In this document: in pieces, positions 1-64,000 of the stretch | How the letters are laid out: each line of letters begins with the position of its first letter | Numbering within the stretch: the stretch's first letter is position 1 | Made by a program: the position numbers and the translations under genes | Notes under the pieces: model-generated | The model's database searches: none | What the model saw: only the letters and a program-made list of their open reading frames with translations | Told to the model about the DNA's origin: nothing | Source of the DNA: Pontibacter sp. G13 | Lineage (GTDB): Bacteria > Bacteroidota > Bacteroidia > J057 | Length of the DNA stretch: 64,000 nt | Direction: 5' to 3' | Assembly: GCF_031851795.1 (NCBI RefSeq) | Contig: NZ_CP134696.1 | Location: 372,001 to 436,000 of the forward strand

Positions 1-1127
1 ATGCCTTTGGTACGGCTTTCTGTCGTCTGATTGAGGACACTCTCCGGTGTTTCGAAGAAATTCTCACGGTCAGTTTCTCCCTCATTGTAGCGACGGTTGC
101 CGAAGAAGAAGGCCGAACCAAACAGGTTGATCTTTTCCCCACGTGCATTGATGTCGCCCCCGCCGTTGAATCCGCCTCGGGAATCTACCCCTCCACGGAC
201 ACTACCGTTGTAACCGAGTCGGCGTTCCTTTTTCAGCACGATATTCACGATTCCGGCATTTCCACCTCCTGCATCAAACTTGGCAGAAGGGTTCGTGATC
301 ACCTCCACAGTTTCGATAGAATTGGCGGGGATTTGATCCAAAGATAGCGTAGTTGGGCGCCCATCGATCAAAATTTGGGGAGAGCCATTCCGGAGACTCA
401 CATTGCCATCCAGATCGACGGAGAGCGAAGGCACATTCTTCAATGCATCCTGAGCCGTACCGCCATCGGTCGTGAGGTCACTGTCTACGCGATAGGATTT
501 GCGGTCCAGCGACAAAGTGGTGGTCGTCGCTCTGCCCGTGATCTCCACCTGATCCAACTCCACAGCCTGAGGTTCCAGGAGAATGTTTCCGAGGTCCTTC
601 TCGAAATTTCCGCCGCCGAATCCGCCCCAACCACCTGATCCGCCAGAAGGTCTGCCTGTAGGTCTGCCCGTGCTTTTGGGCTTTGCTTGTCCTTGCTTAG
701 TGGAATCCTTGGGAGCACTACCCGGTCTGCCTCCGCCACCAGGGCGTTGGCCACCACCGGGCATTTTCATTCCGAAGTCAAATTCCTGAGAGATTTCAGC
801 ATATCCCAAAATGGAAATGTTCAGCGTGAAGGCACCCATGACAGGCAATTTCTCGATGTTGAATTCTCCATTGCCTTGGGTCAATTGCCCGGCCCACACC
901 GTGTCCTTCAACGTCCGTGTGGCGAAGTCGAATTTCTTACCCTTCACCTGAATTGCAGCGTAGGCAACCCCTTTGCCGGTTTCGTCGACTACTTTTCCGT
1001 AAACCCGTCCGATCATCATCTTGGAGGGATCTGGCCGTCCGCCACCCCCGTCAGGAGGAAATTGAGCGATCGCGTCGGGAATCAGAAATCCCAACGCCAC
1101 CGCGAGCGTTAGTAAAAATTTGTTCAT
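1..1127 (-). CDS. Outer-membrane beta-barrel receptor (TonB-receptor-like), N-terminal part
   Basis: The gene starts at an ATG at 1127 and runs off the left edge, leaving about 375 residues. A Sec signal peptide (MNKFLLTLAVALGF, cleavage near AIAQ) is followed by a carboxypeptidase-regulatory-like domain (about 38-190). A receptor plug follows, containing DALKNVPSLSVDLDGNVSL, a DGRP turn and IETVEVITNPSAKFDAGG, and then the first barrel strands. This order matches the Bacteroidota outer-membrane beta-barrel family related to TonB-dependent receptors, which act at the cell surface; the ligand cannot be told. The unusual part is a Gly/Pro/Lys-rich low-complexity stretch at about 122-173, inserted near the end of the regulatory-like domain. 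It stands alone upstream of the sulfatase operon, separated by a 686-bp gap. The family call is secure; whether it is a transporter or an adhesin-like barrel is open. Confidence 0.85.
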   Translation of the reverse strand, partial: MNKFLLTLAVALGFLIPDAIAQFPPDGGGGRPDPSKMMIGRVYGKVVDETGKGVAYAAIQVKGKKFDFATRTLKDTVWAGQLTQGNGEFNIEKLPVMGAFTLNISILGYAEISQEFDFGMKMPGGGQRPGGGGRPGSAPKDSTKQGQAKPKSTGRPTGRPSGGSGGWGGFGGGNFEKDLGNILLEPQAVELDQVEITGRATTTTLSLDRKSYRVDSDLTTDGGTAQDALKNVPSLSVDLDGNVSLRNGSPQILIDGRPTTLSLDQIPANSIETVEVITNPSAKFDAGGGNAGIVNIVLKKERRLGYNGSVRGGVDSRGGFNGGGDINARGEKINLFGSAFFFGNRRYNEGETDRENFFETPESVLNQTTESRTKG

Positions 1128-1813
1128 GATCTAATCATATTACCTAGCTGCACTTTTCGCAGTAGCGCTATGTATTCAGCCGCTAAGATGGAATGAAACC
1201 ACCAAGTAAAATAACTCGATCTACTAATGGTCGAATTGCGCCGATAAAAATACCCATCTAGGCAATGAAAGGGCTGAAGGCGATCTTCTTCCTACTGGAA
1301 AAATCAACCTTTTTTGACAAGCTCCGAGGCGTAAATTAAAGCTTCATCAGACCAAACAATTTGGAGAATCTATGGGTTCTATGAGATTCTTGAGGATGTG
1401 GATTTGGGCGTGCCCCCGTGTGCTGGGCAACCAGTTCCTTCCCCGGAATATGAGCCACGGGGTCTGGCCCTTCCGGACTCGCTAGCGCTCGGTCGGTGAA
1501 AATATGGCAGCCCAAACATCCGGGTAAAATCCAACAGTTTTACCCACGATCAACCCGTAAAATTCCACCGACTGAATCCTACAGACCCATCACGCCACAC
1601 CTGCCAGCCGCACATTTCTGGGGGTTCTCCCTTCCCAAATCCGTGCGCTCCTGGCATGGTCTAGATGGCCTTGTTTCAGCATGGAGGGTTTGGAGTTGCA
1701 GCCCCTTCGGATGAGTCCTCGATCTGTTGATCCCAATGGGATCACCATCAGATCGAAGACCGAGCCCGCCTTCGCAGGCACGCAAAAACCCACCAAGCCC
1801 CAACCATCACCTG
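1128..1813. other. Intergenic region carrying repeat copy A
   Basis: No convincing gene. The short frames here overlap each other on both strands and have no recognisable product. The region contains copy A of the dispersed repeat (1387-1632), including an 8-bp hairpin at 1522-1545. It also holds the promoter side of the minus-strand receptor gene and the region downstream of the sulfatase that ends at 1814. I see no strong terminator beyond that sulfatase. Confidence 0.7.
1387..1632 (+). repeat. Dispersed composite intergenic repeat, copy A
   Basis: Block 1 (about 1404-1497) begins TTTGGGCGTGCCCC and ends TTCCGGACTCGC..GCTCGGTCGG. Block 2 (1567-1614) reads ACCGACTGAATCCT, then CAG, CACGCC, and GCCAGCCGCAC. 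The same two blocks, in the same order and at similar spacing, occur at 13149-13400 and, on the minus strand, at 55500-55740. The spacer holds a hairpin at 1522-1545 (GGGTAAAA/TTTTACCC) that the other copies lack. Reading frames are not shared between copies, so the repeat looks non-coding. It may be a structured RNA or a non-autonomous mobile element. Confidence 0.8.
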
Positions 1814-3397
1814 CTACCAGCGAGGGGCAATTCCATTGGGCCAAGCATTGGGGATGGTGTCTCCACTTGCTCGATGGTCCGCCCGTTTCTGGCGCCACTC
1901 AGAAGGGGTTTCATGGGGATTCCACCAGATCGGGTCGTCTTCCCAAGTTGTCGCCATGATGGAATCCATCCTCCTCACCACCTCCGGATAGTGCGCCGCC
2001 AGATCTCTTTGCGTGTAGGTGTCTTCCTCCACCAAGTATAGGCGAATAGGGTCGTCAGGGCTACTCCGCAAAGCCATGAAGCCTCCTTGACGGACGGCTT
2101 CCTCCTGCCCCAAGGCCCAGTACAGGGCGCGGTCTTCGGGGAATGATTCGGTCCCCGTCAGCAAAGGCGTGAGCGTATGGCCATCCAGTGCAGGTCGTTC
2201 AGCTACGCCTCCCCAGTCACACATCGATGGAAAGAGGTCGATCAGCCAAACAGGCGTCGATACCGTGGCGGGCTTCCAACGGCTCGGCGCATGCACGAAA
2301 AATGGAACGCGCATACCGCCTTCCGAGGCAGAGAATTTACCGCCTTCGAACGGGCCTTTGTTTCGCAAAAATGGATCATCCTCCCAGTTCGAGCCCCGAT
2401 TGCCTCGGCCCATATAGCCGCACATGGCATATCCATTGTCGCTCGCGAATAGGATGATGGTGTTGTCGTAAGTTCCCGTTTCCTTCAGCTTGGCCACCAA
2501 TTTCCCCACGCTGATATCCAATCGCTGGACCATCGCGGCCCATTCCTTGGTCCGGATGTCGGGGTAGTCTGAACGGTCGTTTAATTCCCGCAGAGAATCG
2601 ACGATCACAGGTCCGTGAGGCAGGTTCGAGGCATAGTAGAGGAAGAAGGGCTCATCTTGATGATCATCAATGAATTGAATCGCTTCCGAATTGAACAGAT
2701 CTTCGGTGTAGACCAGGCTTTCCGGCTCGGCGATTTCAGGTGGCGAAAGCACGCCGGAGCGGGTATAGGAATTGAAGTGAATCGTTTGGGGATCGGGGAC
2801 ATTGGCATCGTAGAGTCGATCCATGTTGAAACCCGCATTGCCGGGAAAATCGATCCGTTCCTGATTCTTCCATAGATAATGCGGAAAGAACGTATGGGCC
2901 CGCAATTGGTCATAATACCCAAAGGCCAAATCGAATCCTTGACGGTTGGGTTCCCCGGAAGATCCCTTCGTGCCCATCCCCCATTTCCCCACGAAACCCG
3001 TCGCATAACCTGCTGACTTCAAGGATTTGGCCATCGTCGGATCATCGGCATGCAAAGGTTCCTGACCACATCTGGCGGAGGTATTCTTTCGGATACGCGC
3101 ATGCCCGAGATGTTGCCCAGTCATGAGCGTTCCGCGGGAAGGAGCACATTCCGGCGCGCCTGCATAAGCTTGCGTGAACCGAACCGCACGGGCCGCCAAA
3201 GCATCCAGATTTGGCGTTTCAAATTGTTCCTGACCAAAAATGCTCAAATCCCGATAGCTCAGATCATCCGCCAAAATGAAGATGATATTGGGAGGTTGAT
3301 TGTCGGGAGGGACTTGCTGACAACGCTGCAAGCTCGTCATGGCCAACAGGCAGAAAATCAGGAGGGTTAAGGCCTTGCGGTTCAAATAGTGGTTCAT
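1814..3397 (-). CDS. Sulfatase (S1, arylsulfatase A-like), third gene of operon
   Basis: This 527-residue secreted sulfatase would hydrolyse a sulfate ester, probably on an oligosaccharide in the periplasm or at the cell surface. The signature C-A-P-S-R has Cys84 as the residue converted to formylglycine. Metal-binding aspartates lie in FILADDLSYRDL (about 40-51), and ASDNGYAM supplies the later Asp-Asn pair. The N-terminus is hydrophobic with a Cys at 26, but SLQRC is not a clean lipobox, so soluble or lipid-anchored are both possible. It is the last gene of a minus-strand operon, 11 bp after the second sulfatase, which it resembles (TG.HLGHARIR against TGLHTGHTKVR). The substrate cannot be read from sequence, but the locus suggests a sulfated galactan. 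Confidence 0.93.
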   Translation of the reverse strand: MNHYLNRKALTLLIFCLLAMTSLQRCQQVPPDNQPPNIIFILADDLSYRDLSIFGQEQFETPNLDALAARAVRFTQAYAGAPECAPSRGTLMTGQHLGHARIRKNTSARCGQEPLHADDPTMAKSLKSAGYATGFVGKWGMGTKGSSGEPNRQGFDLAFGYYDQLRAHTFFPHYLWKNQERIDFPGNAGFNMDRLYDANVPDPQTIHFNSYTRSGVLSPPEIAEPESLVYTEDLFNSEAIQFIDDHQDEPFFLYYASNLPHGPVIVDSLRELNDRSDYPDIRTKEWAAMVQRLDISVGKLVAKLKETGTYDNTIILFASDNGYAMCGYMGRGNRGSNWEDDPFLRNKGPFEGGKFSASEGGMRVPFFVHAPSRWKPATVSTPVWLIDLFPSMCDWGGVAERPALDGHTLTPLLTGTESFPEDRALYWALGQEEAVRQGGFMALRSSPDDPIRLYLVEEDTYTQRDLAAHYPEVVRRMDSIMATTWEDDPIWWNPHETPSEWRQKRADHRASGDTIPNAWPNGIAPRW

Positions 3398-3408
3398 CTC
3401 AATTCAAT

Positions 3409-4812
3409 TCAAAATTCCACCCACTCATAGGGGGTGTGCTGGCGTTCGATCTCCTCAGTCAGATCTCTCACGACTTCGGGGTAGACCGCCTTCAGATCAA
3501 AATATTCTTCGGGGTCCTCGGGAATTCGGTACAGCTCGGTCCGTTCCTGTTCCTCATCGCCAATATGGGTTTGGAGGAGCTTCCACTCTCCCTTGCGTAT
3601 GGCGCGGGCGGGAGCCTCTGGACCTTCATAGATCTCCCAGTAGCAGACTCTGTCCTTGAGGTCTTTGCCGGTTTTCATGGTGTGAAGGAGGGATACCCCG
3701 TCCATCTGGGGAAGGTCCTTGGATTTCACCTGGATGAGCTCGGCGAAGGTGGGAAAGAGGTCGTACTGCACCGTTACAGAAGATTCGATGGAACGTTCGG
3801 GAATGGTCCCCGGCATCCATGCGATCATGGGAACTCGAATTCCGCCCTCGTACAGGGAGCGCTTCTTCCCTCGGAAAAAACCCGAACTCCAAAATCTCTG
3901 CGCAAAATTGGTGGGTCCATTATCGCTGGTAAATACCACTAGCGTCTTCTTTTCGATGCGGTAGTAGGTCAACAACTCCATCAACTCTCCCATCTGGGCA
4001 TCAAGCTTCGAGACCATGGCCGCATATCCTTTTTCCTTCGGCTCCCAATCCTTGTCCGCATATTGCCCCCAATCAGGCACCTCGAATCGTTCGTCCTCTG
4101 GGGCTTCGCCATTGGAATGTGGCAAGGTCGCAGCATAGTACAGGAAAAAGGGCTTGCGCTGCGTCTGGCGCCCGATAAAATCCTTGACCTCCTGAAACAT
4201 CAAATCCGGCGAATACTCCACCTTTTCCGTTGCATAGGAAAGAGGATAATCCACAAACGGGACCTCCACCGGCTCGCAAACATTAGCGAGGGAAACGGTA
4301 TCCCCATTGCGCCAAAGCATTTCTGGAAAGTAATTGTGCGCCTTGCACTGACAGTAGTACCCCATGAAATAGTCGAACCCCTGCTGCAAGGGATCTCCCG
4401 AATTCCCCGGGGCACCCATGGCCCATTTCCCGATCGCGGCGGTGTTGTATCCTTTTTCCTTGAACATCTCCGCCATCGTAAAGGCCGCAGAATCCAGCGG
4501 CATTTGACCGAGCGGAAGTTGATTGATGTTGTGTCGGACCTTGGTGTGTCCGGTATGTAGACCCGTCATCAGCGAATGGCGCGATGGCGCACAAACCGCA
4601 CTTCCCGCATAGCACTGCGAAAACTTGATGCCTTCCTTGGCCATCCGGTCGAGATTGGGGGTCTCAATTTCCTGCTGGCCATAGGCATGCAAGTCGTGGT
4701 ATCCCAAGTCATCCACAAACACGAGGATGACATTCGGACGATCATTTGATTGGGCCAATGCGATATGGCCACCGATCCAGCAAGTGAGTATGAGAAGGAA
4801 TTTTCTGAACAT
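3409..4812 (-). CDS. Sulfatase (S1, arylsulfatase A-like), second gene of operon
   Basis: A 467-residue periplasmic or secreted sulfatase. A Sec signal peptide (MFRKFLLILTCWIGGHIALA, cut before QSND) precedes NVILVFVDDLGYHDLHAYG with the metal-ligand Asp pair. Next comes the formylglycine signature CAPSR at Cys74, then LMTGLHTGHTKVRHN, and VFTSDNGPTN with the second set of metal ligands. The C-terminal sub-domain holds the usual RKGEWKLLQ strand. It sits 14 bp after the upstream lipoprotein gene and 11 bp before the next sulfatase, so co-transcription is very likely. Two adjacent sulfatases suggest removal of sulfate from different positions of one glycan. The exact S1 subfamily is uncertain. 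Confidence 0.94.
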   Translation of the reverse strand: MFRKFLLILTCWIGGHIALAQSNDRPNVILVFVDDLGYHDLHAYGQQEIETPNLDRMAKEGIKFSQCYAGSAVCAPSRHSLMTGLHTGHTKVRHNINQLPLGQMPLDSAAFTMAEMFKEKGYNTAAIGKWAMGAPGNSGDPLQQGFDYFMGYYCQCKAHNYFPEMLWRNGDTVSLANVCEPVEVPFVDYPLSYATEKVEYSPDLMFQEVKDFIGRQTQRKPFFLYYAATLPHSNGEAPEDERFEVPDWGQYADKDWEPKEKGYAAMVSKLDAQMGELMELLTYYRIEKKTLVVFTSDNGPTNFAQRFWSSGFFRGKKRSLYEGGIRVPMIAWMPGTIPERSIESSVTVQYDLFPTFAELIQVKSKDLPQMDGVSLLHTMKTGKDLKDRVCYWEIYEGPEAPARAIRKGEWKLLQTHIGDEEQERTELYRIPEDPEEYFDLKAVYPEVVRDLTEEIERQHTPYEWVEF

Positions 4813-4826
4813 GAAACAGCATTAGA

Positions 4827-6116
4827 TTACTCCATAGGGCGATCTCCAACTGTCAATCGAAATTCCCGGTCCACACCTGATACCTTCACGAGGTATGTCC
4901 CCGAAGAGAAGGTCTCCAACTCCAGGGCGTGATCTCCCTTGGGAAAATCGCCTTCGAAAAAGACGGTCCCCAAGCTATCAGAAATCATCACGTGGGAGGA
5001 TTGAGTCAGGTGCATGCCATAGGCATTCCGAAAGTGGTTGAAGTACACATAGGTAAAATAATGCGCCAATTGTTCAGGCGAAAATGGTTCTTTTTTTCGC
5101 GCGGCTATTTCTGATCGATGGAGGAGATCGTCCATGATCCAGGGACTCGCGTCTAGAAAATGCTGGACAAATTGCCCTTCTTCCTGAACGGAGAGGCTTC
5201 CGTCCGATGGATAATCCGTCCAGGCAGGACCTACCCCCGAGGCCAAAAGCCAATGGGTGGCGGCATCGGAGAAGTCCGGTTTTTGATGGTAGTATTTGGC
5301 GGTGATGAATATTTGCCCGAGGCGACTTGCTCCGAAGGTTTCCATTTGATCGAATCCTGCAGCCCCATTCACGATCCCCTTCTGGCCCACACATCCCAAT
5401 TCGATGAAGCGCACCAACGGATTACGCCCTGCCTCGTTGTGCAAAAATCTACATGCCTCCACATCATCCCAGCAGTTGGCCACATGAAAGGGAGTCTCCA
5501 GCGACCCCTGCGCCAAACTCGATTTGGTCCAGTGCGAAATGAAGATCATGTTCCGGAGTGCCGCATCATTGCCGGTGTCCAGACAGTGCTTGACGGCCAT
5601 CGCAGATTCGGTCAAAGGTCCCCAATTCAGCACAAATACCTGCTCATTCGAAGCCAGATCCACCAAAGCCTGCACGGTCTCCAACTCCGACAAATCGAGG
5701 TAGGAAGCCGTGGAATCGAAAGCGATCGGGGAAGTTTGTTGCGTAATGCTCGACCAGATGAAGGGCAAAGTCTCCGGAAATCCACCCAAAGACTCGTTCA
5801 AGGCGGCCTGATCATGCTCATAGGCATTTAGAAGCATCTCCGACACGAACGGCATGGGATCTTCTAACCCGATTCGATTGGTAGAACCTACGACAATCTG
5901 GCGAATATCATATCGATTGGCAGAAAGCATCAGGGAGGCCATGGACACAATATCATCCGGATCATTTTGGGGATAACCACCGTCGCGTTGCTGGCGGGGA
6001 TCGGACAGGTCTGAATACACCCAGACTACCGGTTTTTCGGGTGCAGGGGAGCCTAGATCACAACCAGAGAGGCAAATCAGCAATACCCAAATAATTCTTC
6101 CAAGATACCTAGACAT
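4827..6116 (-). CDS. DUF1593-like (nucleoside-hydrolase-fold) lipoprotein, first gene of operon
   Basis: A 429-residue lipoprotein (VLLICLSGC, Cys19). It has PVVWVYSDLSDPRQQRDGG followed by NDPDD at 51-55, the calcium-binding aspartate cluster typical of inosine-uridine nucleoside-hydrolase folds, and SANRYDIRQIVVGSTNR. This pattern fits the DUF1593 family, found in glycan-degradation loci and thought to cleave N- or O-glycosides; no activity can be assigned here. The last 60 residues (SDSLGTVFFEGDF..GTYLVKVSG..FRLTV) resemble the second half of a T9SS type A sorting domain but lack the leading YPNP strand. It heads the operon with two sulfatases 14 and 11 bp behind it, so it probably acts on the same substrate. 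The family call is moderate to good. Confidence 0.75.
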   Translation of the reverse strand: MSRYLGRIIWVLLICLSGCDLGSPAPEKPVVWVYSDLSDPRQQRDGGYPQNDPDDIVSMASLMLSANRYDIRQIVVGSTNRIGLEDPMPFVSEMLLNAYEHDQAALNESLGGFPETLPFIWSSITQQTSPIAFDSTASYLDLSELETVQALVDLASNEQVFVLNWGPLTESAMAVKHCLDTGNDAALRNMIFISHWTKSSLAQGSLETPFHVANCWDDVEACRFLHNEAGRNPLVRFIELGCVGQKGIVNGAAGFDQMETFGASRLGQIFITAKYYHQKPDFSDAATHWLLASGVGPAWTDYPSDGSLSVQEEGQFVQHFLDASPWIMDDLLHRSEIAARKKEPFSPEQLAHYFTYVYFNHFRNAYGMHLTQSSHVMISDSLGTVFFEGDFPKGDHALELETFSSGTYLVKVSGVDREFRLTVGDRPME

Positions 6117-6232
6117 GATGCGAGGGGATAAGCGTTTTCGCCAAGATGCCCCCCGATCTGAAAATCGCCTTGCCTATACGTCCACCAAACCAGCCCAAAC
6201 AGGCTTGACAAGCCCTTCCGGACATTTTGCTC

Positions 6233-7156
6233 CTATTCTCGAAAAAGGGTGATCGCCTCAGAAGAGAAATTCAGGCCGAAGCTGATTTGCTGCCCCGTAA
6301 AGCCCGGGATGACCACATCGTCGACTTTTCGGTTGAGGGAGTATTGCACGAAAAAATGCAGGGAATTCAGGTAGACATTGCCCGAGATGTCCAATCCGTT
6401 ATAGCCGCGAGAAATTACATCCCTGCCGCCAATCACCTGGTTTTCATTTCCAAAATCTCCCAGTACCGAACGATGGGTAAAATGCACATGGAAGGTCAGG
6501 TTGAGAACTGAGGTTTCATTTTCGGGAAAATCAAACGGTCGAATGTAGAATCCCAATTTCACCAGCAGGGGCGAAGCATCCACAAGGGTCGTGGAGTCGA
6601 GTTTCCAATTGTTGTCTACCACCAAAAAATGTGCGTTGAGTCCCAGCAATTGATTGAGCCGAGCGGCGGAGGAAAAGGTAAGCGACTGTCCTTCCGAGGC
6701 GGGAAGCATCAGGATCGCACCGAAAGTTTCCAGATCAAAGACCTCCACTTCCTTTTTGCCGCTATAGGTGAAAAACAGATTGGTGGAAATCCGGTCCGTG
6801 ATCAGATTGATTCCCAAGGAGCCCGAGGGTGTGGCTGGATCAGCCTCTTCTGCCTGTGAGGTGACATGCGAAAACAGCGATCCCCCGCCATACAAGGAAG
6901 CTTCTCGAATTTTGGTCCATTTCGCGACCTTCCCTTCCGGTAGGAAAACCTCGTCTGATCCCCCTGCTATTCGAGCTGTGTCCGCGGGGGAAGGATCGGG
7001 AGCCTGAATGATTGACTTGTCTGGATCTCTGGCTTCAGTTTCCAAGCTTTGCGTAGCCGGACGAATGGAATATCGCGTCAATTCCTGTGCCTTCGAATCA
7101 AGCGTGCCTAGAAATGGAAGGAGGAGCAAGGTAAGAATAGCGAGTCGAGCATTCAT
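6233..7156 (-). CDS. Hypothetical outer-membrane beta-barrel-type protein
   Basis: I do not recognise a named family. The start is taken at the ATG at 7156, because the upstream in-frame codon at 7174 is GTG and the ATG directly begins a good signal peptide (MNARLAILTLLLLPFLGTL, cut near SKAQ). A low-complexity, Asp/Pro-rich segment (about 30-75) leads into alternating amphipathic strands such as SLGINLITDRISTNLFFTYS, VLNLTFHVHFTHRS, SLHFFVQYSLNRK and QQISFGLNFSS. The protein ends near a terminal aromatic residue, as outer-membrane barrels do. It is divergent from the PorV-like gene at 7454 across 297 bp and is followed after 116 bp by the sulfatase operon on the same strand; a functional link is unproven. 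Confidence 0.6.
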   Translation of the reverse strand: MNARLAILTLLLLPFLGTLDSKAQELTRYSIRPATQSLETEARDPDKSIIQAPDPSPADTARIAGGSDEVFLPEGKVAKWTKIREASLYGGGSLFSHVTSQAEEADPATPSGSLGINLITDRISTNLFFTYSGKKEVEVFDLETFGAILMLPASEGQSLTFSSAARLNQLLGLNAHFLVVDNNWKLDSTTLVDASPLLVKLGFYIRPFDFPENETSVLNLTFHVHFTHRSVLGDFGNENQVIGGRDVISRGYNGLDISGNVYLNSLHFFVQYSLNRKVDDVVIPGFTGQQISFGLNFSSEAITLFRE

Positions 7157-7422
7157 AACATTTAACTTTGCCACATATTATCATTAGCATGACAGTTAAT
7201 CTTGTCATTATTTTCGAATATACGGACAAATATTAATTCTCTGCGTACCCAGCTCTTGCCATTCCCGCAAAGAGTGAGACAATCTCCACAGGTAGGATTC
7301 CTTCGATATTATCAAAAAGGCTTCCACTAGAGACTATTTCGGCCTTTGGTTATTCCCCAAAAACACCTAGTAGCTTAATCATGATTTTACGTTCATTTTC
7401 AGACTTTTTCCTTCGAAAAAAT

Positions 7423-7430
7423 TATCTTTG
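7423..7430 (+). promoter_or_regulatory. Candidate Bacteroidota -7 promoter element (TATCTTTG)
   Basis: TATCTTTG fits the TAnnTTTG -7 consensus used by the Bacteroidota primary sigma factor. It ends 24 bp before the ATG at 7454, giving a short leader. No clear TTG -33 element is visible at the expected distance, so this is a prediction from one box only. Confidence 0.45.
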
Positions 7431-7453
7431 ACCCATCCCTTAAATTACTGATT

Positions 7454-8542
7454 ATGAAGCCATTCTTATTCGCGCTATTCTCTCTCGTAGCGATCACTTC
7501 CCAAGCCCAATACATCTCAGGGTTTCAGCAAGAGTACTTTTACGGCAACTTGCCCAGTGCCAAAGTCGAAGCAATGGGCATGGCAGATGTGGCCGTGGGA
7601 GGGTCAGTCGCTTCCATTTTTTTCAATAGTGCCGGACTTAGTTCCATAGAGGAACAAGAGGCGTATATTTCCACCTCCGCACCATTCTATGTGCTTGAAA
7701 ACAGCCGATATTTGTTTTTGGGATATGCCCGAAGAATAAATCCTTGGCTCGTCACCAGCTTGAGTATCAATCGTTTTTCGATTGGAGCAACCTCCTTTGG
7801 GGTGAATCTAAATGGCAATAATTATCTAGTTACCAAAGGGGTTACGACCAACTATGCGCTTTCTGCTGCTGCGAGTCCCATAGACAATCTGTCCGTAGGG
7901 CTAAATGTCAATATATTTCGCTGGAATATATTCGAAGACATCTCTGCCTCTCATGCGCTGCATCTAGATGTTGGCGCGCAATACAAAATTGAGCTACCAG
8001 ATATTGGCACGATCATTCACCATGCTCAGCTGGGTGTCAGCCTGAATAATTTCACTTCGAATTCCATCACTTGGTCGGTACCAAATGAAATCGAAGGAAG
8101 CAATGAACTCCCGTTTATTGGAAGGTTTGGAGCGGCATATTTTGTGAAAATTCCAGTGGAATTGCCGAAAATCGGCGAAGGCTCTATTGATGTGACTGCT
8201 ACCACCGAATATGCACCGACTTTCAATAGCGATGAATTTAACACGTTTAGCATCGGCACAGAAGCGATGCTCTATCAAATGTTGGCAGTAAGATTGGGGT
8301 GGTTCAATCAAACGATCGACGATTTTAACAACAGCCTGAATCTCAGTAGTATTCAAGATTTCACCTATGGATTTGGTCTGGTTGTCCCGGTCAACAAGCT
8401 GACGAAGGACAAGTTCCCCATGCTTGTACACATAGACTACACCAATCTGCAACAACCCCCACAAACTACCTTGGTTCGGTCCATTCCCAATCTCAGCACC
8501 TTCAGCATTCGTGCAGTATGGACCCCCAAAACCCAAGGATGA
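7454..8542 (+). CDS. PorV/UPF0164-like outer-membrane protein
   Basis: 362 residues. A signal peptide (MKPFLFALFSLVAITSQAQ) is followed by SAKVEAMGMADVAVGGSVASIFFNSAG, the type of N-terminal hatch seen in the FadL/PorV/PorQ group. Many amphipathic strands follow, such as RYLFLGYARRINPWLVTSL, SVGLNVNIFRWNIF and AVRLGWFNQT. PorV and PorQ work with the type IX secretion system, shuttling cargo at the outer membrane, and this window encodes several T9SS cargo proteins. Whether this gene is a true PorV/PorQ homologue or a more general family member cannot be decided by eye. It is monocistronic, with a TATCTTTG promoter element upstream and a large stem-loop downstream (8574-8666). Confidence 0.6.
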   Translation: MKPFLFALFSLVAITSQAQYISGFQQEYFYGNLPSAKVEAMGMADVAVGGSVASIFFNSAGLSSIEEQEAYISTSAPFYVLENSRYLFLGYARRINPWLVTSLSINRFSIGATSFGVNLNGNNYLVTKGVTTNYALSAAASPIDNLSVGLNVNIFRWNIFEDISASHALHLDVGAQYKIELPDIGTIIHHAQLGVSLNNFTSNSITWSVPNEIEGSNELPFIGRFGAAYFVKIPVELPKIGEGSIDVTATTEYAPTFNSDEFNTFSIGTEAMLYQMLAVRLGWFNQTIDDFNNSLNLSSIQDFTYGFGLVVPVNKLTKDKFPMLVHIDYTNLQQPPQTTLVRSIPNLSTFSIRAVWTPKTQG

Positions 8543-8573
8543 AGCGATTGAAAACCTCCGCTTTTGACCACAA

Positions 8574-8666
8574 ACGTCCAGTGTTTAAATCCCTCTTAGG
8601 CCCCAATCAGCCTACAGCCCACACTCCCCAGCAAAACAGGAGCCTTGGGAAGCTAACACTGGACGT
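8574..8666. other. Long-range stem-loop between convergent genes
   Basis: ACGTCCAGTGTT (8574-8585) and AACACTGGACGT (8655-8666) are perfect 12-bp inverted repeats enclosing 69 bases, followed by ATTCGCTTTTTT. The structure lies between convergent genes ending at 8542 (+) and 8704 (-), so it could serve as a terminator in the + direction. The loop is far longer than in a normal intrinsic terminator. Confidence 0.55.
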
Positions 8667-8703
8667 ATTCGCTTTTTTGTGAATCAGGTCAACCGAACTT
8701 CAT

Positions 8704-9624
8704 CTACCCGTCTATTTCCCCTCCTGAAAACCCTGCCTTCGAAGCCCAGCCTTCTGGGAAGTGGGTAATCGGCTCCATCTTCAAATTCCGATAGAAAATC
8801 TCAGCACCTTCGGACTGGATCTGGATGAATCCTGAAGTCAAAGGAGTTTCGGTCTCCCCATCCGATTTGCGGATATTCTGAAGCGCCATGACCACCTCCC
8901 CATTGATCAAATGGATAGATTGATCTCCCAGCACATAGATCTCCCCACGATTCCATTCGCCCTTGGGATGCTCGACGTCTCGGGATTCATGACACACCGG
9001 GCCTACTCCCCCCAGATGGGATCTGGCAAAGGTCCGCGGGGAACCGTCGGGATCAAATCGGAAAGGCTCGCCTTCCACTCCGGAATTTTCCGCTGATGCG
9101 ATATCTGCATACGCCCCCGCCAACGACCAATATTCGCCACAGTCGCCAGCTTCCACTTGGCATTCCACGCTACTCATCCAAGATCGATATGTGCCAAAAG
9201 CGCCTTGAGGCCCTGAGCAATGATAGAGGATTCCGCTGTCCATGGGCAATTGTTCCCGGGGGGGCCAGACCGCATCGCCCCATTTGAATTCCCACGAAAA
9301 GTGATAATTGCTGTATGATGTACGACTCGTCAGACACCCGTAGACCTGTCCGGAGATCCTGATCAGAGGCTCTCCATCGACTTCCACGACCTCGAAAACC
9401 CCCAGTGGATCATGGCCGAGTCCCAAGGGTTCCTGAGCTGCTCGTATAGAATCGGAGTATCCGGGCACCTCTACACGAGGATGTGGAATCCCCAAGTAGA
9501 CGTCCCAATATCGACCAAAATCCCCGTCTGGGAATAGATCTACCACTTGGGTATGTGAGGTAGGTGAGCAGGCCGTCAAGAGACCGGCGCACATGGCGAT
9601 CATCCAATATGATATCTTGTTCAT
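8704..9624 (-). CDS. DUF1080 (3-keto-disaccharide hydrolase-like) lipoprotein
   Basis: A 306-residue lipoprotein (GLLTAC, Cys19) with the jelly-roll of the DUF1080/3-keto-disaccharide hydrolase family. Visible features are YSNYHFSWEFKWGDA, SGILYHCSGPQGAFGTYRSWM, VECQVEAGDCGEYW and a closing strand SGFIQIQSEGAEIFYRNLKMEP. Characterised relatives cleave 3-keto-glycosides or bind glycans; the substrate here is unknown. Its ATG overlaps the stop codon of the upstream sulfatase (ATGA at 9621-9624), so the two are translationally coupled. That coupling argues for action on the same oligosaccharide. Confidence 0.85.
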   Translation of the reverse strand: MNKISYWMIAMCAGLLTACSPTSHTQVVDLFPDGDFGRYWDVYLGIPHPRVEVPGYSDSIRAAQEPLGLGHDPLGVFEVVEVDGEPLIRISGQVYGCLTSRTSYSNYHFSWEFKWGDAVWPPREQLPMDSGILYHCSGPQGAFGTYRSWMSSVECQVEAGDCGEYWSLAGAYADIASAENSGVEGEPFRFDPDGSPRTFARSHLGGVGPVCHESRDVEHPKGEWNRGEIYVLGDQSIHLINGEVVMALQNIRKSDGETETPLTSGFIQIQSEGAEIFYRNLKMEPITHFPEGWASKAGFSGGEIDG

Positions 9625-11039
9625 TTTCCTCTGGCTTTAGCGACTTCCCATTTTCCCCCGATGGAAGGCGCGTATGTTTCGGGCAAATAATCTGCAAGTC
9701 TTTTCCTGATCTTGGCTCCTTTCCGCGTGCCGATCAGATTGTCCAATTCATGGGGATCTTTTCGGTAATCGTATGCTTCCTCCGAGCCATCCGGATAGAT
9801 GATGTACCGATATCTTTCGTCCCGGACGGAAGCATAGCCCACATTCAAGGTGGTGAGCGCTGGCGTTGTTCCTTCCGTTTCAGGCTGTTGGAGAATCGGC
9901 ACCAACGACTGCCCATCCAATGACTGATGAGGAGGTTCCAATTGGCACAACTCCACCAACGTCGGATATACATCCAGCAGCGTAATCGGTTGATCGCAGC
10001 TGGCCACCTTGCCCCCCGGCAATCGAATCATGAAGGGTACCAAATCCGCTTGATCCCATAAGGTGGCTTTCTGCCAATGCATCTTTTCCCCCACGTGATA
10101 GCCATTGTCCGAGCAGAATATCACGACGGTGTTGTCGGCATATCGACTGCTATCCAAAGCCTCCAAGACCCGACCGATATTCCAATCGGCAAACAGGGTC
10201 GTGGCGCAGTATCCTTGTAGAAATCGCTTCAATTTGGCTGAATCGGGCTGCCCGTCCGTCCGGAAAATCACAAACAGCGAGTCTACCAGTTCCTGCCCGA
10301 GACCGGGCACATCCTCTAGATCTCCGGGGACCATGCCTGGGGGAAATGGCATATCTACATCTTCGAATGGCTCGAAAAATCGCTTGGGGGCTGTATAGGG
10401 CGTATGCGGCCGCCAAAGTCCATAGAAAAGGAAAAAGGGAGCTTCATGGTCTTCCTGTAGAAATGAGATCGCCTGCTCGGCATTGACATTGTCCGGAAAA
10501 TCGGAGTCTGGACCTTCCCAAGCCTTGACAGACCGAAACTTGGCACCGCCTAGCCATTCATCTGGGGAGGCAGGAAATGGACCGAAACCGCCCATGAACA
10601 CCGGATTGTCCCACATCTCCTGATGACGGGTTCCCCCAAGCTTGGCGTGAAAAATCTTGCCATGTCCAGAAGTGATGTAACCGTTTCGCTTGAAACATTC
10701 GGGCAGGGATTCCGCACGTTGGAGCACTTCGGAAGTACGCCAAGGATCGGAACCATTCAGGTAGGCACCGGACACATGCGGAGCGATTCCGCTGAAGAAG
10801 GAAGCCCGGGAAGGCACGCAAACTGGCGCATTGCAGGCAGCGTGGGTGAAGTTGAGGGATTGACTGGCAAGCTTGTCCAGATAGGGCGTTTGGGCCAATG
10901 GATATTCCTTCCAGACGCCATAGCCATTCATGTCATCCGCCACAATGAAGAGGACATTCATCCGGTTGGGTGCCTGTGCATACAGCTCCATTCCCCCGAC
11001 GAATAAGCATGCCCAGAGTAGAAGTAGGTCGCGATTCAT
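9621..11039 (-). CDS. Sulfatase (S1, iduronate-2-sulfatase-like)
   Basis: A 472-residue sulfatase when started at the ATG at 11039, which begins a normal signal peptide (MNRDLLLLWACLFVGGMELYAQ). A longer in-frame extension upstream has no signal and is not favoured. The core is NVLFIVADDMNGYG (metal-ligand Asp pair), the formylglycine signature CVPSR at Cys74, GHGKIFH, and VIFCSDNGYHVGEKMHWQK. The GYHVGEK..W stretch is typical of the iduronate-2-sulfatase-like branch, so its specificity probably differs from the two arylsulfatase-like enzymes at 1814-4812. It is coupled to the DUF1080 gene by a 4-bp overlap and is divergent from the GH2 gene across 163 bp containing an inverted repeat (11109-11144). 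Confidence 0.93.
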   Translation of the reverse strand: MNRDLLLLWACLFVGGMELYAQAPNRMNVLFIVADDMNGYGVWKEYPLAQTPYLDKLASQSLNFTHAACNAPVCVPSRASFFSGIAPHVSGAYLNGSDPWRTSEVLQRAESLPECFKRNGYITSGHGKIFHAKLGGTRHQEMWDNPVFMGGFGPFPASPDEWLGGAKFRSVKAWEGPDSDFPDNVNAEQAISFLQEDHEAPFFLFYGLWRPHTPYTAPKRFFEPFEDVDMPFPPGMVPGDLEDVPGLGQELVDSLFVIFRTDGQPDSAKLKRFLQGYCATTLFADWNIGRVLEALDSSRYADNTVVIFCSDNGYHVGEKMHWQKATLWDQADLVPFMIRLPGGKVASCDQPITLLDVYPTLVELCQLEPPHQSLDGQSLVPILQQPETEGTTPALTTLNVGYASVRDERYRYIIYPDGSEEAYDYRKDPHELDNLIGTRKGAKIRKRLADYLPETYAPSIGGKWEVAKARGK

Positions 11040-11108
11040 AGATTCGTTGATTCTGAGGGGGAATATCCGCATCCAGAGAGGAAGATCGTTTTTGCATCGT
11101 GCATTTGA

Positions 11109-11144
11109 ATTGTCCGATCTGACATTTGGGCTGATCTGGACAAT
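11109..11144. promoter_or_regulatory. Inverted repeat in divergent sulfatase/GH2 promoter region
   Basis: ATTGTCC (11109-11115) pairs with GGACAAT (11138-11144). The adjoining GATC at 116-119 and 133-136 extends the dyad to 11 bp with one unpaired base. It lies between divergent starts at 11039 and 11203, the usual place for an operator controlling both genes. No regulator can be assigned. Confidence 0.4.
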
Positions 11145-11202
11145 GGAACGCATGTTCGGGCATCTCTGCCCTACCCGCTTCCCTTAATTTTCGATCAAAA
11201 AG

Positions 11203-13026
11203 ATGAGGATCTACGCATTTGGGCTTCTCGCAGCGATATTGTCAGTAAGCCTAGTCTCACATGCCCAAGAATGGGAATTGGCCGAGGCGCCCTTGTATAC
11301 GCCTTGGGCAGATAAGGTCAACCCGGAACAGGTACTCCCCGAATATCCCCGTCCCATGATGATGCGGGATGCATGGCTCAATCTCAATGGCCTGTGGGAA
11401 TTCAGCCCTGTGGAGCAAGGAACGCCCATCAGATTTGGCAAAAAGCTCGATCAACACATTTTGGTTCCCTATCCCTGGGAATCGGCCTTGTCCGGCCAGC
11501 GGGTACAGTTGGATTCCAGACGGGCCCGATACCGAAGGACGTTCGAGCTTCCGGCGGCTTGGGCGGAACAAGATCTGCTGCTTCACTTCGGAGCGGTGGA
11601 TTGGGAAGCGTCGGTCTATCTGAATGGGCAATTTGTCGGGCAGCATCGGGGAGGATTCGACGCGTTTTCATTGGATATCACGGCGTTTTTGAAAGAGAAA
11701 GGACCTCAGGAACTCATCGTCGAAGTCTATGACCCAGGCAACGATGAAGCCATCGCCTATGGCAAGCAAAGCAATGATCGATTCTCCAATCCTCAACGGT
11801 TTTCATACACGCCCGCATCGGGGATCTGGCAGACCGTTTGGCTGGAGCCCGTAGCCGATTGGCACATCACCGATCTCCATCTGGTCCCCCATCTGGACCA
11901 TACGTATTTGAGTGTGGAAATCGACATGTCCCATCTTTCCCGAGAAAAACTGATCAAAGTCGAAATTTCAGATTCCAGCCAAATCATAGCTACAAGTCAG
12001 GGATTGGCCCACCAAACCTTGGAGATCGATCTGCCCAATCCTCGCCACTGGTCCCCGGAAGATCCCTTCCTGTATCCGGTGAAAATTACCCTGACCGATT
12101 CTGCGGGGACCGTCTATGATGTTGTGGACTCCTATTTCGGCATGCGCAAAATCTCCATCGAACCTTCGCGTGCAGGGGCGCAGCAGTTGATGCTCAACAA
12201 CGAAGTCTACTTCCAGATGGGCCCACTGGATCAAGGCTATTGGCCGGACGGCATCTTCACTGCCCCCACGGATGAAGCGCTGAAATGGGACATCGTGAAA
12301 ATGAAGGAATTTGGGTTCAACATGGTCCGTAAGCACATCAAGATCGAGCCTCAGCGATGGTATTACTGGTGTGACAAAATAGGCCTACTCGTCTGGCAGG
12401 ACATGCCCTCTACCCACAAGTTTCGCAGTGAAGCCATGGAGATCCAGTTTGAGTCCGAACTGCAATCCATGATCAAAACCCACTGGAACCATCCCTCCAT
12501 CGTCAACTGGGTGGTGTTCAACGAGCATTGGGGATTGTATGATCCAGTCCGATTGACCGAATTTGTCATGGCTCTCGATCCGAGCAGATTGGTGACGGGC
12601 AACTCCGGCATCGACGCAGGAAAACCCGATGTGGACTTCGAGGTGGGGCATATCAAGGATGATCATTCATATCGCCCGCCTACCGTGACCTTTGCCAATG
12701 ACAAGCGTGCGGTGGTCTGTGGTGAATATGGCGCCATCGGATACCTGCCCCAAGATCACACCTGGGATGTAGATGGACCGTGGGTGCACTACAACTATGC
12801 GGGGCTGGAGGAAGCTACGGCTGAGTACGAGCGATTCGTGGACATGCTTATCGAATTCAAGCGGGAACACTTGTCCGCGGCCGTCTACACGCAATGGACC
12901 GATGTCGAAAACGAGATGAACGGCATCTATTCCTACGACCGCAAGGTGATCAAGCTCGATCAGGCCCGAGTCACCGCCGCCAATCAGTCCACCTATCAAG
13001 AAGCACCCCAAGACCCCGAAAGATAA
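11203..13026 (+). CDS. Glycoside hydrolase family 2 (beta-galactosidase/beta-glucuronidase-like)
   Basis: A 607-residue retaining exo-glycosidase of the GH2 type, exported by a Sec signal (MRIYAFGLLAAILSVSLVSHAQ). Domain order is a sugar-binding jelly-roll (about 50-215, with LNGLWEFSP and VPYPWES), an immunoglobulin-like domain (about 220-315), and a TIM barrel from about 330. The predicted acid/base is Glu441 in VFNEHWG and the nucleophile Glu508 in CGEYGA. It is shorter than LacZ and lacks the C-terminal beta-sandwich domain. It is divergent from the sulfatase/DUF1080 pair and ends in a good terminator at 13064. Likely role is removal of terminal beta-linked galactose or uronic acid; the exact sugar cannot be told. 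Confidence 0.9.
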   Translation: MRIYAFGLLAAILSVSLVSHAQEWELAEAPLYTPWADKVNPEQVLPEYPRPMMMRDAWLNLNGLWEFSPVEQGTPIRFGKKLDQHILVPYPWESALSGQRVQLDSRRARYRRTFELPAAWAEQDLLLHFGAVDWEASVYLNGQFVGQHRGGFDAFSLDITAFLKEKGPQELIVEVYDPGNDEAIAYGKQSNDRFSNPQRFSYTPASGIWQTVWLEPVADWHITDLHLVPHLDHTYLSVEIDMSHLSREKLIKVEISDSSQIIATSQGLAHQTLEIDLPNPRHWSPEDPFLYPVKITLTDSAGTVYDVVDSYFGMRKISIEPSRAGAQQLMLNNEVYFQMGPLDQGYWPDGIFTAPTDEALKWDIVKMKEFGFNMVRKHIKIEPQRWYYWCDKIGLLVWQDMPSTHKFRSEAMEIQFESELQSMIKTHWNHPSIVNWVVFNEHWGLYDPVRLTEFVMALDPSRLVTGNSGIDAGKPDVDFEVGHIKDDHSYRPPTVTFANDKRAVVCGEYGAIGYLPQDHTWDVDGPWVHYNYAGLEEATAEYERFVDMLIEFKREHLSAAVYTQWTDVENEMNGIYSYDRKVIKLDQARVTAANQSTYQEAPQDPER

Positions 13027-13063
13027 TCTAAGCCGAATCGTTCAATAGCATCATGTATGTGAC

Positions 13064-13100
13064 ACCGCCTCTTCTGATCAGGAGAGGCGGTTTTCTTTTT
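13064..13100 (+). terminator. Intrinsic terminator after GH2 gene
   Basis: ACCGCCTC (13064-13071) pairs with GAGGCGGT (13084-13091), followed by TTTCTTTTT. It lies 38 bp after the GH2 stop codon. Confidence 0.8.
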
Positions 13101-13148
13101 GGGCGAAGGAGGAGAGATGAGACATTGAATGTAGAGATACAGGTACCG

Positions 13149-13400
13149 CTTGAGGAGATTTTGGGCATGTCCCCGCGTGCTTGGACACAGGTTTCCTCCT
13201 TGCATGAAATTCGCGGGGTCGCCACCTTCCGGACTCCGCTACGCTCGGTCGGCGGGCATTGAGGACTGATTTTGAACCAAGCGTAAAACTCGAAAAGTGA
13301 AATCATTCCCTTGAAAAGAGGGGATACATTCCCTCCGACTACTCCTCCAGTCGGCTCACGCCCCACAAGCCAGCCGCACAGCACAAAATTGAGGAGGGAG
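13149..13400 (+). repeat. Dispersed composite intergenic repeat, copy B
   Basis: Block 1 (13159-13255) begins TTTTGGGCATGTCCCC and ends TTCCGGACTCCGCTACGCTCGGTCGG. Block 2 (13334-13380) reads CCGACTACTCCTCCAG, then CTCACGCC, CAC and GCCAGCCGCACA. The lead-in CTTGAGGA is shared with copy A. It lies downstream of a terminator, so it is not an extension of the GH2 transcript unless read-through occurs. Confidence 0.8.
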
Positions 13401-13857
13401 TCCCCTGGTAGGGGCGCAAAGTGCATGAAGGATTCAGCCAATATTGGAAATCCATGAAGTCTCCGATCGCTGGGATGCACCCAGCTTCTTCTTGGAGATG
13501 TTCATCCCACTGATCCATTTTTCCCTCATGGAAGAAGCAGTTATTCGCTTTTCGATAATTTCCTATTTCGATGCATTTATTTGAAATAGACTATCAATGA
13601 TAAAAATCTATATAGGTACTATTTTAATTATTTGAATCAAAACATTTAAACCAAACAACGTTAGTACCAACCAGAAAATAACCCTATTTCGTTCCATTAA
13701 AACACACCCATAAATCAAACAAAATCAACTACTTATTTTAAGTAAAAATCACAAAGACTATCAGAATTAGTTTAATACGGCAGATAATTGTTTTTAGTAT
13801 TTTGCATATTCTAAATATTTATAATAAATAAGAATTATTAAACCAATACTATTGACT

Positions 13858-15582
13858 ATGAAACAGCTTTTAGCAGGCTTATTCGTCGCATTGATGGCAA
13901 CAGCCACCTTCGCCCAAACAGATCCCAACTATGTGGATTTTGAATTTGGTCCATTGTATGGAGGTCATTCCCCCTCTAACAACACCCCTATCAACAACAC
14001 CTACTTTTGGAACAACTATGGAATTCGGTTCCAAGTGAATTCTGGTGGCAGCCTCGTAGATGCCTTGTATGCTGAAGCAGGGAGCCAAGGTTCAGGGCAA
14101 TTTGCCTTTTTGCTAGACAACACCGGAACAGGGGACAACGACTGCCCGGGTGTACCCACTACCGTAGCGGACGACAACCCCAAAAGATGGGATGCAGGTT
14201 ACAGTTCTGGATGTTTCTTCTTGCGTGATACCGATATCAACAACAACAACAACCAGCCAGAGCCCTTGATCATTACCTACGACCCCGATCAACACCCTAA
14301 CTGTATCGTTGCGAGTGGATTCATCTACGACATTGATGGTACACATGCCACTGATCCCGAGGAAGAAGCATGGAGAATTGACGCTTACACGAGCATGAGT
14401 AGCACCACGCCAGAGCAGACCATCTACGTAGTGGGTAACGACTGGAATGCTTGTACGGGATGTCCTACGATTCCAGCGGCCTCTATCTACAACACCAATC
14501 CACTTGGTGGCTACAAAGCCGGTGATGGATACGAGACTTACTGGGAGGTCAATACCCTCAACCCGATCGAGAGAATCGAAATCACCTACAACGGCGATCC
14601 AGACAGAAGTGTAGGGTTTGCGTTTGACAACTTCTACTACTGTAGCCGTGGCCAAGAGCCAGAGCCTCTCTGTGATTTCGATGCAACCCCTGCGCACAAT
14701 GTCGATGGTTGTGGTGTACAGTTCTATGCCAACGCCACCCCAAGCCCAACCACTACCATCCTCCACTACTTCTGGGAGTTTGGAGACGGCACTTCTTCCA
14801 ATGAGGCCAATCCTTTCCACCAGTACCCACCGAACGGCACCTTCTTGGCCAAGTTGACCATCACCGGATGGGACGGCAATGAATGCTGTGTCAAGGAATA
14901 TGAAATCGAAGTCAACACCCGTGAATGCAACGAATGTGGTGCTGAGATCGGATTCTTGTGGAACACGCTTCGCGAAGTCGAGTGTTGTGTCATCGAATTG
15001 GACGCGTTGATCCTTGCGCAGAACTCAGAAGTACTTGGATACATCTGGGAATTCTCTGATGGACTCATCTTGCAAGGTCCTTCCGTTACCCGCGCCCTTC
15101 CTGGAAACTCTATCGGCGTTTGCCTAACCGTAGTCATGCGCAACCCACATGGTGGCGATGAAGAGTGCTGTACGTTTGAAATCTGCGACGAGATCAACTG
15201 CGATCGCGGCTCCGGTCAAATCGGCCCAATCAGCGTAGGCGGAAGCGGTGAAAGCAGAGCATTCATGGAAGAACCTTCCAGCCAGCTGCCTACCTTCGAT
15301 CAAGACAATGCATCCGCTTTGGCCATCACCAAGATCTACCCCAACCCTGCCTCGACGCAGGTAAACCTGGAGATCTTCAGCCAAGATGCAGATCAGGCTA
15401 CCTTGCTGCTCGTCGACATCAATGGCAACGTCAGTATGGAAATTGACGAAGTAAACCTCGTCGAAGGTTCCAACAACCTTCCGGTCAATGTTTCTGAGTT
15501 GAAGGCAGGTATCTACTCTGTCATCCTTGAAGGAAACCGATTCGGAGCTGTTGCTTCCAAAGTGGAGATCCAGCGTCAGTAA
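13858..15582 (+). CDS. Secreted PKD-domain protein with T9SS sorting domain, Cys-rich
   Basis: 574 residues from the ATG at 13858 (the in-frame codon at 13852 is TTG). The order is a signal peptide (MKQLLAGLFVALMATATFAQ), an unassigned region rich in Asn and Asp (about 20-270), and a PKD domain (LHYFWEFGDGTSS.NP.H.Y). A second PKD-like repeat follows (LGYIWEFSDGLI), then a linker and a T9SS type A C-terminal domain starting ITKIYPNPASTQVNLEIF. Cysteines are unusually frequent for an extracellular Bacteroidota protein, with ECCV, ECCV and ECCT closing the repeats. It should be exported by the type IX system and surface-attached or released; function unknown. It follows an AT-rich leader and ends in a terminator at 15624. 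Confidence 0.85.
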   Translation: MKQLLAGLFVALMATATFAQTDPNYVDFEFGPLYGGHSPSNNTPINNTYFWNNYGIRFQVNSGGSLVDALYAEAGSQGSGQFAFLLDNTGTGDNDCPGVPTTVADDNPKRWDAGYSSGCFFLRDTDINNNNNQPEPLIITYDPDQHPNCIVASGFIYDIDGTHATDPEEEAWRIDAYTSMSSTTPEQTIYVVGNDWNACTGCPTIPAASIYNTNPLGGYKAGDGYETYWEVNTLNPIERIEITYNGDPDRSVGFAFDNFYYCSRGQEPEPLCDFDATPAHNVDGCGVQFYANATPSPTTTILHYFWEFGDGTSSNEANPFHQYPPNGTFLAKLTITGWDGNECCVKEYEIEVNTRECNECGAEIGFLWNTLREVECCVIELDALILAQNSEVLGYIWEFSDGLILQGPSVTRALPGNSIGVCLTVVMRNPHGGDEECCTFEICDEINCDRGSGQIGPISVGGSGESRAFMEEPSSQLPTFDQDNASALAITKIYPNPASTQVNLEIFSQDADQATLLLVDINGNVSMEIDEVNLVEGSNNLPVNVSELKAGIYSVILEGNRFGAVASKVEIQRQ

Positions 15583-15623
15583 TCGACCGATACCCAACAT
15601 AAATAAGGGGTGATCCCCTACCC

Positions 15624-15657
15624 GAAAGCGCCTCTGGAATTTCCAGCAGGCGCTTTC
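15624..15657 (+). terminator. Terminator hairpin of PKD-protein gene
   Basis: GAAAGCGCC and GGCGCTTTC form a perfect 9-bp outer stem with an inner CTGGA/TCCAG stem. The sequence is almost identical to the hairpin at 15839. Confidence 0.75.
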
Positions 15658-15838
15658 TTGGTGAAAGAGCAACAGTAGCTCGCTGTACCCAAACCCATTC
15701 TGATCTCCATCTACGCTTGCGGAATACTCTCTGCAAATCTGCGTGAACAGGAAGGTAAAATTCTGGAGCCGAAACAGAACAGATCACCCCCATCTCGAGT
15801 CCTTGCCAAAAGGCATCAAAACCAGAGAGCTACATGCA

Positions 15839-15872
15839 AAAAGCGCCTCTGGGGTTTCCAGCAGGCGCTTTC
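15839..15872 (-). terminator. Terminator hairpin of SusC/SusD operon
   Basis: The same stem as at 15624 (AAAGCGCC/GGCGCTTT), with GGGG instead of GAAT in the inner part. Read on the minus strand it ends GGCGCTTTTT, so it serves the minus-strand susD that ends at 15986. Confidence 0.75.
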
Positions 15873-15985
15873 ATACTAACTACAGTGCTTCTCTAGACAA
15901 TCAATGCTATCTAGCTTACCTAGGGTTTATTCGTTCAGCACAAAAGGGGCCGCCAAATAGACGGCCCACCTACAACATGCGAATC

Positions 15986-17641
15986 CTAATATCCGGTGTT
16001 TTGCCAGAGGTTAGGGTTGGCTGCACGCTCATCACCCGGAACTGGGAACAAGCTCTTGTAACGATCAAATTCAGGTCCTTGGGCTGTCTGCCAGGACTCA
16101 CGCGCAATGTGGTGTGTATCGAACCGAATCTGGTCTCTACGGCGGTGCGCCGCTTCAGCATACAGTTCCAGCCCACGCTCGTCATAGACATCCAGCAAAG
16201 TCACACCCGTCAATGGCTCATAATCATCGAATGCACGCTCACGGACCATATTCACCAACTCATCTGCCATCGGATCGGTAATGGCGTCATCAATCACGCC
16301 ATTGACAGAGGTTGCGCCTTTCTTTCTGAGGATGATCTCTGCTTTCATGAGCAACAAGTCAGCGTATCGGATGATTGGGAATCCATTGTCTGCCTGGCGG
16401 TCGATTCCAGTTGGATCTGGCCACCACTTGATGATGCGCACCCCTTCATACAATGCCTGATAATCAGCGGGTCCATCTTGTGGACGGAGGTAGAAATCGA
16501 TCGAGTGATCAATGATTCGTCCTTGAGTATCCTTCAAGGTATCTCCTGCTGGCGTATATTGAACCCCGTACAGGAAGTTCCCTTCTTGCGTTTCAGGATT
16601 GAAGAGGAAGCGTTTATCATTCTGGTAATTTGGGTGATCCAAATAGTATCGGAAGAAGGCTGGTTCTACCGCAGGACCATTCGCAGAATTCAAGCCCAAG
16701 TTCCCTGTCCAAGCTTCCACCCATTCAAGCGTCAAGCTCCAGATCGGATAGCCCACTGCTCCTCCGGTAATACCGGTTTTGTGATCGACGTAGAATAGGA
16801 ATTCCTGTTCCTGCGTTTCGTTATCCACATCGAACATCGCAGCATAGTTGCTCACCAATCCGAATTGGCCACCGTCGATGATCTCATCGATCAGTTCCAA
16901 AGCCTCATCGTAGTAAGTGGTTCCAGAACCGGGTTGCGCAAAATCGGAGCGCGTGTACACTTCACCGTTCAGGTAAACGAGCGCCAAGATCCCTTGAGCC
17001 GCTTCCTTGGAAATCCGCGGAAATCCCGGAAAATCTGCATCTCCTTTGCTTGGCAACAATGGGATGACTTCTTCGAATTCTGAGGTGATAAACTCAAATA
17101 CTTCCACGGCAGTGTTTCGCTCAGGCAAGGTACCGGGAGTTGGGGCAGCCGCCTCTACGATTGGCATGCCGCCATACGCATCCATGCCCAAGAGATAGTA
17201 AAAACCACGAAGTGCACGCAATTCTGCCAAGTAAGGAGCAGCGATATCTGGATCACCCCCTTTCAGAAATTCGATGGCACCATTGGTTTTGGCAATCCCG
17301 TCAAAGATCGGGCTCCACATGGTTCCTCCTAGCGGGAATCGCTTGTTGTCGCTTTCCAACAATTCGTGGGTATCGGTACGACGGTGACGGTCATTGTTCC
17401 ATCCAGACTGATGGGTATAAATCGTCAGGGCGTCCGAAGTATGGTCCATCACCAACCAATGCCATTGGGAGAGATTGGTCAACTGCTGGTAGGGAGTAGC
17501 CACCGCAGCCGCATAATCAGCTGGGGTATTCAGGAAGTTCCCAGCGACGACATCATCCTTGAGAATGGGGTCCAGATTGGTACAGCCTGTAGCCACTGCC
17601 AGCAATCCGGTCATCCATGCTGCTTTATATAGATTTTTCAT
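15986..17641 (-). CDS. susD: SusD/RagB family glycan-binding lipoprotein
   Basis: A 551-residue surface lipoprotein (AVATGC, Cys20). It has the SusD helical (TPR-like) scaffold, with ELRALRGFYYLLGMDAYGGMPIV, the conserved helix/loop after the second helix pair. The C-terminal half includes FPIIRYADLLLMKAEIILRK and ends LFPVPGDERAANPNLWQNTGY, typical of the family. It caps the SusC barrel encoded 27 bp upstream and binds the oligosaccharide. The pair is on the minus strand and ends at a terminator (15839). Within-family specificity cannot be read; the neighbouring sulfatases and glycosidases suggest a sulfated galactose-containing glycan. Confidence 0.94.
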   Translation of the reverse strand: MKNLYKAAWMTGLLAVATGCTNLDPILKDDVVAGNFLNTPADYAAAVATPYQQLTNLSQWHWLVMDHTSDALTIYTHQSGWNNDRHRRTDTHELLESDNKRFPLGGTMWSPIFDGIAKTNGAIEFLKGGDPDIAAPYLAELRALRGFYYLLGMDAYGGMPIVEAAAPTPGTLPERNTAVEVFEFITSEFEEVIPLLPSKGDADFPGFPRISKEAAQGILALVYLNGEVYTRSDFAQPGSGTTYYDEALELIDEIIDGGQFGLVSNYAAMFDVDNETQEQEFLFYVDHKTGITGGAVGYPIWSLTLEWVEAWTGNLGLNSANGPAVEPAFFRYYLDHPNYQNDKRFLFNPETQEGNFLYGVQYTPAGDTLKDTQGRIIDHSIDFYLRPQDGPADYQALYEGVRIIKWWPDPTGIDRQADNGFPIIRYADLLLMKAEIILRKKGATSVNGVIDDAITDPMADELVNMVRERAFDDYEPLTGVTLLDVYDERGLELYAEAAHRRRDQIRFDTHHIARESWQTAQGPEFDRYKSLFPVPGDERAANPNLWQNTGY

Positions 17642-17668
17642 GTTTCGAGATTGTTACGAGTTGGGAGA

Positions 17669-20600
17669 TTATCTCAAGCGGACATTGACACCAAAGGTGA
17701 TGTTGCGGGCACGTGGATAGGTCAGGTAATCGATCCCATACACATCTACCGATGATCCCTTTGCTGTACTGAATACTTCTGGGTCCAAACCGCTATAGTT
17801 GGTCAATAAGGCCAAGTTGCGAGCGGAGACATACACGCGGAGATTGTCCACCCATTTGATCGCCTGCGTATTGAAATTGTAGCCCAATACCAAGTTGTCC
17901 AGACGGAGGAAGTCGCCTCGCTCCACATAGCGTGAAGAGAATTCAGGAACGTTGCTGATGCTTTCTTCGGTATTGTCCAAAGCAGCGGAAAGCACGTTGT
18001 TACCAGCTTCGATCTGAGAAAGGCTCGCATACTGGAGGAAGGTGTTGTTCACGACATTGAAGCCTGTCGCACCACGCAAGAAGATCGACATGTCGAAATT
18101 CTTATAGCGGAAACTAGGCGTCACGGAGAAGGTGAAAGTCGGTACCGCTGATCCAAAGTACTTCTCGGGGTTGCCATTCGCATTGACATCTCCCAAAGGC
18201 ACAGCATTGCCGAGTGAGTCCAAGAACAACTCTGTTCCATCCTCAGCAAATCCTGCCCATTCGAGGCCATATACATTGTGGATCGGTTGTCCTTCTTCGA
18301 TGCGGAAAATGTTGTCTCCCACGAATCCTGCACCGAACAATTCACCATACTGGATATTGTAATCCTCGATGTTGAAGATGTTGTTGGACAAGGAAAGTAC
18401 CTCATTCTGGTTGTAGGCACCATTGGTACCCAGCTCGAACATGAAGTCTCCGGTATTTACCAAGACCAGATTCAAGGCCGCTTCCACTCCACGGTTACGC
18501 ATGGAACCCACGTTGTCGGTCACCGTGCGGAATACAGATGGAGAAGGAACGTTGTAGCTCAGGAGCAGATCCTCGGTCATTCGGTCGTAGAAATCGAAGG
18601 AACCGGAAACGCGTCCGTTGGCAAAGGAGAAGTCCAATCCCACGTTGAAGGTGGATGTTTTTTCCCAGCGCAGGTCTTCGTTCGGGAAGTTGGCCAATTC
18701 GACACCATTGACATATCCGCCAGAACCATCTGCATATTGATTGGCTCCCACTCGCAAGAATCCCAGATAGTTCCCATTAGGAGTATTACCGATGGTCCCG
18801 TACTCTGCACGCAATTTCAAATCATCCAAGATCAAGACATCTGAGAGGAATGATTCCTCTGAAATCCGCCATGCTGCTGCGAATGAGGGGAAATACCCCC
18901 ACTGATTGGCAGGCCCAAAACGATCAGAACCGTCCGTACGGAAGGTAGCCGTCAACAAGTAGCGATCCATCAAGGAGTAATTTGCACGAGCAAATCCGGA
19001 GATGATGGTGGAACCACCGGCAAAGGAACTGAAGTTTGCCAATTCAGGAGAACTGGTAGATCCGATGCTGTTGAACGTCGTCTGGTCAAACAGGAAGTTG
19101 GAAGCCTGGGTCTGCATCCCGTCGTTGTAGGAACGCTGCCAAGAGTATCCCGCCAACACATCCAAACGATGGTTATCGTTGAACTCGCGCTTGTACCCGA
19201 GGGTGGATTCCATCAAGTATCCGTGTCCGCGCTGGAATCTACGCCATGCTGCACCGCCCTGGGGAGCGCCCAATGGAAAGCCTTGTGCCTTTGGATAGTA
19301 AAGGCCACGATCTTGCGTACCATTGCTGTAATTCAAGTTCATGGAATACGTCAAGCCATCCAAGATCTCGAAACTCGCCTGAAGATTCCCCTGGAAACTT
19401 TGTCTGTGCAATTCGTCAATCGGCTGCTCGGCAATGGAGATCGGATTGATGAAGAACTGCCCAGTCGGATCGACCTGGTTATAGGTTCCGTCCTCATTGT
19501 ATGCAGGTGCAGTGGGATTGTAGATCAACATCTGCCCCAACAATGGAGGAGAGGTGGAACCGGTATTGTTTCTACCGCGGTTTGGATAAATCTGGGAAGC
19601 GTCAAATTCTTCAGACGACTGCGTAATGTTGAAGGAAAGTCTCAAACGGTCATCAATCGCCTTGTGCTCAACTTTCACGCGGCCATTCAATTTGTTGTAG
19701 CCAGTCGAGCGTACCGTTCCGTCTTCATTGGTGTAGTTGACAGAAGCGTAGTAATTAGTGGATTGATTACCGCCGCTAATTCCCAAAGAATATACCTGAG
19801 AAAGAGCAGGCTGCATGATAGAATCTTGCCAGTTGTTTTGCTGGCCCATATCCAAGGAAGGCAATCCGTTGTCCGCGCGAACCTGGTTGAATTCCTCGGC
19901 AGACAGGACTTCGTATCTCCGTGGATTGTTCACCCCCACGCGGATGTCCGCCTCCACGACAGTGCTTCCAGCTTCACCGGATTTTGTGGTGATGATCACA
20001 ACCCCAGCTGCGGCACGTGTACCATAAATGGCCTGAGCAGATGGGCCTTTCAATACATCAATCGAAGCGATATCCGAGGGATTCAACCAAGAAAGGGGGT
20101 TGGTGGTGACTCGGTTTTCGGTCACACCGTTTTGTGAGAGGCCTCCATTGCCAATCGGTACTCCATCCACAATGTAGAGGGGCTGATTGTTTCCGAGAAT
20201 GGAAGTAGATCCACGGACCAGCACACGGACACCACCACCTGGCGCACCATCGGCAGTGGTCATTTGGACCCCAGCCACCTTACCGTTCATCAGATCTTCA
20301 GGGGAAATGACCGTGCCCTGTACAAAGTCGGTAGCTTTTACAGAGGCGACAGAACCCGTCAAATCCTTTTTCTCTACGGAACCATATCCGATCACCACGA
20401 CTTCTTCGGTTGAGGCGAAATCCTCTTCCATCGTCACCTCAATGGAGGTTTTGCCCGCGAGGGCGATTTCCTGACGTTTGTAGCCGATATAGCTGATGAC
20501 CAAAATGTCATTGGCAGGATCTGGAGCGTCTAGGCTAAAGGCTCCGGATGCATCGGTAAATGCACCTACAGAAGTGTTTTTCACGATTACAGTAGCACCT

Positions 20601-20767
20601 TCCAGTGGCTCATTATTAGCTCCGAACACTTTGCCGGAAACGAGTGCCATTGTCTGAGGATTTGCTGCTTGGCCGATTTGTGGCATAACCATCAAACAGA
20701 CAAAGAGCAGTCCCAACAATGGGTAACCCAGCCAAGCCTTGCTGAGTAATGAGTTGGTCCTTTTCAT
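17669..20767 (-). CDS. susC: SusC/RagA TonB-dependent oligosaccharide transporter
   Basis: A 1032-residue TonB-dependent importer. After a signal peptide (GYPLLGLLFVCLMVMPQIGQA) come a carboxypeptidase-regulatory-like domain (about 42-115), the conserved EEVVVIGYGSVEKKDLTGSV box and the plug (NGKVAGVQMTTADGAPGGG, PLYIVDGVPIGNGG, IDVLKGPSAQAIYGTRAA). A 22-stranded barrel follows and ends NITFGVNVRLR with a C-terminal Arg. It forms an outer-membrane complex with the adjacent SusD. A TAAATTTG promoter box lies 31 bp before the ATG, so this gene opens the two-gene operon. It is a paralogue of the SusC at 23417, probably with a different ligand. Confidence 0.95.
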   Translation of the reverse strand: MKRTNSLLSKAWLGYPLLGLLFVCLMVMPQIGQAANPQTMALVSGKVFGANNEPLEGATVIVKNTSVGAFTDASGAFSLDAPDPANDILVISYIGYKRQEIALAGKTSIEVTMEEDFASTEEVVVIGYGSVEKKDLTGSVASVKATDFVQGTVISPEDLMNGKVAGVQMTTADGAPGGGVRVLVRGSTSILGNNQPLYIVDGVPIGNGGLSQNGVTENRVTTNPLSWLNPSDIASIDVLKGPSAQAIYGTRAAAGVVIITTKSGEAGSTVVEADIRVGVNNPRRYEVLSAEEFNQVRADNGLPSLDMGQQNNWQDSIMQPALSQVYSLGISGGNQSTNYYASVNYTNEDGTVRSTGYNKLNGRVKVEHKAIDDRLRLSFNITQSSEEFDASQIYPNRGRNNTGSTSPPLLGQMLIYNPTAPAYNEDGTYNQVDPTGQFFINPISIAEQPIDELHRQSFQGNLQASFEILDGLTYSMNLNYSNGTQDRGLYYPKAQGFPLGAPQGGAAWRRFQRGHGYLMESTLGYKREFNDNHRLDVLAGYSWQRSYNDGMQTQASNFLFDQTTFNSIGSTSSPELANFSSFAGGSTIISGFARANYSLMDRYLLTATFRTDGSDRFGPANQWGYFPSFAAAWRISEESFLSDVLILDDLKLRAEYGTIGNTPNGNYLGFLRVGANQYADGSGGYVNGVELANFPNEDLRWEKTSTFNVGLDFSFANGRVSGSFDFYDRMTEDLLLSYNVPSPSVFRTVTDNVGSMRNRGVEAALNLVLVNTGDFMFELGTNGAYNQNEVLSLSNNIFNIEDYNIQYGELFGAGFVGDNIFRIEEGQPIHNVYGLEWAGFAEDGTELFLDSLGNAVPLGDVNANGNPEKYFGSAVPTFTFSVTPSFRYKNFDMSIFLRGATGFNVVNNTFLQYASLSQIEAGNNVLSAALDNTEESISNVPEFSSRYVERGDFLRLDNLVLGYNFNTQAIKWVDNLRVYVSARNLALLTNYSGLDPEVFSTAKGSSVDVYGIDYLTYPRARNITFGVNVRLR

Positions 20768-20797
20768 AAAGGTATAGAATTAGGTGGGTTGAGAATA

Positions 20798-20805
20798 CAA
20801 ATTTA
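20798..20805 (-). promoter_or_regulatory. Candidate -7 promoter element of susC (TAAATTTG)
   Basis: On the minus strand TAAATTTG matches TAnnTTTG exactly and lies 31-38 bp upstream of the susC ATG. No TTG box is obvious at -33, as is common for regulated promoters. Confidence 0.5.
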
Positions 20806-21679
20806 ATTCGATCTTTCAGATTGTACGCCCGTCATTTTTTACACAGGTCATAAATCTTCCTTCCATGGATCACGCCACTCCCGATAGATCGTTCAATCTA
20901 CTGGAGTTTGATCTGGTTCTGATATGGAATAGTCGGTGAAATTCTCCCGAAATAGGCGTTGAATGCGATCGGGAAATGGGGCGATTATCTGAATGAGTGA
21001 TTCGATCGCCGGCGGAGGGTCTGGCTTTGGGAGCGGCAGACAGGTGAAAATGGGTAGTAGTAGCTCATAAGTATGCCAAGTTTTAAGTGATCAGTCCTTC
21101 TTGTCTGGGGAGTCCATTCTGGATTCTGCGTTGATACGTAAAATCGAAAGTAGCTCCTTCATCTATTTCGCCTATTCGAACAATGAACAAATAGGCCAGC
21201 TAGATTGACGATCGAAATATAGATCTCACTTTTCCGGCAAAGCATCTCAGAAGTACGAGGACATAGCCCTATTGCCCAGTTTTGCCAAATCGTTTGATTT
21301 TGTGGATTTTATCAAATTTTCAGGACGCCTAGTCAATTCGAATGGACGTCAGAACCAATTTCCCTCACTGAATCTGGTTGAATCTTGGCACCGATCAAAC
21401 CAGCCATCCCCCAACATGATTTCATGAGACTGGACAATCGAAATTCTTTCCAGAGGAACTACCACCGTTCGGGATGGAAGGGAGGGAGGAATAGGAACAG
21501 GATCAAATTCGGGTTCGTGACTCACAAAGCCCGGAGTATTGATCCCGGTGATCTACCCAAAATTGATCCAGCTGATTGAACATCTATCTACTGAGATCCA
21601 AAAGTAAAAGCCCTTCGAATGTCAGGTGTTTGGGGTCGTTTCCTTTTCGGCAATAGCGGAAGTTCCGCCCCGAACCCCA

Positions 21680-21713
21680 AAAGGCGGAGTCCCTCATGGG
21701 TTGCTCCGCCTTT
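21680..21713 (-). terminator. Terminator hairpin downstream of GH43 gene
   Basis: AAAGGCGGAG and CTCCGCCTTT are perfect 10-bp inverted repeats with a 14-base loop, running into CTTTTGGGG on the minus strand. It is about 100 bp after the GH43 stop. A further nested pairing (21629-21638 with 21671-21681) lies just beyond it. Confidence 0.6.
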
Positions 21714-21811
21714 ACCAAAAACGCTGTCTAATCAATTCTGAGGGAATGGCCCCGAGTCAAGTACTGAAGACATTCATCCGGTACCTGCTCCGGGACATGA
21801 TTCAGCCATTT

Positions 21812-22945
21812 TCACCAAGTAATCGTCTGCAAGGTATGCGATGGCCCGTCGGAAAACACCTGCCCTTCCTCGTCAAAAGAGAGGGGATCTATCACAAGCA
21901 TCGGCGGTTGGTCCGGCAAAATTCCGTGGCAAGACAACCACAAACGCCCATCAGGGCCTTCGAATATTTCGTTGTGCCCCACCGCATGGTAGGGATTATC
22001 GGGAGCCCCTTCGTAGGCAATGCCGTTTTTCTCGAAGGCCGTAGGGCTCATCGCGCCGTAAAAGGGGTTGCCAGCATATTTGGTCCAGGGTCCAGTGATG
22101 GCAGGAGCAGTCGCATAGCCTATCTCATACCCTCTCGTCCAACTCGAATAAAAGAGGTAATACGTCCCTGATCGCTCGATTACGTAAGCTCCCTCGATCC
22201 CGATGGCATCCCATCCATGATAGGTCGCGACCTTCTTTTTGGGGCGTCCATCGTAACCGGGCGTCATGACTATTTCCCCTGTCTCATCATATTCATAATC
22301 CACGGGAGCCGCCAGAATAGCAGTGGTCGGTTCAGTCAAAAATTCGCCAGAGGTCAAGTCGATTTGGGCGAATCCGATCCCAAACTCACGGCCCCGATTC
22401 CAAAATGCCCACACCTTGCCATCCTTGTCTTCGAAGAATGTCAGGTCGTTTCCCGTGCAAAGAGGTGCTTCCTCTGTCACAACTTGATAGGGTCCTTCGA
22501 TCTGGTCGGCCACCGCATAGCCCGTATGCTGTCCCACATATCCCAAGCTGTCATTGCGGCAGTTGAACAATGCATAATATTTGCCGCCGATCTGCTGGAT
22601 TTCTGGCGCCCAAAATCTCCGATAATACCATTTGTCGATCTCGGGTCGCTCGATGATATATGAACGAAATTCCCAATGGAGGAGATCCTTGGATCGATAA
22701 AGTGCGACACCTGGGTTGAGCAGAGAATCTGTCTCTTGCCGGGACCAATGTGGAAAGGACGTTCCCGTCAAATACCACCAGTCTCCATCCCGGATCACTT
22801 GACAATCCCGCAGTCCGTTGGGATCGATTCCTGCCGAGATGGGGTTTTGATATTCGAAGCGAAGAATATTGTCTCTCGGGGATTGCATGTGGCAGCCAGA
22901 TAGCAGTCCGAGTCCCAACATTCCGGCCCATACCAATCTATTCAT
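21812..22945 (-). CDS. Glycoside hydrolase family 43 lipoprotein
   Basis: 377 residues when started at the ATG at 22945, which begins a clean lipoprotein signal (MNRLVWAGMLGLGLLSGC, Cys18); longer in-frame starts lack one. The five-bladed propeller shows the GH43 residues. The catalytic base Asp47 is in GLRDCQVIRDGDWWYLTGTS, the transition-state Asp region is at RRFWAPEIQQIGGKYYALF, and the acid Glu is in IGIEGAYVIERSGTYYLFYSS. GH43 enzymes invert at arabinofuranosides, xylosides or exo-beta-1,3-galactosides; which applies here is unknown. It is divergent from the second susC, sharing a 471-bp control region, and probably belongs to that regulon. Confidence 0.85.
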   Translation of the reverse strand: MNRLVWAGMLGLGLLSGCHMQSPRDNILRFEYQNPISAGIDPNGLRDCQVIRDGDWWYLTGTSFPHWSRQETDSLLNPGVALYRSKDLLHWEFRSYIIERPEIDKWYYRRFWAPEIQQIGGKYYALFNCRNDSLGYVGQHTGYAVADQIEGPYQVVTEEAPLCTGNDLTFFEDKDGKVWAFWNRGREFGIGFAQIDLTSGEFLTEPTTAILAAPVDYEYDETGEIVMTPGYDGRPKKKVATYHGWDAIGIEGAYVIERSGTYYLFYSSWTRGYEIGYATAPAITGPWTKYAGNPFYGAMSPTAFEKNGIAYEGAPDNPYHAVGHNEIFEGPDGRLWLSCHGILPDQPPMLVIDPLSFDEEGQVFSDGPSHTLQTITW

Positions 22946-23416
22946 AGTCTTGAAGCAATTGAATACTGATACCATTCGCCAGCGGAGCATGAAAAACTGG
23001 GAACGAGAAGATTCGACATCCTAAAATAAAATCCCCCTGCCTTTCACCCGGCAAATTCACCCTAAAACTATCCAATTCCGTTTCGGAACGATTGTCCAAT
23101 TGTACGAGATCCTGTCAAAATCCGCAGAAAGCGTTCCTTTGACCAATCCATCGAACACCAGCGCAATCGCTCCCCATAGTCTTTGAAATACAATAATTTA
23201 CAAAAAGACAACCCTTTTAGACATTAGAGCAAAATCTCGAAAAAGCCAAGTCATGACTTTCAGATATGTACATATCGATTGCCCAAATTGACCAAAACGC
23301 CGCGCTCCCCAATATCCCAGAGATCCCATATTCGGCAGTACTGAAATAACTCTCTACCTTTCCAAGGACAGCATCTCGGTATTATATCATTTGCCAAATT
23401 ATTTACAATTAAGACT
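22946..23416. other. Divergent control region between GH43 and susC
   Basis: No gene seen. It contains CGATTGTCCA at 23089-23098 (the complement of a 10-mer also found at 21431), a perfect 14-bp palindrome at 23263-23276, and TATCATTTG at 23385-23393. The last is a one-base-longer variant of the TAnnTTTG -7 box, 24 bp before the susC ATG. Confidence 0.5.
23263..23276. promoter_or_regulatory. 14-bp perfect palindrome upstream of susC
   Basis: GATATGTACATATC equals its own reverse complement. It lies 141 bp before the susC ATG and 318 bp from the divergent GH43 start. Binding of a dimeric regulator is plausible but not shown. A few palindromes this long are expected by chance in 64 kb. Confidence 0.35.
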
Positions 23417-26400
23417 ATGGCTACTATTCGGACGGATGCCCTCCGTAGACTATGGGTCACCGGCCTGGTGATCGCTGCGGGAGGTAGTCTTTTTGGGCAG
23501 GACTTGGCGATGGAAACCCCACCGCTCGGAGATCTCCTGACCACAGAAGCAACCGCCATCTACTTCACTCGCGAGGCCGATTCACGGACCATCACCGGAA
23601 CGGTCACCGCGGCTGACACCAAGACTCCATTGGCAGGTGCGACTGTCAGGGTCAAGGATGCCACTATCGGCGCCTTCACGGATGATGCCGGCAACTTCTC
23701 TCTAGAGGCCCCAGACAATGCCACCACTCTACTGGTTTCCTTCATTGGCTACCAAGAATTGGAAGTTTCCATCGAAGGGGTCAATGTGGTCAGCATCATG
23801 CTGGAACCCGACAACACTTTCCTCGATGAGGTCGTCGTCGTGGGATATGGCTCGCTTCAGAAAAAGGATGTCACGGGTTCTATCGAACGCGTCACCCCAG
23901 ACAACTTCAACAAAGGGGTGGTATTCAACGTCGGAACCCTCCTACAAGGCAAGGTCGCAGGTTTGACCATCGCACAGACAGGTAGCGACCCCACTTCCGC
24001 GCCCAGCGTACAGCTTCGTGGACCTTCTACCTTGGGGGGAAATACCTCTCCGCTGTATGTAGTGGACGGAGTTCCCGGCGTAGATCTAGGGACCATTGCG
24101 CCAGAGGACATTGTTTCGGTGGATGTCATGAAAGACGCCGCCTCCACGGCCATTTATGGTACACGTGCTGCGAATGGGGTCATCTTGATCACCACTCGCC
24201 GTGGCGAAGCCAATCAGGCATTCGTCAAATACAATGGCTATGTATCAGCCCAACATATCGCCAACCGCGTGGAAGTAGCGGATGCGGCTGCTTTGAAAGG
24301 ATATCTGAGCAGTCAAGGCATTCAACTCGCAGAAGAGGATGATCTTAGAGCCGATACCGACTGGCAGGACGAAATCACCCGAACCGGCCTTTCCCACAAC
24401 CACAACCTCTCGTTTGGTGGGGGAACTGCCAAGACGCGGTATTATGCTTCCTTGACCTATTTCAATCAGGAGGGAATTGCCCTCAATTCAGGAAATGAGC
24501 GATTGTTAGGCCGGATCAATGTAGACAATTCACTCATTGATGACCGACTCAAGCTCTCCTTTTCATTGGCGAATCAGCGGAGTGTGTCCCAATTGGTGAA
24601 CTACGATGCCTTCTACCAGGCTATGCGATATCTCCCGACAGCTCCGGTCTACAATGAAGACGGAACCTTCTACGAGCGTCAACGCCAAGAGTATTTCAAC
24701 CCCGTAGCGATGTTGGAGCAAGAGCGCCGCGTGAGAAAGTACGCAGCCACCACTGCCACCGGAAAAGCTTCTCTGGAAATCATCGACGGACTGAACTTCG
24801 AGGTAAATGGCTCGCTTCAGCAGACCCACAATTACTTCACCATGTTCATCGACATCGATGCGCAAAACTCCGTGGAAAACAACCGACAAGGATATGCGCG
24901 GAAGGAGAGCTACATGAACACCAAGAAGATTCTGGAAACCTACCTGAATTTCGATCGGGATCTGGGGCGTGACATGAATCTGAAATTGCTGGCGGGCTAC
25001 TCTTTCCAGGAGGACCAGTTCTCCGAGGGATTGGAAGCGCAAGACCGAGACTTCCTTACCAATGAGTTGGGTTTTCAAAGCCTGGGAAGTGGTTCGCAAG
25101 CGGAAGGCTTCACACTGGCAGGACAGAATGGATTGTCTCGTGCGCGGATCGTTTCCTTCTTTGGACGGGGGGTATTCAGCTTTTCTGACAAATACGTCCT
25201 GCAAGCATCGATTCGCCGTGATGGTTCTTCCAGATTTGGCGAGAACAACAAATGGGGAATTTTCCCCGCTGTTTCTGCTGCATGGAACATTTCCAATGAA
25301 GACTTCATGAAGGGCAGCATGGTGAGCGACTTAAAGCTCCGCGCTGGGTATGGAGTATCTGGTTTTCAAGGCATTGGCACCTACCAATCACTGCGCCGCT
25401 ACGGCATTCAGGGGCGAGCTTATGACAATGGCCAATGGATCAACACCTATTTCATCGCACAGAACCCCAATCCAGACCTCAAATGGGAACGCACGGCGAC
25501 CACCAACGTCGGGGTTGATTTCGGTTTCTTCAACAACCGCCTCCGAGGGTCCCTGGACATATATGACAAGCGCACCTCGGACATGCTTGCCTTGTACGAC
25601 GTACCTGTACCTCCATTCCCTCGAAGCACGATTTTGGCGAATGCAGGGTCCATGAAGAATCAGGGGATCGAATTGTATATCGAATCCGACATCGTTCGCA
25701 AAGGCAATTTCAACTGGAACTCGGGGTTGAACTTTGCCCGAAATGTCAATACCCTGTTGAGCTTGTCCAATGATCTCTTCGAGAAGGAATTGGAATACAC
25801 CGGAGCGCCTTCTGGGCAGGGATTGGTGGGTCAAACCACCCAGATCCTCGAACCGGGTCAATCCATTGGCACCTTCTACACCCTCAAATATGTAGGCGCA
25901 GATGCCTCAGGTGCCCATCTCTTTGAGACTGCCAGTGGCGAGCAAGTGACGGCTGCGAACACGACCTTGCCGGAGGACAACCAATACTTGGGCAATGCCT
26001 TGCCTGATTTCACTTTTGGCTGGAACAACTCCCTGCGATACGGCAATTGGGGCTTGAGCTTCATGCTCCGTGGCATGGTCGGACATGACATCCTCAATGC
26101 ACTCAGCGCCAACCTAGCCCGATTGCCCGAGGCGGCGTCCTACAATCCATCCATGGCGGCGATTGAAAATGGCAACCCAGACAATCCGATTTTCTCTTCC
26201 TACTTCATCGAGGATGGAACCTACCTGCGTCTCGACAATGCCACGTTGAGCCACACCCTGCCAGGAGGAGATATCTTCAAAGGAGCGACGGTCTACGTGA
26301 CGGGGCAAAACCTCTTCACCCTCACCAACTACAGCGGAGTAGATCCTGAGATCAACCTCAATTCCCTTGAACCGGGAATTCAAGGGGTACGGAACAGTGA

Positions 26401-26455
26401 CCGCTCCTATTTCCAAGCACGGACCATCACGTTGGGTGCCAATTTCTCCTTCTAA
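23417..26455 (+). CDS. susC: SusC/RagA TonB-dependent oligosaccharide transporter (second)
   Basis: 1012 residues. A signal region (LWVTGLVIAAGGSLFGQ) and a short unassigned linker precede the carboxypeptidase-regulatory-like domain (about 57-130). Next come LDEVVVVGYGSLQKKDVTGSI and the plug (LQGKVAGLTIAQTG, PLYVVDGVPGVD, VDVMKDAASTAIYGTRAANG). The barrel ends TITLGANFSF with the C-terminal Phe expected for outer-membrane assembly. It is followed 37 bp later by its SusD partner. This is a distinct paralogue of the transporter at 17669, in opposite orientation, suggesting that two oligosaccharide types or two loci are handled here. Confidence 0.95.
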   Translation: MATIRTDALRRLWVTGLVIAAGGSLFGQDLAMETPPLGDLLTTEATAIYFTREADSRTITGTVTAADTKTPLAGATVRVKDATIGAFTDDAGNFSLEAPDNATTLLVSFIGYQELEVSIEGVNVVSIMLEPDNTFLDEVVVVGYGSLQKKDVTGSIERVTPDNFNKGVVFNVGTLLQGKVAGLTIAQTGSDPTSAPSVQLRGPSTLGGNTSPLYVVDGVPGVDLGTIAPEDIVSVDVMKDAASTAIYGTRAANGVILITTRRGEANQAFVKYNGYVSAQHIANRVEVADAAALKGYLSSQGIQLAEEDDLRADTDWQDEITRTGLSHNHNLSFGGGTAKTRYYASLTYFNQEGIALNSGNERLLGRINVDNSLIDDRLKLSFSLANQRSVSQLVNYDAFYQAMRYLPTAPVYNEDGTFYERQRQEYFNPVAMLEQERRVRKYAATTATGKASLEIIDGLNFEVNGSLQQTHNYFTMFIDIDAQNSVENNRQGYARKESYMNTKKILETYLNFDRDLGRDMNLKLLAGYSFQEDQFSEGLEAQDRDFLTNELGFQSLGSGSQAEGFTLAGQNGLSRARIVSFFGRGVFSFSDKYVLQASIRRDGSSRFGENNKWGIFPAVSAAWNISNEDFMKGSMVSDLKLRAGYGVSGFQGIGTYQSLRRYGIQGRAYDNGQWINTYFIAQNPNPDLKWERTATTNVGVDFGFFNNRLRGSLDIYDKRTSDMLALYDVPVPPFPRSTILANAGSMKNQGIELYIESDIVRKGNFNWNSGLNFARNVNTLLSLSNDLFEKELEYTGAPSGQGLVGQTTQILEPGQSIGTFYTLKYVGADASGAHLFETASGEQVTAANTTLPEDNQYLGNALPDFTFGWNNSLRYGNWGLSFMLRGMVGHDILNALSANLARLPEAASYNPSMAAIENGNPDNPIFSSYFIEDGTYLRLDNATLSHTLPGGDIFKGATVYVTGQNLFTLTNYSGVDPEINLNSLEPGIQGVRNSDRSYFQARTITLGANFSF

Positions 26456-26492
26456 CCGACCTCTCAACATTTTCCGATAGAAGACTACTATC

Positions 26493-28034
26493 ATGAAGAA
26501 ACTATTCACATACGCTGCGGTCGTGGCGGCCTTGGGACTGCTCCCCACGGCCTGTACGGACCTGACGGAAGTGGACCCTTCCAACCTCAGCGACTCGAAT
26601 TTCCCCTCGCCATCCAATGAGGAGACCTACAAGGCACTCGCGTATCGCCCCATTGGGCACTTTCGCGAATTTGTCTCCAACCAGCGATTTTGGCTGATGC
26701 TGGAAGGCTGTACCGATGAAGTAGTGGTTCCCACTCGAGGCGGGGGCTGGTTTGACGCCAATAAATGGCGCGATCTCCACTACCACGAATGGACCAAAAA
26801 CCACCCGACGCTCGACCAGATCTGGCAGTGGGCATACACCGGAGTCAATCAGTGCAACAACATCATCGTTTCGTTGGAAGTCGCGCAAGATTTCCCAGAC
26901 AAGGCGCAATACATCGCCCAAGTACAGACCATGCGTGCGATGTACTACTTCTGGTTGATGGAGGCATTCGGAAATGTGCCGATCATTACAGCTACCAACT
27001 TGGAAGAACTGGGTGGAGAGTTGCCCTCCAACAATACCCGCGCGGAGGTGTATGCCTTCATCTTGGAAGACCTGGAAGCAGCCATGCCCAACCTACCCGC
27101 CGAAGTAACTGGCGCTACTTATGGTGTACCCACCAAGTGGATGGCCAAAGCGATGCAAGCCAAGCTGTACCTAAATGCGGAGATCTATGCAGGCATTTCG
27201 GCCTATGCAGAAGCGGAAGCAATCTGTATGGAAATCATCAATTCAGGACTGTTCGGCTATGATGACGACTTCTTTGCGACATTCGCCCCGGAAAATGGCC
27301 CTCAAAACATGGAGATCATCTGGGCCATGGTCAATGATGCCGAGCAAGGTTCCACGCTGAATTTCTGGAAGCGATTCCTCCCAGGACGTACGCAAGCGGT
27401 CTACAATCTACCTTCTGGCGGCTGGGGCGGACATTCCACCTTGCCAGAATTCTACGAACTGTTTGACGACACCAATGATGTCCGCAACCAAATGTGGCAG
27501 GCGGGCCCTCAATTCCTTCCGGATGGTTCTCCTTTGCTGGATGGAAATGGCGAGCAGATTGTCGTCAATCCTGAGCTCCCATTTGGAGAAGCCAATCCTT
27601 CCAATCCTTTTGATGTGGGCGATGACCTCTTCGGAGCCAATTCCATCAAATACGGAGCGGATATCACCACCACGGGGCCCGGTATTTCGGACAATGACTA
27701 TGTGATTTTCCGGTATGCGGACATTGTGCTTATGGCGGGAGAAGCCAAAGCTCGTCAAGGTGGAGATGCCAATCTGGCCTTGACTGCTGTCAACGAGGTC
27801 CGGACACAGCGTGGAGCAGCACCTTTTGCCACCCTTACCTTTGAGGAATTGCTAGCAGAACGCGGACGTGAATTTGCCTTCGAACACTGGCGTAGAAATG
27901 ACCTGATCCGATTTGGGGCATTTGAGAATAGCTGGGGATTGAAGACCAGCACCGACGCCACCCGCAGGCTTTTCCCGATCCCGCAACGCCAAATCGACAT
28001 CAACCCGAATCTCACCCAAAACCCCGGGTACTAA
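26493..28034 (+). CDS. susD: SusD/RagB family glycan-binding lipoprotein (second)
   Basis: A 513-residue lipoprotein (LLPTAC, Cys21). Its SusD core has VQTMRAMYYFWLMEAFGNVPII, the NNTRAEVYAFILEDLEAAMPNLP helix, YVIFRYADIVLMAGEAKARQGG, and the terminal LFPIPQRQIDINPNLTQNPGY. It partners the SusC encoded immediately upstream. A hairpin (28066-28091) follows the stop codon before the next gene, possibly separating expression of the abundant SusC/D pair from the downstream proteins. Its sequence differs clearly from the SusD at 15986, consistent with a different ligand. Confidence 0.94.
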   Translation: MKKLFTYAAVVAALGLLPTACTDLTEVDPSNLSDSNFPSPSNEETYKALAYRPIGHFREFVSNQRFWLMLEGCTDEVVVPTRGGGWFDANKWRDLHYHEWTKNHPTLDQIWQWAYTGVNQCNNIIVSLEVAQDFPDKAQYIAQVQTMRAMYYFWLMEAFGNVPIITATNLEELGGELPSNNTRAEVYAFILEDLEAAMPNLPAEVTGATYGVPTKWMAKAMQAKLYLNAEIYAGISAYAEAEAICMEIINSGLFGYDDDFFATFAPENGPQNMEIIWAMVNDAEQGSTLNFWKRFLPGRTQAVYNLPSGGWGGHSTLPEFYELFDDTNDVRNQMWQAGPQFLPDGSPLLDGNGEQIVVNPELPFGEANPSNPFDVGDDLFGANSIKYGADITTTGPGISDNDYVIFRYADIVLMAGEAKARQGGDANLALTAVNEVRTQRGAAPFATLTFEELLAERGREFAFEHWRRNDLIRFGAFENSWGLKTSTDATRRLFPIPQRQIDINPNLTQNPGY

Positions 28035-28065
28035 GATTTACATGCATAGGAAGTCGCTTTTCCTA

Positions 28066-28091
28066 GGGGAGTCTCCGCACGGGGGCTCCCC
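28066..28091 (+). promoter_or_regulatory. Intercistronic hairpin after susD
   Basis: GGGGAG (28066-28071) pairs with CTCCCC (28086-28091) across a GC-rich loop, 17 bp before the ATG at 28108. No T-run follows, so it is more likely an mRNA-stabilising or translation-modulating structure than a terminator. Confidence 0.4.
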
Positions 28092-28107
28092 AACAACTCG
28101 CGAAATC

Positions 28108-31100
28108 ATGGACATTTTCAAAAATATCTTCTGGACAGCTAGTTGCTGGTACTGGATGGCGATGCTGACGGGCTGCGAATTTCCCCCTACCCCCCAGCGC
28201 ACCGCTCCCTCCCCGCTATTCAGTGAAATTCTCCCAGAATCTTCAGGACTGGACTTCGTCAATACGCTCGAAATCCAGGGGCAACTCAACATCATCGACT
28301 TCCTCTACTTCTACAATGGCGGGGGAGCCGCAACAGGGGACATCAACCACGACGGATTTCCGGATCTATTCTTTACCTCCAATCAGCGCGCCAATCGACT
28401 TTATCTCAACCGGGGAGATTGGACATTTGAAGACATCAGCCATTCGGCAGGAATCGAAGGGCATAACGACTGGAGTACGGGCGTGACCATGGCCGATATC
28501 AACGCCGATGGTTGGCTCGACATCTATGTCTGTGCAGTGGATCAATTTTCAGGGCTGTCTGGCCGAAACGCCCTCTACATCAACAATCAGGATGGGACCT
28601 TCACGGATCGCGCCGAGGAATACGGGCTCGCATTTCGGGGATTTTCCAATCAGGCGGCCTTCTTCGATTATGACCATGACGGGGACTTGGATTGCTATCT
28701 GCTGAATTTCGCCCTCCACGATGCCAAAAACTACCAAAGCGTTCAAGTTCGGCACCGTACGAACCCCATTTCAGGCGACCATCTTTTCCGAAATGACAAT
28801 GGCGTTTTTGTGGATGTGACGGAGGAATCGGGCATTCATCAATCCTACCTTGGCTATGGTCTGGGAATTGCCGTTTCAGACTTTGACCAGGATGGATGGG
28901 AGGATCTCTACATTTCCAATGATTTCCACGAGGACGACTATCTCTACCTGAATCAAGGCGATGGAACGTTCAAGGAATCTGCACGAGACTATTTCTCGCA
29001 CCAGAGTCGATTTTCCATGGGATCGGATGCAGCTGACATCAACCACGATGGCTGGCCCGATCTGGTGACCCTCGACATGGCACCGAGTGATGAACGGGTC
29101 GAAAAGACCTCCGTTGGGGAGGATTCCTATGAGATTTTCTCCTTCAAGCTGGGCTATGGATACGGCCATCAATATGCCCGAAACTGCCTGCATATCAATC
29201 GCCCTTCCGGAAGATTTGCAGAGATTGCGGGATTCGCAGGAATCGCCTCCACCGATTGGAGTTGGGCGCCTCTTTTGGCAGATTTTGATCAGGATGGATG
29301 GACGGATCTGTTCATTTCCAACGGAATCTTCAAACGCCCCAACAACCTGGATTTCCTGAATTTCGTGTACGACTACGAGCGAAAAGCTCCCGGCCAAGTC
29401 AATCTCCACCAATACTATCAAGATGCCTTCGAGCAAATGCCGAGCGGGGCATTTCATGATTTCATGTACAAAGGCTCGCCTGCTCTTCAGTTTTCCGACC
29501 AATCTCAAGCATGGGGATTCGATCAAGCTACAACGTCCAATGGCGCCGTATATGCTGACTTGGATCGGGATGGAGATCTGGACTTGATCGTGAATCGCAT
29601 CAATGCGCCGGTAGGATTATTCCGAAATGAAACGCAAGCGCGTACCCATCATCATTTTCTCCAAATCGGGCTTCGAGGCAAAAAGGGCAACACCCATGCG
29701 ATCGGAGCCAAAGTCAGACTCTACAGCCAAGGCGTCATTTTCCAGCAGGAAATGCACCTTTCTCGCGGATTCATTTCTTCCGTGGAGCCTGTATTGACTT
29801 TTGGATTGGGAGGAATCAATCAAGTGGATTCCATCGTGGTCAGCTGGACCGATGGTAGCCAAACCGTGAAGAGCGCCGTTCCTGCGAATCAATTTCTGGA
29901 GATTTCCCAAACCGATTCTGCTGCCTCCCCCATCATCCCACAATCGTCCCAAGCTCCTCCCCTACTGGCAACGAAGCTTCCCATTTCCTACGCCCATGCT
30001 GAAAATGACTTCGTGGACTTCAACCGAGAGAGCTTGATTCCTTTTCAGGTGTCCAAGGAAGGACCTGCAATGGCAGTGGGAGATCTCAATGGGGACGGCC
30101 TTGAAGATCTATTCGCAGGAGGCGCCAAGCATCAATCCGGTGAAATTTGGCTACAAACCTCAAACGGTGATTGGCACGCACATCCACAGGACGCTTTCCA
30201 ACTAGATTCTGTCTTCGAAGATGTAGACGCCGCCTTCTTTGACCTAGAGGGCGATGGTGATCTCGATCTATATGTGGCTTCTGGAGGAAATGAATTTTTC
30301 GGGGAAATGCCCCAACAGCTTGATCGACTGTACCTCAATGATGGACACGGGAATTTTCAGCGCACGGAATCGGCATTGCCCGATATGTTCACACAAACAG
30401 CCTGTGTCCGGCCCCATGATTTTGACGGAGATGGCGATACGGACCTGTTTGTGGGCGGGCGTGTGATTCCCAAACATTATGGCGCTACTCCCCGATCCTA
30501 TCTGCTGGTAAATAATGGCCGAGGGGTCTTTGAGGAATGGACGCAAACGATGATTCCGCAATTGGCAGAAATCGGCATGGTGACCGATGCCATTTGGGCT
30601 GATTTGGATGGAAATGGATGGGATGATCTCGTTGTGGTCGGACATTGGATGCCAGTCATGGTGGCATTCAATCAGGGGGGCAATCTTCAAACACCTGAGA
30701 TTTGGAGTGGAACTGGCAGTACTGGGCTTTGGCAATCCGTCCAAGCTGCGGATATGGATCAGGACGGCGATCTGGATTTGGTGGTGGGAAACCTCGGGAC
30801 CAATAGTCATTTACTCAAGCAATCGACAGGGGGCCTGAGGTTGTATGTAAGCGATTTCGACGAAAATGGGCAAGTCGACCAAATCTTGACCTATCCTCGG
30901 GGGGCCAATTGGTATCCGGCGGTTGGGAAGGAGTTGCTCAACAAGATCATGCCCAAGATTGCGCAGACACGGTTCCGAACCTTCGAATCATTCGCAGGAA
31001 AGACCGTTGAGGAAATTTTCACCCCTGAAGAACTACAAGCCGGAGAAATCCTATCGGCGGAACTGCTGGAAACAGTCTGGCTAGAAAACAGATATGGCCA

Positions 31101-31455
31101 ATCACCGGCCGTTCATCTGCTACCCAAAGAGGCGCAATGGGTGCCCAACTTTGCCATTCATCTTGAAGATCTCAACCTCGATGGATACCCAGATGTGATC
31201 CTCGCCGGCAACCAATGGGACACCAACACCTACCTCGGCAGATTCGATAGTCATGAGGGGCTGGTGCTATTGAATGATCGAAAGGGGAATTTTCAGGCTT
31301 TGAGTAGCCATGATTCAGGGTTTCGGGTTTCGGGCCAAATCCGGGCCCTGAAAGCTATTTCCACCCCCAACGGACGGCTCCTTCTAGCAGCGACCAATGA
31401 CGGTCCCCTCCAATCTGTCATGCTTAATTCCATTCGCCATGAGTCACTTCCATAA
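28108..31455 (+). CDS. FG-GAP/VCBS-repeat lipoprotein with ASPIC/UnbV domain
   Basis: 1115 residues from the ATG at 28108, which gives a lipoprotein signal ending AMLTGC (Cys23); an in-frame start at 28042 would place the signal internally. Repeats of the D-x-D/N-x-D-G-x-x-D type run through most of the protein (for example DINHDGFPDLFF, DFDQDGWEDLYI, DLNGDGLEDLFA) and form a calcium-binding beta-propeller. A UnbV/ASPIC domain (about 520-590; GAKVRLYSQGV..SWTDGSQ) lies in the middle. Such proteins often follow SusC/SusD pairs and are thought to act in surface glycan binding or assembly; the molecular role is unknown. It overlaps the next gene by 17 bp, so the two are translationally coupled. 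Confidence 0.85.
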   Translation: MDIFKNIFWTASCWYWMAMLTGCEFPPTPQRTAPSPLFSEILPESSGLDFVNTLEIQGQLNIIDFLYFYNGGGAATGDINHDGFPDLFFTSNQRANRLYLNRGDWTFEDISHSAGIEGHNDWSTGVTMADINADGWLDIYVCAVDQFSGLSGRNALYINNQDGTFTDRAEEYGLAFRGFSNQAAFFDYDHDGDLDCYLLNFALHDAKNYQSVQVRHRTNPISGDHLFRNDNGVFVDVTEESGIHQSYLGYGLGIAVSDFDQDGWEDLYISNDFHEDDYLYLNQGDGTFKESARDYFSHQSRFSMGSDAADINHDGWPDLVTLDMAPSDERVEKTSVGEDSYEIFSFKLGYGYGHQYARNCLHINRPSGRFAEIAGFAGIASTDWSWAPLLADFDQDGWTDLFISNGIFKRPNNLDFLNFVYDYERKAPGQVNLHQYYQDAFEQMPSGAFHDFMYKGSPALQFSDQSQAWGFDQATTSNGAVYADLDRDGDLDLIVNRINAPVGLFRNETQARTHHHFLQIGLRGKKGNTHAIGAKVRLYSQGVIFQQEMHLSRGFISSVEPVLTFGLGGINQVDSIVVSWTDGSQTVKSAVPANQFLEISQTDSAASPIIPQSSQAPPLLATKLPISYAHAENDFVDFNRESLIPFQVSKEGPAMAVGDLNGDGLEDLFAGGAKHQSGEIWLQTSNGDWHAHPQDAFQLDSVFEDVDAAFFDLEGDGDLDLYVASGGNEFFGEMPQQLDRLYLNDGHGNFQRTESALPDMFTQTACVRPHDFDGDGDTDLFVGGRVIPKHYGATPRSYLLVNNGRGVFEEWTQTMIPQLAEIGMVTDAIWADLDGNGWDDLVVVGHWMPVMVAFNQGGNLQTPEIWSGTGSTGLWQSVQAADMDQDGDLDLVVGNLGTNSHLLKQSTGGLRLYVSDFDENGQVDQILTYPRGANWYPAVGKELLNKIMPKIAQTRFRTFESFAGKTVEEIFTPEELQAGEILSAELLETVWLENRYGQSPAVHLLPKEAQWVPNFAIHLEDLNLDGYPDVILAGNQWDTNTYLGRFDSHEGLVLLNDRKGNFQALSSHDSGFRVSGQIRALKAISTPNGRLLLAATNDGPLQSVMLNSIRHESLP

Positions 31456-33028
31456 ACTCGTACTCGCCGGAATGGTCCTGATTGGCTGCATCCTGCATCT
31501 GGGAGACGGGTTCTGGACAAAACACGCAGTCGATATTCAACGCGGGGCCCAGTTGGCAGAGATTCATTGCGGCGGATGTCACCAGGTTCCCACGCCTGAT
31601 TTCTTGCCGAAACGAAGTTGGAATTTCCTGCTGTGCGATATGGGATTGCGGCTTGGGATTCAAGATCGGGAGGCACTTTGGGATACTCGGACTTCTGTCA
31701 GGGACAATCTCCTTTCGCGGGAATTGAATCTTCGGCAACATCTTTTGGTTCCAGATCGTCCCGTCCCTTCTCCATCGGAATGGAACCACATCCGGGCGTA
31801 TTATGAAGCATTGGCTCCGGAAGAAGCGGCGCCCCAACCTCCCAAGCCTGAGATCCGGCCGCTCAAAGGATTTACCCCGTTGTCTACCTCTTATCGGATC
31901 AAAGGAGCTTTAACGAGCTTGATTCATATTGATACGGTACGCCATCGACTGCTGGTAGGAGATTCCCGAACCCATACCTTCAGCATCCTAGACTCTACAC
32001 TTGAGCTCCAAACACAGGTTCCCGTCGAGCGAGGTCCAGTAGATGTATGGCTGCATCAGGATCAGCTCCACTTGCTATATATCGGAGATCTCATGGCCCA
32101 ATCTCCCGGTGAGTTCTTGGGGGGCATAATTCGGGGGAAGGAATCCTCCGGAGGGCTTCAACAAGATGGATATGCGCTAACTTCCCTCCATCGTCCTTGC
32201 GATATGGAGGTCATAGACCTCTATGATGATGGGCTATACGAATGGGCCATTTGCAATTTCGGAGATCATACCGGCCGGTTTGCCATCTATCATCCAAGGG
32301 TAGACCTATCGGGAGAATTGCGATACCGCGAAGAAGTATTGCTGGAAGCCCCCGGAGCTGTGAAAGTCCAAGTAGCGGATCTTGATGGAGATGGATTGCA
32401 GGATCTAGGGGTCTTGTTTGCACATGCCGATGAGCACCTGTCCATTTTTTACAATCAGGGGGATGGGACGTTTAGGAGAAAACGATTGCTAGTCCGCCAT
32501 CCCGGTTGGGGGTATCTGGACTTGAAGTTCATGGATATTGATCACGATGGGGATATGGACATACTCACTGCGAATGGGGACAATGGCGATTCAGATCCCT
32601 ACAACACCCTCAAGCGCGAACATGGCATCCGCATTTATCTACAAGGGGCCGATCATTCATTCCGAGAATCCTACCATTATCCGATGTACGGGGTCAATGG
32701 ATTTGAAGTGGCAGATTTTGATGGGGATGGAGATGAGGATATCGCGGCCGTAGCCTTTCATCCAGATTTCCACGATAAACATCCAGAGGGGTTCATTTAC
32801 CTTGAAAATCAGGCAAATGGAACATTCGAACCTAAGACGCACCCAGCAACATTCGGAGGAAGGTGGATGACGCTGGATTCGGGAGATTTGGATGGGGATG
32901 GGGATATCGACTTGGCGTTGGGGGCTGGCTATGCACCGCTCGGCATGTTTGTCGAACATGGGGAGTTACTCTCGGAAATGGCTCAGAATGGCCCTTCCAT
33001 TTTGGTACTTGAAAACACACTCAGATAA
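31439..33028 (+). CDS. Haem c (CxxCH) plus VCBS-repeat secreted protein
   Basis: 529 residues from the ATG at 31439, which begins an export signal (KLVLAGMVLIGCILHLG); the gene overlaps the previous stop by 17 bp. Near the N-terminus, AEIHCGGCHQVP (Cys44, Cys47, His48) is a single cytochrome c haem-attachment motif, in the setting of short c-type cytochrome domains. The rest is a VCBS/FG-GAP propeller with repeats such as DLDGDGLQDLGV, DIDHDGDMDIL, DFDGDGDEDIA and DLDGDGDIDLALG. A haem c joined to a propeller suggests an electron-transfer or redox role next to glycan uptake, but this is inference. It ends at a strong terminator (33073). Confidence 0.8.
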   Translation: MSHFHKLVLAGMVLIGCILHLGDGFWTKHAVDIQRGAQLAEIHCGGCHQVPTPDFLPKRSWNFLLCDMGLRLGIQDREALWDTRTSVRDNLLSRELNLRQHLLVPDRPVPSPSEWNHIRAYYEALAPEEAAPQPPKPEIRPLKGFTPLSTSYRIKGALTSLIHIDTVRHRLLVGDSRTHTFSILDSTLELQTQVPVERGPVDVWLHQDQLHLLYIGDLMAQSPGEFLGGIIRGKESSGGLQQDGYALTSLHRPCDMEVIDLYDDGLYEWAICNFGDHTGRFAIYHPRVDLSGELRYREEVLLEAPGAVKVQVADLDGDGLQDLGVLFAHADEHLSIFYNQGDGTFRRKRLLVRHPGWGYLDLKFMDIDHDGDMDILTANGDNGDSDPYNTLKREHGIRIYLQGADHSFRESYHYPMYGVNGFEVADFDGDGDEDIAAVAFHPDFHDKHPEGFIYLENQANGTFEPKTHPATFGGRWMTLDSGDLDGDGDIDLALGAGYAPLGMFVEHGELLSEMAQNGPSILVLENTLR

Positions 33029-33072
33029 GAATTTTCAACTCGGAACACATCCGCCGAGTATGCCTGTCAAGT

Positions 33073-33110
33073 AAGGGGCCTTCTCTCTTTCAGAGTAGGG
33101 CCCCTTTTTT
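33073..33110 (+). terminator. Intrinsic terminator of SusC/SusD/VCBS operon
   Basis: AAGGGGCC (33073-33080) pairs with GGCCCCTT (33099-33106) and is followed by a T-run to 33110. It lies 45 bp after the stop of the haem c/VCBS gene. Confidence 0.85.
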
Positions 33111-33143
33111 CTATGGCTTACAGACAAATCTTGTACACCGCAA

Positions 33144-33512
33144 TCAATCTATCATCAAATAAAAGGCTTGGAGCATTGACCAAAGGCCTGAAATCAGCAG
33201 CAAAAATCCAGAAAGGACTGTGAGTTTTCCGATGATGACAATGATCCGATGAATCATCAAATTGGACTCCCCCATATCCTGCGGGGGATTCTGCATTGCC
33301 GCCCCTCCCTCGGTCAATAGCCATATTCCGTCCTCCAAAGGGCCCGGAATTTGTGCCTTTAAGTCAGGATCAAAATCTTGCCGGATAAACGAAAACATGG
33401 ATTTGCCATATTGAATCAGCGATCGGTGGTTGACCATGAGGAGGCCTGTACCGATGGTCAGCAGGCTTGCGATGAAGGTGGACAGAAAGGCAATCAGGAG
33501 TGTGAGTATCAT
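33144..33512 (-). CDS. Small hypothetical membrane protein (two TM segments)
   Basis: 122 residues with no family I recognise. An N-terminal membrane segment (MILTLLIAFLSTFIASLLTIGTG) and a C-terminal one (IIVIIGKLTVLSGFLLLISG) flank a soluble loop of about 65 residues. The loop contains FSFIRQDFDPDLKAQIPGP and GGAAMQNPP. It is convergent with the VCBS operon and isolated from other minus-strand genes. Hydrophobic segments at both ends and an ATG start support a real gene; function unknown. Confidence 0.6.
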   Translation of the reverse strand: MILTLLIAFLSTFIASLLTIGTGLLMVNHRSLIQYGKSMFSFIRQDFDPDLKAQIPGPLEDGIWLLTEGGAAMQNPPQDMGESNLMIHRIIVIIGKLTVLSGFLLLISGLWSMLQAFYLMID

Positions 33513-33922
33513 GGGTGATGAGGATTGGAAGTTAAGGTCGACAAAATGTGCAATTTATTCTATCAATCAAAAAACATCAATTAATCGTAATAAAATCTTT
33601 TTACCCATCATCTCGGGACATTGCCGCTCTGTATGTGCATAGGAGCTAGGCCCATTTCCCCCTTTTCAATGTCCAGCACAGTGCCACATTCGTCTAGACA
33701 AATGGCCCACCAATGGCTTCCAAGGCGCTTCTATTGCCAGAATCCTTGCCTAGACGTCCTTTTCATGTGGATCAATCAAAGGTCCTGACAATCGTAATCT
33801 CCGGCCTCGTCAAACTGGACAAAAGGGCAGATATTCCGCACAATCTGCATCAAGGCTTAGGAAAGGCCGATTTAGTTTGGTCCCATTGAAAGTCCGATTA
33901 CCAGCTACTCCTTAGTTGAATC
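33513..33922. other. Intergenic control region upstream of GH27 operon
   Basis: No gene seen. The region separates a minus-strand small protein from the plus-strand GH27/sulfatase operon and presumably holds promoters for both. It contains CTGACAATCG (33785-33794) and CTGGACAA (33815-33822), short matches to a sequence in two other locus control regions. No exact TAnnTTTG box was found. Confidence 0.5.
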
Positions 33923-35380
33923 ATGCAGAATATCATATTGACCTTGACCGTCGGTCTCTCCGTGCTCTTCCTGCACGGATGCGGCCCCAGCGCAGCTGCT
34001 GAAAGTCCTGAATCTCACTCGCTGAAAACCCGAAATACCCCCTCCGAAACACCGCTCGGGGATGAACCTAGACCTTTGGCTCCTAGACCGCCCATGGGCT
34101 GGAATTCCTACAACTGCTATGGTGCGGCCGTACAGGAATCCGAGGTCAAGGCCAATGCGGATTACATGGCTGACAAGCTCAAATCCTTCGGCTGGGAATA
34201 CATTGTCGTGGACTATTGCTGGTCCTATCCTCATCCGCCCGGCAGCGTCCAAAACAATCCTCCACAATTCAGACTCAAGAAGGATCAAGCGCCTGTACCT
34301 TGGCTCGCAATGGATGAATACGGTCGTCTACTTCCAGACCCTCGGAAATTTCCTTCAGCCCAGAATGGTGCGGGATTCAAGCCATTGGCGGATTACGTCC
34401 ATGAATTGGGCCTTAAATTTGGGGTTCATGTGATGCGTGGCATCCCTCGCCAAGCGGTATGGGCGAAATCTCCTATCAAGGGCGCCCCGGGACTGACTGC
34501 GGCAGACATTGCCGATACCACCTCCTTGTGTCCGTGGCTCAACCAGATGTATGGAATCGACATGTCAAAGCCGGGTGCGCAGGCATACCTCAATTCGCTG
34601 ATCGATCTGTATGCGGAGTGGGGCGTGGATTATGTCAAACTAGACGATATTGACCTCAAGGACGACTATCCTTATCGCGGCACGGAAGTGGAAGGCTTTA
34701 GCCGGGCATTTGACCAAAATGATCGCCCGATGGTGTTGAGCCTTTCCCTCAACATGAAATACGAAAACCGGGAGCATGTCCAGAAGCATTCGCAGCTCTG
34801 GAGAATCTCCAAAGACTTCTGGGATGAATGGCATTTGTTGAAAAACCAGTTTTCCCTCACCTCCGAATGGGCCAAAATTTCAGGTCCCGACAGCTGGCCA
34901 GATGCGGATATGCTACAATTGGGCTGGATTTCCCGAAGAGGCCCACACGGTCCAGAGCGTGAAAGTAGATTTACCGAAGACGAGCAGATCACCCACATGA
35001 CCCTTTGGTGTATCGCGCAATCGCCCTTGATGATGGGGGGTGACATGCCAGACAATAGTCCGCTTGTCGAACAGCTCCTCACCAATGAAGAAGTGCTCGC
35101 AGCCAATCAGCAGGCTTATGAGAGCAGAGAAGCTTCCCGTGTCAATGGACAGGTGGTGTGGACCAGCAAAATCCCCAACTCGGACGATCGATACGTGGCA
35201 GTATTCAACCTCAATGACGATCCCCAAGACATCTCCTTTTCCTTTGCAGATCTGGGACTTCCTGAATCCTGTAAGGTGCGAGACTTATGGAAACGGAAGG
35301 ACGTAGGCACCCATGCCGGAACCTACAGCCACCTCGTCAATCCTCACGGGGCTCAGATCTTCCGAGTTTCCCCCATGTAG
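33923..35380 (+). CDS. GH27 alpha-galactosidase lipoprotein (first copy)
   Basis: A 485-residue lipoprotein (VLFLHGC, Cys20). The GH27 core begins APRPPMGWNSYNCYG. The nucleophile is Asp241 in VDYVKLDDIDL and the acid/base is expected at Asp329 in WPDADMLQ. Also present are FKPLADYVHELGLKFGVHVMRG, TLWCIAQSPLMMGGD and the C-terminal beta-sandwich. GH27 enzymes retain configuration and release alpha-galactose (some act on N-acetylgalactosamine or beta-arabinopyranose). It opens the cluster GH27, sulfatase, GH27 with gaps of 68 and 26 bp. Together with the sulfatase this points to a sulfated alpha-galactoside. It is a paralogue of the gene at 36957. Confidence 0.92.
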   Translation: MQNIILTLTVGLSVLFLHGCGPSAAAESPESHSLKTRNTPSETPLGDEPRPLAPRPPMGWNSYNCYGAAVQESEVKANADYMADKLKSFGWEYIVVDYCWSYPHPPGSVQNNPPQFRLKKDQAPVPWLAMDEYGRLLPDPRKFPSAQNGAGFKPLADYVHELGLKFGVHVMRGIPRQAVWAKSPIKGAPGLTAADIADTTSLCPWLNQMYGIDMSKPGAQAYLNSLIDLYAEWGVDYVKLDDIDLKDDYPYRGTEVEGFSRAFDQNDRPMVLSLSLNMKYENREHVQKHSQLWRISKDFWDEWHLLKNQFSLTSEWAKISGPDSWPDADMLQLGWISRRGPHGPERESRFTEDEQITHMTLWCIAQSPLMMGGDMPDNSPLVEQLLTNEEVLAANQQAYESREASRVNGQVVWTSKIPNSDDRYVAVFNLNDDPQDISFSFADLGLPESCKVRDLWKRKDVGTHAGTYSHLVNPHGAQIFRVSPM

Positions 35381-35414
35381 ACTTTTTACAACACGATCTC
35401 ACCTATATGATCTT

Positions 35415-35440
35415 CCTCCCGTCCCCTATGGGATGGGAGG
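35415..35440 (+). promoter_or_regulatory. Hairpin just upstream of sulfatase start
   Basis: CCTCCCGTCCC (35415-35425) pairs with GGGATGGGAGG (35430-35440), including one G-T pair and a four-base loop. It ends 8 bp before the ATG at 35449, where it could limit translation or protect the mRNA end. Confidence 0.45.
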
Positions 35441-35448
35441 ATTGCCTA

Positions 35449-36930
35449 ATGACTATCACTATGCATGTAAGAACCTTTTCCAGATTCTGGTCCATCGGGC
35501 TGGCATTCTGTTTATGGAGCTGCCAGGCAGGCACTTCATCAGAATCAGCCCCGGACAAAGCGTCAGAATCTCCCAACGTCGTTTTCATTCTCGTGGACGA
35601 TATGGGATATGGAGACCTGAGCTGCTACGGTCAGGAAACCCTCCAGACTCCCCGAATCGACGAGATGGCCCAATTGGGCATGAAATTCACCCAGCACTAT
35701 GCAGGTGCCACCGTTTGTAGTCCTTCGCGTGCCGCCTTGATGACTGGACTCCACACTGGACACACACCCATTCGCGGCAACAAGCCCGATGGTCAGTTGA
35801 TCCCGGAAGCGCGCACTACCTTGGCAGAAGTATTCAAACAAGCAGGATACCGGACCGCTTTTTTCGGAAAATGGGGCATTGGTCATCCCCCTCTACCAAA
35901 TGATCCCGCCATTCATGGATTCGATGAAGCCTATGGGTACATCAACATGTGGCACGCCCACAACTGCTACCCGGAATTCCTCTATCACAATGGTGAGAAA
36001 TCTCCACTTCCGGGCAACAAATTGCCTTCCCCCAATCCATGGGCGCACATGCCCGAAGGAACCGGTATTGCGGAAGTCAAGGAAACCTTCGCGCCTTTCG
36101 AGTTTCGTGACCGTGCACTGGACTTCATGGAAGAAAGCAAGGATGATCCCTTTTTCATCTACCTAGCCCTGAACATTCCCCACGCCAACAACGAGGGGAA
36201 AAACGATGGTATGGAAGTCCCTAGTTTCGGTCCATACGAAGGCAAAGACTGGCCTAAGCAGGAAAAGGGATTCGCAGCGATGATGGATATCATTGACGGT
36301 ACAGTGGGAGATGTGCTAGATCAGCTGGAAACCTTGGGATTGGCCGAAAATACCCTGGTGATCTTCGCTAGCGACAATGGCCCCCATGAGGAAGGCGGGC
36401 ACAAAGCAGATTTCTTCGATTCCAATGGTCCATTACGCGGCACCAAACGCGATCTCTATGAAGGCGGGATCAGAATTCCGATGATCGCCTACTGGCCGGG
36501 CACCATTGCCGCCAACACCCAGTCTGATCACGTATCGGCTTTTTGGGATTTCCTTCCGACTGCTTGTGAACTGACCGGACAGTCCATTCCACAGGGAATC
36601 GATGGAATTTCAATGGTTCCTACCTTCAAAGGCATGCCAGAACAGCAAGCCGAGCACCCCTACATGTACTGGGAATTCTACGAACTGGGTGGCAGACAAG
36701 CCGTCCGAAAAGATCAGTGGAAGTTGGTCAAACTCAACGTCCGAGATTCACAAACTCCCGTCATCACAGAGCTTTACGACCTGAGTCAGGACCTTGGAGA
36801 AACACGGGATGTATCCGCGGAACATCCAGAAATTGTGGAAGAACTCTCCGCCTTGATCGAGGAAGCCCACACTCCGATCCCCCTCGTTTCCCTATTTGAA
36901 AACAACGTGAACACAGAAACGCCCTTCTAG
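35449..36930 (+). CDS. Sulfatase (S1, arylsulfatase A-like) lipoprotein between two GH27 genes
   Basis: 493 residues from the ATG at 35449 (35461 is an equally possible ATG four codons on). An export signal ending LAFCLWSC (Cys25) suggests a lipoprotein. The core has NVVFILVDDMGYGDLSCYG, the formylglycine signature CSPSR at Cys90, LMTGLHTGHTPIRGN, FFGKWGIGHP and VIFASDNGPHEEGG. TGLHTGHT and the following Arg are shared with the sulfatases at 3409 and 1814, so these three form one subgroup. It lies inside the GH27 pair and so is likely to remove a sulfate that blocks alpha-galactosidase action, or to act on its product. A hairpin sits just before the start codon. Confidence 0.93.
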   Translation: MTITMHVRTFSRFWSIGLAFCLWSCQAGTSSESAPDKASESPNVVFILVDDMGYGDLSCYGQETLQTPRIDEMAQLGMKFTQHYAGATVCSPSRAALMTGLHTGHTPIRGNKPDGQLIPEARTTLAEVFKQAGYRTAFFGKWGIGHPPLPNDPAIHGFDEAYGYINMWHAHNCYPEFLYHNGEKSPLPGNKLPSPNPWAHMPEGTGIAEVKETFAPFEFRDRALDFMEESKDDPFFIYLALNIPHANNEGKNDGMEVPSFGPYEGKDWPKQEKGFAAMMDIIDGTVGDVLDQLETLGLAENTLVIFASDNGPHEEGGHKADFFDSNGPLRGTKRDLYEGGIRIPMIAYWPGTIAANTQSDHVSAFWDFLPTACELTGQSIPQGIDGISMVPTFKGMPEQQAEHPYMYWEFYELGGRQAVRKDQWKLVKLNVRDSQTPVITELYDLSQDLGETRDVSAEHPEIVEELSALIEEAHTPIPLVSLFENNVNTETPF

Positions 36931-36956
36931 CAGGGGCGCACCGAAATACGAGTATC

Positions 36957-38408
36957 ATGAAAAAACCATCTATCTCTCTTTTCATGCTGGGTTTCGTGGC
37001 CTGCCTGGTCGGAATCTCAGTTGTGGGATGGCATTCCGCTCCGGAGTCCCAAAGCTCCGCTACCCCCTCATTTGCGGCCTTTGCGCCTACTCCTCCGATG
37101 GGCTGGAATAGTTTTGACGCGTATGATTGCCGAATCAATGAAGATGAATTCAAGGCCCACGTGGACTTCATGGCTGAAAATCTCTCCGAATTTGGCTGGG
37201 AGTACGCAGTCATGGATTATATCTGGTGGCATCCAGAGCCGGGCAATTGGGAAACGCCTCGTCGCCATGGCCACCCCAATATCCGCTATCAGGCAGACGG
37301 TTCTGCCCTTCACCCCGAATACATCACCATCGACGAGCACGGAAGACTGCAACCTTCTGTGGAGCGATTTCCTTCCAGCGCCAACGGCAAAGGATTCAAG
37401 CCATTGGCAGATTATGTCCATTCCAAGGGCCTCAAGTTCGGACTCCATATCATGCGTGGAGTTCATCGCGTAGCCAATCAAAATTCCTTGAACATCCTCC
37501 ATACGGAACTCAATGCCAGTCAAATTGCCGAGCCTTGGGATACCTGTATGTGGTGTAATCACATGTATGGAGTCGATCCAACCAAGCCCGGTGCTCAGGC
37601 CTACTACGATGCACTATTTGAGATGTATGCGGAATGGGGGGTAGATTACATCAAGGCTGACGACATGATTTTCCCCAAATACCACAAGGGGGAATTGGAG
37701 ATGATTCGCAAGGCCATCGATCGTTGCGGCCGTCCGATGGTATTGAGTTTGTCTCCGGGAGAAGCCCCACTATCACAGGCCAATCACCTGAGTCAACACG
37801 CCAACATGTGGAGAATCTCCGCTGACTTCTGGGATGATTGGGACAAGCTCCAGCACAATTTCGATCTTCTGAATGCTTGGTCGCCCCACATCCAGCCGGG
37901 TAGATGGCCGGATGCCGACATGCTCCCCATTGGACACATTTCCATGGACAATCGTCCTCATGGTCCTGACCGCATGTCCAACTTCACTTGGCCTGAACAT
38001 TATACCCTGATGACTTTGTGGTGCATGGCGCGTTCTCCACTGATGATGGGGGGAGACCTCCTTTCCACGCCGGACTCTGTGATCCAATTGCTCCAAAATC
38101 CAGAGGTCTTGGCGGTCAATCAGCATAGCGTAGACAATCGCCAAGTCTTCAAAAGAGACACCGAAGCGGGATGGTTCGCCCGGGATTCGAGGACAGGAGA
38201 TCCGTACATCGCGCTGTTCAACTTGAGCGACGAGGAACGCACGGTGAGCTTCGAACTTGAATGGGAATACCTCCGCGAATCCTACCAAGTCCGCGACCTT
38301 TGGAAACAACAAGATTTGGGAATTTCCAAGGAGAGTATCAGCATGACCCTACCTCCTCATGGAGCGGGCATCTACCGACTGACCAAAACCTCCGGGGGAG
38401 TCCAATAA
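36957..38408 (+). CDS. GH27 alpha-galactosidase (second copy)
   Basis: 483 residues with a hydrophobic export segment (FMLGFVACLVGISVVGW) but no lipobox, unlike the first copy. The GH27 core begins APTPPMGWNSFDAYD. The nucleophile is Asp235 in VDYIKADDMIF and the acid/base is expected at Asp321 in WPDADMLPIG. FKPLADYVHSKGLKFGLHIMRG and TLWCMARSPLMMGGD are shared almost word for word with the gene at 33923. The active-site neighbour differs (KADD here, KLDD there), and the export signal implies a different location. The pair looks like an old tandem duplication split by the sulfatase. It ends with a strong terminator at 38454. Confidence 0.92.
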   Translation: MKKPSISLFMLGFVACLVGISVVGWHSAPESQSSATPSFAAFAPTPPMGWNSFDAYDCRINEDEFKAHVDFMAENLSEFGWEYAVMDYIWWHPEPGNWETPRRHGHPNIRYQADGSALHPEYITIDEHGRLQPSVERFPSSANGKGFKPLADYVHSKGLKFGLHIMRGVHRVANQNSLNILHTELNASQIAEPWDTCMWCNHMYGVDPTKPGAQAYYDALFEMYAEWGVDYIKADDMIFPKYHKGELEMIRKAIDRCGRPMVLSLSPGEAPLSQANHLSQHANMWRISADFWDDWDKLQHNFDLLNAWSPHIQPGRWPDADMLPIGHISMDNRPHGPDRMSNFTWPEHYTLMTLWCMARSPLMMGGDLLSTPDSVIQLLQNPEVLAVNQHSVDNRQVFKRDTEAGWFARDSRTGDPYIALFNLSDEERTVSFELEWEYLRESYQVRDLWKQQDLGISKESISMTLPPHGAGIYRLTKTSGGVQ

Positions 38409-38453
38409 TCGGACTTGTCTATAACGAATCGAGCTCTGTAGTTTGATTCCTCG

Positions 38454-38508
38454 CGAAAAGCCCTATTGCCGGATCTCGTAATTCCTCGAGATCCGGTTGC
38501 TCTTTTCG
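38454..38508 (+). terminator. Long terminator hairpin after GH27 operon
   Basis: An inner perfect stem CCGGATCTCG/CGAGATCCGG is enclosed by an outer CGAAAAG/CTTTTCG stem (38454-38460 with 38502-38508). It lies 46 bp after the second GH27 stop. Confidence 0.75.
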
Positions 38509-38624
38509 TCCAAGATGTTTGCCTTTTTGTATCAAAAGCCCCCTAATTGCTTCCCAGTTGCCTACAATCCGGTTTTTAGTCCTAAATTATGTAGAACCGT
38601 ATTGTATTTGATTGGTTGCTGAAC

Positions 38625-41600
38625 ATGACTACTGCTTCTCGATTTTTCACCCAGATCGGCCTTCCGCTGTGTCTGATGCTAACCGCATGGACCCACCTAC
38701 AAGGCCAGGGAATTCGATATGTAATTCGCCAAATCGGAACTGAGGAAGGCCTGTTACATACCGATGCTCCCAGCGTAATTCAAGACCAACAAGGCTTCAT
38801 GTGGTTTGCCACCTTGTCTGGTCTGCAACGGTATGATGGATTTGAATTCAAGGAATTCATCAATCACACCGATCCCCTCAATCGGGCCTACCACAACCGT
38901 ATCCTGCAACTGGCTCTTGATCGACAAGGTAGGATTTGGATGGCCACCTACGACGAGATGACCTGCTTTGATCCCAAGGTGGAAGCCTTTCATTCTGTCA
39001 AGCTGCCGGACACCCACGCCTTCGAAAAACTCCGCCATCTCCGGACGATTCATATCGACGCCCAAAACCGGTTATTCGCAGCGACCCGGACCGATACTTG
39101 GGCTTTCCAGATCACCGAATCAGGCTCCCTTACCTACCTCCCCGGTCTCCCAGAGGGAAAACCCATCCTCAATGATGCCATCGGCGATATCATTTCGGAT
39201 TCTCACGGCAATGTATGGATGTCGGGAAATTCGGACGTATGGCGATGGGATCCCCGAACTTCCACCCCTCAGATCACCCATTACGACATTCCGGGGGCTG
39301 ACTTTTCCAAACCTACTCCCTATTTGAGTCAGCTTGAGATCGATCAAGAACAAGGGCTCATAATCAATGGAAAGCAGGAACTTTACCGAATCGACCTCAA
39401 GAAATTCTATGCGGACGGCACTCCCAAGACCTTGCCTACTACCATCATTTCCCTGTCGGAATTGGAAAAGCACTGCCCAAGTCTAGAGGCTCCTATGGAT
39501 TGGGACATCTCCTCATTCGCAGTGGACAAGGAAAATCACCTGTGGATCGGTACCACGCAGGGGTTGGTAAAAATGGATCTTCCTCCTTATCCAGATCCCA
39601 ATTTCCAGTGCTTCCAATCCACGGACATCATCCCCAACAGCCTGAGCTCCAATCATGTATCATCCCTGTATATCGACAGATCCGGTGTACTCTGGATCGG
39701 CACGTGGGGAGGTGGCGTGAATCTCCTCAACCTCGAGCAAAAGAAATTTTTCTTACTCAAGCACGACCCTGAAAACGTGGAGAATGGATTCTCGGGACCA
39801 TTTATCCGCGCGGTCTACGAAGATGATGAAACCGGCCTGCTTTGGGTGGGAACCCGCGAGCGAGGACTCAATGTCTACCATCCGGAGACCGCTACCTTCG
39901 AGCACTTCGAACACACGCCCGGACAGCCCAATACCATCATGAACAATCACATACGATCGCTCACCAAAGGGCCCAAAAATCGCCTTTGGATGGGAACCGA
40001 TCGAGGCTTGGGGTACCTAGACTTGGATTCCCGAACGTTTCATGAAATTGATTCGGATGAATTCAACTTCTGGAAACTCGCCTTTTACAGCATTGTCGTG
40101 GACCATACGGGGGATATCTGGGCGGGTGCCTGGCACGGAGGATTGTTCAGGCTCCATGAAAATGAATCTGGGGAATTCGAAATCACCCAAATCCACGAGG
40201 TCAATGGCACTCGTCTGACTTCCGACAATATCACCTTTTTGCGGGTCGAGCCCGAGCGTGGTCAAATCTGGGTCAGTACCCAAGGAGGACTCAATCAATT
40301 GCTCCTCAGCCCTCAGGGAGCGCTACAGGAACTTCGGACCTATCAGGTTCATCCCAATTACCCACTCTCCCTTAGCTCGAATTTCATTTGGCCGACCATT
40401 CGAGAAAATGACTCTACCATCTGGGTAGGAACCTTGGGAGGCGGTTTGAACAAAATGGTCATTTTCGATCCAAACGATCAGGCTGGGAATTCCAAAAAGC
40501 GGGAAACCCGAGGGGCCAACTATCGGGCAGAATACTTCGATGCAAGTCGAGGAGCGCCCTTTAACGATGTGGAAACCCTCTTGATGGATGAAGATCGGAA
40601 CCTATGGCTTGGCGGGAGAGGATTGGTAAAATTCAATCCTGCGCAAGATGAATTTTCCTTGTACGATGAAAGTGATGGGCTTCAGGGAAATAGCTTCAAA
40701 ATTGGGGCAGCATTTCGGGGAAAAAACGGAATCATGTATTTCGGGGGAACCAGAGGACTGACATATTTCCATCCCAAACAGATTCACACCAACTTCCAGC
40801 AAGCGAATACAGGCCTTGGCAAACTCATGGTCAACAACCGTGAGGTACTGGTGGGTCAGCTTTACGAAGGCAATCAACTCCTGACACAAGAGCTCAATCA
40901 AGTCCAGCAATTGGAGCTGTCTCACAACCAGAATAATTTCTCCCTCCAGTTTGCGTCCCTTCACTATGTGAATCCCGAAAAGTGCAAATTCCGCTACATG
41001 CTCGACGGATACGACAATCATTGGATCTACGTATCCGCCAAGGATCACCATGCCTCCTATTCGAATTTGGAGTACGGTGACTACACCTTCCGATTGGTCG
41101 CATCCAACAGTGACGGAATCTGGGGACATGATGAGAAGACCCTCAAAATCAGCGTCATTCCTCCTTGGTATGCCACCACTTGGGCGAAGATTCTGTATGT
41201 CCTTTTGGCACTGACCATTTTGGTGATGATCTACTATTATCTCAGCAAATGGCAGTCGATGAAGCGCAATCTGGAGCTTACCCAGATGGAGGAAAAGAAA
41301 AAGGAGGAGATGCATCAATTGCGCCTTCAATTCTTCACCAATATTTCCCACGAATTCCGGACCCCGCTCAGTCTGATTCTCAGCCCACTTCAAAAAATCG
41401 CCGAACAAGATCTCTCCAAAATCGAGCTCCAACGCCATGTAAAGCTCATCGCGGATAACTCCAACAGGCTCCTGAGATTGGTCAATGAGCTTCTGGATTT
41501 CCGGAAGCTCGATGAGGGACAAATCCAGCTTCGGGTAACAGAAGGGGATCTGAATAGCTTTGTACACGCTGTAGCCAAACGATTTGAGGAATTGGCGGCA

Positions 41601-42968
41601 TCCAAGGACATCGACTACCAGATCGAGGTTCCGGAAGCTCGGACATTGGCTTGTTTCGATCCAGAGGTCGTAGAGAAAATCCTGTACAATCTTTTGTCCA
41701 ATTCCTTCAAATACACGCCTGTAGGCGGAACCGTCAAGCTTGTTGCAAGTATGACCACTCCCCCTCCAGTGGCACATTATCCCAACCAACACCGCATCGT
41801 CTCGGATACGAATAGTCGTCAGAACCTGTACTTACAGGTCATGGACTCAGGGGTGGGAATCTCCCAATCTAGCATTGAACACCTATTCGATCGGTACTAC
41901 CGCGTGAGTGATAGCCCCGCAGACCAACACTTGGGATCGGGAATTGGATTGGCTTTGGTCAAGAACCTCATTCTGCTCCACAAGGGGGATATCGAGGTTC
42001 GAAGCGAGCGTGAAAAGGGGTCCGAATTCTCGGTCAAATTGCCGCTGGATATCGACCTCTACGAGATCCATGAATGGGCAGACCATAGCCAAGACGAGCT
42101 CAAGTTCACTGAGCCAGCCCCGTTGACTGTTCAGGAACACGCCCCCATCATCCAGACCAAGCATGCACAAGGCGTACTGCCCCGATTGCTGATCGTGGAA
42201 GACAACCACCCCGTCCGGCAATACCTCGCCGAGAGCCTAGGAGATGAATTCGAGATCATCGAAGCCGTGCAAGGCAAGGAAGGTCTCGAAAAAGCCCACA
42301 GCGCAAGGCCTGATATCATTGTCAGTGATATCATGATGCCGGAAATGAATGGAATTGAGCTTTGTGCGGCCATCAAGGCAGACGAGCAGCTTGCGCATAT
42401 TCCTGTGGTCTTGCTCACCGCAAAATCATCTACCCAAAGTCAGATTGAAGGCCTTGAATCAGGCGCAGACCTGTATTTCTCCAAACCCTTCAATCTCAGC
42501 CTCATCAGACTGAATCTCAAGAACTTGCTCCAACATCGAGATCGCCTCCGAAATCGGCACATCACCTCGGCCCTTTCAGATCACCACCAGCAAGCGAGAA
42601 GCGAGCGCGACAAGGAGCTGTTTGACAAGATTGTAGATACGATAGACAATCGCATGGATGATGTGGACTTCGATGTCGAATCGCTATGCAGAGAGGTGGG
42701 AATGAGTCGAACCAATCTCTACGCCAAAATGCGCGAGATCACCGGGCAGCCCATCGGGGAATTTATACGCCAACGAAGGCTGAGAAAGGCAGCTGTAATC
42801 CTCACAGAAGGCAATGTGACCGTGCTCGAAGTCATGGATCGGGTCGGAATCCGGAGTCAATCGTACTTCACACGGGCCTTCAAAAAGGAATTCGGCAAAA
42901 CCCCTTCCCAATTCGTGCAGGAAATCTCCAAGCAACGAAAGCCCCTCTCGATGGGCAAAACGGGCTAA
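38625..42968 (+). CDS. Hybrid two-component sensor-regulator (HTCS)
   Basis: 1447 residues from the ATG at 38625 (an in-frame TTG lies nine bases earlier). After a signal (LCLMLTAWTHLQGQG) come about a dozen Reg_prop propeller repeats (LWIGTTQGL, LWIGTWGGGV, LWVGTRERGL, LWMGTDRGLG) and a Y_Y_Y domain. One membrane segment follows (about 850-872), then a histidine-kinase domain with His909 in NISHEFRTPL and an ATPase domain (GSGIGLALVKNL). A receiver domain with Asp1235 in VSDIMMPEMNG and an AraC-type DNA-binding domain (about 1340-1440) complete it. HTCS proteins bind a glycan fragment in the periplasm and switch on the adjacent utilisation genes. It is the only such regulator in the window, so it probably controls the GH27, sulfatase and SusC/D units. 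Confidence 0.95.
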   Translation: MTTASRFFTQIGLPLCLMLTAWTHLQGQGIRYVIRQIGTEEGLLHTDAPSVIQDQQGFMWFATLSGLQRYDGFEFKEFINHTDPLNRAYHNRILQLALDRQGRIWMATYDEMTCFDPKVEAFHSVKLPDTHAFEKLRHLRTIHIDAQNRLFAATRTDTWAFQITESGSLTYLPGLPEGKPILNDAIGDIISDSHGNVWMSGNSDVWRWDPRTSTPQITHYDIPGADFSKPTPYLSQLEIDQEQGLIINGKQELYRIDLKKFYADGTPKTLPTTIISLSELEKHCPSLEAPMDWDISSFAVDKENHLWIGTTQGLVKMDLPPYPDPNFQCFQSTDIIPNSLSSNHVSSLYIDRSGVLWIGTWGGGVNLLNLEQKKFFLLKHDPENVENGFSGPFIRAVYEDDETGLLWVGTRERGLNVYHPETATFEHFEHTPGQPNTIMNNHIRSLTKGPKNRLWMGTDRGLGYLDLDSRTFHEIDSDEFNFWKLAFYSIVVDHTGDIWAGAWHGGLFRLHENESGEFEITQIHEVNGTRLTSDNITFLRVEPERGQIWVSTQGGLNQLLLSPQGALQELRTYQVHPNYPLSLSSNFIWPTIRENDSTIWVGTLGGGLNKMVIFDPNDQAGNSKKRETRGANYRAEYFDASRGAPFNDVETLLMDEDRNLWLGGRGLVKFNPAQDEFSLYDESDGLQGNSFKIGAAFRGKNGIMYFGGTRGLTYFHPKQIHTNFQQANTGLGKLMVNNREVLVGQLYEGNQLLTQELNQVQQLELSHNQNNFSLQFASLHYVNPEKCKFRYMLDGYDNHWIYVSAKDHHASYSNLEYGDYTFRLVASNSDGIWGHDEKTLKISVIPPWYATTWAKILYVLLALTILVMIYYYLSKWQSMKRNLELTQMEEKKKEEMHQLRLQFFTNISHEFRTPLSLILSPLQKIAEQDLSKIELQRHVKLIADNSNRLLRLVNELLDFRKLDEGQIQLRVTEGDLNSFVHAVAKRFEELAASKDIDYQIEVPEARTLACFDPEVVEKILYNLLSNSFKYTPVGGTVKLVASMTTPPPVAHYPNQHRIVSDTNSRQNLYLQVMDSGVGISQSSIEHLFDRYYRVSDSPADQHLGSGIGLALVKNLILLHKGDIEVRSEREKGSEFSVKLPLDIDLYEIHEWADHSQDELKFTEPAPLTVQEHAPIIQTKHAQGVLPRLLIVEDNHPVRQYLAESLGDEFEIIEAVQGKEGLEKAHSARPDIIVSDIMMPEMNGIELCAAIKADEQLAHIPVVLLTAKSSTQSQIEGLESGADLYFSKPFNLSLIRLNLKNLLQHRDRLRNRHITSALSDHHQQARSERDKELFDKIVDTIDNRMDDVDFDVESLCREVGMSRTNLYAKMREITGQPIGEFIRQRRLRKAAVILTEGNVTVLEVMDRVGIRSQSYFTRAFKKEFGKTPSQFVQEISKQRKPLSMGKTG

Positions 42969-43044
42969 TTGGCAAGACCACAACAGGCTGTCAGGACATG
43001 TATCCGACTCCTTTTGAGATCCCCCATATCCTTAAACTTACTGG

Positions 43045-43076
43045 ATTCCCCGTTCATCGCATGGACGGGGAATTTT
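43045..43076 (+). terminator. Terminator after HTCS gene
   Basis: ATTCCCCGT (43045-43053) pairs with ACGGGGAAT (43065-43073), followed by TTTT. It separates the regulator from the sulfatase that starts at 43188. Confidence 0.7.
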
Positions 43077-43187
43077 CGCATAGAGAGAGGAAATTCAGAT
43101 TCCCACCATAAATGCCCTTTCTTGGAAGGAATTCTGAACAAGCGGGCAATCCGCATACCCGATTCCCAACGATCTTCTTTCAAAAAC

Positions 43188-44771
43188 ATGAATCACCCCA
43201 ACACACTCACTTTTCGCTGGGCCATCAGTTGTGTCCTGACGGGATTGCTTTTGCTACTTACCGGATTGGTACAGGCTCAGCGACCCAATATTCTCATCTA
43301 CATAGCCGATGACATTTCCTACCCTCATCTCAGTGCATACGGCTGCGAATGGGTGCATACTCCTGCTTTCGATCGGATTGCCCAAGAAGGCCTACTTTTC
43401 AACCGCGCATACACCCCCAATGCCAAATGCGCACCATCGAGGGCGTGCTTTCTCACGGGTAGAAACTCTTGGCAACTGGAAGAAGCGATGAATCATTTTC
43501 CCTACTTCCCCGCCAAATTTCAGACCTTCATGGAAGCGCTTGGCGATCAAGGGTATCTCACCGGACACACCGGAAAGGGCTGGGCACCGGGTGATCCCGG
43601 CACCAAGGATGGAAAACGTCGCCAATTGACGGGGCCAGATTTCAATAAAATACGCCTCGATCCACCTACGAGCGGAATCAGTCATGTGGATTATGCAGGC
43701 AATTTTGAGGTCTTTCTGGAAACGCGCGAAGGCGAAACTCCCTTTTGCTTCTGGTATGGGTCCAATGAGCCGCATCGTAGCTACGAATTCCAAAGCGGGG
43801 TCGAGATTGGAGGGAAGAAGCTTTCGCAGGTAGATCGAGTGCCGGGCTATTGGCCAGACAATGACACCATCCGTCACGACATCCTAGATTACGCCTATGA
43901 GATCGAATATGCGGATGGACACTTCGGTAAAATGATCGAAATATTGGAAGCCCGAGGCGAGCTGGACAACACCTTGATTATCGCCGTAGCGGATCATGGG
44001 ATGCCTTTTCCCCGAGTCAAGGGGCAGGCCTACGAATTTTCCAATCATATTCCACTTGCGATCAGATGGCCCAAACAGATCCAACAGCCGGGAACCGTCG
44101 TGGATGAATTTGTGAGCATCATCGACTTGGCGCCCACCATCATGGCGGCAGCAGGAGTGAGGCCCGAGGCTACGGACATGGAACCCATGACAGGGCAGGG
44201 CCTCATTCGATTCATGCAAGATTCCAAAGCTCAATCTGTCCGAGATTTTCAATTGATCTGCAAGGAGCGACATGATACGGGAAGGCCCCACGATTGGGGA
44301 TATCCTATCCGTGGCATCATCCGGGATAGTCTGCTGTACATTTTCAACTTCGAACCGACTCGATGGCCTCAGGGCAATCCGGAAGTGGGTTATCTCAATT
44401 GCGATGGAAGCCCGACGAAGACTTGGCTGATCAATCATTATCTCGACGGGACGTTGGGGGAATATTGGACCCTGAATCTCGGAAAACGTCCCATGGAGGA
44501 ATTGTACGATCTCAAGAAAGACCCAGATTGCCTCCACAATCTCGCAGAAATTCCCGCCTATCAACTCCTCAAGCTTGATCTCCAAGCGCAGATGACGACA
44601 GCTCTCAAGGCAGAAGGGGATTTGCGGATGTTCGGCCGAGGAGACTGGTGGGAGCAACAGCCCTATTCTGGTCGTCGTCACCATTTCTACCGACGCTATC
44701 TCAATGGTGAGCAAGTAAAATTCCCCGGCTGGATCACTCCTAGTGATTTACACGTGATCGACGAACAATAG
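43188..44771 (+). CDS. Sulfatase (S1, heparan/N-sulfatase-like branch)
   Basis: 527 residues from the ATG at 43188, which begins a normal signal peptide (LTGLLLLLTGLVQA, cut before QRPN); upstream in-frame codons encode no signal. The core has NILIYIADDISYPHLSAYG, the formylglycine signature CAPSR at Cys81, CFLTGRNSWQLEEAM and IIAVADHGMPFPRVKGQAYE. The AYGCEWVHTPAFDRIA and FLTGRNSWQ.E features resemble the N-sulfoglucosamine and heparan-type sulfatase branch, different from the other four. It is separated from the HTCS gene by a terminator and ends at a bidirectional hairpin. A substrate other than heparan is likely in this organism. Confidence 0.92.
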   Translation: MNHPNTLTFRWAISCVLTGLLLLLTGLVQAQRPNILIYIADDISYPHLSAYGCEWVHTPAFDRIAQEGLLFNRAYTPNAKCAPSRACFLTGRNSWQLEEAMNHFPYFPAKFQTFMEALGDQGYLTGHTGKGWAPGDPGTKDGKRRQLTGPDFNKIRLDPPTSGISHVDYAGNFEVFLETREGETPFCFWYGSNEPHRSYEFQSGVEIGGKKLSQVDRVPGYWPDNDTIRHDILDYAYEIEYADGHFGKMIEILEARGELDNTLIIAVADHGMPFPRVKGQAYEFSNHIPLAIRWPKQIQQPGTVVDEFVSIIDLAPTIMAAAGVRPEATDMEPMTGQGLIRFMQDSKAQSVRDFQLICKERHDTGRPHDWGYPIRGIIRDSLLYIFNFEPTRWPQGNPEVGYLNCDGSPTKTWLINHYLDGTLGEYWTLNLGKRPMEELYDLKKDPDCLHNLAEIPAYQLLKLDLQAQMTTALKAEGDLRMFGRGDWWEQQPYSGRRHHFYRRYLNGEQVKFPGWITPSDLHVIDEQ

Positions 44772-44789
44772 CCCCATTACTCAACAAGC

Positions 44790-44823
44790 AAAAGCGCCCC
44801 AGACCTTAATCTGAGGCGCTTTT
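44790..44823. terminator. Bidirectional terminator hairpin
   Basis: AAAAGCGCC (44790-44798) pairs with GGCGCTTTT (44815-44823), with an inner CAGA/TCTG stem. It lies between convergent genes ending at 44771 (+) and 44862 (-), and T-runs occur on both strands. The GCGCC stem resembles those at 15624 and 15839. Confidence 0.75.
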
Positions 44824-44861
44824 GGGTTCATAAAAAGGACCATCTGAATATATACGATCCT

Positions 44862-46994
44862 CTACCGATTGGCAGAGTTCCCTCCATCAAGCGTAGGAAT
44901 GTGGAGTTTGTGGGGATGATAGACCTTCAACGCCTGATTCAGGACCGCTTCCTGATCCAGGGTCATTGGTTTGGTTCGGCCCTGGGTGAATAGTTCCATC
45001 TGATCGTCGTAATGCGGGCTTTCGGGATCGGCAGAAGCTCCATAGGCATTGACGGATTCGATGATCGGACCATCTGGCGTGAATCTCACCAATTGTATGT
45101 AGGATTCTCCCGCGAATGTCTTGAATGCACCCTTTTGGTAGGGCTTGCTGTACATGGCCGCCAGAATATCAGGACCACCGGGCATCGGGAGTGATTTGTC
45201 TCCGCGAATGTGCCGTTGAAATTGCCCCAAAGGAACGGCTGTAGTGCCAAAATGCTTGATCATGTGCTTACCGGCTTTTTTGACTGCCCAGAGCATCTCG
45301 GCTTTGCTCAGGCGATTACCGGTCACATTTCTCCCTTCCTTCTTCATCAACTCATACAGATAGTGCAAGGTCAAGATGAAAACCGTAGCTCCTGTGCTTT
45401 GGATATCGGTCTTTCGATCCCAGACATACAGTTCCTGTAGGAGTGAAGCATGATCTGGAAAGTCCCGAGGCTTGAGCTTGAACAATTCTTCCAAATTGGT
45501 CATGGTCGGCACATACAATGGATAATGGTAGCTCAAGTCGTATTTGATCCGCTTGAAAGTCTCCCAATCGATCTCGCCCTGATCTTCCATCAATTCCTGA
45601 AATCTCAGGCTTCGATTGTTGTCATATTGTTCATACCCCATCGTTGGGATCAATTGGCCAAGCTTGAGATTGTCCCCCAGCCCTGTGGCATTCATGGGGG
45701 TGTTGTTGGTATTGAACACATATCCGGAGGTCGGGTCCAGCACTTGCGCCAAGCTGTCTACGGGATAATATTCTGCTTTCCAAAGAGTTGCGGAAGTATC
45801 TCCGGACACTGTCGCAGACCAGTCATAACCGGGATTGCGATAGGGAAACAGCCCATTGCTGAGGTAGTAAATGTGATCCTCCATATCGGCGTAGACCACA
45901 TTGAAGCAAGGCAACCCTTGTATGTCCAATGCCTGGCGGAAGGACTCCCAGCTATCGGCCTTGTTCATCTGGAACCACTGCTCAGCCCCTTTGATCTCGT
46001 ACATCGCCGGAGCGCGCAACGCATAATACTGGTGATCCACCTTGAATACAGGGCCATGGATGGATCGGTAGTACGTCAAGCTATAGGGAACCTTGCCCGG
46101 TCCCACCTTCACCTTGGTAGTGGCTTTCCGTTTTTCGAGTTGGTACCAAGCACCATCAAACCGGTAAGTTCGTTTTTTTTCTGGGTGCATTTCCAGCAAA
46201 TAGATATCGGCGAAGTCCGGCTTATTGACGGTATGTGTCCACCCCAAATGCTCATTGGTTCCCACGAATAGGCTCGCACCACCCGCGAAACAAGCTCCCA
46301 CCATATTCCATCCTTCTGCGGAGGAAATGTGAGCTTCGTACCAAGCCAGTGGGCCTTCTAGGGGCTGGTGGGAATTGATCGCCAAATAGGTAAATCCGTC
46401 CGCGGTACGATCACGAGATACCGCAATTCCGTTGGACCCCTTGATGACCGAGACGGGATCATCTGCCACTTTTCCGTTCAGGAGTTTTCCGAGGGCTCCA
46501 TCAATGTTGGAAAGCAGCCCCAATCCAAGGACATATCCACCTACCAGGTCCTTCCCGTTGACTGGGAAAATATCTTCAATCAGTACTTGATCGGGGTAGG
46601 CTTTGGCGTATGCATTGATTCCATCACAGTAGGACTCCACCACTGCGCGAAATTCCGGGGAAAGGTCTATTTCATACTTGAGGCTGACCGTTTCGCGGAT
46701 TTCAAGAAGCTGGACCGCCAGGTCGGCAATGGCGCCGGCCTTTCCCTCGACTTCCCCTTGGCGACCTCTCATGGCCAATAACTGGAGTTGTACACTGCGG
46801 AAATCATCTTCCGCCGTTGCCCATGCAAAGCCATAGGCAACTTCGGCATCCGTTTGGGCAAAAATGTGGGGCACCCCAAAGCTATCACGAGCAATGATGA
46901 TGGATTCAGGATCCACCTGTGACCGCGCATCAGGAGTGAGGAGCCATAACAAAGCGAAAATGGCCGTAAAGCGAGCCCAGAAAAATGGTGTCAT
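44862..46994 (-). CDS. Penicillin acylase family (S45) N-terminal nucleophile hydrolase
   Basis: 710 residues from the ATG at 46994, which begins a signal peptide (FTAIFALLWLLTPDARSQ); longer in-frame starts put a charged extension before it. Features are an alpha-subunit region (IIIARDSFGVPHIFAQTDAEVAYGFAWATAEDD), a spacer, and the self-cleavage site GSNGIAVS. Ser187 would become the catalytic N-terminus of the beta subunit. LFVGTNEHLGWTHTVN and FNTNNTP also fit. S45 enzymes hydrolyse amides such as acyl-homoserine lactones, penicillins or N-acyl amino acids; which applies is unknown. It is monocistronic and divergent from the phosphoesterase gene. It marks the end of the glycan-related genes and is probably unrelated to them. 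Confidence 0.88.
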   Translation of the reverse strand: MTPFFWARFTAIFALLWLLTPDARSQVDPESIIIARDSFGVPHIFAQTDAEVAYGFAWATAEDDFRSVQLQLLAMRGRQGEVEGKAGAIADLAVQLLEIRETVSLKYEIDLSPEFRAVVESYCDGINAYAKAYPDQVLIEDIFPVNGKDLVGGYVLGLGLLSNIDGALGKLLNGKVADDPVSVIKGSNGIAVSRDRTADGFTYLAINSHQPLEGPLAWYEAHISSAEGWNMVGACFAGGASLFVGTNEHLGWTHTVNKPDFADIYLLEMHPEKKRTYRFDGAWYQLEKRKATTKVKVGPGKVPYSLTYYRSIHGPVFKVDHQYYALRAPAMYEIKGAEQWFQMNKADSWESFRQALDIQGLPCFNVVYADMEDHIYYLSNGLFPYRNPGYDWSATVSGDTSATLWKAEYYPVDSLAQVLDPTSGYVFNTNNTPMNATGLGDNLKLGQLIPTMGYEQYDNNRSLRFQELMEDQGEIDWETFKRIKYDLSYHYPLYVPTMTNLEELFKLKPRDFPDHASLLQELYVWDRKTDIQSTGATVFILTLHYLYELMKKEGRNVTGNRLSKAEMLWAVKKAGKHMIKHFGTTAVPLGQFQRHIRGDKSLPMPGGPDILAAMYSKPYQKGAFKTFAGESYIQLVRFTPDGPIIESVNAYGASADPESPHYDDQMELFTQGRTKPMTLDQEAVLNQALKVYHPHKLHIPTLDGGNSANR

Positions 46995-47277
46995 AAGTAG
47001 ATTCAGATAAGTAGCATCAAACCGCAAGTTCCTAACCAATGGGGAAACATGCAATTCATACGAAAAATCGTTACAAGATTGGAAATTCCAATTCCTGTCT
47101 TCAATGGCGGAAACCTTCCTTTTGGCACGACCGAATTTCCATACAATCTGGAAAAGAAGCAGATAATATTTTCTCTTTCGGTTGCAAACGCCCATTTTCG
47201 AGATCTCAGCTTAAACCCATAGTGGCTGAGTGTTCAACAGAACGCTCTTATTACCCAACCTCCCAAAAAGTTCCCTG

Positions 47278-47745
47278 ATGAAAATAGGCGTCATATCTGA
47301 TACCCACGGACTACTCCGCCCCGAAGCCATAGAAGCCCTCGCCGGGGTCGATCACATCTTGCATGGCGGGGACATCGGGAAGCCTGAAATCATTGCCAAG
47401 CTGGGAGAAATCGCCCCTGTGACGGCCATTCGAGGCAATGTGGACAAAGCAGACTGGTGTCTGGCCTATCCCGAGACCGAGGTGGTGGAATTTGAGGGTA
47501 CATTTTGCTACATGATCCATGATGTCCACGACCTAGATTTAGATCCTGTGGCAGCCGGATTTCAGGTCGTCATTTCGGGGCATTCCCACAACCCTTCCGT
47601 GCAGTGGAAATCGGATGTTCTCTACCTCAACCCCGGTAGTGCGGGACGCAGAAGATTCAGCCTTCCGATTACCTTGGCGTACTTATGGATTGAGTCTGAG
47701 GGAATTCGGACGGAGATTGCAGAACTGATTCCTCCTCCTGCCTAA
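47278..47745 (+). CDS. YfcE/MJ0936-type metallophosphoesterase
   Basis: 155 residues from the ATG at 47278 (MKIGVISDTHG); an upstream in-frame start adds only non-conserved residues. The calcineurin-like metal sites are all present: GVISDTHG (Asp and His), HGGDIG, RGNVD (Asn-Val-Asp), and SGHSH with the following NPGS. The size matches the compact YfcE family, which hydrolyses phosphodiesters with Mn or similar metals; the physiological substrate is generally unknown. There is no signal peptide, so it is cytoplasmic. It is monocistronic, divergent from the acylase gene and 192 bp before the TonB receptor. Confidence 0.88.
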   Translation: MKIGVISDTHGLLRPEAIEALAGVDHILHGGDIGKPEIIAKLGEIAPVTAIRGNVDKADWCLAYPETEVVEFEGTFCYMIHDVHDLDLDPVAAGFQVVISGHSHNPSVQWKSDVLYLNPGSAGRRRFSLPITLAYLWIESEGIRTEIAELIPPPA

Positions 47746-47937
47746 ATCGAGGGCTCAAGTGTTCCGGTACCTGATCATTTCCAAACAAGCATTCATTTGC
47801 TCCTTCGAAACATAATGAATTATCCATCAATGCTTTACAGAACTTCGGAATAAGCATTTTGTTTTGGGTAGTTAAAAATTTTCGGTTATCATCGCGCTGT
47901 TTTTCGAAAATCAAGCTACCTAACTCTTGATTCTATT

Positions 47938-49893
47938 ATGATTCGATTTTTATCTTTTGCCCTATTGGCAGCACTCTGCATGCCTTTGGGTCTGATCGCA
48001 CAGACTGATAGCTCCTACCGCATGGATACGGTGGCTATCTCTTCCTCCCGAATGGATCAAGCCAGAAATGAGACTGGCCGCAATATCACCGTTCTCACCG
48101 CTCAGGAAATCCAACAACTTCCCGCCAATTCTCTGGACGAGTTGCTCCGATACCTCCCTGGGGTCGAGGTTCGCAGCCGAAACGGCTTTGGTGCCCAAGC
48201 GGACATTTCCATGCGTGGCGCTACCTTTGCCCAAGTATTGGTACTCGTGGACGGGGTGAGATTGAACGATCCATTGACTGGGCACTTCAATGCCTACGTA
48301 CCTGTTTCCATTTCTGAAATTTCGAGAATCGAGGTACTCCGTGGAGCCGCTTCCGCCATGTATGGCCCTGATGCTGTAGGCGGTGTGATTCACGTCATCA
48401 CCAAAACCTTTGACGCGCAATTGAAGGAGGCGCAGAACTTCGGTGCCGAGGTCGTTGCTGGTGAGTACGACCTCTTCAGCGCCCAAGCTGGCGTGGTTGT
48501 CAAGAAGGAGAATGGTCTCCGCGCGAGTGCAGGCATCCTCTTCAACAAGAGCAATGGCCAACCTTTGCCTCCAGACTCCTCTGACATCCGCAACGATTTC
48601 GATATCCGCACCATCACCGCTTCATTGGGATATGACTTTGGAAACGGATGGGAAGCGATTGCACGCGTGGGATACGATTATCGCATGTTCAATGCGCAGT
48701 ATTTCTACACCACCAGCACTTTGGACAAGTCCCGTGAAGAAGCCACTGCCTTCTGGCCTCAATTGAAAGTCCGCCACACAGGAGACAAGAGCACCACTGA
48801 ATTTGACATGGTGTACAAGGTCTCGACCGATAGCTTTCTGTTTAGCGAGGAACTGATCGAGTTTGTACCAGCCAACATCCACACCATGAAGCAATTCGTG
48901 GGGCAGGTCAATCACCGTCATCAATTCTCAGATGAATTCACCTTTGCTGTAGGCGGTCAATTTGACCAGCGCCAAATCGAATCCACCGACCGTGGCGATC
49001 ACCAAGATTACCATGTGGGTGGTTATGTGATGGGGTACTACCGTCCGATTGATGGCCTGAACTTGACGGCTAGCGTTCGTGGTGATTACGACCAGAACTA
49101 CGGATTCGAGCTGCTTCCTCAGTTGAATGCAAGCTATGCCGTAAGTCCACGGGTCAATGTTCGTGGTTCTGTAGGACGTTCTATCCGGGCAGCGGATTAC
49201 ACGGAGCGCTACAACAACTATCTGAAGGACTTCATCCCTGCGCTTCGCAGCATTGGCAATCCTGATCTGGAGGCTGAATCTGCATGGAGCTACGAGGTAG
49301 GTGCCGATGTCGCGCTCGCACCGGGCGTACAAGTGATTGGAACAGGCTTCCTTCGCTCTGGCAACAACCTCATCGACTATATGTATACCTTCTCTGGAGA
49401 TATTCCCGGGTATGAAGGCAAATTGGAGGATTCTTCCTACTACTTCTATGCACAGAACTTGAGCAATGTCAACACCGCTGGCTTCGAACTGGAATTGGAC
49501 ATTCGCAAGCAAGTCAATCAGGATGTATTCGTGAATGGCCGTCTGGGATATACCTACATGGATTCTTTCAACGAAGAAGGTTCTGTCTCCAAATACATCA
49601 GCAATCACTCTGCACACTTGGTGACGGCTTATGCAGGCGTGAATTGGAAAAAGTTCCAATTCTCCGTGAATGGCTTGTTCAAGGATCGTGACGCAGAATT
49701 TGCCGAAGCAATCGATCGCGAATTGACTGCCCAATATTCCGTCTGGAATGTGAAGGCGCGCTATCAGTTGCTGCAAGACAAGTTTGGGCTTTCCGCTCAG
49801 ATAAACAACGTATTCGATGCAGACTACAGCGACTTCTTGGGAGCGAAGATGCCCGGTCGTTGGTTGATGGTGGGCTTGAACGCCAACCTCTAA
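47938..49893 (+). CDS. TonB-dependent outer-membrane receptor (BtuB/siderophore-like)
   Basis: 651 residues. A signal peptide (MIRFLSFALLAALCMPLGLIAQ) leads straight to the TonB box and plug (MDTVAISSSRMDQ, TVLTAQEIQQLPANSLDELLRYLPGVEV, ISMRGATFAQVLVLVDGVRLNDPLTGHFN, IEVLRGAASAMYGPDAVGGVIHVIT). A 22-stranded barrel ends GRWLMVGLNANL. There is no carboxypeptidase-like N-terminal extension, so it is not of the SusC type. It resembles BtuB, CirA and related receptors for cobalamin or metal chelates; the ligand is not evident because no ABC transporter or binding protein is adjacent. It ends at an excellent terminator (49917). Confidence 0.9.
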   Translation: MIRFLSFALLAALCMPLGLIAQTDSSYRMDTVAISSSRMDQARNETGRNITVLTAQEIQQLPANSLDELLRYLPGVEVRSRNGFGAQADISMRGATFAQVLVLVDGVRLNDPLTGHFNAYVPVSISEISRIEVLRGAASAMYGPDAVGGVIHVITKTFDAQLKEAQNFGAEVVAGEYDLFSAQAGVVVKKENGLRASAGILFNKSNGQPLPPDSSDIRNDFDIRTITASLGYDFGNGWEAIARVGYDYRMFNAQYFYTTSTLDKSREEATAFWPQLKVRHTGDKSTTEFDMVYKVSTDSFLFSEELIEFVPANIHTMKQFVGQVNHRHQFSDEFTFAVGGQFDQRQIESTDRGDHQDYHVGGYVMGYYRPIDGLNLTASVRGDYDQNYGFELLPQLNASYAVSPRVNVRGSVGRSIRAADYTERYNNYLKDFIPALRSIGNPDLEAESAWSYEVGADVALAPGVQVIGTGFLRSGNNLIDYMYTFSGDIPGYEGKLEDSSYYFYAQNLSNVNTAGFELELDIRKQVNQDVFVNGRLGYTYMDSFNEEGSVSKYISNHSAHLVTAYAGVNWKKFQFSVNGLFKDRDAEFAEAIDRELTAQYSVWNVKARYQLLQDKFGLSAQINNVFDADYSDFLGAKMPGRWLMVGLNANL

Positions 49894-49916
49894 CGAAGTG
49901 GTTTTTTCGTTGAATC

Positions 49917-49953
49917 ATCCCGACCGAGATTTATTTCTCGGTCGGGATTTTTT
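49917..49953 (+). terminator. Strong intrinsic terminator after TonB receptor
   Basis: ATCCCGACCGAGA (49917-49929) and TCTCGGTCGGGAT (49936-49948) form a perfect 13-bp stem with a six-base loop, followed by a T-run. Confidence 0.92.
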
Positions 49954-50042
49954 TCATCCGAAATTCGGCAATTTTTTGGGTTTATGATAATTCCTGAGTA
50001 ACATTTGGATTATTCTGAATTGACCATAACCTAATCGACCGT

Positions 50043-53000
50043 ATGAAACGTTTACCCGGGATCCTGTGTCTCCTGATGCTACTCGCTACAGGCCTTGCAC
50101 ATGCCCAGAATTCTCCTCCCCTACTCTTGCGCACCGGAACCGTCTATCCGGCCAGCAATGTCGAATCATTTATCCAAGGACCGAATCCCCGTGGCAAGGC
50201 CATTGCCGAAGGAAAATACGTCCGTATCCTTCAATTCACCCACATCCTCACAGATGCCGAACGCTTGGAGATTGAGCGTACCGGACTGGAGTTGATGGAT
50301 TACCTTCCGAAATACAGCTATCTCACGGCTTTCCCGGAACGGTATGATCGCACCCAGCTATTGAACTTGGGTGTTCGCAGCGTCATCAAACTCGACGCCA
50401 CTTCCAACATGCAGCCAGAATTGTTCAGTGGTAACTGGCCAGACTGGATTATCCGAGGCGACAAGCTGGAGGTCACCCTCACCTATTTCGAGCATGTCTC
50501 TGCGAACACCTTCCTGGGTCAATTGGCGGCAGCAGGATATGAGGTAACGCACCACAACGCATTTTCCCGATACGTCCATGCACTCATTCCGAATGGAGAT
50601 CTCGGCAAATTGGCAACTTGGGGAAGCATCCAATTCATCGAGCCCATTCCCGCTCCTGCTGTTCCCGATGATGTCCGCGGTCGAGGAATCCATCGTTCCA
50701 ATGCCATTGACAACGAATTTTCCACGGGTCGTCATTACGATGGATCTGGTGTGAGCGTCGTGGTCAATGATGACGGCTATGTAGGACCTCACATCGACTT
50801 TCAAGGCCGGACAGAACAGTCCAATGTGGCCAATGACTTCACCGGAACGCACGGCGACATGGTAGCCGGTATCTTGGGAGGAGCTGGGAACCTCGATCCG
50901 ACGATGAAAGGGATGGCTTCCGGGTCTTTCCTCTGGATTCGTCAGTATTCCTCTGCACTTCCCAATACCGTGAGCCTCCACACCAATGACACGGTCTTGG
51001 TGTTTTCCTCTTCGTACTCGAATGGTTGCAATTCGGGGTATACCAACCTCACCAATCAGGTCGATCAGGAAATCCACACCTACCCCACCCTGTTGCAGGT
51101 GTTTTCTGCCGGAAACTCCAACAACAATGATTGTGGATATGGCGCTGGTAACCAATGGGGAAACATCACAGGCGGTCACAAGCAGGGCAAAAACGTCATT
51201 GCCACTGCCAACCTCGCCTACGATGCAGTCCTCCAAAACTCCAGTAGCCGGGGTCCTGCGCACGATGGTCGAATCAAGCCGGATATCTCTGCGCATGGTG
51301 CGGGGCAGATGTCCACCGATCCCAACAATTCCTACGCAGCAGGGGGCGGTACCTCGGCGGCAGCTCCCGGTATCTCTGGGGTAGTTGCCCAATTGCATCA
51401 AGCACACCGCGAGCTTAATTCTGGCCAAACTGCTGAATCTCCCCTGATCAAGGCCGTCCTTCTAAACACTGCCCACGATCTCGGCAATGCAGGTCCTGAC
51501 TTCAAGTTTGGATGGGGACGTGTAAATGCCTTCCGCGCAGCTCAGACTTTGGAAAATCAGCACTATCTCAGCGCCACCATCTCCCAAGGCGGCCTCAACT
51601 CCCATACTATCCAAGTACCTGCCGGAACCGAGCAGGTGAAAATCATGGTCTACTGGCTTGATCCTGCAGGTAGCGTTTCCACCAGTCAGGCATTGGTCAA
51701 TGACCTCAACATGACCACCGTTTCACCGGGCGGAACGACGCACCTTCCTTGGCTCCTCGACCATACGCCCAATGCGACCACCTTGGACCTCCCAGCTACA
51801 CAGGGCGTGGATTCCATCAACAATGTAGAGCAGGTAGTCATCGACAATCCCGCAGCCGGCAACTACTTTGTGACCGTCAGTGGACATGCCGTCCCAAGTG
51901 GTCCCCAAAAATACTATGTAGTCTATGACTTCTGGCAAGATGAGGTGACTGTCACCTACCCGATGGGTGGCGAAGGTTGGGTCCCGGGAGAATCCGAGCG
52001 CATCCACTGGGACGCCAATGAAGCCTCCGGAACATTTGATATCGAATACACCGTCGACAATGGCAATACTTGGCAGAACATCGTCTCAGGGCTGCCCAGT
52101 GAAACCAGAGCTTATGACTGGACTGTCCCAACCGAATGGTCTGGGGAAGCCCGCATCCGAGTGAGCCGCGGATCTACCCAAGATGAGAGCGATGAGAACT
52201 TCACGATAGGCGTTCTGCCCACCAATCTCGAAATCGCTCAGGTTTGCTCCAGCCATACCCTGCTTACATGGGATTCGGTTCCGGGGGCGATTGCCTATGA
52301 TGTATTCATGCTGGGCAACCGCTACATGGATTCTGTCGGCACCAGCACAACGCCGTATTTTCAGGTAAATGGTACCAACTCCCAAGCTGAAAACTGGTTT
52401 GCCGTACGAGCGATCGGTCCCAATGGCATCCGTACTCGGAGGACCATCGCAGTCAATTCCACGCCGGGGGTAGTCAATTGTAACGCCAACCCTGACCTGT
52501 CCATCAAGCAATTGACCTCTCCGGGCAGCTTGGAGCAGGAATGCTTCCCGACCATTCCGGTCGAATTCAGTTTCCAGAACATCAGTGTAAGCGCCGTCGG
52601 AAGCATTACGCTCGGATATCAGGTCAATGGAGGCCCCATCCAGACGGGCTCCTTCACTGGTACCTTGTCTCCCGGAATCTCCCAATCGCATGTCTTCTCG
52701 ATCCCGATCAACAACCCAGGAATTGGCACACACACCTTCAAGGTATGGGTTGCCTCTCCGACAGACACAGATCCGACCAATGACACCTTGAGTACCAATT
52801 TCCAAGTATCCGGAAACACCATCAGTTCCTTCCCATACACGGAGAATTTTGATACCTACAACTCCTGCTCCACCAATTTCGATTGTGGAGCGACGCTCTG
52901 TCCGCTGGGCAATGGATGGCTTCAGCGCACCAATGGCGTAGTAGACGACATCGACTTCCGAGTCACCACAAATTCGACCCCTTCCTCCGACACGGGGCCA

Positions 53001-55421
53001 ACGGGAGACCACACCTCCGGAAATGGCAACTTCCTCTATACCGAAGCTTCCAACGGCTGTAATTTCACGGTGGCAGAGCTGGTATCCCCTTGTATCGACT
53101 TCTCCAATTCTATCGCGCCGGTGGCCTCTATCTGGTACCACATGTGGGGCGACGACATGGGGAGTTTGCATATCGACCTGTTTGACGGAAATGATTGGAT
53201 CTTGGACATCGTACCGCCCAAGACGGGCAATCAAGGCAATAACTGGCAAGAATGGCAGATTCCCTTGAATGCCTATGTAGGAGGCCCTGTGAATCTCCGG
53301 ATCAGAGCCATTACCGGAAGTGGGTATCAGTCCGATATTGCGATTGACGACTTCTCCATTACAGAGACCGTACAGGGCGCGATCGCAGCTTTCACGGTGG
53401 ACAAAACCCAAGGGTGTGTCGGGCAGGATTTCTCTTTCAATGACCAGAGCCAATACTCGCCGAATTCTTGGAACTGGACTATCACGCCCAATACTTTCAT
53501 TTTTGTGAATGGAACTTCCGCTACTGATCCTGATCCTCAGGTACAGTTCACAGCGGCCGGTACCTATGACGTTTCCTTGACAGTAAATAATGGAATTGGC
53601 CCCAACACCCTGACTCAGAACCAGCTGGTGACGGTCCAGACGGGGATTGCCCTCCCGTTGGTGGAAGATGCCGAAAGTGGCGTATTCCCTCCTGTAGGCT
53701 GGCAGGTCGAAAATCCAGATGCATCCACGGGCTGGACAACCGCTTCCTCTGTCGGCAGCGCTGGCTTATTTACCCAGGCATTCTGGATGAACAATATCTC
53801 ATACAGCAATGTCGGCCAGACGGACGCGCTCATCTCACCCGTACTGGATCTAACGACGAGCAGCTTCCCAATCTTGACTTTCGATGTATCTCACCCGCTT
53901 CATGGCCCGGGCGGGACAGAAGAATTGCGCGTATGGGTATCGACGGATTGTGGAGAGACCTTCTCGCAAATGGTATATCAGGAAACTAGTCCGGACTTGG
54001 CCACAGTGGGGGTGCAAGGTTCCATCTGGTTCCCGAGTACTGCGAATGACTGGAGAAACGACACCATCGATTTGAGCGCCTTTGCCGGTAGTCAGATCTT
54101 GGTCAAATTCGAGCAGTTGCATTTGGGCGGCCACAATGTCTTCCTTGACAATATCAATCTAGACAATCTCAATATCGTCCAACCAGTCGCTTCTTTCCAG
54201 ACCAGTAATCCTTCCTACTGCGAAGGAGATACCGTATGGTTCACAGGAACGGCTACGGGCAACTTCCTCAGCCAATACGACTGGGACTTCGGCGCCAATG
54301 CAGTTCCTGCTACGGCAACTGGCCCCGGTCCTCATGCAGTTTTGTATGCAGGAACCATTGCTTCCGCCAGCTTGACTGTGGCCAACCCAGCAGGTACGGA
54401 TTTCATCGCGCAAAGTGTGAGCTTCCAATCACTTCCAGTAGCTGGTTTCACGACTCAATCGCTGCCTGAAGAGGCCTATTTCTTCCAGAATAGCTCCTCT
54501 GACGCTACGGCCTTCCAGTGGGATTTCGGCAATGGCGACACCAGTCTCCAAGCCTCTCCCAACTACGAATACACGCAGAACGGCAGCTATGTCGTGACCT
54601 TGATCGCTTCGAATGATTGTGGAATCGACACCTTCACTCAGACGGTGGACGTTACTGGGATCGTCGTTCCACAAGCAGATTTCTTGCTGTCGGATACGGT
54701 AATCTGTGCGGGAGACTCCTTGCAAATCATCGACCAGACGCTGGGGATTCAAGTGGATTATGCATGGACCTTCAACAACGGCAATCCGGGCACTGGTCAA
54801 CAAGCAGGTCCGCTTTGGGTGACATTTACCCAGCCGGGAATGACTCAAATTCAGCTGATTGCCCAAAATGGCGCAGGTGCAGACACTGCCATCCAATGGG
54901 TGGAAGTGCTCGATCTTCCTTCCTCCGCCTTCAACTATCAGGCAGTGGGTAGTGGACTGGATCTGCAATTCACGACGAATGATCCGAGCCTGATCAGTTG
55001 GTCATGGGACTTCGGGGATGGCAATAGTTCCACACTTCAAAACCCCCTTCACTCCTACGCACAAAGCGGTCTCTACACAGTCAAGCTGACCACGCAAAAC
55101 AACTGTGGAATGGATAGCACTGCTACAGAGGTTTCAGTGACGGCACTTTCACTGGATGGGGCATTGGAGGCCTTTGACCTCATCATTGCTCCGAATCCTA
55201 CCCAAGGCAATAGCTGGCTCACCGTGTCCAGCGAGGAAATGGGCGCTCTGGAAGTCGAGATCTTCGATCCGGCTGGTAAGGCGCTCTGGAGTCACCAAGC
55301 CATGAAGGTTTCCACGGAATACCAACTACAACTGGATGCCTCCGCTTGGGCACAGGGAATCTATCTGGTCCGCGTCCAATTGGCTGATCAGGTGGTTTTG
55401 CGGAAATGGATGAAGCGATAA
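50043..55421 (+). CDS. Large multidomain subtilisin-like (S8) protease with PKD repeats and T9SS domain
   Basis: 1792 residues. A signal peptide (MKRLPGILCLLMLLATGLAHAQ) and a prodomain-like region (about 22-215) precede a subtilase domain. The predicted triad is Asp243 or Asp244 (VVNDDGYVG), His270 (GTHGDMVAG) and Ser438 (GGGTSAAAPG). After it come a P-domain-like sandwich (about 510-640), a YPMGGEGW..GE Ig-like module, an FN3-like module and a CARDB-like module. A MAM-like jelly-roll, two further PKD domains around a choice-of-anchor module, three more PKD domains and a T9SS C-terminal domain (IIAPNPTQGNSWLTV) follow. It would be secreted through the type IX system and act on extracellular protein or host/prey surfaces. 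Monocistronic, between two terminators. Module edges are approximate. Confidence 0.9.
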   Translation: MKRLPGILCLLMLLATGLAHAQNSPPLLLRTGTVYPASNVESFIQGPNPRGKAIAEGKYVRILQFTHILTDAERLEIERTGLELMDYLPKYSYLTAFPERYDRTQLLNLGVRSVIKLDATSNMQPELFSGNWPDWIIRGDKLEVTLTYFEHVSANTFLGQLAAAGYEVTHHNAFSRYVHALIPNGDLGKLATWGSIQFIEPIPAPAVPDDVRGRGIHRSNAIDNEFSTGRHYDGSGVSVVVNDDGYVGPHIDFQGRTEQSNVANDFTGTHGDMVAGILGGAGNLDPTMKGMASGSFLWIRQYSSALPNTVSLHTNDTVLVFSSSYSNGCNSGYTNLTNQVDQEIHTYPTLLQVFSAGNSNNNDCGYGAGNQWGNITGGHKQGKNVIATANLAYDAVLQNSSSRGPAHDGRIKPDISAHGAGQMSTDPNNSYAAGGGTSAAAPGISGVVAQLHQAHRELNSGQTAESPLIKAVLLNTAHDLGNAGPDFKFGWGRVNAFRAAQTLENQHYLSATISQGGLNSHTIQVPAGTEQVKIMVYWLDPAGSVSTSQALVNDLNMTTVSPGGTTHLPWLLDHTPNATTLDLPATQGVDSINNVEQVVIDNPAAGNYFVTVSGHAVPSGPQKYYVVYDFWQDEVTVTYPMGGEGWVPGESERIHWDANEASGTFDIEYTVDNGNTWQNIVSGLPSETRAYDWTVPTEWSGEARIRVSRGSTQDESDENFTIGVLPTNLEIAQVCSSHTLLTWDSVPGAIAYDVFMLGNRYMDSVGTSTTPYFQVNGTNSQAENWFAVRAIGPNGIRTRRTIAVNSTPGVVNCNANPDLSIKQLTSPGSLEQECFPTIPVEFSFQNISVSAVGSITLGYQVNGGPIQTGSFTGTLSPGISQSHVFSIPINNPGIGTHTFKVWVASPTDTDPTNDTLSTNFQVSGNTISSFPYTENFDTYNSCSTNFDCGATLCPLGNGWLQRTNGVVDDIDFRVTTNSTPSSDTGPTGDHTSGNGNFLYTEASNGCNFTVAELVSPCIDFSNSIAPVASIWYHMWGDDMGSLHIDLFDGNDWILDIVPPKTGNQGNNWQEWQIPLNAYVGGPVNLRIRAITGSGYQSDIAIDDFSITETVQGAIAAFTVDKTQGCVGQDFSFNDQSQYSPNSWNWTITPNTFIFVNGTSATDPDPQVQFTAAGTYDVSLTVNNGIGPNTLTQNQLVTVQTGIALPLVEDAESGVFPPVGWQVENPDASTGWTTASSVGSAGLFTQAFWMNNISYSNVGQTDALISPVLDLTTSSFPILTFDVSHPLHGPGGTEELRVWVSTDCGETFSQMVYQETSPDLATVGVQGSIWFPSTANDWRNDTIDLSAFAGSQILVKFEQLHLGGHNVFLDNINLDNLNIVQPVASFQTSNPSYCEGDTVWFTGTATGNFLSQYDWDFGANAVPATATGPGPHAVLYAGTIASASLTVANPAGTDFIAQSVSFQSLPVAGFTTQSLPEEAYFFQNSSSDATAFQWDFGNGDTSLQASPNYEYTQNGSYVVTLIASNDCGIDTFTQTVDVTGIVVPQADFLLSDTVICAGDSLQIIDQTLGIQVDYAWTFNNGNPGTGQQAGPLWVTFTQPGMTQIQLIAQNGAGADTAIQWVEVLDLPSSAFNYQAVGSGLDLQFTTNDPSLISWSWDFGDGNSSTLQNPLHSYAQSGLYTVKLTTQNNCGMDSTATEVSVTALSLDGALEAFDLIIAPNPTQGNSWLTVSSEEMGALEVEIFDPAGKALWSHQAMKVSTEYQLQLDASAWAQGIYLVRVQLADQVVLRKWMKR

Positions 55422-55442
55422 TTCGTTCCATCAACACTCATC

Positions 55443-55472
55443 AAATGGCCGCCAGTTTTGGTGGCCATTTTT
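55443..55472 (+). terminator. Terminator after protease gene
   Basis: AAATGGCC (55443-55450) pairs with GGCCATTT (55463-55470), with an inner CCA/TGG, followed by a T-run. Confidence 0.85.
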
Positions 55473-55499
55473 CTTTGGGGTCATACCGATGCTCTGAAA

Positions 55500-55740
55500 A
55501 GGAGGGATAAAGCGTGCGGATGGCCTGCGTGGCGTGAAGAGCCTGGAGGATTCAGTCGGTAGAGTCAGCGTTTAGGGCCAAGGGAAATGGTGCGGATTGG
55601 GAGCATCAAACCTGCCCTATTCAGGCATGTTTCCACCGACCGAGCTTCGCGAGTCCGGAAGGGTCTGACCCGGTGCCATCCGGTCCATGAGACAGCCCTC
55701 TTTCCAAGCTCACCGGGGCACGCCCAACTCCTTGCCAAAA
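55500..55740 (-). repeat. Dispersed composite intergenic repeat, copy C
   Basis: Read on the minus strand, block 1 (55729 to 55631) begins GTTGGGCGTGCCCCGGTG and ends CCCTTCCGGACTCGCGAAG, CTCGGTCGGTGG. Block 2 (55560 to 55514) reads ACCGACTGAATCCTCCAG, then TCACGCCACGC, GGCCATCCGCAC. Order and spacing match copies A and B. It is enclosed by hairpins at 55443-55472 and 55772-55800. Confidence 0.8.
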
Positions 55741-55771
55741 ACATCTTCCCCTATCCCGTTTGAAAACAAAC

Positions 55772-55800
55772 AAGGGATTGCCGCAGGAGAGCAATCCCTT
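55772..55800 (-). terminator. Hairpin downstream of DUF2892 gene
   Basis: AAGGGATTGC (55772-55781) and GCAATCCCTT (55791-55800) form a perfect 10-bp stem. On the minus strand it is followed by GTTTGTTTTC, a weak T-run, 140 bp beyond the DUF2892 stop. Confidence 0.6.
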
Positions 55801-55940
55801 TCTTCATCAGGTAATTGAGATACCGATTCAATCTATCTACCCTAGTGTCAGTAGCGCTCGATTCGGGGACCAAAGCAAGACCCGACCTTTCGAGATACTT
55901 AACCTGAAATTGAACGAGCTAGTTGTATGTGTAGCGTCCC

Positions 55941-56156
55941 CTAGTGTGTTCCGTGATGGTGCCCTCCGCGAAACAGGTTGAACAGGTCATAGGCAGGACA
56001 ATATCCCCCCAGGCCAGTGAGGGTGAAAATAGCCGCTACGATAAATCCAACAGTGGCTAGCCATCCGACCAGTACGTTGGCGAATACGAGGATGAACAAT
56101 ACCATCGCTACGATCAGTCTCATCCTCCGGTCTGCAAATCCCATATTAACTTTCAT
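55941..56156 (-). CDS. DUF2892 (YgaP-like) inner-membrane protein
   Basis: 71 residues. It starts MKVNMGFADRRMRL, the conserved cytoplasmic N-terminus of DUF2892, and has two membrane segments (IVAMVLFILVFANVLVGWLA and TVGFIVAAIFTLTGLGG). It then continues YCPAYDLFNL, matching the family C-P-x-Y motif. The tail is His-rich (GGHHHGTH). Members are often found near sulfur-transfer or stress genes; the biochemical role is unknown. A 14-bp palindrome-like site lies 51 bp upstream. Confidence 0.85.
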   Translation of the reverse strand: MKVNMGFADRRMRLIVAMVLFILVFANVLVGWLATVGFIVAAIFTLTGLGGYCPAYDLFNLFRGGHHHGTH

Positions 56157-56206
56157 AGTCCTTATTGTTAGTGGGTGCTTGCCGAATGCCTTTGTGTCTC
56201 ATGATG

Positions 56207-56220
56207 GTATTTGTAAATAC
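56207..56220. promoter_or_regulatory. Near-palindromic site upstream of DUF2892 gene
   Basis: GTATTTGTAAATAC has perfect 6-bp arms around a two-base centre. It lies 51 bp before the DUF2892 ATG, in the promoter zone. It could be an operator; the regulator is unknown. Confidence 0.35.
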
Positions 56221-56333
56221 GGAAATAGGCTGCCCGGAGCCGGCGATTTGACGCAGGTCCGGGCAGGATTATTCATGGTCAAGAGACTGCGAAAAGTCTA
56301 CTTTTCACGCTCGAAGACTATTCGACACACTCG

Positions 56334-56816
56334 CTAGTCCATCCACGCATGTCCGTAGGGTCCATCTTGGGCGAGGGCACGCGAATAGGCAGTCTGTTTG
56401 GCAAAATTCATGATGAGATAGGGTTGTCCATCGATACGGATCATGGCGTATTTGTCGGCCCAATCGATCTCCACCTGCCGCTGTGCGATATCGGGAATAT
56501 GGCTGAAGGGATTGGCAAATGCCTCCAAGAGCGGGGGAGCTTGCCCGCTTTCCATGTAGGAGAGGATGTTGGTCTCATTCTTGACGGGGGGATGGGTGCT
56601 GCACAGAAATCCCACGAATTGGAGTTTCTCGGGTTCGGCGAGCATGGCATAGGCCCACACCGATTGGCCATCTTCTTCGAGGACAATCTTGTATTTGCCC
56701 TTCGGATCGGTGCTTTCGAAGGTATAAGTAGGGGTCTGCGATGGCGCCTCGTGGACTGTGCAGCCCAACAGGAACCAGCCGAGGCATATCCAAGCGATTC
56801 TCGGGAACATATCCAT
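56334..56816 (-). CDS. Hypothetical lipoprotein
   Basis: 160 residues from the ATG at 56816 (56810 is also possible), chosen because it begins a lipoprotein signal MDMFPRIAWICLGWFLLGC (Cys19); longer in-frame starts place it internally. The mature part has beta-rich sequence such as YTFESTDPKGKYKIVLEEDGQSVWAYAML and KYAMIRIDGQPYLIMNFAKQ. I recognise no named domain. It follows the photolyase gene by 108 bp on the same strand and may be co-transcribed with it. It probably sits on the periplasmic face of a membrane; function unknown. Confidence 0.65.
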   Translation of the reverse strand: MDMFPRIAWICLGWFLLGCTVHEAPSQTPTYTFESTDPKGKYKIVLEEDGQSVWAYAMLAEPEKLQFVGFLCSTHPPVKNETNILSYMESGQAPPLLEAFANPFSHIPDIAQRQVEIDWADKYAMIRIDGQPYLIMNFAKQTAYSRALAQDGPYGHAWMD

Positions 56817-56924
56817 GAATTGTGCGAACGACCACACGGATCGATTCATCACACCGAACGTATGGAAAGATCCGAAACTATCCATTTCAAGAATCGGATC
56901 TTTCAAACATTCGTCAAGACAGAA

Positions 56925-58217
56925 TTACCCCAATGCTTGCTTGTAGGTATCAATGGCCCGTTGGCGTGCTTCCTTGTGATCGACGATGGGTTTGGGATAG
57001 GCGGGGGTACCAAATTCGGGGAGCCATTTGCGGATGTATTGGCCCTTGCCATCGAACTTCTTGAGCTGCGATTCGGGATTGAACACCCGGAAATAGGGGG
57101 AAGCATCGCACCCGCAACCCGCGGCCCATTGCCAGTTGCCATTGTTGGAGGACAATTCGTAATCGAGGAGTTTTTTGGCAAAATAGGCCTCGCCCTTGCG
57201 CCAGTCGATCATCAGGTGCTTGGTCAAAAAGCTCGCCACGACCATCCGGACGCGATTGTGCATATAGCCCGTCTGGTTCAATTCCCGCATCCCGGCATCG
57301 ACCATCGGATAGCCGGTCCGCCCCTCGCACCAAGCTTCAAACCACGCTTCGTTCATTTTCCAGGGGACGCGCTCGTACTTTTCCTTGAAGCAGGTATCGA
57401 CGACTTTGGGGAAATGGTGGAGAATCTGCATGAAAAACTCCCGCCAGATCAGTTCTTTCCAAAACGTCTCGCTGTGCTGACGTGCGATGCGAACCACCTC
57501 TCGGATGCTGACCGTTCCAAATCTCAAATGAGGCCCCAACTGGCTACAACCTTGAATTGCCGGGAAGTTTCGACGCTCCTCATAATGGGCCACTAGATCT
57601 TCGGACACATCAAAGGGAGCCACTTGAATCTGCGAACGCCTGAACCCGATTGCCTCTAGCGTCATGGGGGCCGGTACTTCGCCTTGAAGGAATCGGTCGG
57701 CATATTCCGCTACGACTTCCTCTTCGATCATGGAAGGGTCGAAATTGGCAAACCATTTCCTGCTGTACGGCGTGTAGACCGTGTAGGGCTTGCCATCATC
57801 CTTGACGACCTCAGACTGCTCGAAAATGACCTGATCCTTGACGAGTTCGAGCATGCTGCCTTGTGATTGCAGCCACTCACCCACTTGTCGGTCTCGCTGC
57901 GTAGCATAAGGCTCATAATCTCTGACGGCAAAAACCGTATCCACTTGGTGGTTCTGGAGCAATTGGGAAAACACCTCTTGCGGATTCCCATGAAAAATCC
58001 GAAGGCCACTCCCCCATTGGACCAATTGGCGATGCATCACCATGAGAGAATCGTGAATAAAACTCACACGGGCATCGTCTCGCTCCAATTCATCCAGAAT
58101 ATCTGGATCGAAGATAAAGATCGGCAGGACGGGTTTTCCCGAGGTCAAAGCCGTATGCAAGCCACGATGATCGTGAAGTCGGAGATCTCTGCGAAACCAG
58201 AAAATATGGACACTCAA
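56925..58217 (-). CDS. phr: Deoxyribodipyrimidine photolyase (class I CPD type)
   Basis: 430 residues of the photolyase/cryptochrome family. The antenna-binding Rossmann domain starts HIFWFRRDLRLHDHRGLH. The FAD-binding domain carries LIWREFFMQILHHFP, GRTGYPMVDAGMRELNQTGYMHNRVRM, IDWRKGEAYFAKKLLD, NNGNWQWAAGCGCDASPYFRVFNP, and the terminal WLPEFG.P.YP.PIVDH. This is the layout of class I CPD photolyases, which use blue light to split cyclobutane dimers in DNA. The start codon is TTG at 58217; no ATG lies upstream in frame before a stop, and the conserved N-terminus begins at once. It is preceded by a CIA30 gene and, further upstream, a Crp/Fnr regulator on the same strand. Confidence 0.94.
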   Translation of the reverse strand: MSVHIFWFRRDLRLHDHRGLHTALTSGKPVLPIFIFDPDILDELERDDARVSFIHDSLMVMHRQLVQWGSGLRIFHGNPQEVFSQLLQNHQVDTVFAVRDYEPYATQRDRQVGEWLQSQGSMLELVKDQVIFEQSEVVKDDGKPYTVYTPYSRKWFANFDPSMIEEEVVAEYADRFLQGEVPAPMTLEAIGFRRSQIQVAPFDVSEDLVAHYEERRNFPAIQGCSQLGPHLRFGTVSIREVVRIARQHSETFWKELIWREFFMQILHHFPKVVDTCFKEKYERVPWKMNEAWFEAWCEGRTGYPMVDAGMRELNQTGYMHNRVRMVVASFLTKHLMIDWRKGEAYFAKKLLDYELSSNNGNWQWAAGCGCDASPYFRVFNPESQLKKFDGKGQYIRKWLPEFGTPAYPKPIVDHKEARQRAIDTYKQALG

Positions 58218-58303
58218 TGCGTTAGGATTGTAGGGTGAGTAGCGAAAACCTGTTGAAGGCCTTTGCTGATGAGAACTGAGGGAAAATGGGGAATGTTATG
58301 GGA

Positions 58304-58885
58304 TCAATCTTTGGGGGCAGATCCGTCTGCATAGGCTGAGATTTCATCCACTTCCAACTGGAAAGCTCCTGCTTGCTTGGCTGCAATCAGAAAGCCCACC
58401 TGCCGGATGGAATTTGGATCAAGGTCAGGCATCTGACTCATCATCCGACCTCTGAAGGTAGGGGTAAATTTCTCGAAAGGGACCAGCACTTCCTTCCATT
58501 CGTCGGCGGGCAAATACACGTCATAGCGATAAGCCAATCCATCGAAGTACGCACTTGAGCGAACCCGTAAACTATAGGTCTTGCCGTCTCCCTTCAATCG
58601 AAAACGAATGCCTGCATAGCCAGACAGATCCCGCTCTGGCATCAAAGCCCTGGTGGAGGCAAATCCGCCGTTGTTCTCTAGCGAGACATTGCCCTGAAAG
58701 ATCATCGTCCCTGCATTTGTGGCTTGTACTTCGCTTTGGGAACGACCGCCCATCACCCCATCGTTGACGATCACGAATGCCTCGATTTGTTCACTCGTGT
58801 CGAAGTTGAACCATACCAAATCTTGGGACTTCAAAGGAGAAAATGCCATCAATCCGAATAAAGCTATCAAACAAAATTTCCACAT
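58304..58885 (-). CDS. CIA30-domain secreted protein
   Basis: 193 residues from the ATG at 58885, which begins a signal peptide (MWKFCLIALFGLMAFSPLKS). The mature protein is a jelly-roll of the CIA30 (complex I intermediate-associated protein 30) family. Landmarks are NDGVMGGRSQSEVQ, MIFQGNVSLENNGGFASTR, GIRFRLKGDGKTYSLRVR and KEVLVPFEKFTPTFRGR. Bacterial members are often found beside photolyase-type genes and have no established enzyme activity. The photolyase starts 86 bp downstream on the same strand. Calling it a carbohydrate-binding-like sandwich is an inference from the fold only. Confidence 0.85.
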   Translation of the reverse strand: MWKFCLIALFGLMAFSPLKSQDLVWFNFDTSEQIEAFVIVNDGVMGGRSQSEVQATNAGTMIFQGNVSLENNGGFASTRALMPERDLSGYAGIRFRLKGDGKTYSLRVRSSAYFDGLAYRYDVYLPADEWKEVLVPFEKFTPTFRGRMMSQMPDLDPNSIRQVGFLIAAKQAGAFQLEVDEISAYADGSAPKD

Positions 58886-59109
58886 ATAGAAGCTGTAAAA
58901 GGGTTCCTCTATCAGCGGCAAACGTCCATTTTTAGCATTCCCCAATGGACCCATTTTTCGGACATCCCGAAGATGACGATCAAACAAGGCGGAATGAGGG
59001 CCTCAGGATGGGCGTTTCGCTTCAAAACACTAAACCTTAAAAAGCTTCGAATTGTTAAGCATCCACGGGTAAAAATTGTTTGGAAAAATTCGAATATGCA
59101 TGGAAATGG

Positions 59110-59697
59110 CTATCGATCTTTGCCGTGGGCGACTCGGCGTTTGATGCGGCTCAAAGATTCTGGAGCCACCCCAAGATAGCTCGCGATCTGCTGCTGAGGC
59201 ACGCGCTGGACGAGATTCGGTCTATCCTCCAACAACCTCAGGTACCGCGCTTCTGGATTGGAGGTCATGAAGGCTGCGAATTGCTGCTGGGTTTCGCCCA
59301 ATACCTGAGCCGTAAAAGCCCTTGTCATCGCCTCCAGTTTGGGATATTTGCCATACATGGCGGCCTCGGTTTCTTTGGTACCGACCATCAGCACACAATC
59401 CTCCAAGCAGGTATAGCCATGATCAGCGGGTATCTCCTGCATGTAACTAGTAACCGATACGACGGGCTGGTATTCGGTATAAAACTCGAGGGTCCGCTCC
59501 GTACCGTCGATTAGCTGATATTTTCGGACGCACCCCTTCAGGACAAAGTAACATGCTCTGGAGACCTCTCCTTCCGCCAGCAATTGAGCCCCTTTGGGAA
59601 ATTCCTCTACAATCAAATCTCGGCCAATTTCTGCCAATTCGCTTGCGGAGAAATCTGCCAATGTCGCTAAGTAGGTACTCAATTCGGGGTGGATCAT
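59110..59697 (-). CDS. Crp/Fnr-family transcriptional regulator
   Basis: 195 residues from the ATG at 59697; an ATG ten codons earlier (59727) is also possible. The cyclic-nucleotide-binding barrel spans about 10-120 (FPKGAQLLAEGEVSRACYFVLKGCVRKY). A dimer helix is followed by a winged helix-turn-helix (about 150-190, QQQIASYLGVAPESLSRIKRR). There is no cysteine cluster of the FNR type, so the signal is not an iron-sulfur cluster of the classical kind. It precedes the CIA30 and photolyase genes on the same strand (224 bp gap) and may regulate them, though nothing in the sequence proves it. Confidence 0.9.
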   Translation of the reverse strand: MIHPELSTYLATLADFSASELAEIGRDLIVEEFPKGAQLLAEGEVSRACYFVLKGCVRKYQLIDGTERTLEFYTEYQPVVSVTSYMQEIPADHGYTCLEDCVLMVGTKETEAAMYGKYPKLEAMTRAFTAQVLGETQQQFAAFMTSNPEARYLRLLEDRPNLVQRVPQQQIASYLGVAPESLSRIKRRVAHGKDR

Positions 59698-59789
59698 GGG
59701 ACGAGCGTTAGATATGAGAATATGCATTCAAATTAACAACAGAAGCGCTAATTGCCCAAGGGAAACGCGAACAGGCTTCCATCAACAAA

Positions 59790-59826
59790 TCGCGGATCAG
59801 CCGCTGGAAAGCGATCTGATCCGCGA
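59790..59826 (-). terminator. Terminator hairpin after SGNH hydrolase gene
   Basis: TCGCGGATCAG (59790-59800) and CTGATCCGCGA (59816-59826) are perfect 11-bp inverted repeats located 25 bp beyond the minus-strand stop at 59851. Only a weak T-run (GATTTGTTG) follows. Confidence 0.65.
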
Positions 59827-59850
59827 ATATCATCTCATGGAGGTTCCTCA

Positions 59851-61686
59851 TCAGTGCATCCTTACCAGCTGGTAAATTGTCTGGAACTCCTGTCCTGTTT
59901 GGAGGATCAGTTCCATGACCATCAATCCCCCTTGCGGCCGAGCGGTAATTTGAGGTTCCCAGTCCAAGATGATGGGATCTACGCTGGCCTCATATCCCCA
60001 GCGTTCGGTACATAATTCGCGTCCGGCAAGATCGAAAAGTCTGGCAGTCAACCGACCTCTCATCGGCGCTCGCAATTGTATGTGCAGTTGGTTTTCAAAA
60101 GGATTTGGGAATATCGAAGGCTTCGAATTGGTGGTCAATGGTTGAAATAACGAAGTCGCAGTAGAAATGCACAAACCGGGAATCTCCATATCCTTCACCC
60201 GCTGATACAGAATCGCATGAGCGGCATCATTCATGTGGACACCATCGCCGGAATCGTAGGCTAAAGCCAGCTGGTCTGTAGAATCTGCGAACCCTGTCCA
60301 GAAATCAATGGATCTCGCCCCGAATTCCGCGATAATGGAATCTCGAGTGTCCGTTTGAATGGCAATCGTCGTTGGGTTGCCGAAATTGCGCGGCTGGGTA
60401 GTGCAGACGAATAGCTCGATTCCGTTGGCCTGTGCTGTGGAATCCATCTTGCGGAAATTGGCCATTTGGGTAGCGGGACCATATCCACGGCCTGCGTCAT
60501 TGGAAGGCATATTGACGACAATGGCAAAGGGATTGAATTCCAACGCCTTGGTGATATTTCTGAGGGTATCAACCACGATTCCCGAGCCTGCGGGGGTTGC
60601 ACTTCCCGTAGGCAGGATGTGAAAGGTGGTGTATCCTCCTCGGGCGAGATTGACCACTTCCAGACGCGTGTCCTGACCTGTCAGCGCTTTGCGGTAGCGA
60701 TTTACCCAGGTGCTATCGGGATGCGAAGGACCTGATCCAGCAGCCGTGGAAGAGCCCAGCACCACGATTGTACAGATCGTGGTATCTGTACCGATTTCAA
60801 AAGCGCTGGTACTCTGATCTAGCAAAGTATCTGCTTCCATCCGAATCAGTGCCTGGGTAGTGGGGGTATTTGGGACCATCCAATCATAGGAGCCAGCGCC
60901 GGCAAAAACGGTATCGATGGCCTGCCAGGTCTGGCCCAAATCTGCGCTGAAACTCAGGATCGCTTGCCCAACATTTTCACTTTCCCACACGATGTGGGCA
61001 GTTTTGCCTACTTGCCAATATTCCCCGCCATCTGGTGTCGTCAAATCCAAGGTCACGGGGCCAGCAGGCGGAACCGCATCGTAGATCAATTTGACGACCC
61101 CCAAATAAAAGAAGCCATACTCATTGGTGTTGTTGGGTCCGGAGGTGGCCGTGATGGTCAATGTGCTATCCAAGGCAGGCATCAATTGGGCCACTACCAT
61201 AGAATCTGTGTTGGAAGCGACATCGAGAAACAGGGTATCAGAAGTGAGACCTTGAACTAGGTATCGGGTTTCTCGATTGTCGGAGGCCGTCCGGGAAGAA
61301 AAGATCTGGACTGTGTAGATCTCCGTGGGGTCCAAGTGGTCAAACTGAATCGCACCAGAAGGATTGACCTGTCCCCCGAACAGGGAGTCATTTCCAAAGA
61401 AGCTATCTCCACTTGCCTGAGCAGCAATTGCCAGTGCAGGATCTGGCTGAGTGGTACCCGATTGATTGACGCCGTTGAATTCGTCGGTCACTGCAACGGA
61501 AATCCCCGTGGAAAAGCCCTGATGATTGTAGAGATCCGGCAAACTTCCTGTACGGGGAAGTGTGAGATTGTTCCAAGGAAATGGGGAGAGATTGCTGCCG
61601 AGGTCGAGGAGGAGGGTATCTTGCTGGGCATGGACGGAGCCCCAAAATCCCAAAAGCGTAAAGAGGATAGATGCGTATTTAATCAT
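59851..61686 (-). CDS. SGNH/GDSL hydrolase with Ig-like module and T9SS sorting domain
   Basis: 611 residues from the ATG at 61686 (MIKYASILFTLLGFWGSVHAQ signal). The order is a beta-rich N-terminal domain (about 22-205), an Ig-like module with TTPDGGEYWQVGKTAHIVW (about 215-300), and an SGNH esterase domain (about 303-500). In the last, Ser313 is the predicted nucleophile (VVLGSSTAAG), PSND holds the block III Asn and DGVH supplies the Asp/His pair. A T9SS C-terminal domain follows (PSIFPNPFENQLHIQL). SGNH enzymes remove acyl groups from carbohydrates or lipids. Block I reads GSS instead of the usual GDS. The Ig-like module also occurs in the protease at 50043. Minus strand, 34 bp before a hairpin-containing gap. 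Confidence 0.85.
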   Translation of the reverse strand: MIKYASILFTLLGFWGSVHAQQDTLLLDLGSNLSPFPWNNLTLPRTGSLPDLYNHQGFSTGISVAVTDEFNGVNQSGTTQPDPALAIAAQASGDSFFGNDSLFGGQVNPSGAIQFDHLDPTEIYTVQIFSSRTASDNRETRYLVQGLTSDTLFLDVASNTDSMVVAQLMPALDSTLTITATSGPNNTNEYGFFYLGVVKLIYDAVPPAGPVTLDLTTPDGGEYWQVGKTAHIVWESENVGQAILSFSADLGQTWQAIDTVFAGAGSYDWMVPNTPTTQALIRMEADTLLDQSTSAFEIGTDTTICTIVVLGSSTAAGSGPSHPDSTWVNRYRKALTGQDTRLEVVNLARGGYTTFHILPTGSATPAGSGIVVDTLRNITKALEFNPFAIVVNMPSNDAGRGYGPATQMANFRKMDSTAQANGIELFVCTTQPRNFGNPTTIAIQTDTRDSIIAEFGARSIDFWTGFADSTDQLALAYDSGDGVHMNDAAHAILYQRVKDMEIPGLCISTATSLFQPLTTNSKPSIFPNPFENQLHIQLRAPMRGRLTARLFDLAGRELCTERWGYEASVDPIILDWEPQITARPQGGLMVMELILQTGQEFQTIYQLVRMH

Positions 61687-61737
61687 CCACGAATATAATA
61701 CCAAAAAGAATTATTCGAAATTTGGCAATAGAAGGCA

Positions 61738-63054
61738 TCACCCCATGAAAAAATACGTCCGAATGAAGGTCTCGGCTTCGGGGTCTCCCAACTCTTTGGA
61801 GATTTGCAGCTCTTCGAACGCCTCCTCATTGCGGCCCAACTCGAACAGGGTAGCTCCGCGGAAAAAATGAATGTGCCGCAGCTCAGGGTCTAGGGAATAG
61901 GCACTCTCGAGTTCCAGCCAAGCGTGCTGATATTTTCCCAACGCCATGAAGTACCTGCCCAGATTGAGATAGCCTTCAGCCAATCCACGGTCTAGGCCAA
62001 GTGCGTATCGAATGTCGGTGTAGGCGCCTTCCAGATCTCCACGTTCTACCTTGACGAGGCCTCTAAGGCTTAAGGTTGAGGGGTCGGCAGGCCTGAGATC
62101 CAGAGCTGCATCCGTATCTGACAGAGCGTCCTCCCAATTGCCCAATTGAGCATGAAGTCTCGCTCGGAGATACAACCATTCGGGTAGCACTTCTTCGTCT
62201 AATGCCTGCGAGACATCCTCCAAAGCGGCGTAGTAATCCCCTTCCATCTCAAAAGCCTTTACCCGAACAATGCGGTCCTGGGGATCGAGCTGATCGGCAG
62301 ATTCCAGTCTTTCCAAGGCATAGAGGACACCTTGCGCATCTTTCACCCCTTCGTAGGCTTCAGCCAAGATCCTCAATTCTCCGGGTTCCAAAGGCGCTTG
62401 TTCGTCAGCCTTTTCCAGCATATCGATCACCCAACCATAAGCTTCAGACGCACGGTTGTTGTCTTCGAGAAACGTGGCGGATTTGCCCGTCATGAGCAAA
62501 TCTTCGGGATCGTTGATCTGGCGACGTCGAAGCTCGGCCATGAGTTCCATCACCTCGACATGCCGATTGGCATCTTGGAAGATCTGGGCGGCTTTTCGCC
62601 AGACTGTCACCGAAAATTCAAGGTGCTTGATGGAATGTGTCAGATCTAGCGCAGCCATTTCATACTGGCCGTCCTTGTGGTAGGCCAGCGATCGTGAATA
62701 GAGGATAGGATTGGGATTGCGGGTCATATCCACCCCGCGATTGTATTCCGTGATGGCTTCCTTGTAGTTCCCCAACGCATGCAATGCCATTCCTCGGCAA
62801 TGATGCCAGTCGCTTGATACTTTGCCTTTCGTAAGCTCCCAAATATCGTCCAGCGCTTCTAGACAATGGTTGTACTCATCTGCATAGTATCTCGCCCACG
62901 CTTCCATTTCCAACAGCACAAGATGGTCCGGCCGCATTTCCAAAGCTTCCTCCAAGAATGGAATCGCCTTGGCATGCTGCAAGGTCGCGAAGTAATACCG
63001 CGCACGATCCTCCAAAAAAATGAGCCGAACTTGTTCCTTGAGTCGCGAGAACAT
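61738..63054 (-). CDS. Tetratricopeptide-repeat protein
   Basis: 438 residues with no signal peptide, built almost wholly of TPR helices. Clear repeats include AKAIPFLEEALEMRPDHLVLLEMEAWARYYADEY, GMALHALGNYKEAITEYNRGVDM, ARLHAQLGNWEDALSDTDAALDLRPADPS and LGRYFMALGKYQHAWLELESAYSLDPE. TPR proteins act as protein-interaction scaffolds; no catalytic domain is visible and the partner is unknown. It lies between two T9SS cargo genes on the same strand, 51 bp upstream of the SGNH hydrolase start, but a role in secretion is only a guess. The N-terminus (MFSRLKEQVRLIFLEDRARYYF) already looks like the first repeat. Confidence 0.88.
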   Translation of the reverse strand: MFSRLKEQVRLIFLEDRARYYFATLQHAKAIPFLEEALEMRPDHLVLLEMEAWARYYADEYNHCLEALDDIWELTKGKVSSDWHHCRGMALHALGNYKEAITEYNRGVDMTRNPNPILYSRSLAYHKDGQYEMAALDLTHSIKHLEFSVTVWRKAAQIFQDANRHVEVMELMAELRRRQINDPEDLLMTGKSATFLEDNNRASEAYGWVIDMLEKADEQAPLEPGELRILAEAYEGVKDAQGVLYALERLESADQLDPQDRIVRVKAFEMEGDYYAALEDVSQALDEEVLPEWLYLRARLHAQLGNWEDALSDTDAALDLRPADPSTLSLRGLVKVERGDLEGAYTDIRYALGLDRGLAEGYLNLGRYFMALGKYQHAWLELESAYSLDPELRHIHFFRGATLFELGRNEEAFEELQISKELGDPEAETFIRTYFFMG

Positions 63055-63187
63055 ACCAAAAGGTTTTACCTATCCAATTTAGCGGGTAGAATTTCAAGGT
63101 ACAAACGCAGAAATGGGAATAAAGATCGAATTGGGCTTGAAGATTTCTTCGGATGGTCGGCAGGAAAGACCCACCGATCTACTCGGC

Positions 63188-63235
63188 AAAAACCCCAACC
63201 GCCCGCGCAACCTACTGATAGGTCGTGCGAGCGGT
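63188..63235 (-). terminator. Terminator of T9SS protein at right edge
   Basis: An imperfect stem (ACCGC..GCGC..CCTA with TAGG..GTGC..GCGGT) spans 63198-63235. On the minus strand it is followed by GGGGTTTTTGCC, a good T-run, 21 bp after the stop at 63257. Confidence 0.7.
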
Positions 63236-63256
63236 GGCATCTAGCTCATGGTTCGT

Positions 63257-64000
63257 TTATTTCTTTTCGAAGTATTCGCCCATTACTTGTCCGGAAATGG
63301 ACACTTGCAGGAAATAGCGGCCTGCAGGAAGCTGCGCAACCGGGATCTGGATTTGGGTCACTCCTGTTGTGCTATGATGAAGCACCTCTCTACCTGCGGG
63401 ATCGAACAAGCTGATTTCGGTCTCGGATTCAGTGGGGAGCTCTGCGAGATGCATGGTTTTGACTACGGGATTGGGAAACAGGGTGATCCCCATTTTGCCC
63501 AAATCGGGAAGCATCTGCGAAGGTGATGGAGCCTGATCTTTGAGGTCGCCCTGAAATACATTTCCAGCAGGTTGGGCTGGCTTGGAAGCGGTCCTTCCCG
63601 CACAAGTCACCGCCAAGGGAATATCAAATACCAGATCGCTCGGTGAATCCGGCGTCTGATTTTCGTCGATCCACCAGATTCCCGTGATGTTGTCATCACC
63701 GAATGTATTGGGATCTTGTGGCACATTTCGCGTTTTGAAGGTCACCGTGCTTTGGCCAGTAGCCCAAAGGGTATCGCAAGCAGGCCCCCACCATTGCGCC
63801 AGAACAAAAGGAACATCCTTGACATTGGGATTGCTCACCACCCAAGAGAGTGAGTCATTGGAGGGATTGTAGCAGGTGTAATCCAAATCCAATCGCTGTA
63901 CGTTGCCGGGCATGGAGTAAAAGACTGTATCGGAGTTTCTTCCGGCGACATACCCCAGCTCCGAGTGATGGACCGCCTCCACCCAATAGGCATACGTCTG
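63257..64000 (-). CDS. C-terminal part of a T9SS-secreted protein
   Basis: Only the last 247 residues are in the window; the frame is open to the right edge (TYAYWVEAVHHSELGYVAG), so the start lies outside. YAYWVEAV is typical of the last strand of a fibronectin-III-like module. It is followed by a beta-rich segment (SLSWVVSNPNVKDVPFVLAQWWGPACDTLW) and a T9SS type A sorting domain (GITLFPNPVVKTMHLAELP..LPAGRYFLQVSISGQVMGEYFEKK). The protein should be exported by the type IX system; its activity is encoded outside the window. It ends at a terminator (63188). Confidence 0.85.
   Translation of the reverse strand, partial: QTYAYWVEAVHHSELGYVAGRNSDTVFYSMPGNVQRLDLDYTCYNPSNDSLSWVVSNPNVKDVPFVLAQWWGPACDTLWATGQSTVTFKTRNVPQDPNTFGDDNITGIWWIDENQTPDSPSDLVFDIPLAVTCAGRTASKPAQPAGNVFQGDLKDQAPSPSQMLPDLGKMGITLFPNPVVKTMHLAELPTESETEISLFDPAGREVLHHSTTGVTQIQIPVAQLPAGRYFLQVSISGQVMGEYFEKK

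Follow-up and report, generated by a model that had tools for sequence, protein, structure and literature searches.

A dispersed structured element between two terminators in a Bacteroidota genome: indications of a fold at the level of DNA

What is a 214-nt repeat doing in a gap where two terminators seem to separate it from both neighboring genes? The question is raised by copy C, one of three copies of an element in the window (the 64,000-nt stretch of DNA analysed here, part of a 7.5 Mb contig). The original prediction was that an element so isolated must have its own promoter, as a small RNA would, or else be a silent insertion. The features at the locus are as follows.

50043..55421, plus strand: subtilisin-like secreted protease gene, the left neighbor (ORF; Pfam: Peptidase_S8, PKD, MAM, Por secretion tail)
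55443..55470, plus strand: terminator-like hairpin downstream of the protease gene; stem of 12 pairs, T-rich from 55471 (tail TTCTTTGGGG; pattern scan and folding)
55514..55727, minus strand: copy C, 214 nt, TTGGGCGTG...CCATCCGCAC, 5' end at 55727
55772..55800, minus strand: terminator-like hairpin downstream of the YgaP-like gene; stem of 11 pairs, with the T-rich tail GTTTGTTTTC towards copy C (pattern scan and folding)
55941..56156, minus strand: YgaP-like_TM (DUF2892) gene, the right neighbor, co-directional with the element (ORF; PF11127, E 7.8e-14)

Both hairpins that enclose copy C were confirmed by a pattern scan of 55300-56300, which found 3 terminator-like sites (shuffle mean 1.0, sd 0.9), the third being a weak 5-pair hairpin at 55894-55881 on the minus strand. 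Folded alone as RNA, the protease-side hairpin (55438-55478, plus strand) has a z-score of -4.73 and the YgaP-side hairpin (55765-55810, minus strand) one of -3.60, with 0 of 200 shuffles equally stable in each case. The hairpins are present where they were predicted and far above shuffles in stability, but the second has 11 pairs in the scan rather than the 10-bp stem first described. Copy C does point opposite to the protease gene, running on the minus strand from 55727 to 55514, along the direction of the YgaP-like gene. The protease gene (plus) and the YgaP-like gene (minus) are convergent, and each hairpin is positioned and oriented to end transcription of its own gene; copy C is indeed cut off from both, in a setting that is common in the family. 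Because both terminators belong to the convergent neighbors, the bracketing of copy C is, by itself, ordinary.

A BLAST query of 381 bases spanning copy C returned 59 matches. An alignment of 37 copies from this genome, picked by similarity to copy C (A1), was used to build the covariance model R1; R2 is an independent covariance model from other organisms, with this genome excluded. With default filters and E<=10, R1 identified three copies in the window and one 7.3-bit antisense echo of copy C, and no degraded copies.

1404..1613, plus strand: copy A (R1 177.7 bits; R2 E 7.4e-6)
13161..13379, plus strand: copy B (R1 151.4 bits; R2 weak, E 0.031)
55514..55727, minus strand: copy C (R1 172.9 bits, copy C being among R1's 37 sequences; R2 24.6 bits, E 3.5e-5)

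Genome-wide, 150 of 150 scored candidates match R1, drawn from 1716 first-look candidates, so the total is at least 150; at least 156 distinct copies of 160-247 nt were resolved. At least 13 copies match R2. Mean identity among the 37 copies of A1 is 60%. The ends are sharp (5' (A)TTTGGGCG, 3' CCGCAC), and the unpaired terminal CCGCAC is invariant in 37 of 37 aligned copies. The four closest copy pairs, 83-96% identical, sit 4 to 11 kb apart; beyond these local pairs, the best full-length matches are at most 76% identical (top 15 by matched bases). In three distant short-form copies, about 34 nt of inner hairpin are 94-100% identical, which hints at later spread or exchange. The short form, about 160-187 nt with a tight inner hairpin, frequently stands tail to tail with a long form (L046, L013, L018, L025 and others). 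The best R2 match in this genome, L340 (G000:C1:1158000-1161200, E 1e-10), is not one of the 150 listed R1 matches, an indication of one more subtype. Also present in the window are two near-identical hairpins at 15625-15657 and 15840-15872 (AAAGCGCCTC...GGCGCTTTC, 94%), 215 nt apart.

Terminators are frequent next to other copies. For 107 copies, the nearest other copy is more than 400 nt away. A same-strand terminator-like hairpin lies up to 110 nt upstream of 39 of these, a convergent one lies downstream of 30, and 11 show both; the opposite hairpin orientations occur in 10 (upstream) and 6 (downstream), and the background is 14 positives in 856 random-window tests (1.6%). The 11 doubly flanked copies equal the product of the two rates, and thus bracketing is no separate trait. 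Across all 156 copies, terminator-like hairpins number 53 upstream sense, 16 upstream antisense, 6 downstream sense and 31 downstream antisense. A crude ORF-based classification places 65 of 151 copies in convergent gaps, compared to 22 of 124 in the background (5 edge copies left out), but it ignores genes shorter than 240 nt and so misclassifies copy C; the terminator counts are preferred. With its two terminators, copy C is typical of the family, and this setting arises because the copy lies between convergent genes. Twenty-one neighbor pairs are less than 100 nt apart, 20 of them tail to tail and one head to head. Local clusters occur in other genomes, with four elements in about 10 kb at L334 (G197:C25:195000-209000) and three in about 14 kb at L338 (G181:C3:7000-22700).

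TAnnTTTG is the -7 promoter motif of Bacteroidota. In a scan limited to this promoter type, covering 100 nt upstream plus 20 nt, it was found in 1 of 156 copies (5.9 in shuffles), and a sigma-70 scan around copy C (55300-56300) returned 0 sites (1.0 in shuffles). Strong conservation of the 5' flank is confined to positions -2 (1.07 bits) and -1 (1.36 bits), with a weak G/A signal from -7 to -3 (0.26-0.49 bits) and little else beyond the ends. Target-site duplications were absent, as words common to both flanks of the 156 copies are no longer than in reshuffled flanks.

The predicted fold consists of an outer helix, a side hairpin (P1) and a long mismatched arm with a variable end loop, a layout kept here and in Bacteroidota relatives. 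Projection of the consensus structure on copy C gives the following elements.

55719..55724, minus strand: outer helix H1, 5' side GGCGTG, paired with 55531..55536 (3' side, CACGCC)
55711..55717, minus strand: helix P1, 5' side CCCGGTG, paired with 55669..55675 (3' side) around a variable loop at 55676-55710
55660..55666, minus strand: helix H3, 5' side, AGA/TCT and CT/AG flanking an imperfect position (usually C-C in the family), paired with 55538..55544 (3' side)
55633..55641, minus strand: helix H6, 5' side GGTCGGTGG, paired with 55554..55562 (3' side), with two G-T in copy C
55563..55632, minus strand: hypervariable loop V (consensus projection and V-loop parsing)

RNAalifold on a plain MAFFT alignment of the 37 A1 copies predicts 32 pairs, 22 of which show two-sided changes. 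In 130 model-aligned matches, 97.9% of 3969 pair cells are paired and 514 two-sided changes occur, compared to 83.0% and 102.6 in shuffles and 30-47% paired with slid partners; these samples lean to intact structures, as A1 was picked by similarity to copy C and both the model searches and the model-fitted alignments favor them. Of the 32 consensus pairs, copy C forms 30 by Watson-Crick pairing and the other two by G-T. The same layout is found in 24 weakly matching copies from five relatives (A3, 95.4% paired) and is predicted in 41 elements from named organisms (A4; 20 pairs, 10 with two-sided changes). Some imperfections are kept: one H3 position is C-C or A-C in 27 of 37 copies, and 101 of 118 copies retain a G-T at the base of helix 6. 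When one strand of copy C is folded by itself, its stability is unremarkable (z +0.25 for DNA, -0.84 for RNA), and the fold of lowest predicted energy differs from the consensus. The V loop could be parsed in 122 of 156 copies and is 70-78 nt long in 101 of those, with next to no sequence signal inside. Close copy pairs diverge in the V loop mainly by substitutions, and a low indel rate may explain the uniform lengths. Comparison of the V regions with the fetched loci gave 198 matches, self matches included.

An RNA is expected to pass through wobble pairs as its helices change. In helices 1-5 of the 130 matches, there are 3 G-U cells versus 456 two-sided changes, so that five of the six helices are nearly without G-T/G-U, the exception being helix 6. 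In an RNase P control from 19 related genomes, the covarying pairs include 118 G-U and 351 alternative Watson-Crick cells (about 1 per 3). The core of A1 gives 1 versus 107, and the wobble pairs of helix 6 raise this to 11 versus 112 over all covarying pairs. Helices 1-5 of A3 give 10 versus 62. For the 41 A4 elements, from other organisms, the core gives 3 versus 48 and all covarying pairs 37 versus 99; the latter ratio is no different from that of RNase P and is put down to a poorly aligned inner helix. The near-absence of wobble pairs in helices 1-5 favors a fold at the level of DNA, for which the case is good but indirect. The small RNA with its own promoter, one half of the original alternative, is not supported, given that a promoter motif is not common to the copies and that wobble is avoided in five of six helices. 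Avoidance of wobble pairs may be a simple criterion to separate DNA-level from RNA-level folds in comparative data.

The local duplicates indicate what is retained when copies diverge. In three of the four pairs, differences affect 8 of 192 stem sites and 79 of 444 loop sites, although in one pair (92% identical in BLAST) the loop differences look inflated by the model alignment. The stem changes comprise 6 base pairs changed on one side and 1 compensated. As stems are kept while loops are randomized, "silent insertion" applies only in part. Thus, the choice between RNA and silence was too narrow, and a maintained DNA structure fits better.

Turnover was studied at one locus of a flavobacterial genus in 20 genomes, the query included. 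An R2 match lies near the site in 11, among which two matches are 100-200 nt further out and L344 appears truncated; 7 genomes are without a match, L360 is partial and L347 is, by eye, a remnant. This patchy presence means that copies come, go or change over longer times. At this locus in several species (L341-L352), elements lie near the same site with different inner arms and P1 loops, as if arms had been exchanged between copies.

R1 matches 5 of 59 relatives at E<=0.001 (6 of 60 counting this genome). In a sample of 147 other genomes from the phylum, R2 matches at least 22 at E<=1e-5; these counts are lower bounds, since the filters were strict and no more than 25 candidates per genome were scored. 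The two models come from different organisms and each recovers the other's elements. A motif-pattern scan of an 84,980-species collection found at least 117 stretches, where tens of chance matches are expected by rough estimate. Of the 80 listed, 74 are Bacteroidota by title, and the other 6 are one uncultured bacterium (L233) and five non-Bacteroidota. R1 was run on 39 of the 80 listed loci and gave 16 matches at E<=1, including 9 at E<=0.001. R1 also recognizes two loci from Spirochaete MAGs (L289, E 1e-4; L217, E 0.11). The loci in Pseudomonas (L267), Variovorax (L269) and Duganella (L279) were rejected as chance-like pattern matches, with no R1 match up to E=1, as were L232 and L275 in Hymenobacter, which fall inside genes. 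The motif pattern was also seen in 2 viral contigs. Among the papers listed in literature searches, none was recognized as dealing with the whole element.

None of 4227 Rfam families matches the 64 kb window at gathering score. Flavo-1 (RF01705) was considered as the identity of the window copies and rejected, as it has no window match at gathering score and none at E<=10 in 55300-55950; in this genome, 0 of 150 scored candidates match its model. Rfam searches at E<=1 on 18 of 24 relatives' loci detected no Flavo-1 and one CRISPR-repeat match (E 0.59). Eighteen loci from flavobacteria and their kin contain 11 Flavo-1 matches, 8 overlapping a pattern-found element and 3 elsewhere. The overlaps (pattern and Rfam), all with Flavo-1 on the strand opposite to the element, are at L224, L227, L236, L248, L250, L260, L264 and L286. 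R1 links to Flavo-1 loci are weak, at L248 (E 0.0023) and L250 (E 0.037), both of which are also Flavo-1 matches.

We consider it close to an even chance that copy C belongs to a dispersed structured element which functions at the DNA level and is maintained in place. In helices 1-5, pairs have been swapped for other Watson-Crick pairs, almost without wobble intermediates. The fold might be read by a putative protein, either in single-stranded DNA or in an extruded cruciform. Most copies would be old and held by selection on structure, for example as chromosome sites, in a family that may once have spread by copying. The terminators would merely mark places where elements are tolerated or were inserted. 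If this is correct, the genome has well over 100 sites with structure kept by selection and with relatives across the phylum, and two questions become testable: which protein reads the sites, and what role DNA structure has beyond terminators. A more extensive proposal, for which our expectation is rather low, is a phylum-wide class of chromosomal DNA-structure sites, with more than 100 copies here and a selected branched DNA fold, located in quiet gaps beyond terminators and read by a dedicated putative protein. Flavo-1, an annotated Bacteroidota "RNA" family, would then be partly a fragment of a DNA element, annotated on the other strand.

A different explanation, improbable in our judgment but a serious contender, is a purely parasitic, non-autonomous mobile element of the MITE or REP type, in which a transposase provided in trans acts on the DNA fold, stems are kept only for working templates and the copies are useless to the host. 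High copy number and defined ends are as expected for such an element, the tail-to-tail arrangement of 20 of 21 close neighbor pairs is reminiscent of paired REPs, and at the flavobacterial locus a match was found in 11 of 20 genomes, with differing arms, and the other genomes have no element or a reduced one. The inner hairpins common to the three distant short-form copies weaken the reading of copies maintained in place and strengthen that of a mobile element. Against it stand closest full-length matches of at most 76% identity (top 15) apart from the four local pairs, the absence of decayed copies from the window up to E=10 and of a target duplication, and stems that still change more slowly than loops after local duplication. 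In addition, none of five Y1 transposase loci carries the element, and 3 of 5 element-bearing relatives are without a Y1 match.

Template switching at hairpins perfects imperfect inverted repeats and would give Watson-Crick-only compensatory changes without wobble intermediates. The pairing could accordingly be a functionless mutational by-product, and the nearly wobble-free compensatory changes in helices 1-5 agree with this expectation, but we regard it as very unlikely: imperfections persist at H3 (C-C or A-C, 27 of 37) and at the base of helix 6 (G-T, 101 of 118), and the unpaired CCGCAC end is invariant in 37 of 37 copies. A family of transcribed structured RNAs, with own promoters or dependent on read-through of leaky terminators, is quite unlikely too, although less so. 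The strength of the covariation is typical of structured RNA, wobble is tolerated in helix 6, and Rfam lists Flavo-1 as an sRNA gene; a F. psychrophilum transcriptome paper reports several 5' transcribed regions that coincide with Flavo-1 matches. On the other side, helices 1-5 are nearly without wobble when set against RNase P, a promoter motif is not common to the copies, the copies are positioned beyond terminators, and the Flavo-1 overlaps are on the opposite strand, with no strand preference in the transcriptome paper. We therefore retain the in-place DNA structure as the preferred reading of copy C.

Among the closest known systems is Flavo-1 (RF01705), a candidate structured RNA of Bacteroidetes that Rfam classes as an sRNA gene. 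As judged by reading its printed consensus, it has the inner arm in common with the element, and it is similarly high in copy number, with at least 22-126 matches in each of five of six genomes (up to 150 candidates scored). In contrast to the element, it has only 76 positions and, by reading, is without the outer helix, P1 and the TTGGGCGTG/CTCACGC ends; it also lies on the opposite strand in all 8 overlaps. In the F. psychrophilum transcriptome paper, Flavo-1 matches occur in either orientation, without strand preference, and many are untranscribed; several 5' transcribed regions coincide with matches.

REP/BIME repeats, and REPINs with their RAYT transposases, are likewise dispersed folding repeats, often at gene ends and with inverted neighbors. 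REPs are 20-40 bp according to PMC3733652, which also reports CGTC-tagged repeats in Bacteroidetes, whereas the element is 160-247 nt and branched; RAYT subclass 2.6 of Bacteroidetes is described with "atypical secondary structures" in PMC6006769. The element adjoins neither of this genome's two Y1 (TnpA-REP, PF01797) genes. In this genome (G000) and five relatives, no Y1 locus carries it up to E=1 (0 of 5: 2 loci in G000, 2 in G009 and 1, below the family cut-off, in G037), which speaks against RAYT/IS200-type mobilization. One Y1 gene (L047, G000:C1:1434026-1437367, a 153-aa frame) has on either side long arrays of another repeat, which contains GTCGGGCC..ACAGCCC and GGGTTTCCAACCCTATG. The second (L048, G000:C1:5487064-5490294) is flanked by several REP-like hairpins (GCGGACTTCCGGACCGTG...GCGTAGTCCGCG) that have the nine-base word CTTCCGGAC in common with the element's arm, perhaps by chance.

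Integron attC sites conserve fold over sequence, have stem mismatches and a variable terminal loop, and act as folded single-stranded DNA. By analogy, the element may be comparable in its conserved fold, stem mismatches and variable loop, and differs in its three-branched layout. Small repeats of the ERIC, BOX, RUP and Correia types are, like the element, non-coding and interspersed in intergenic DNA. Their copies are similar within one lineage, whereas those of the element are far more diverged in sequence and are found across the phylum.
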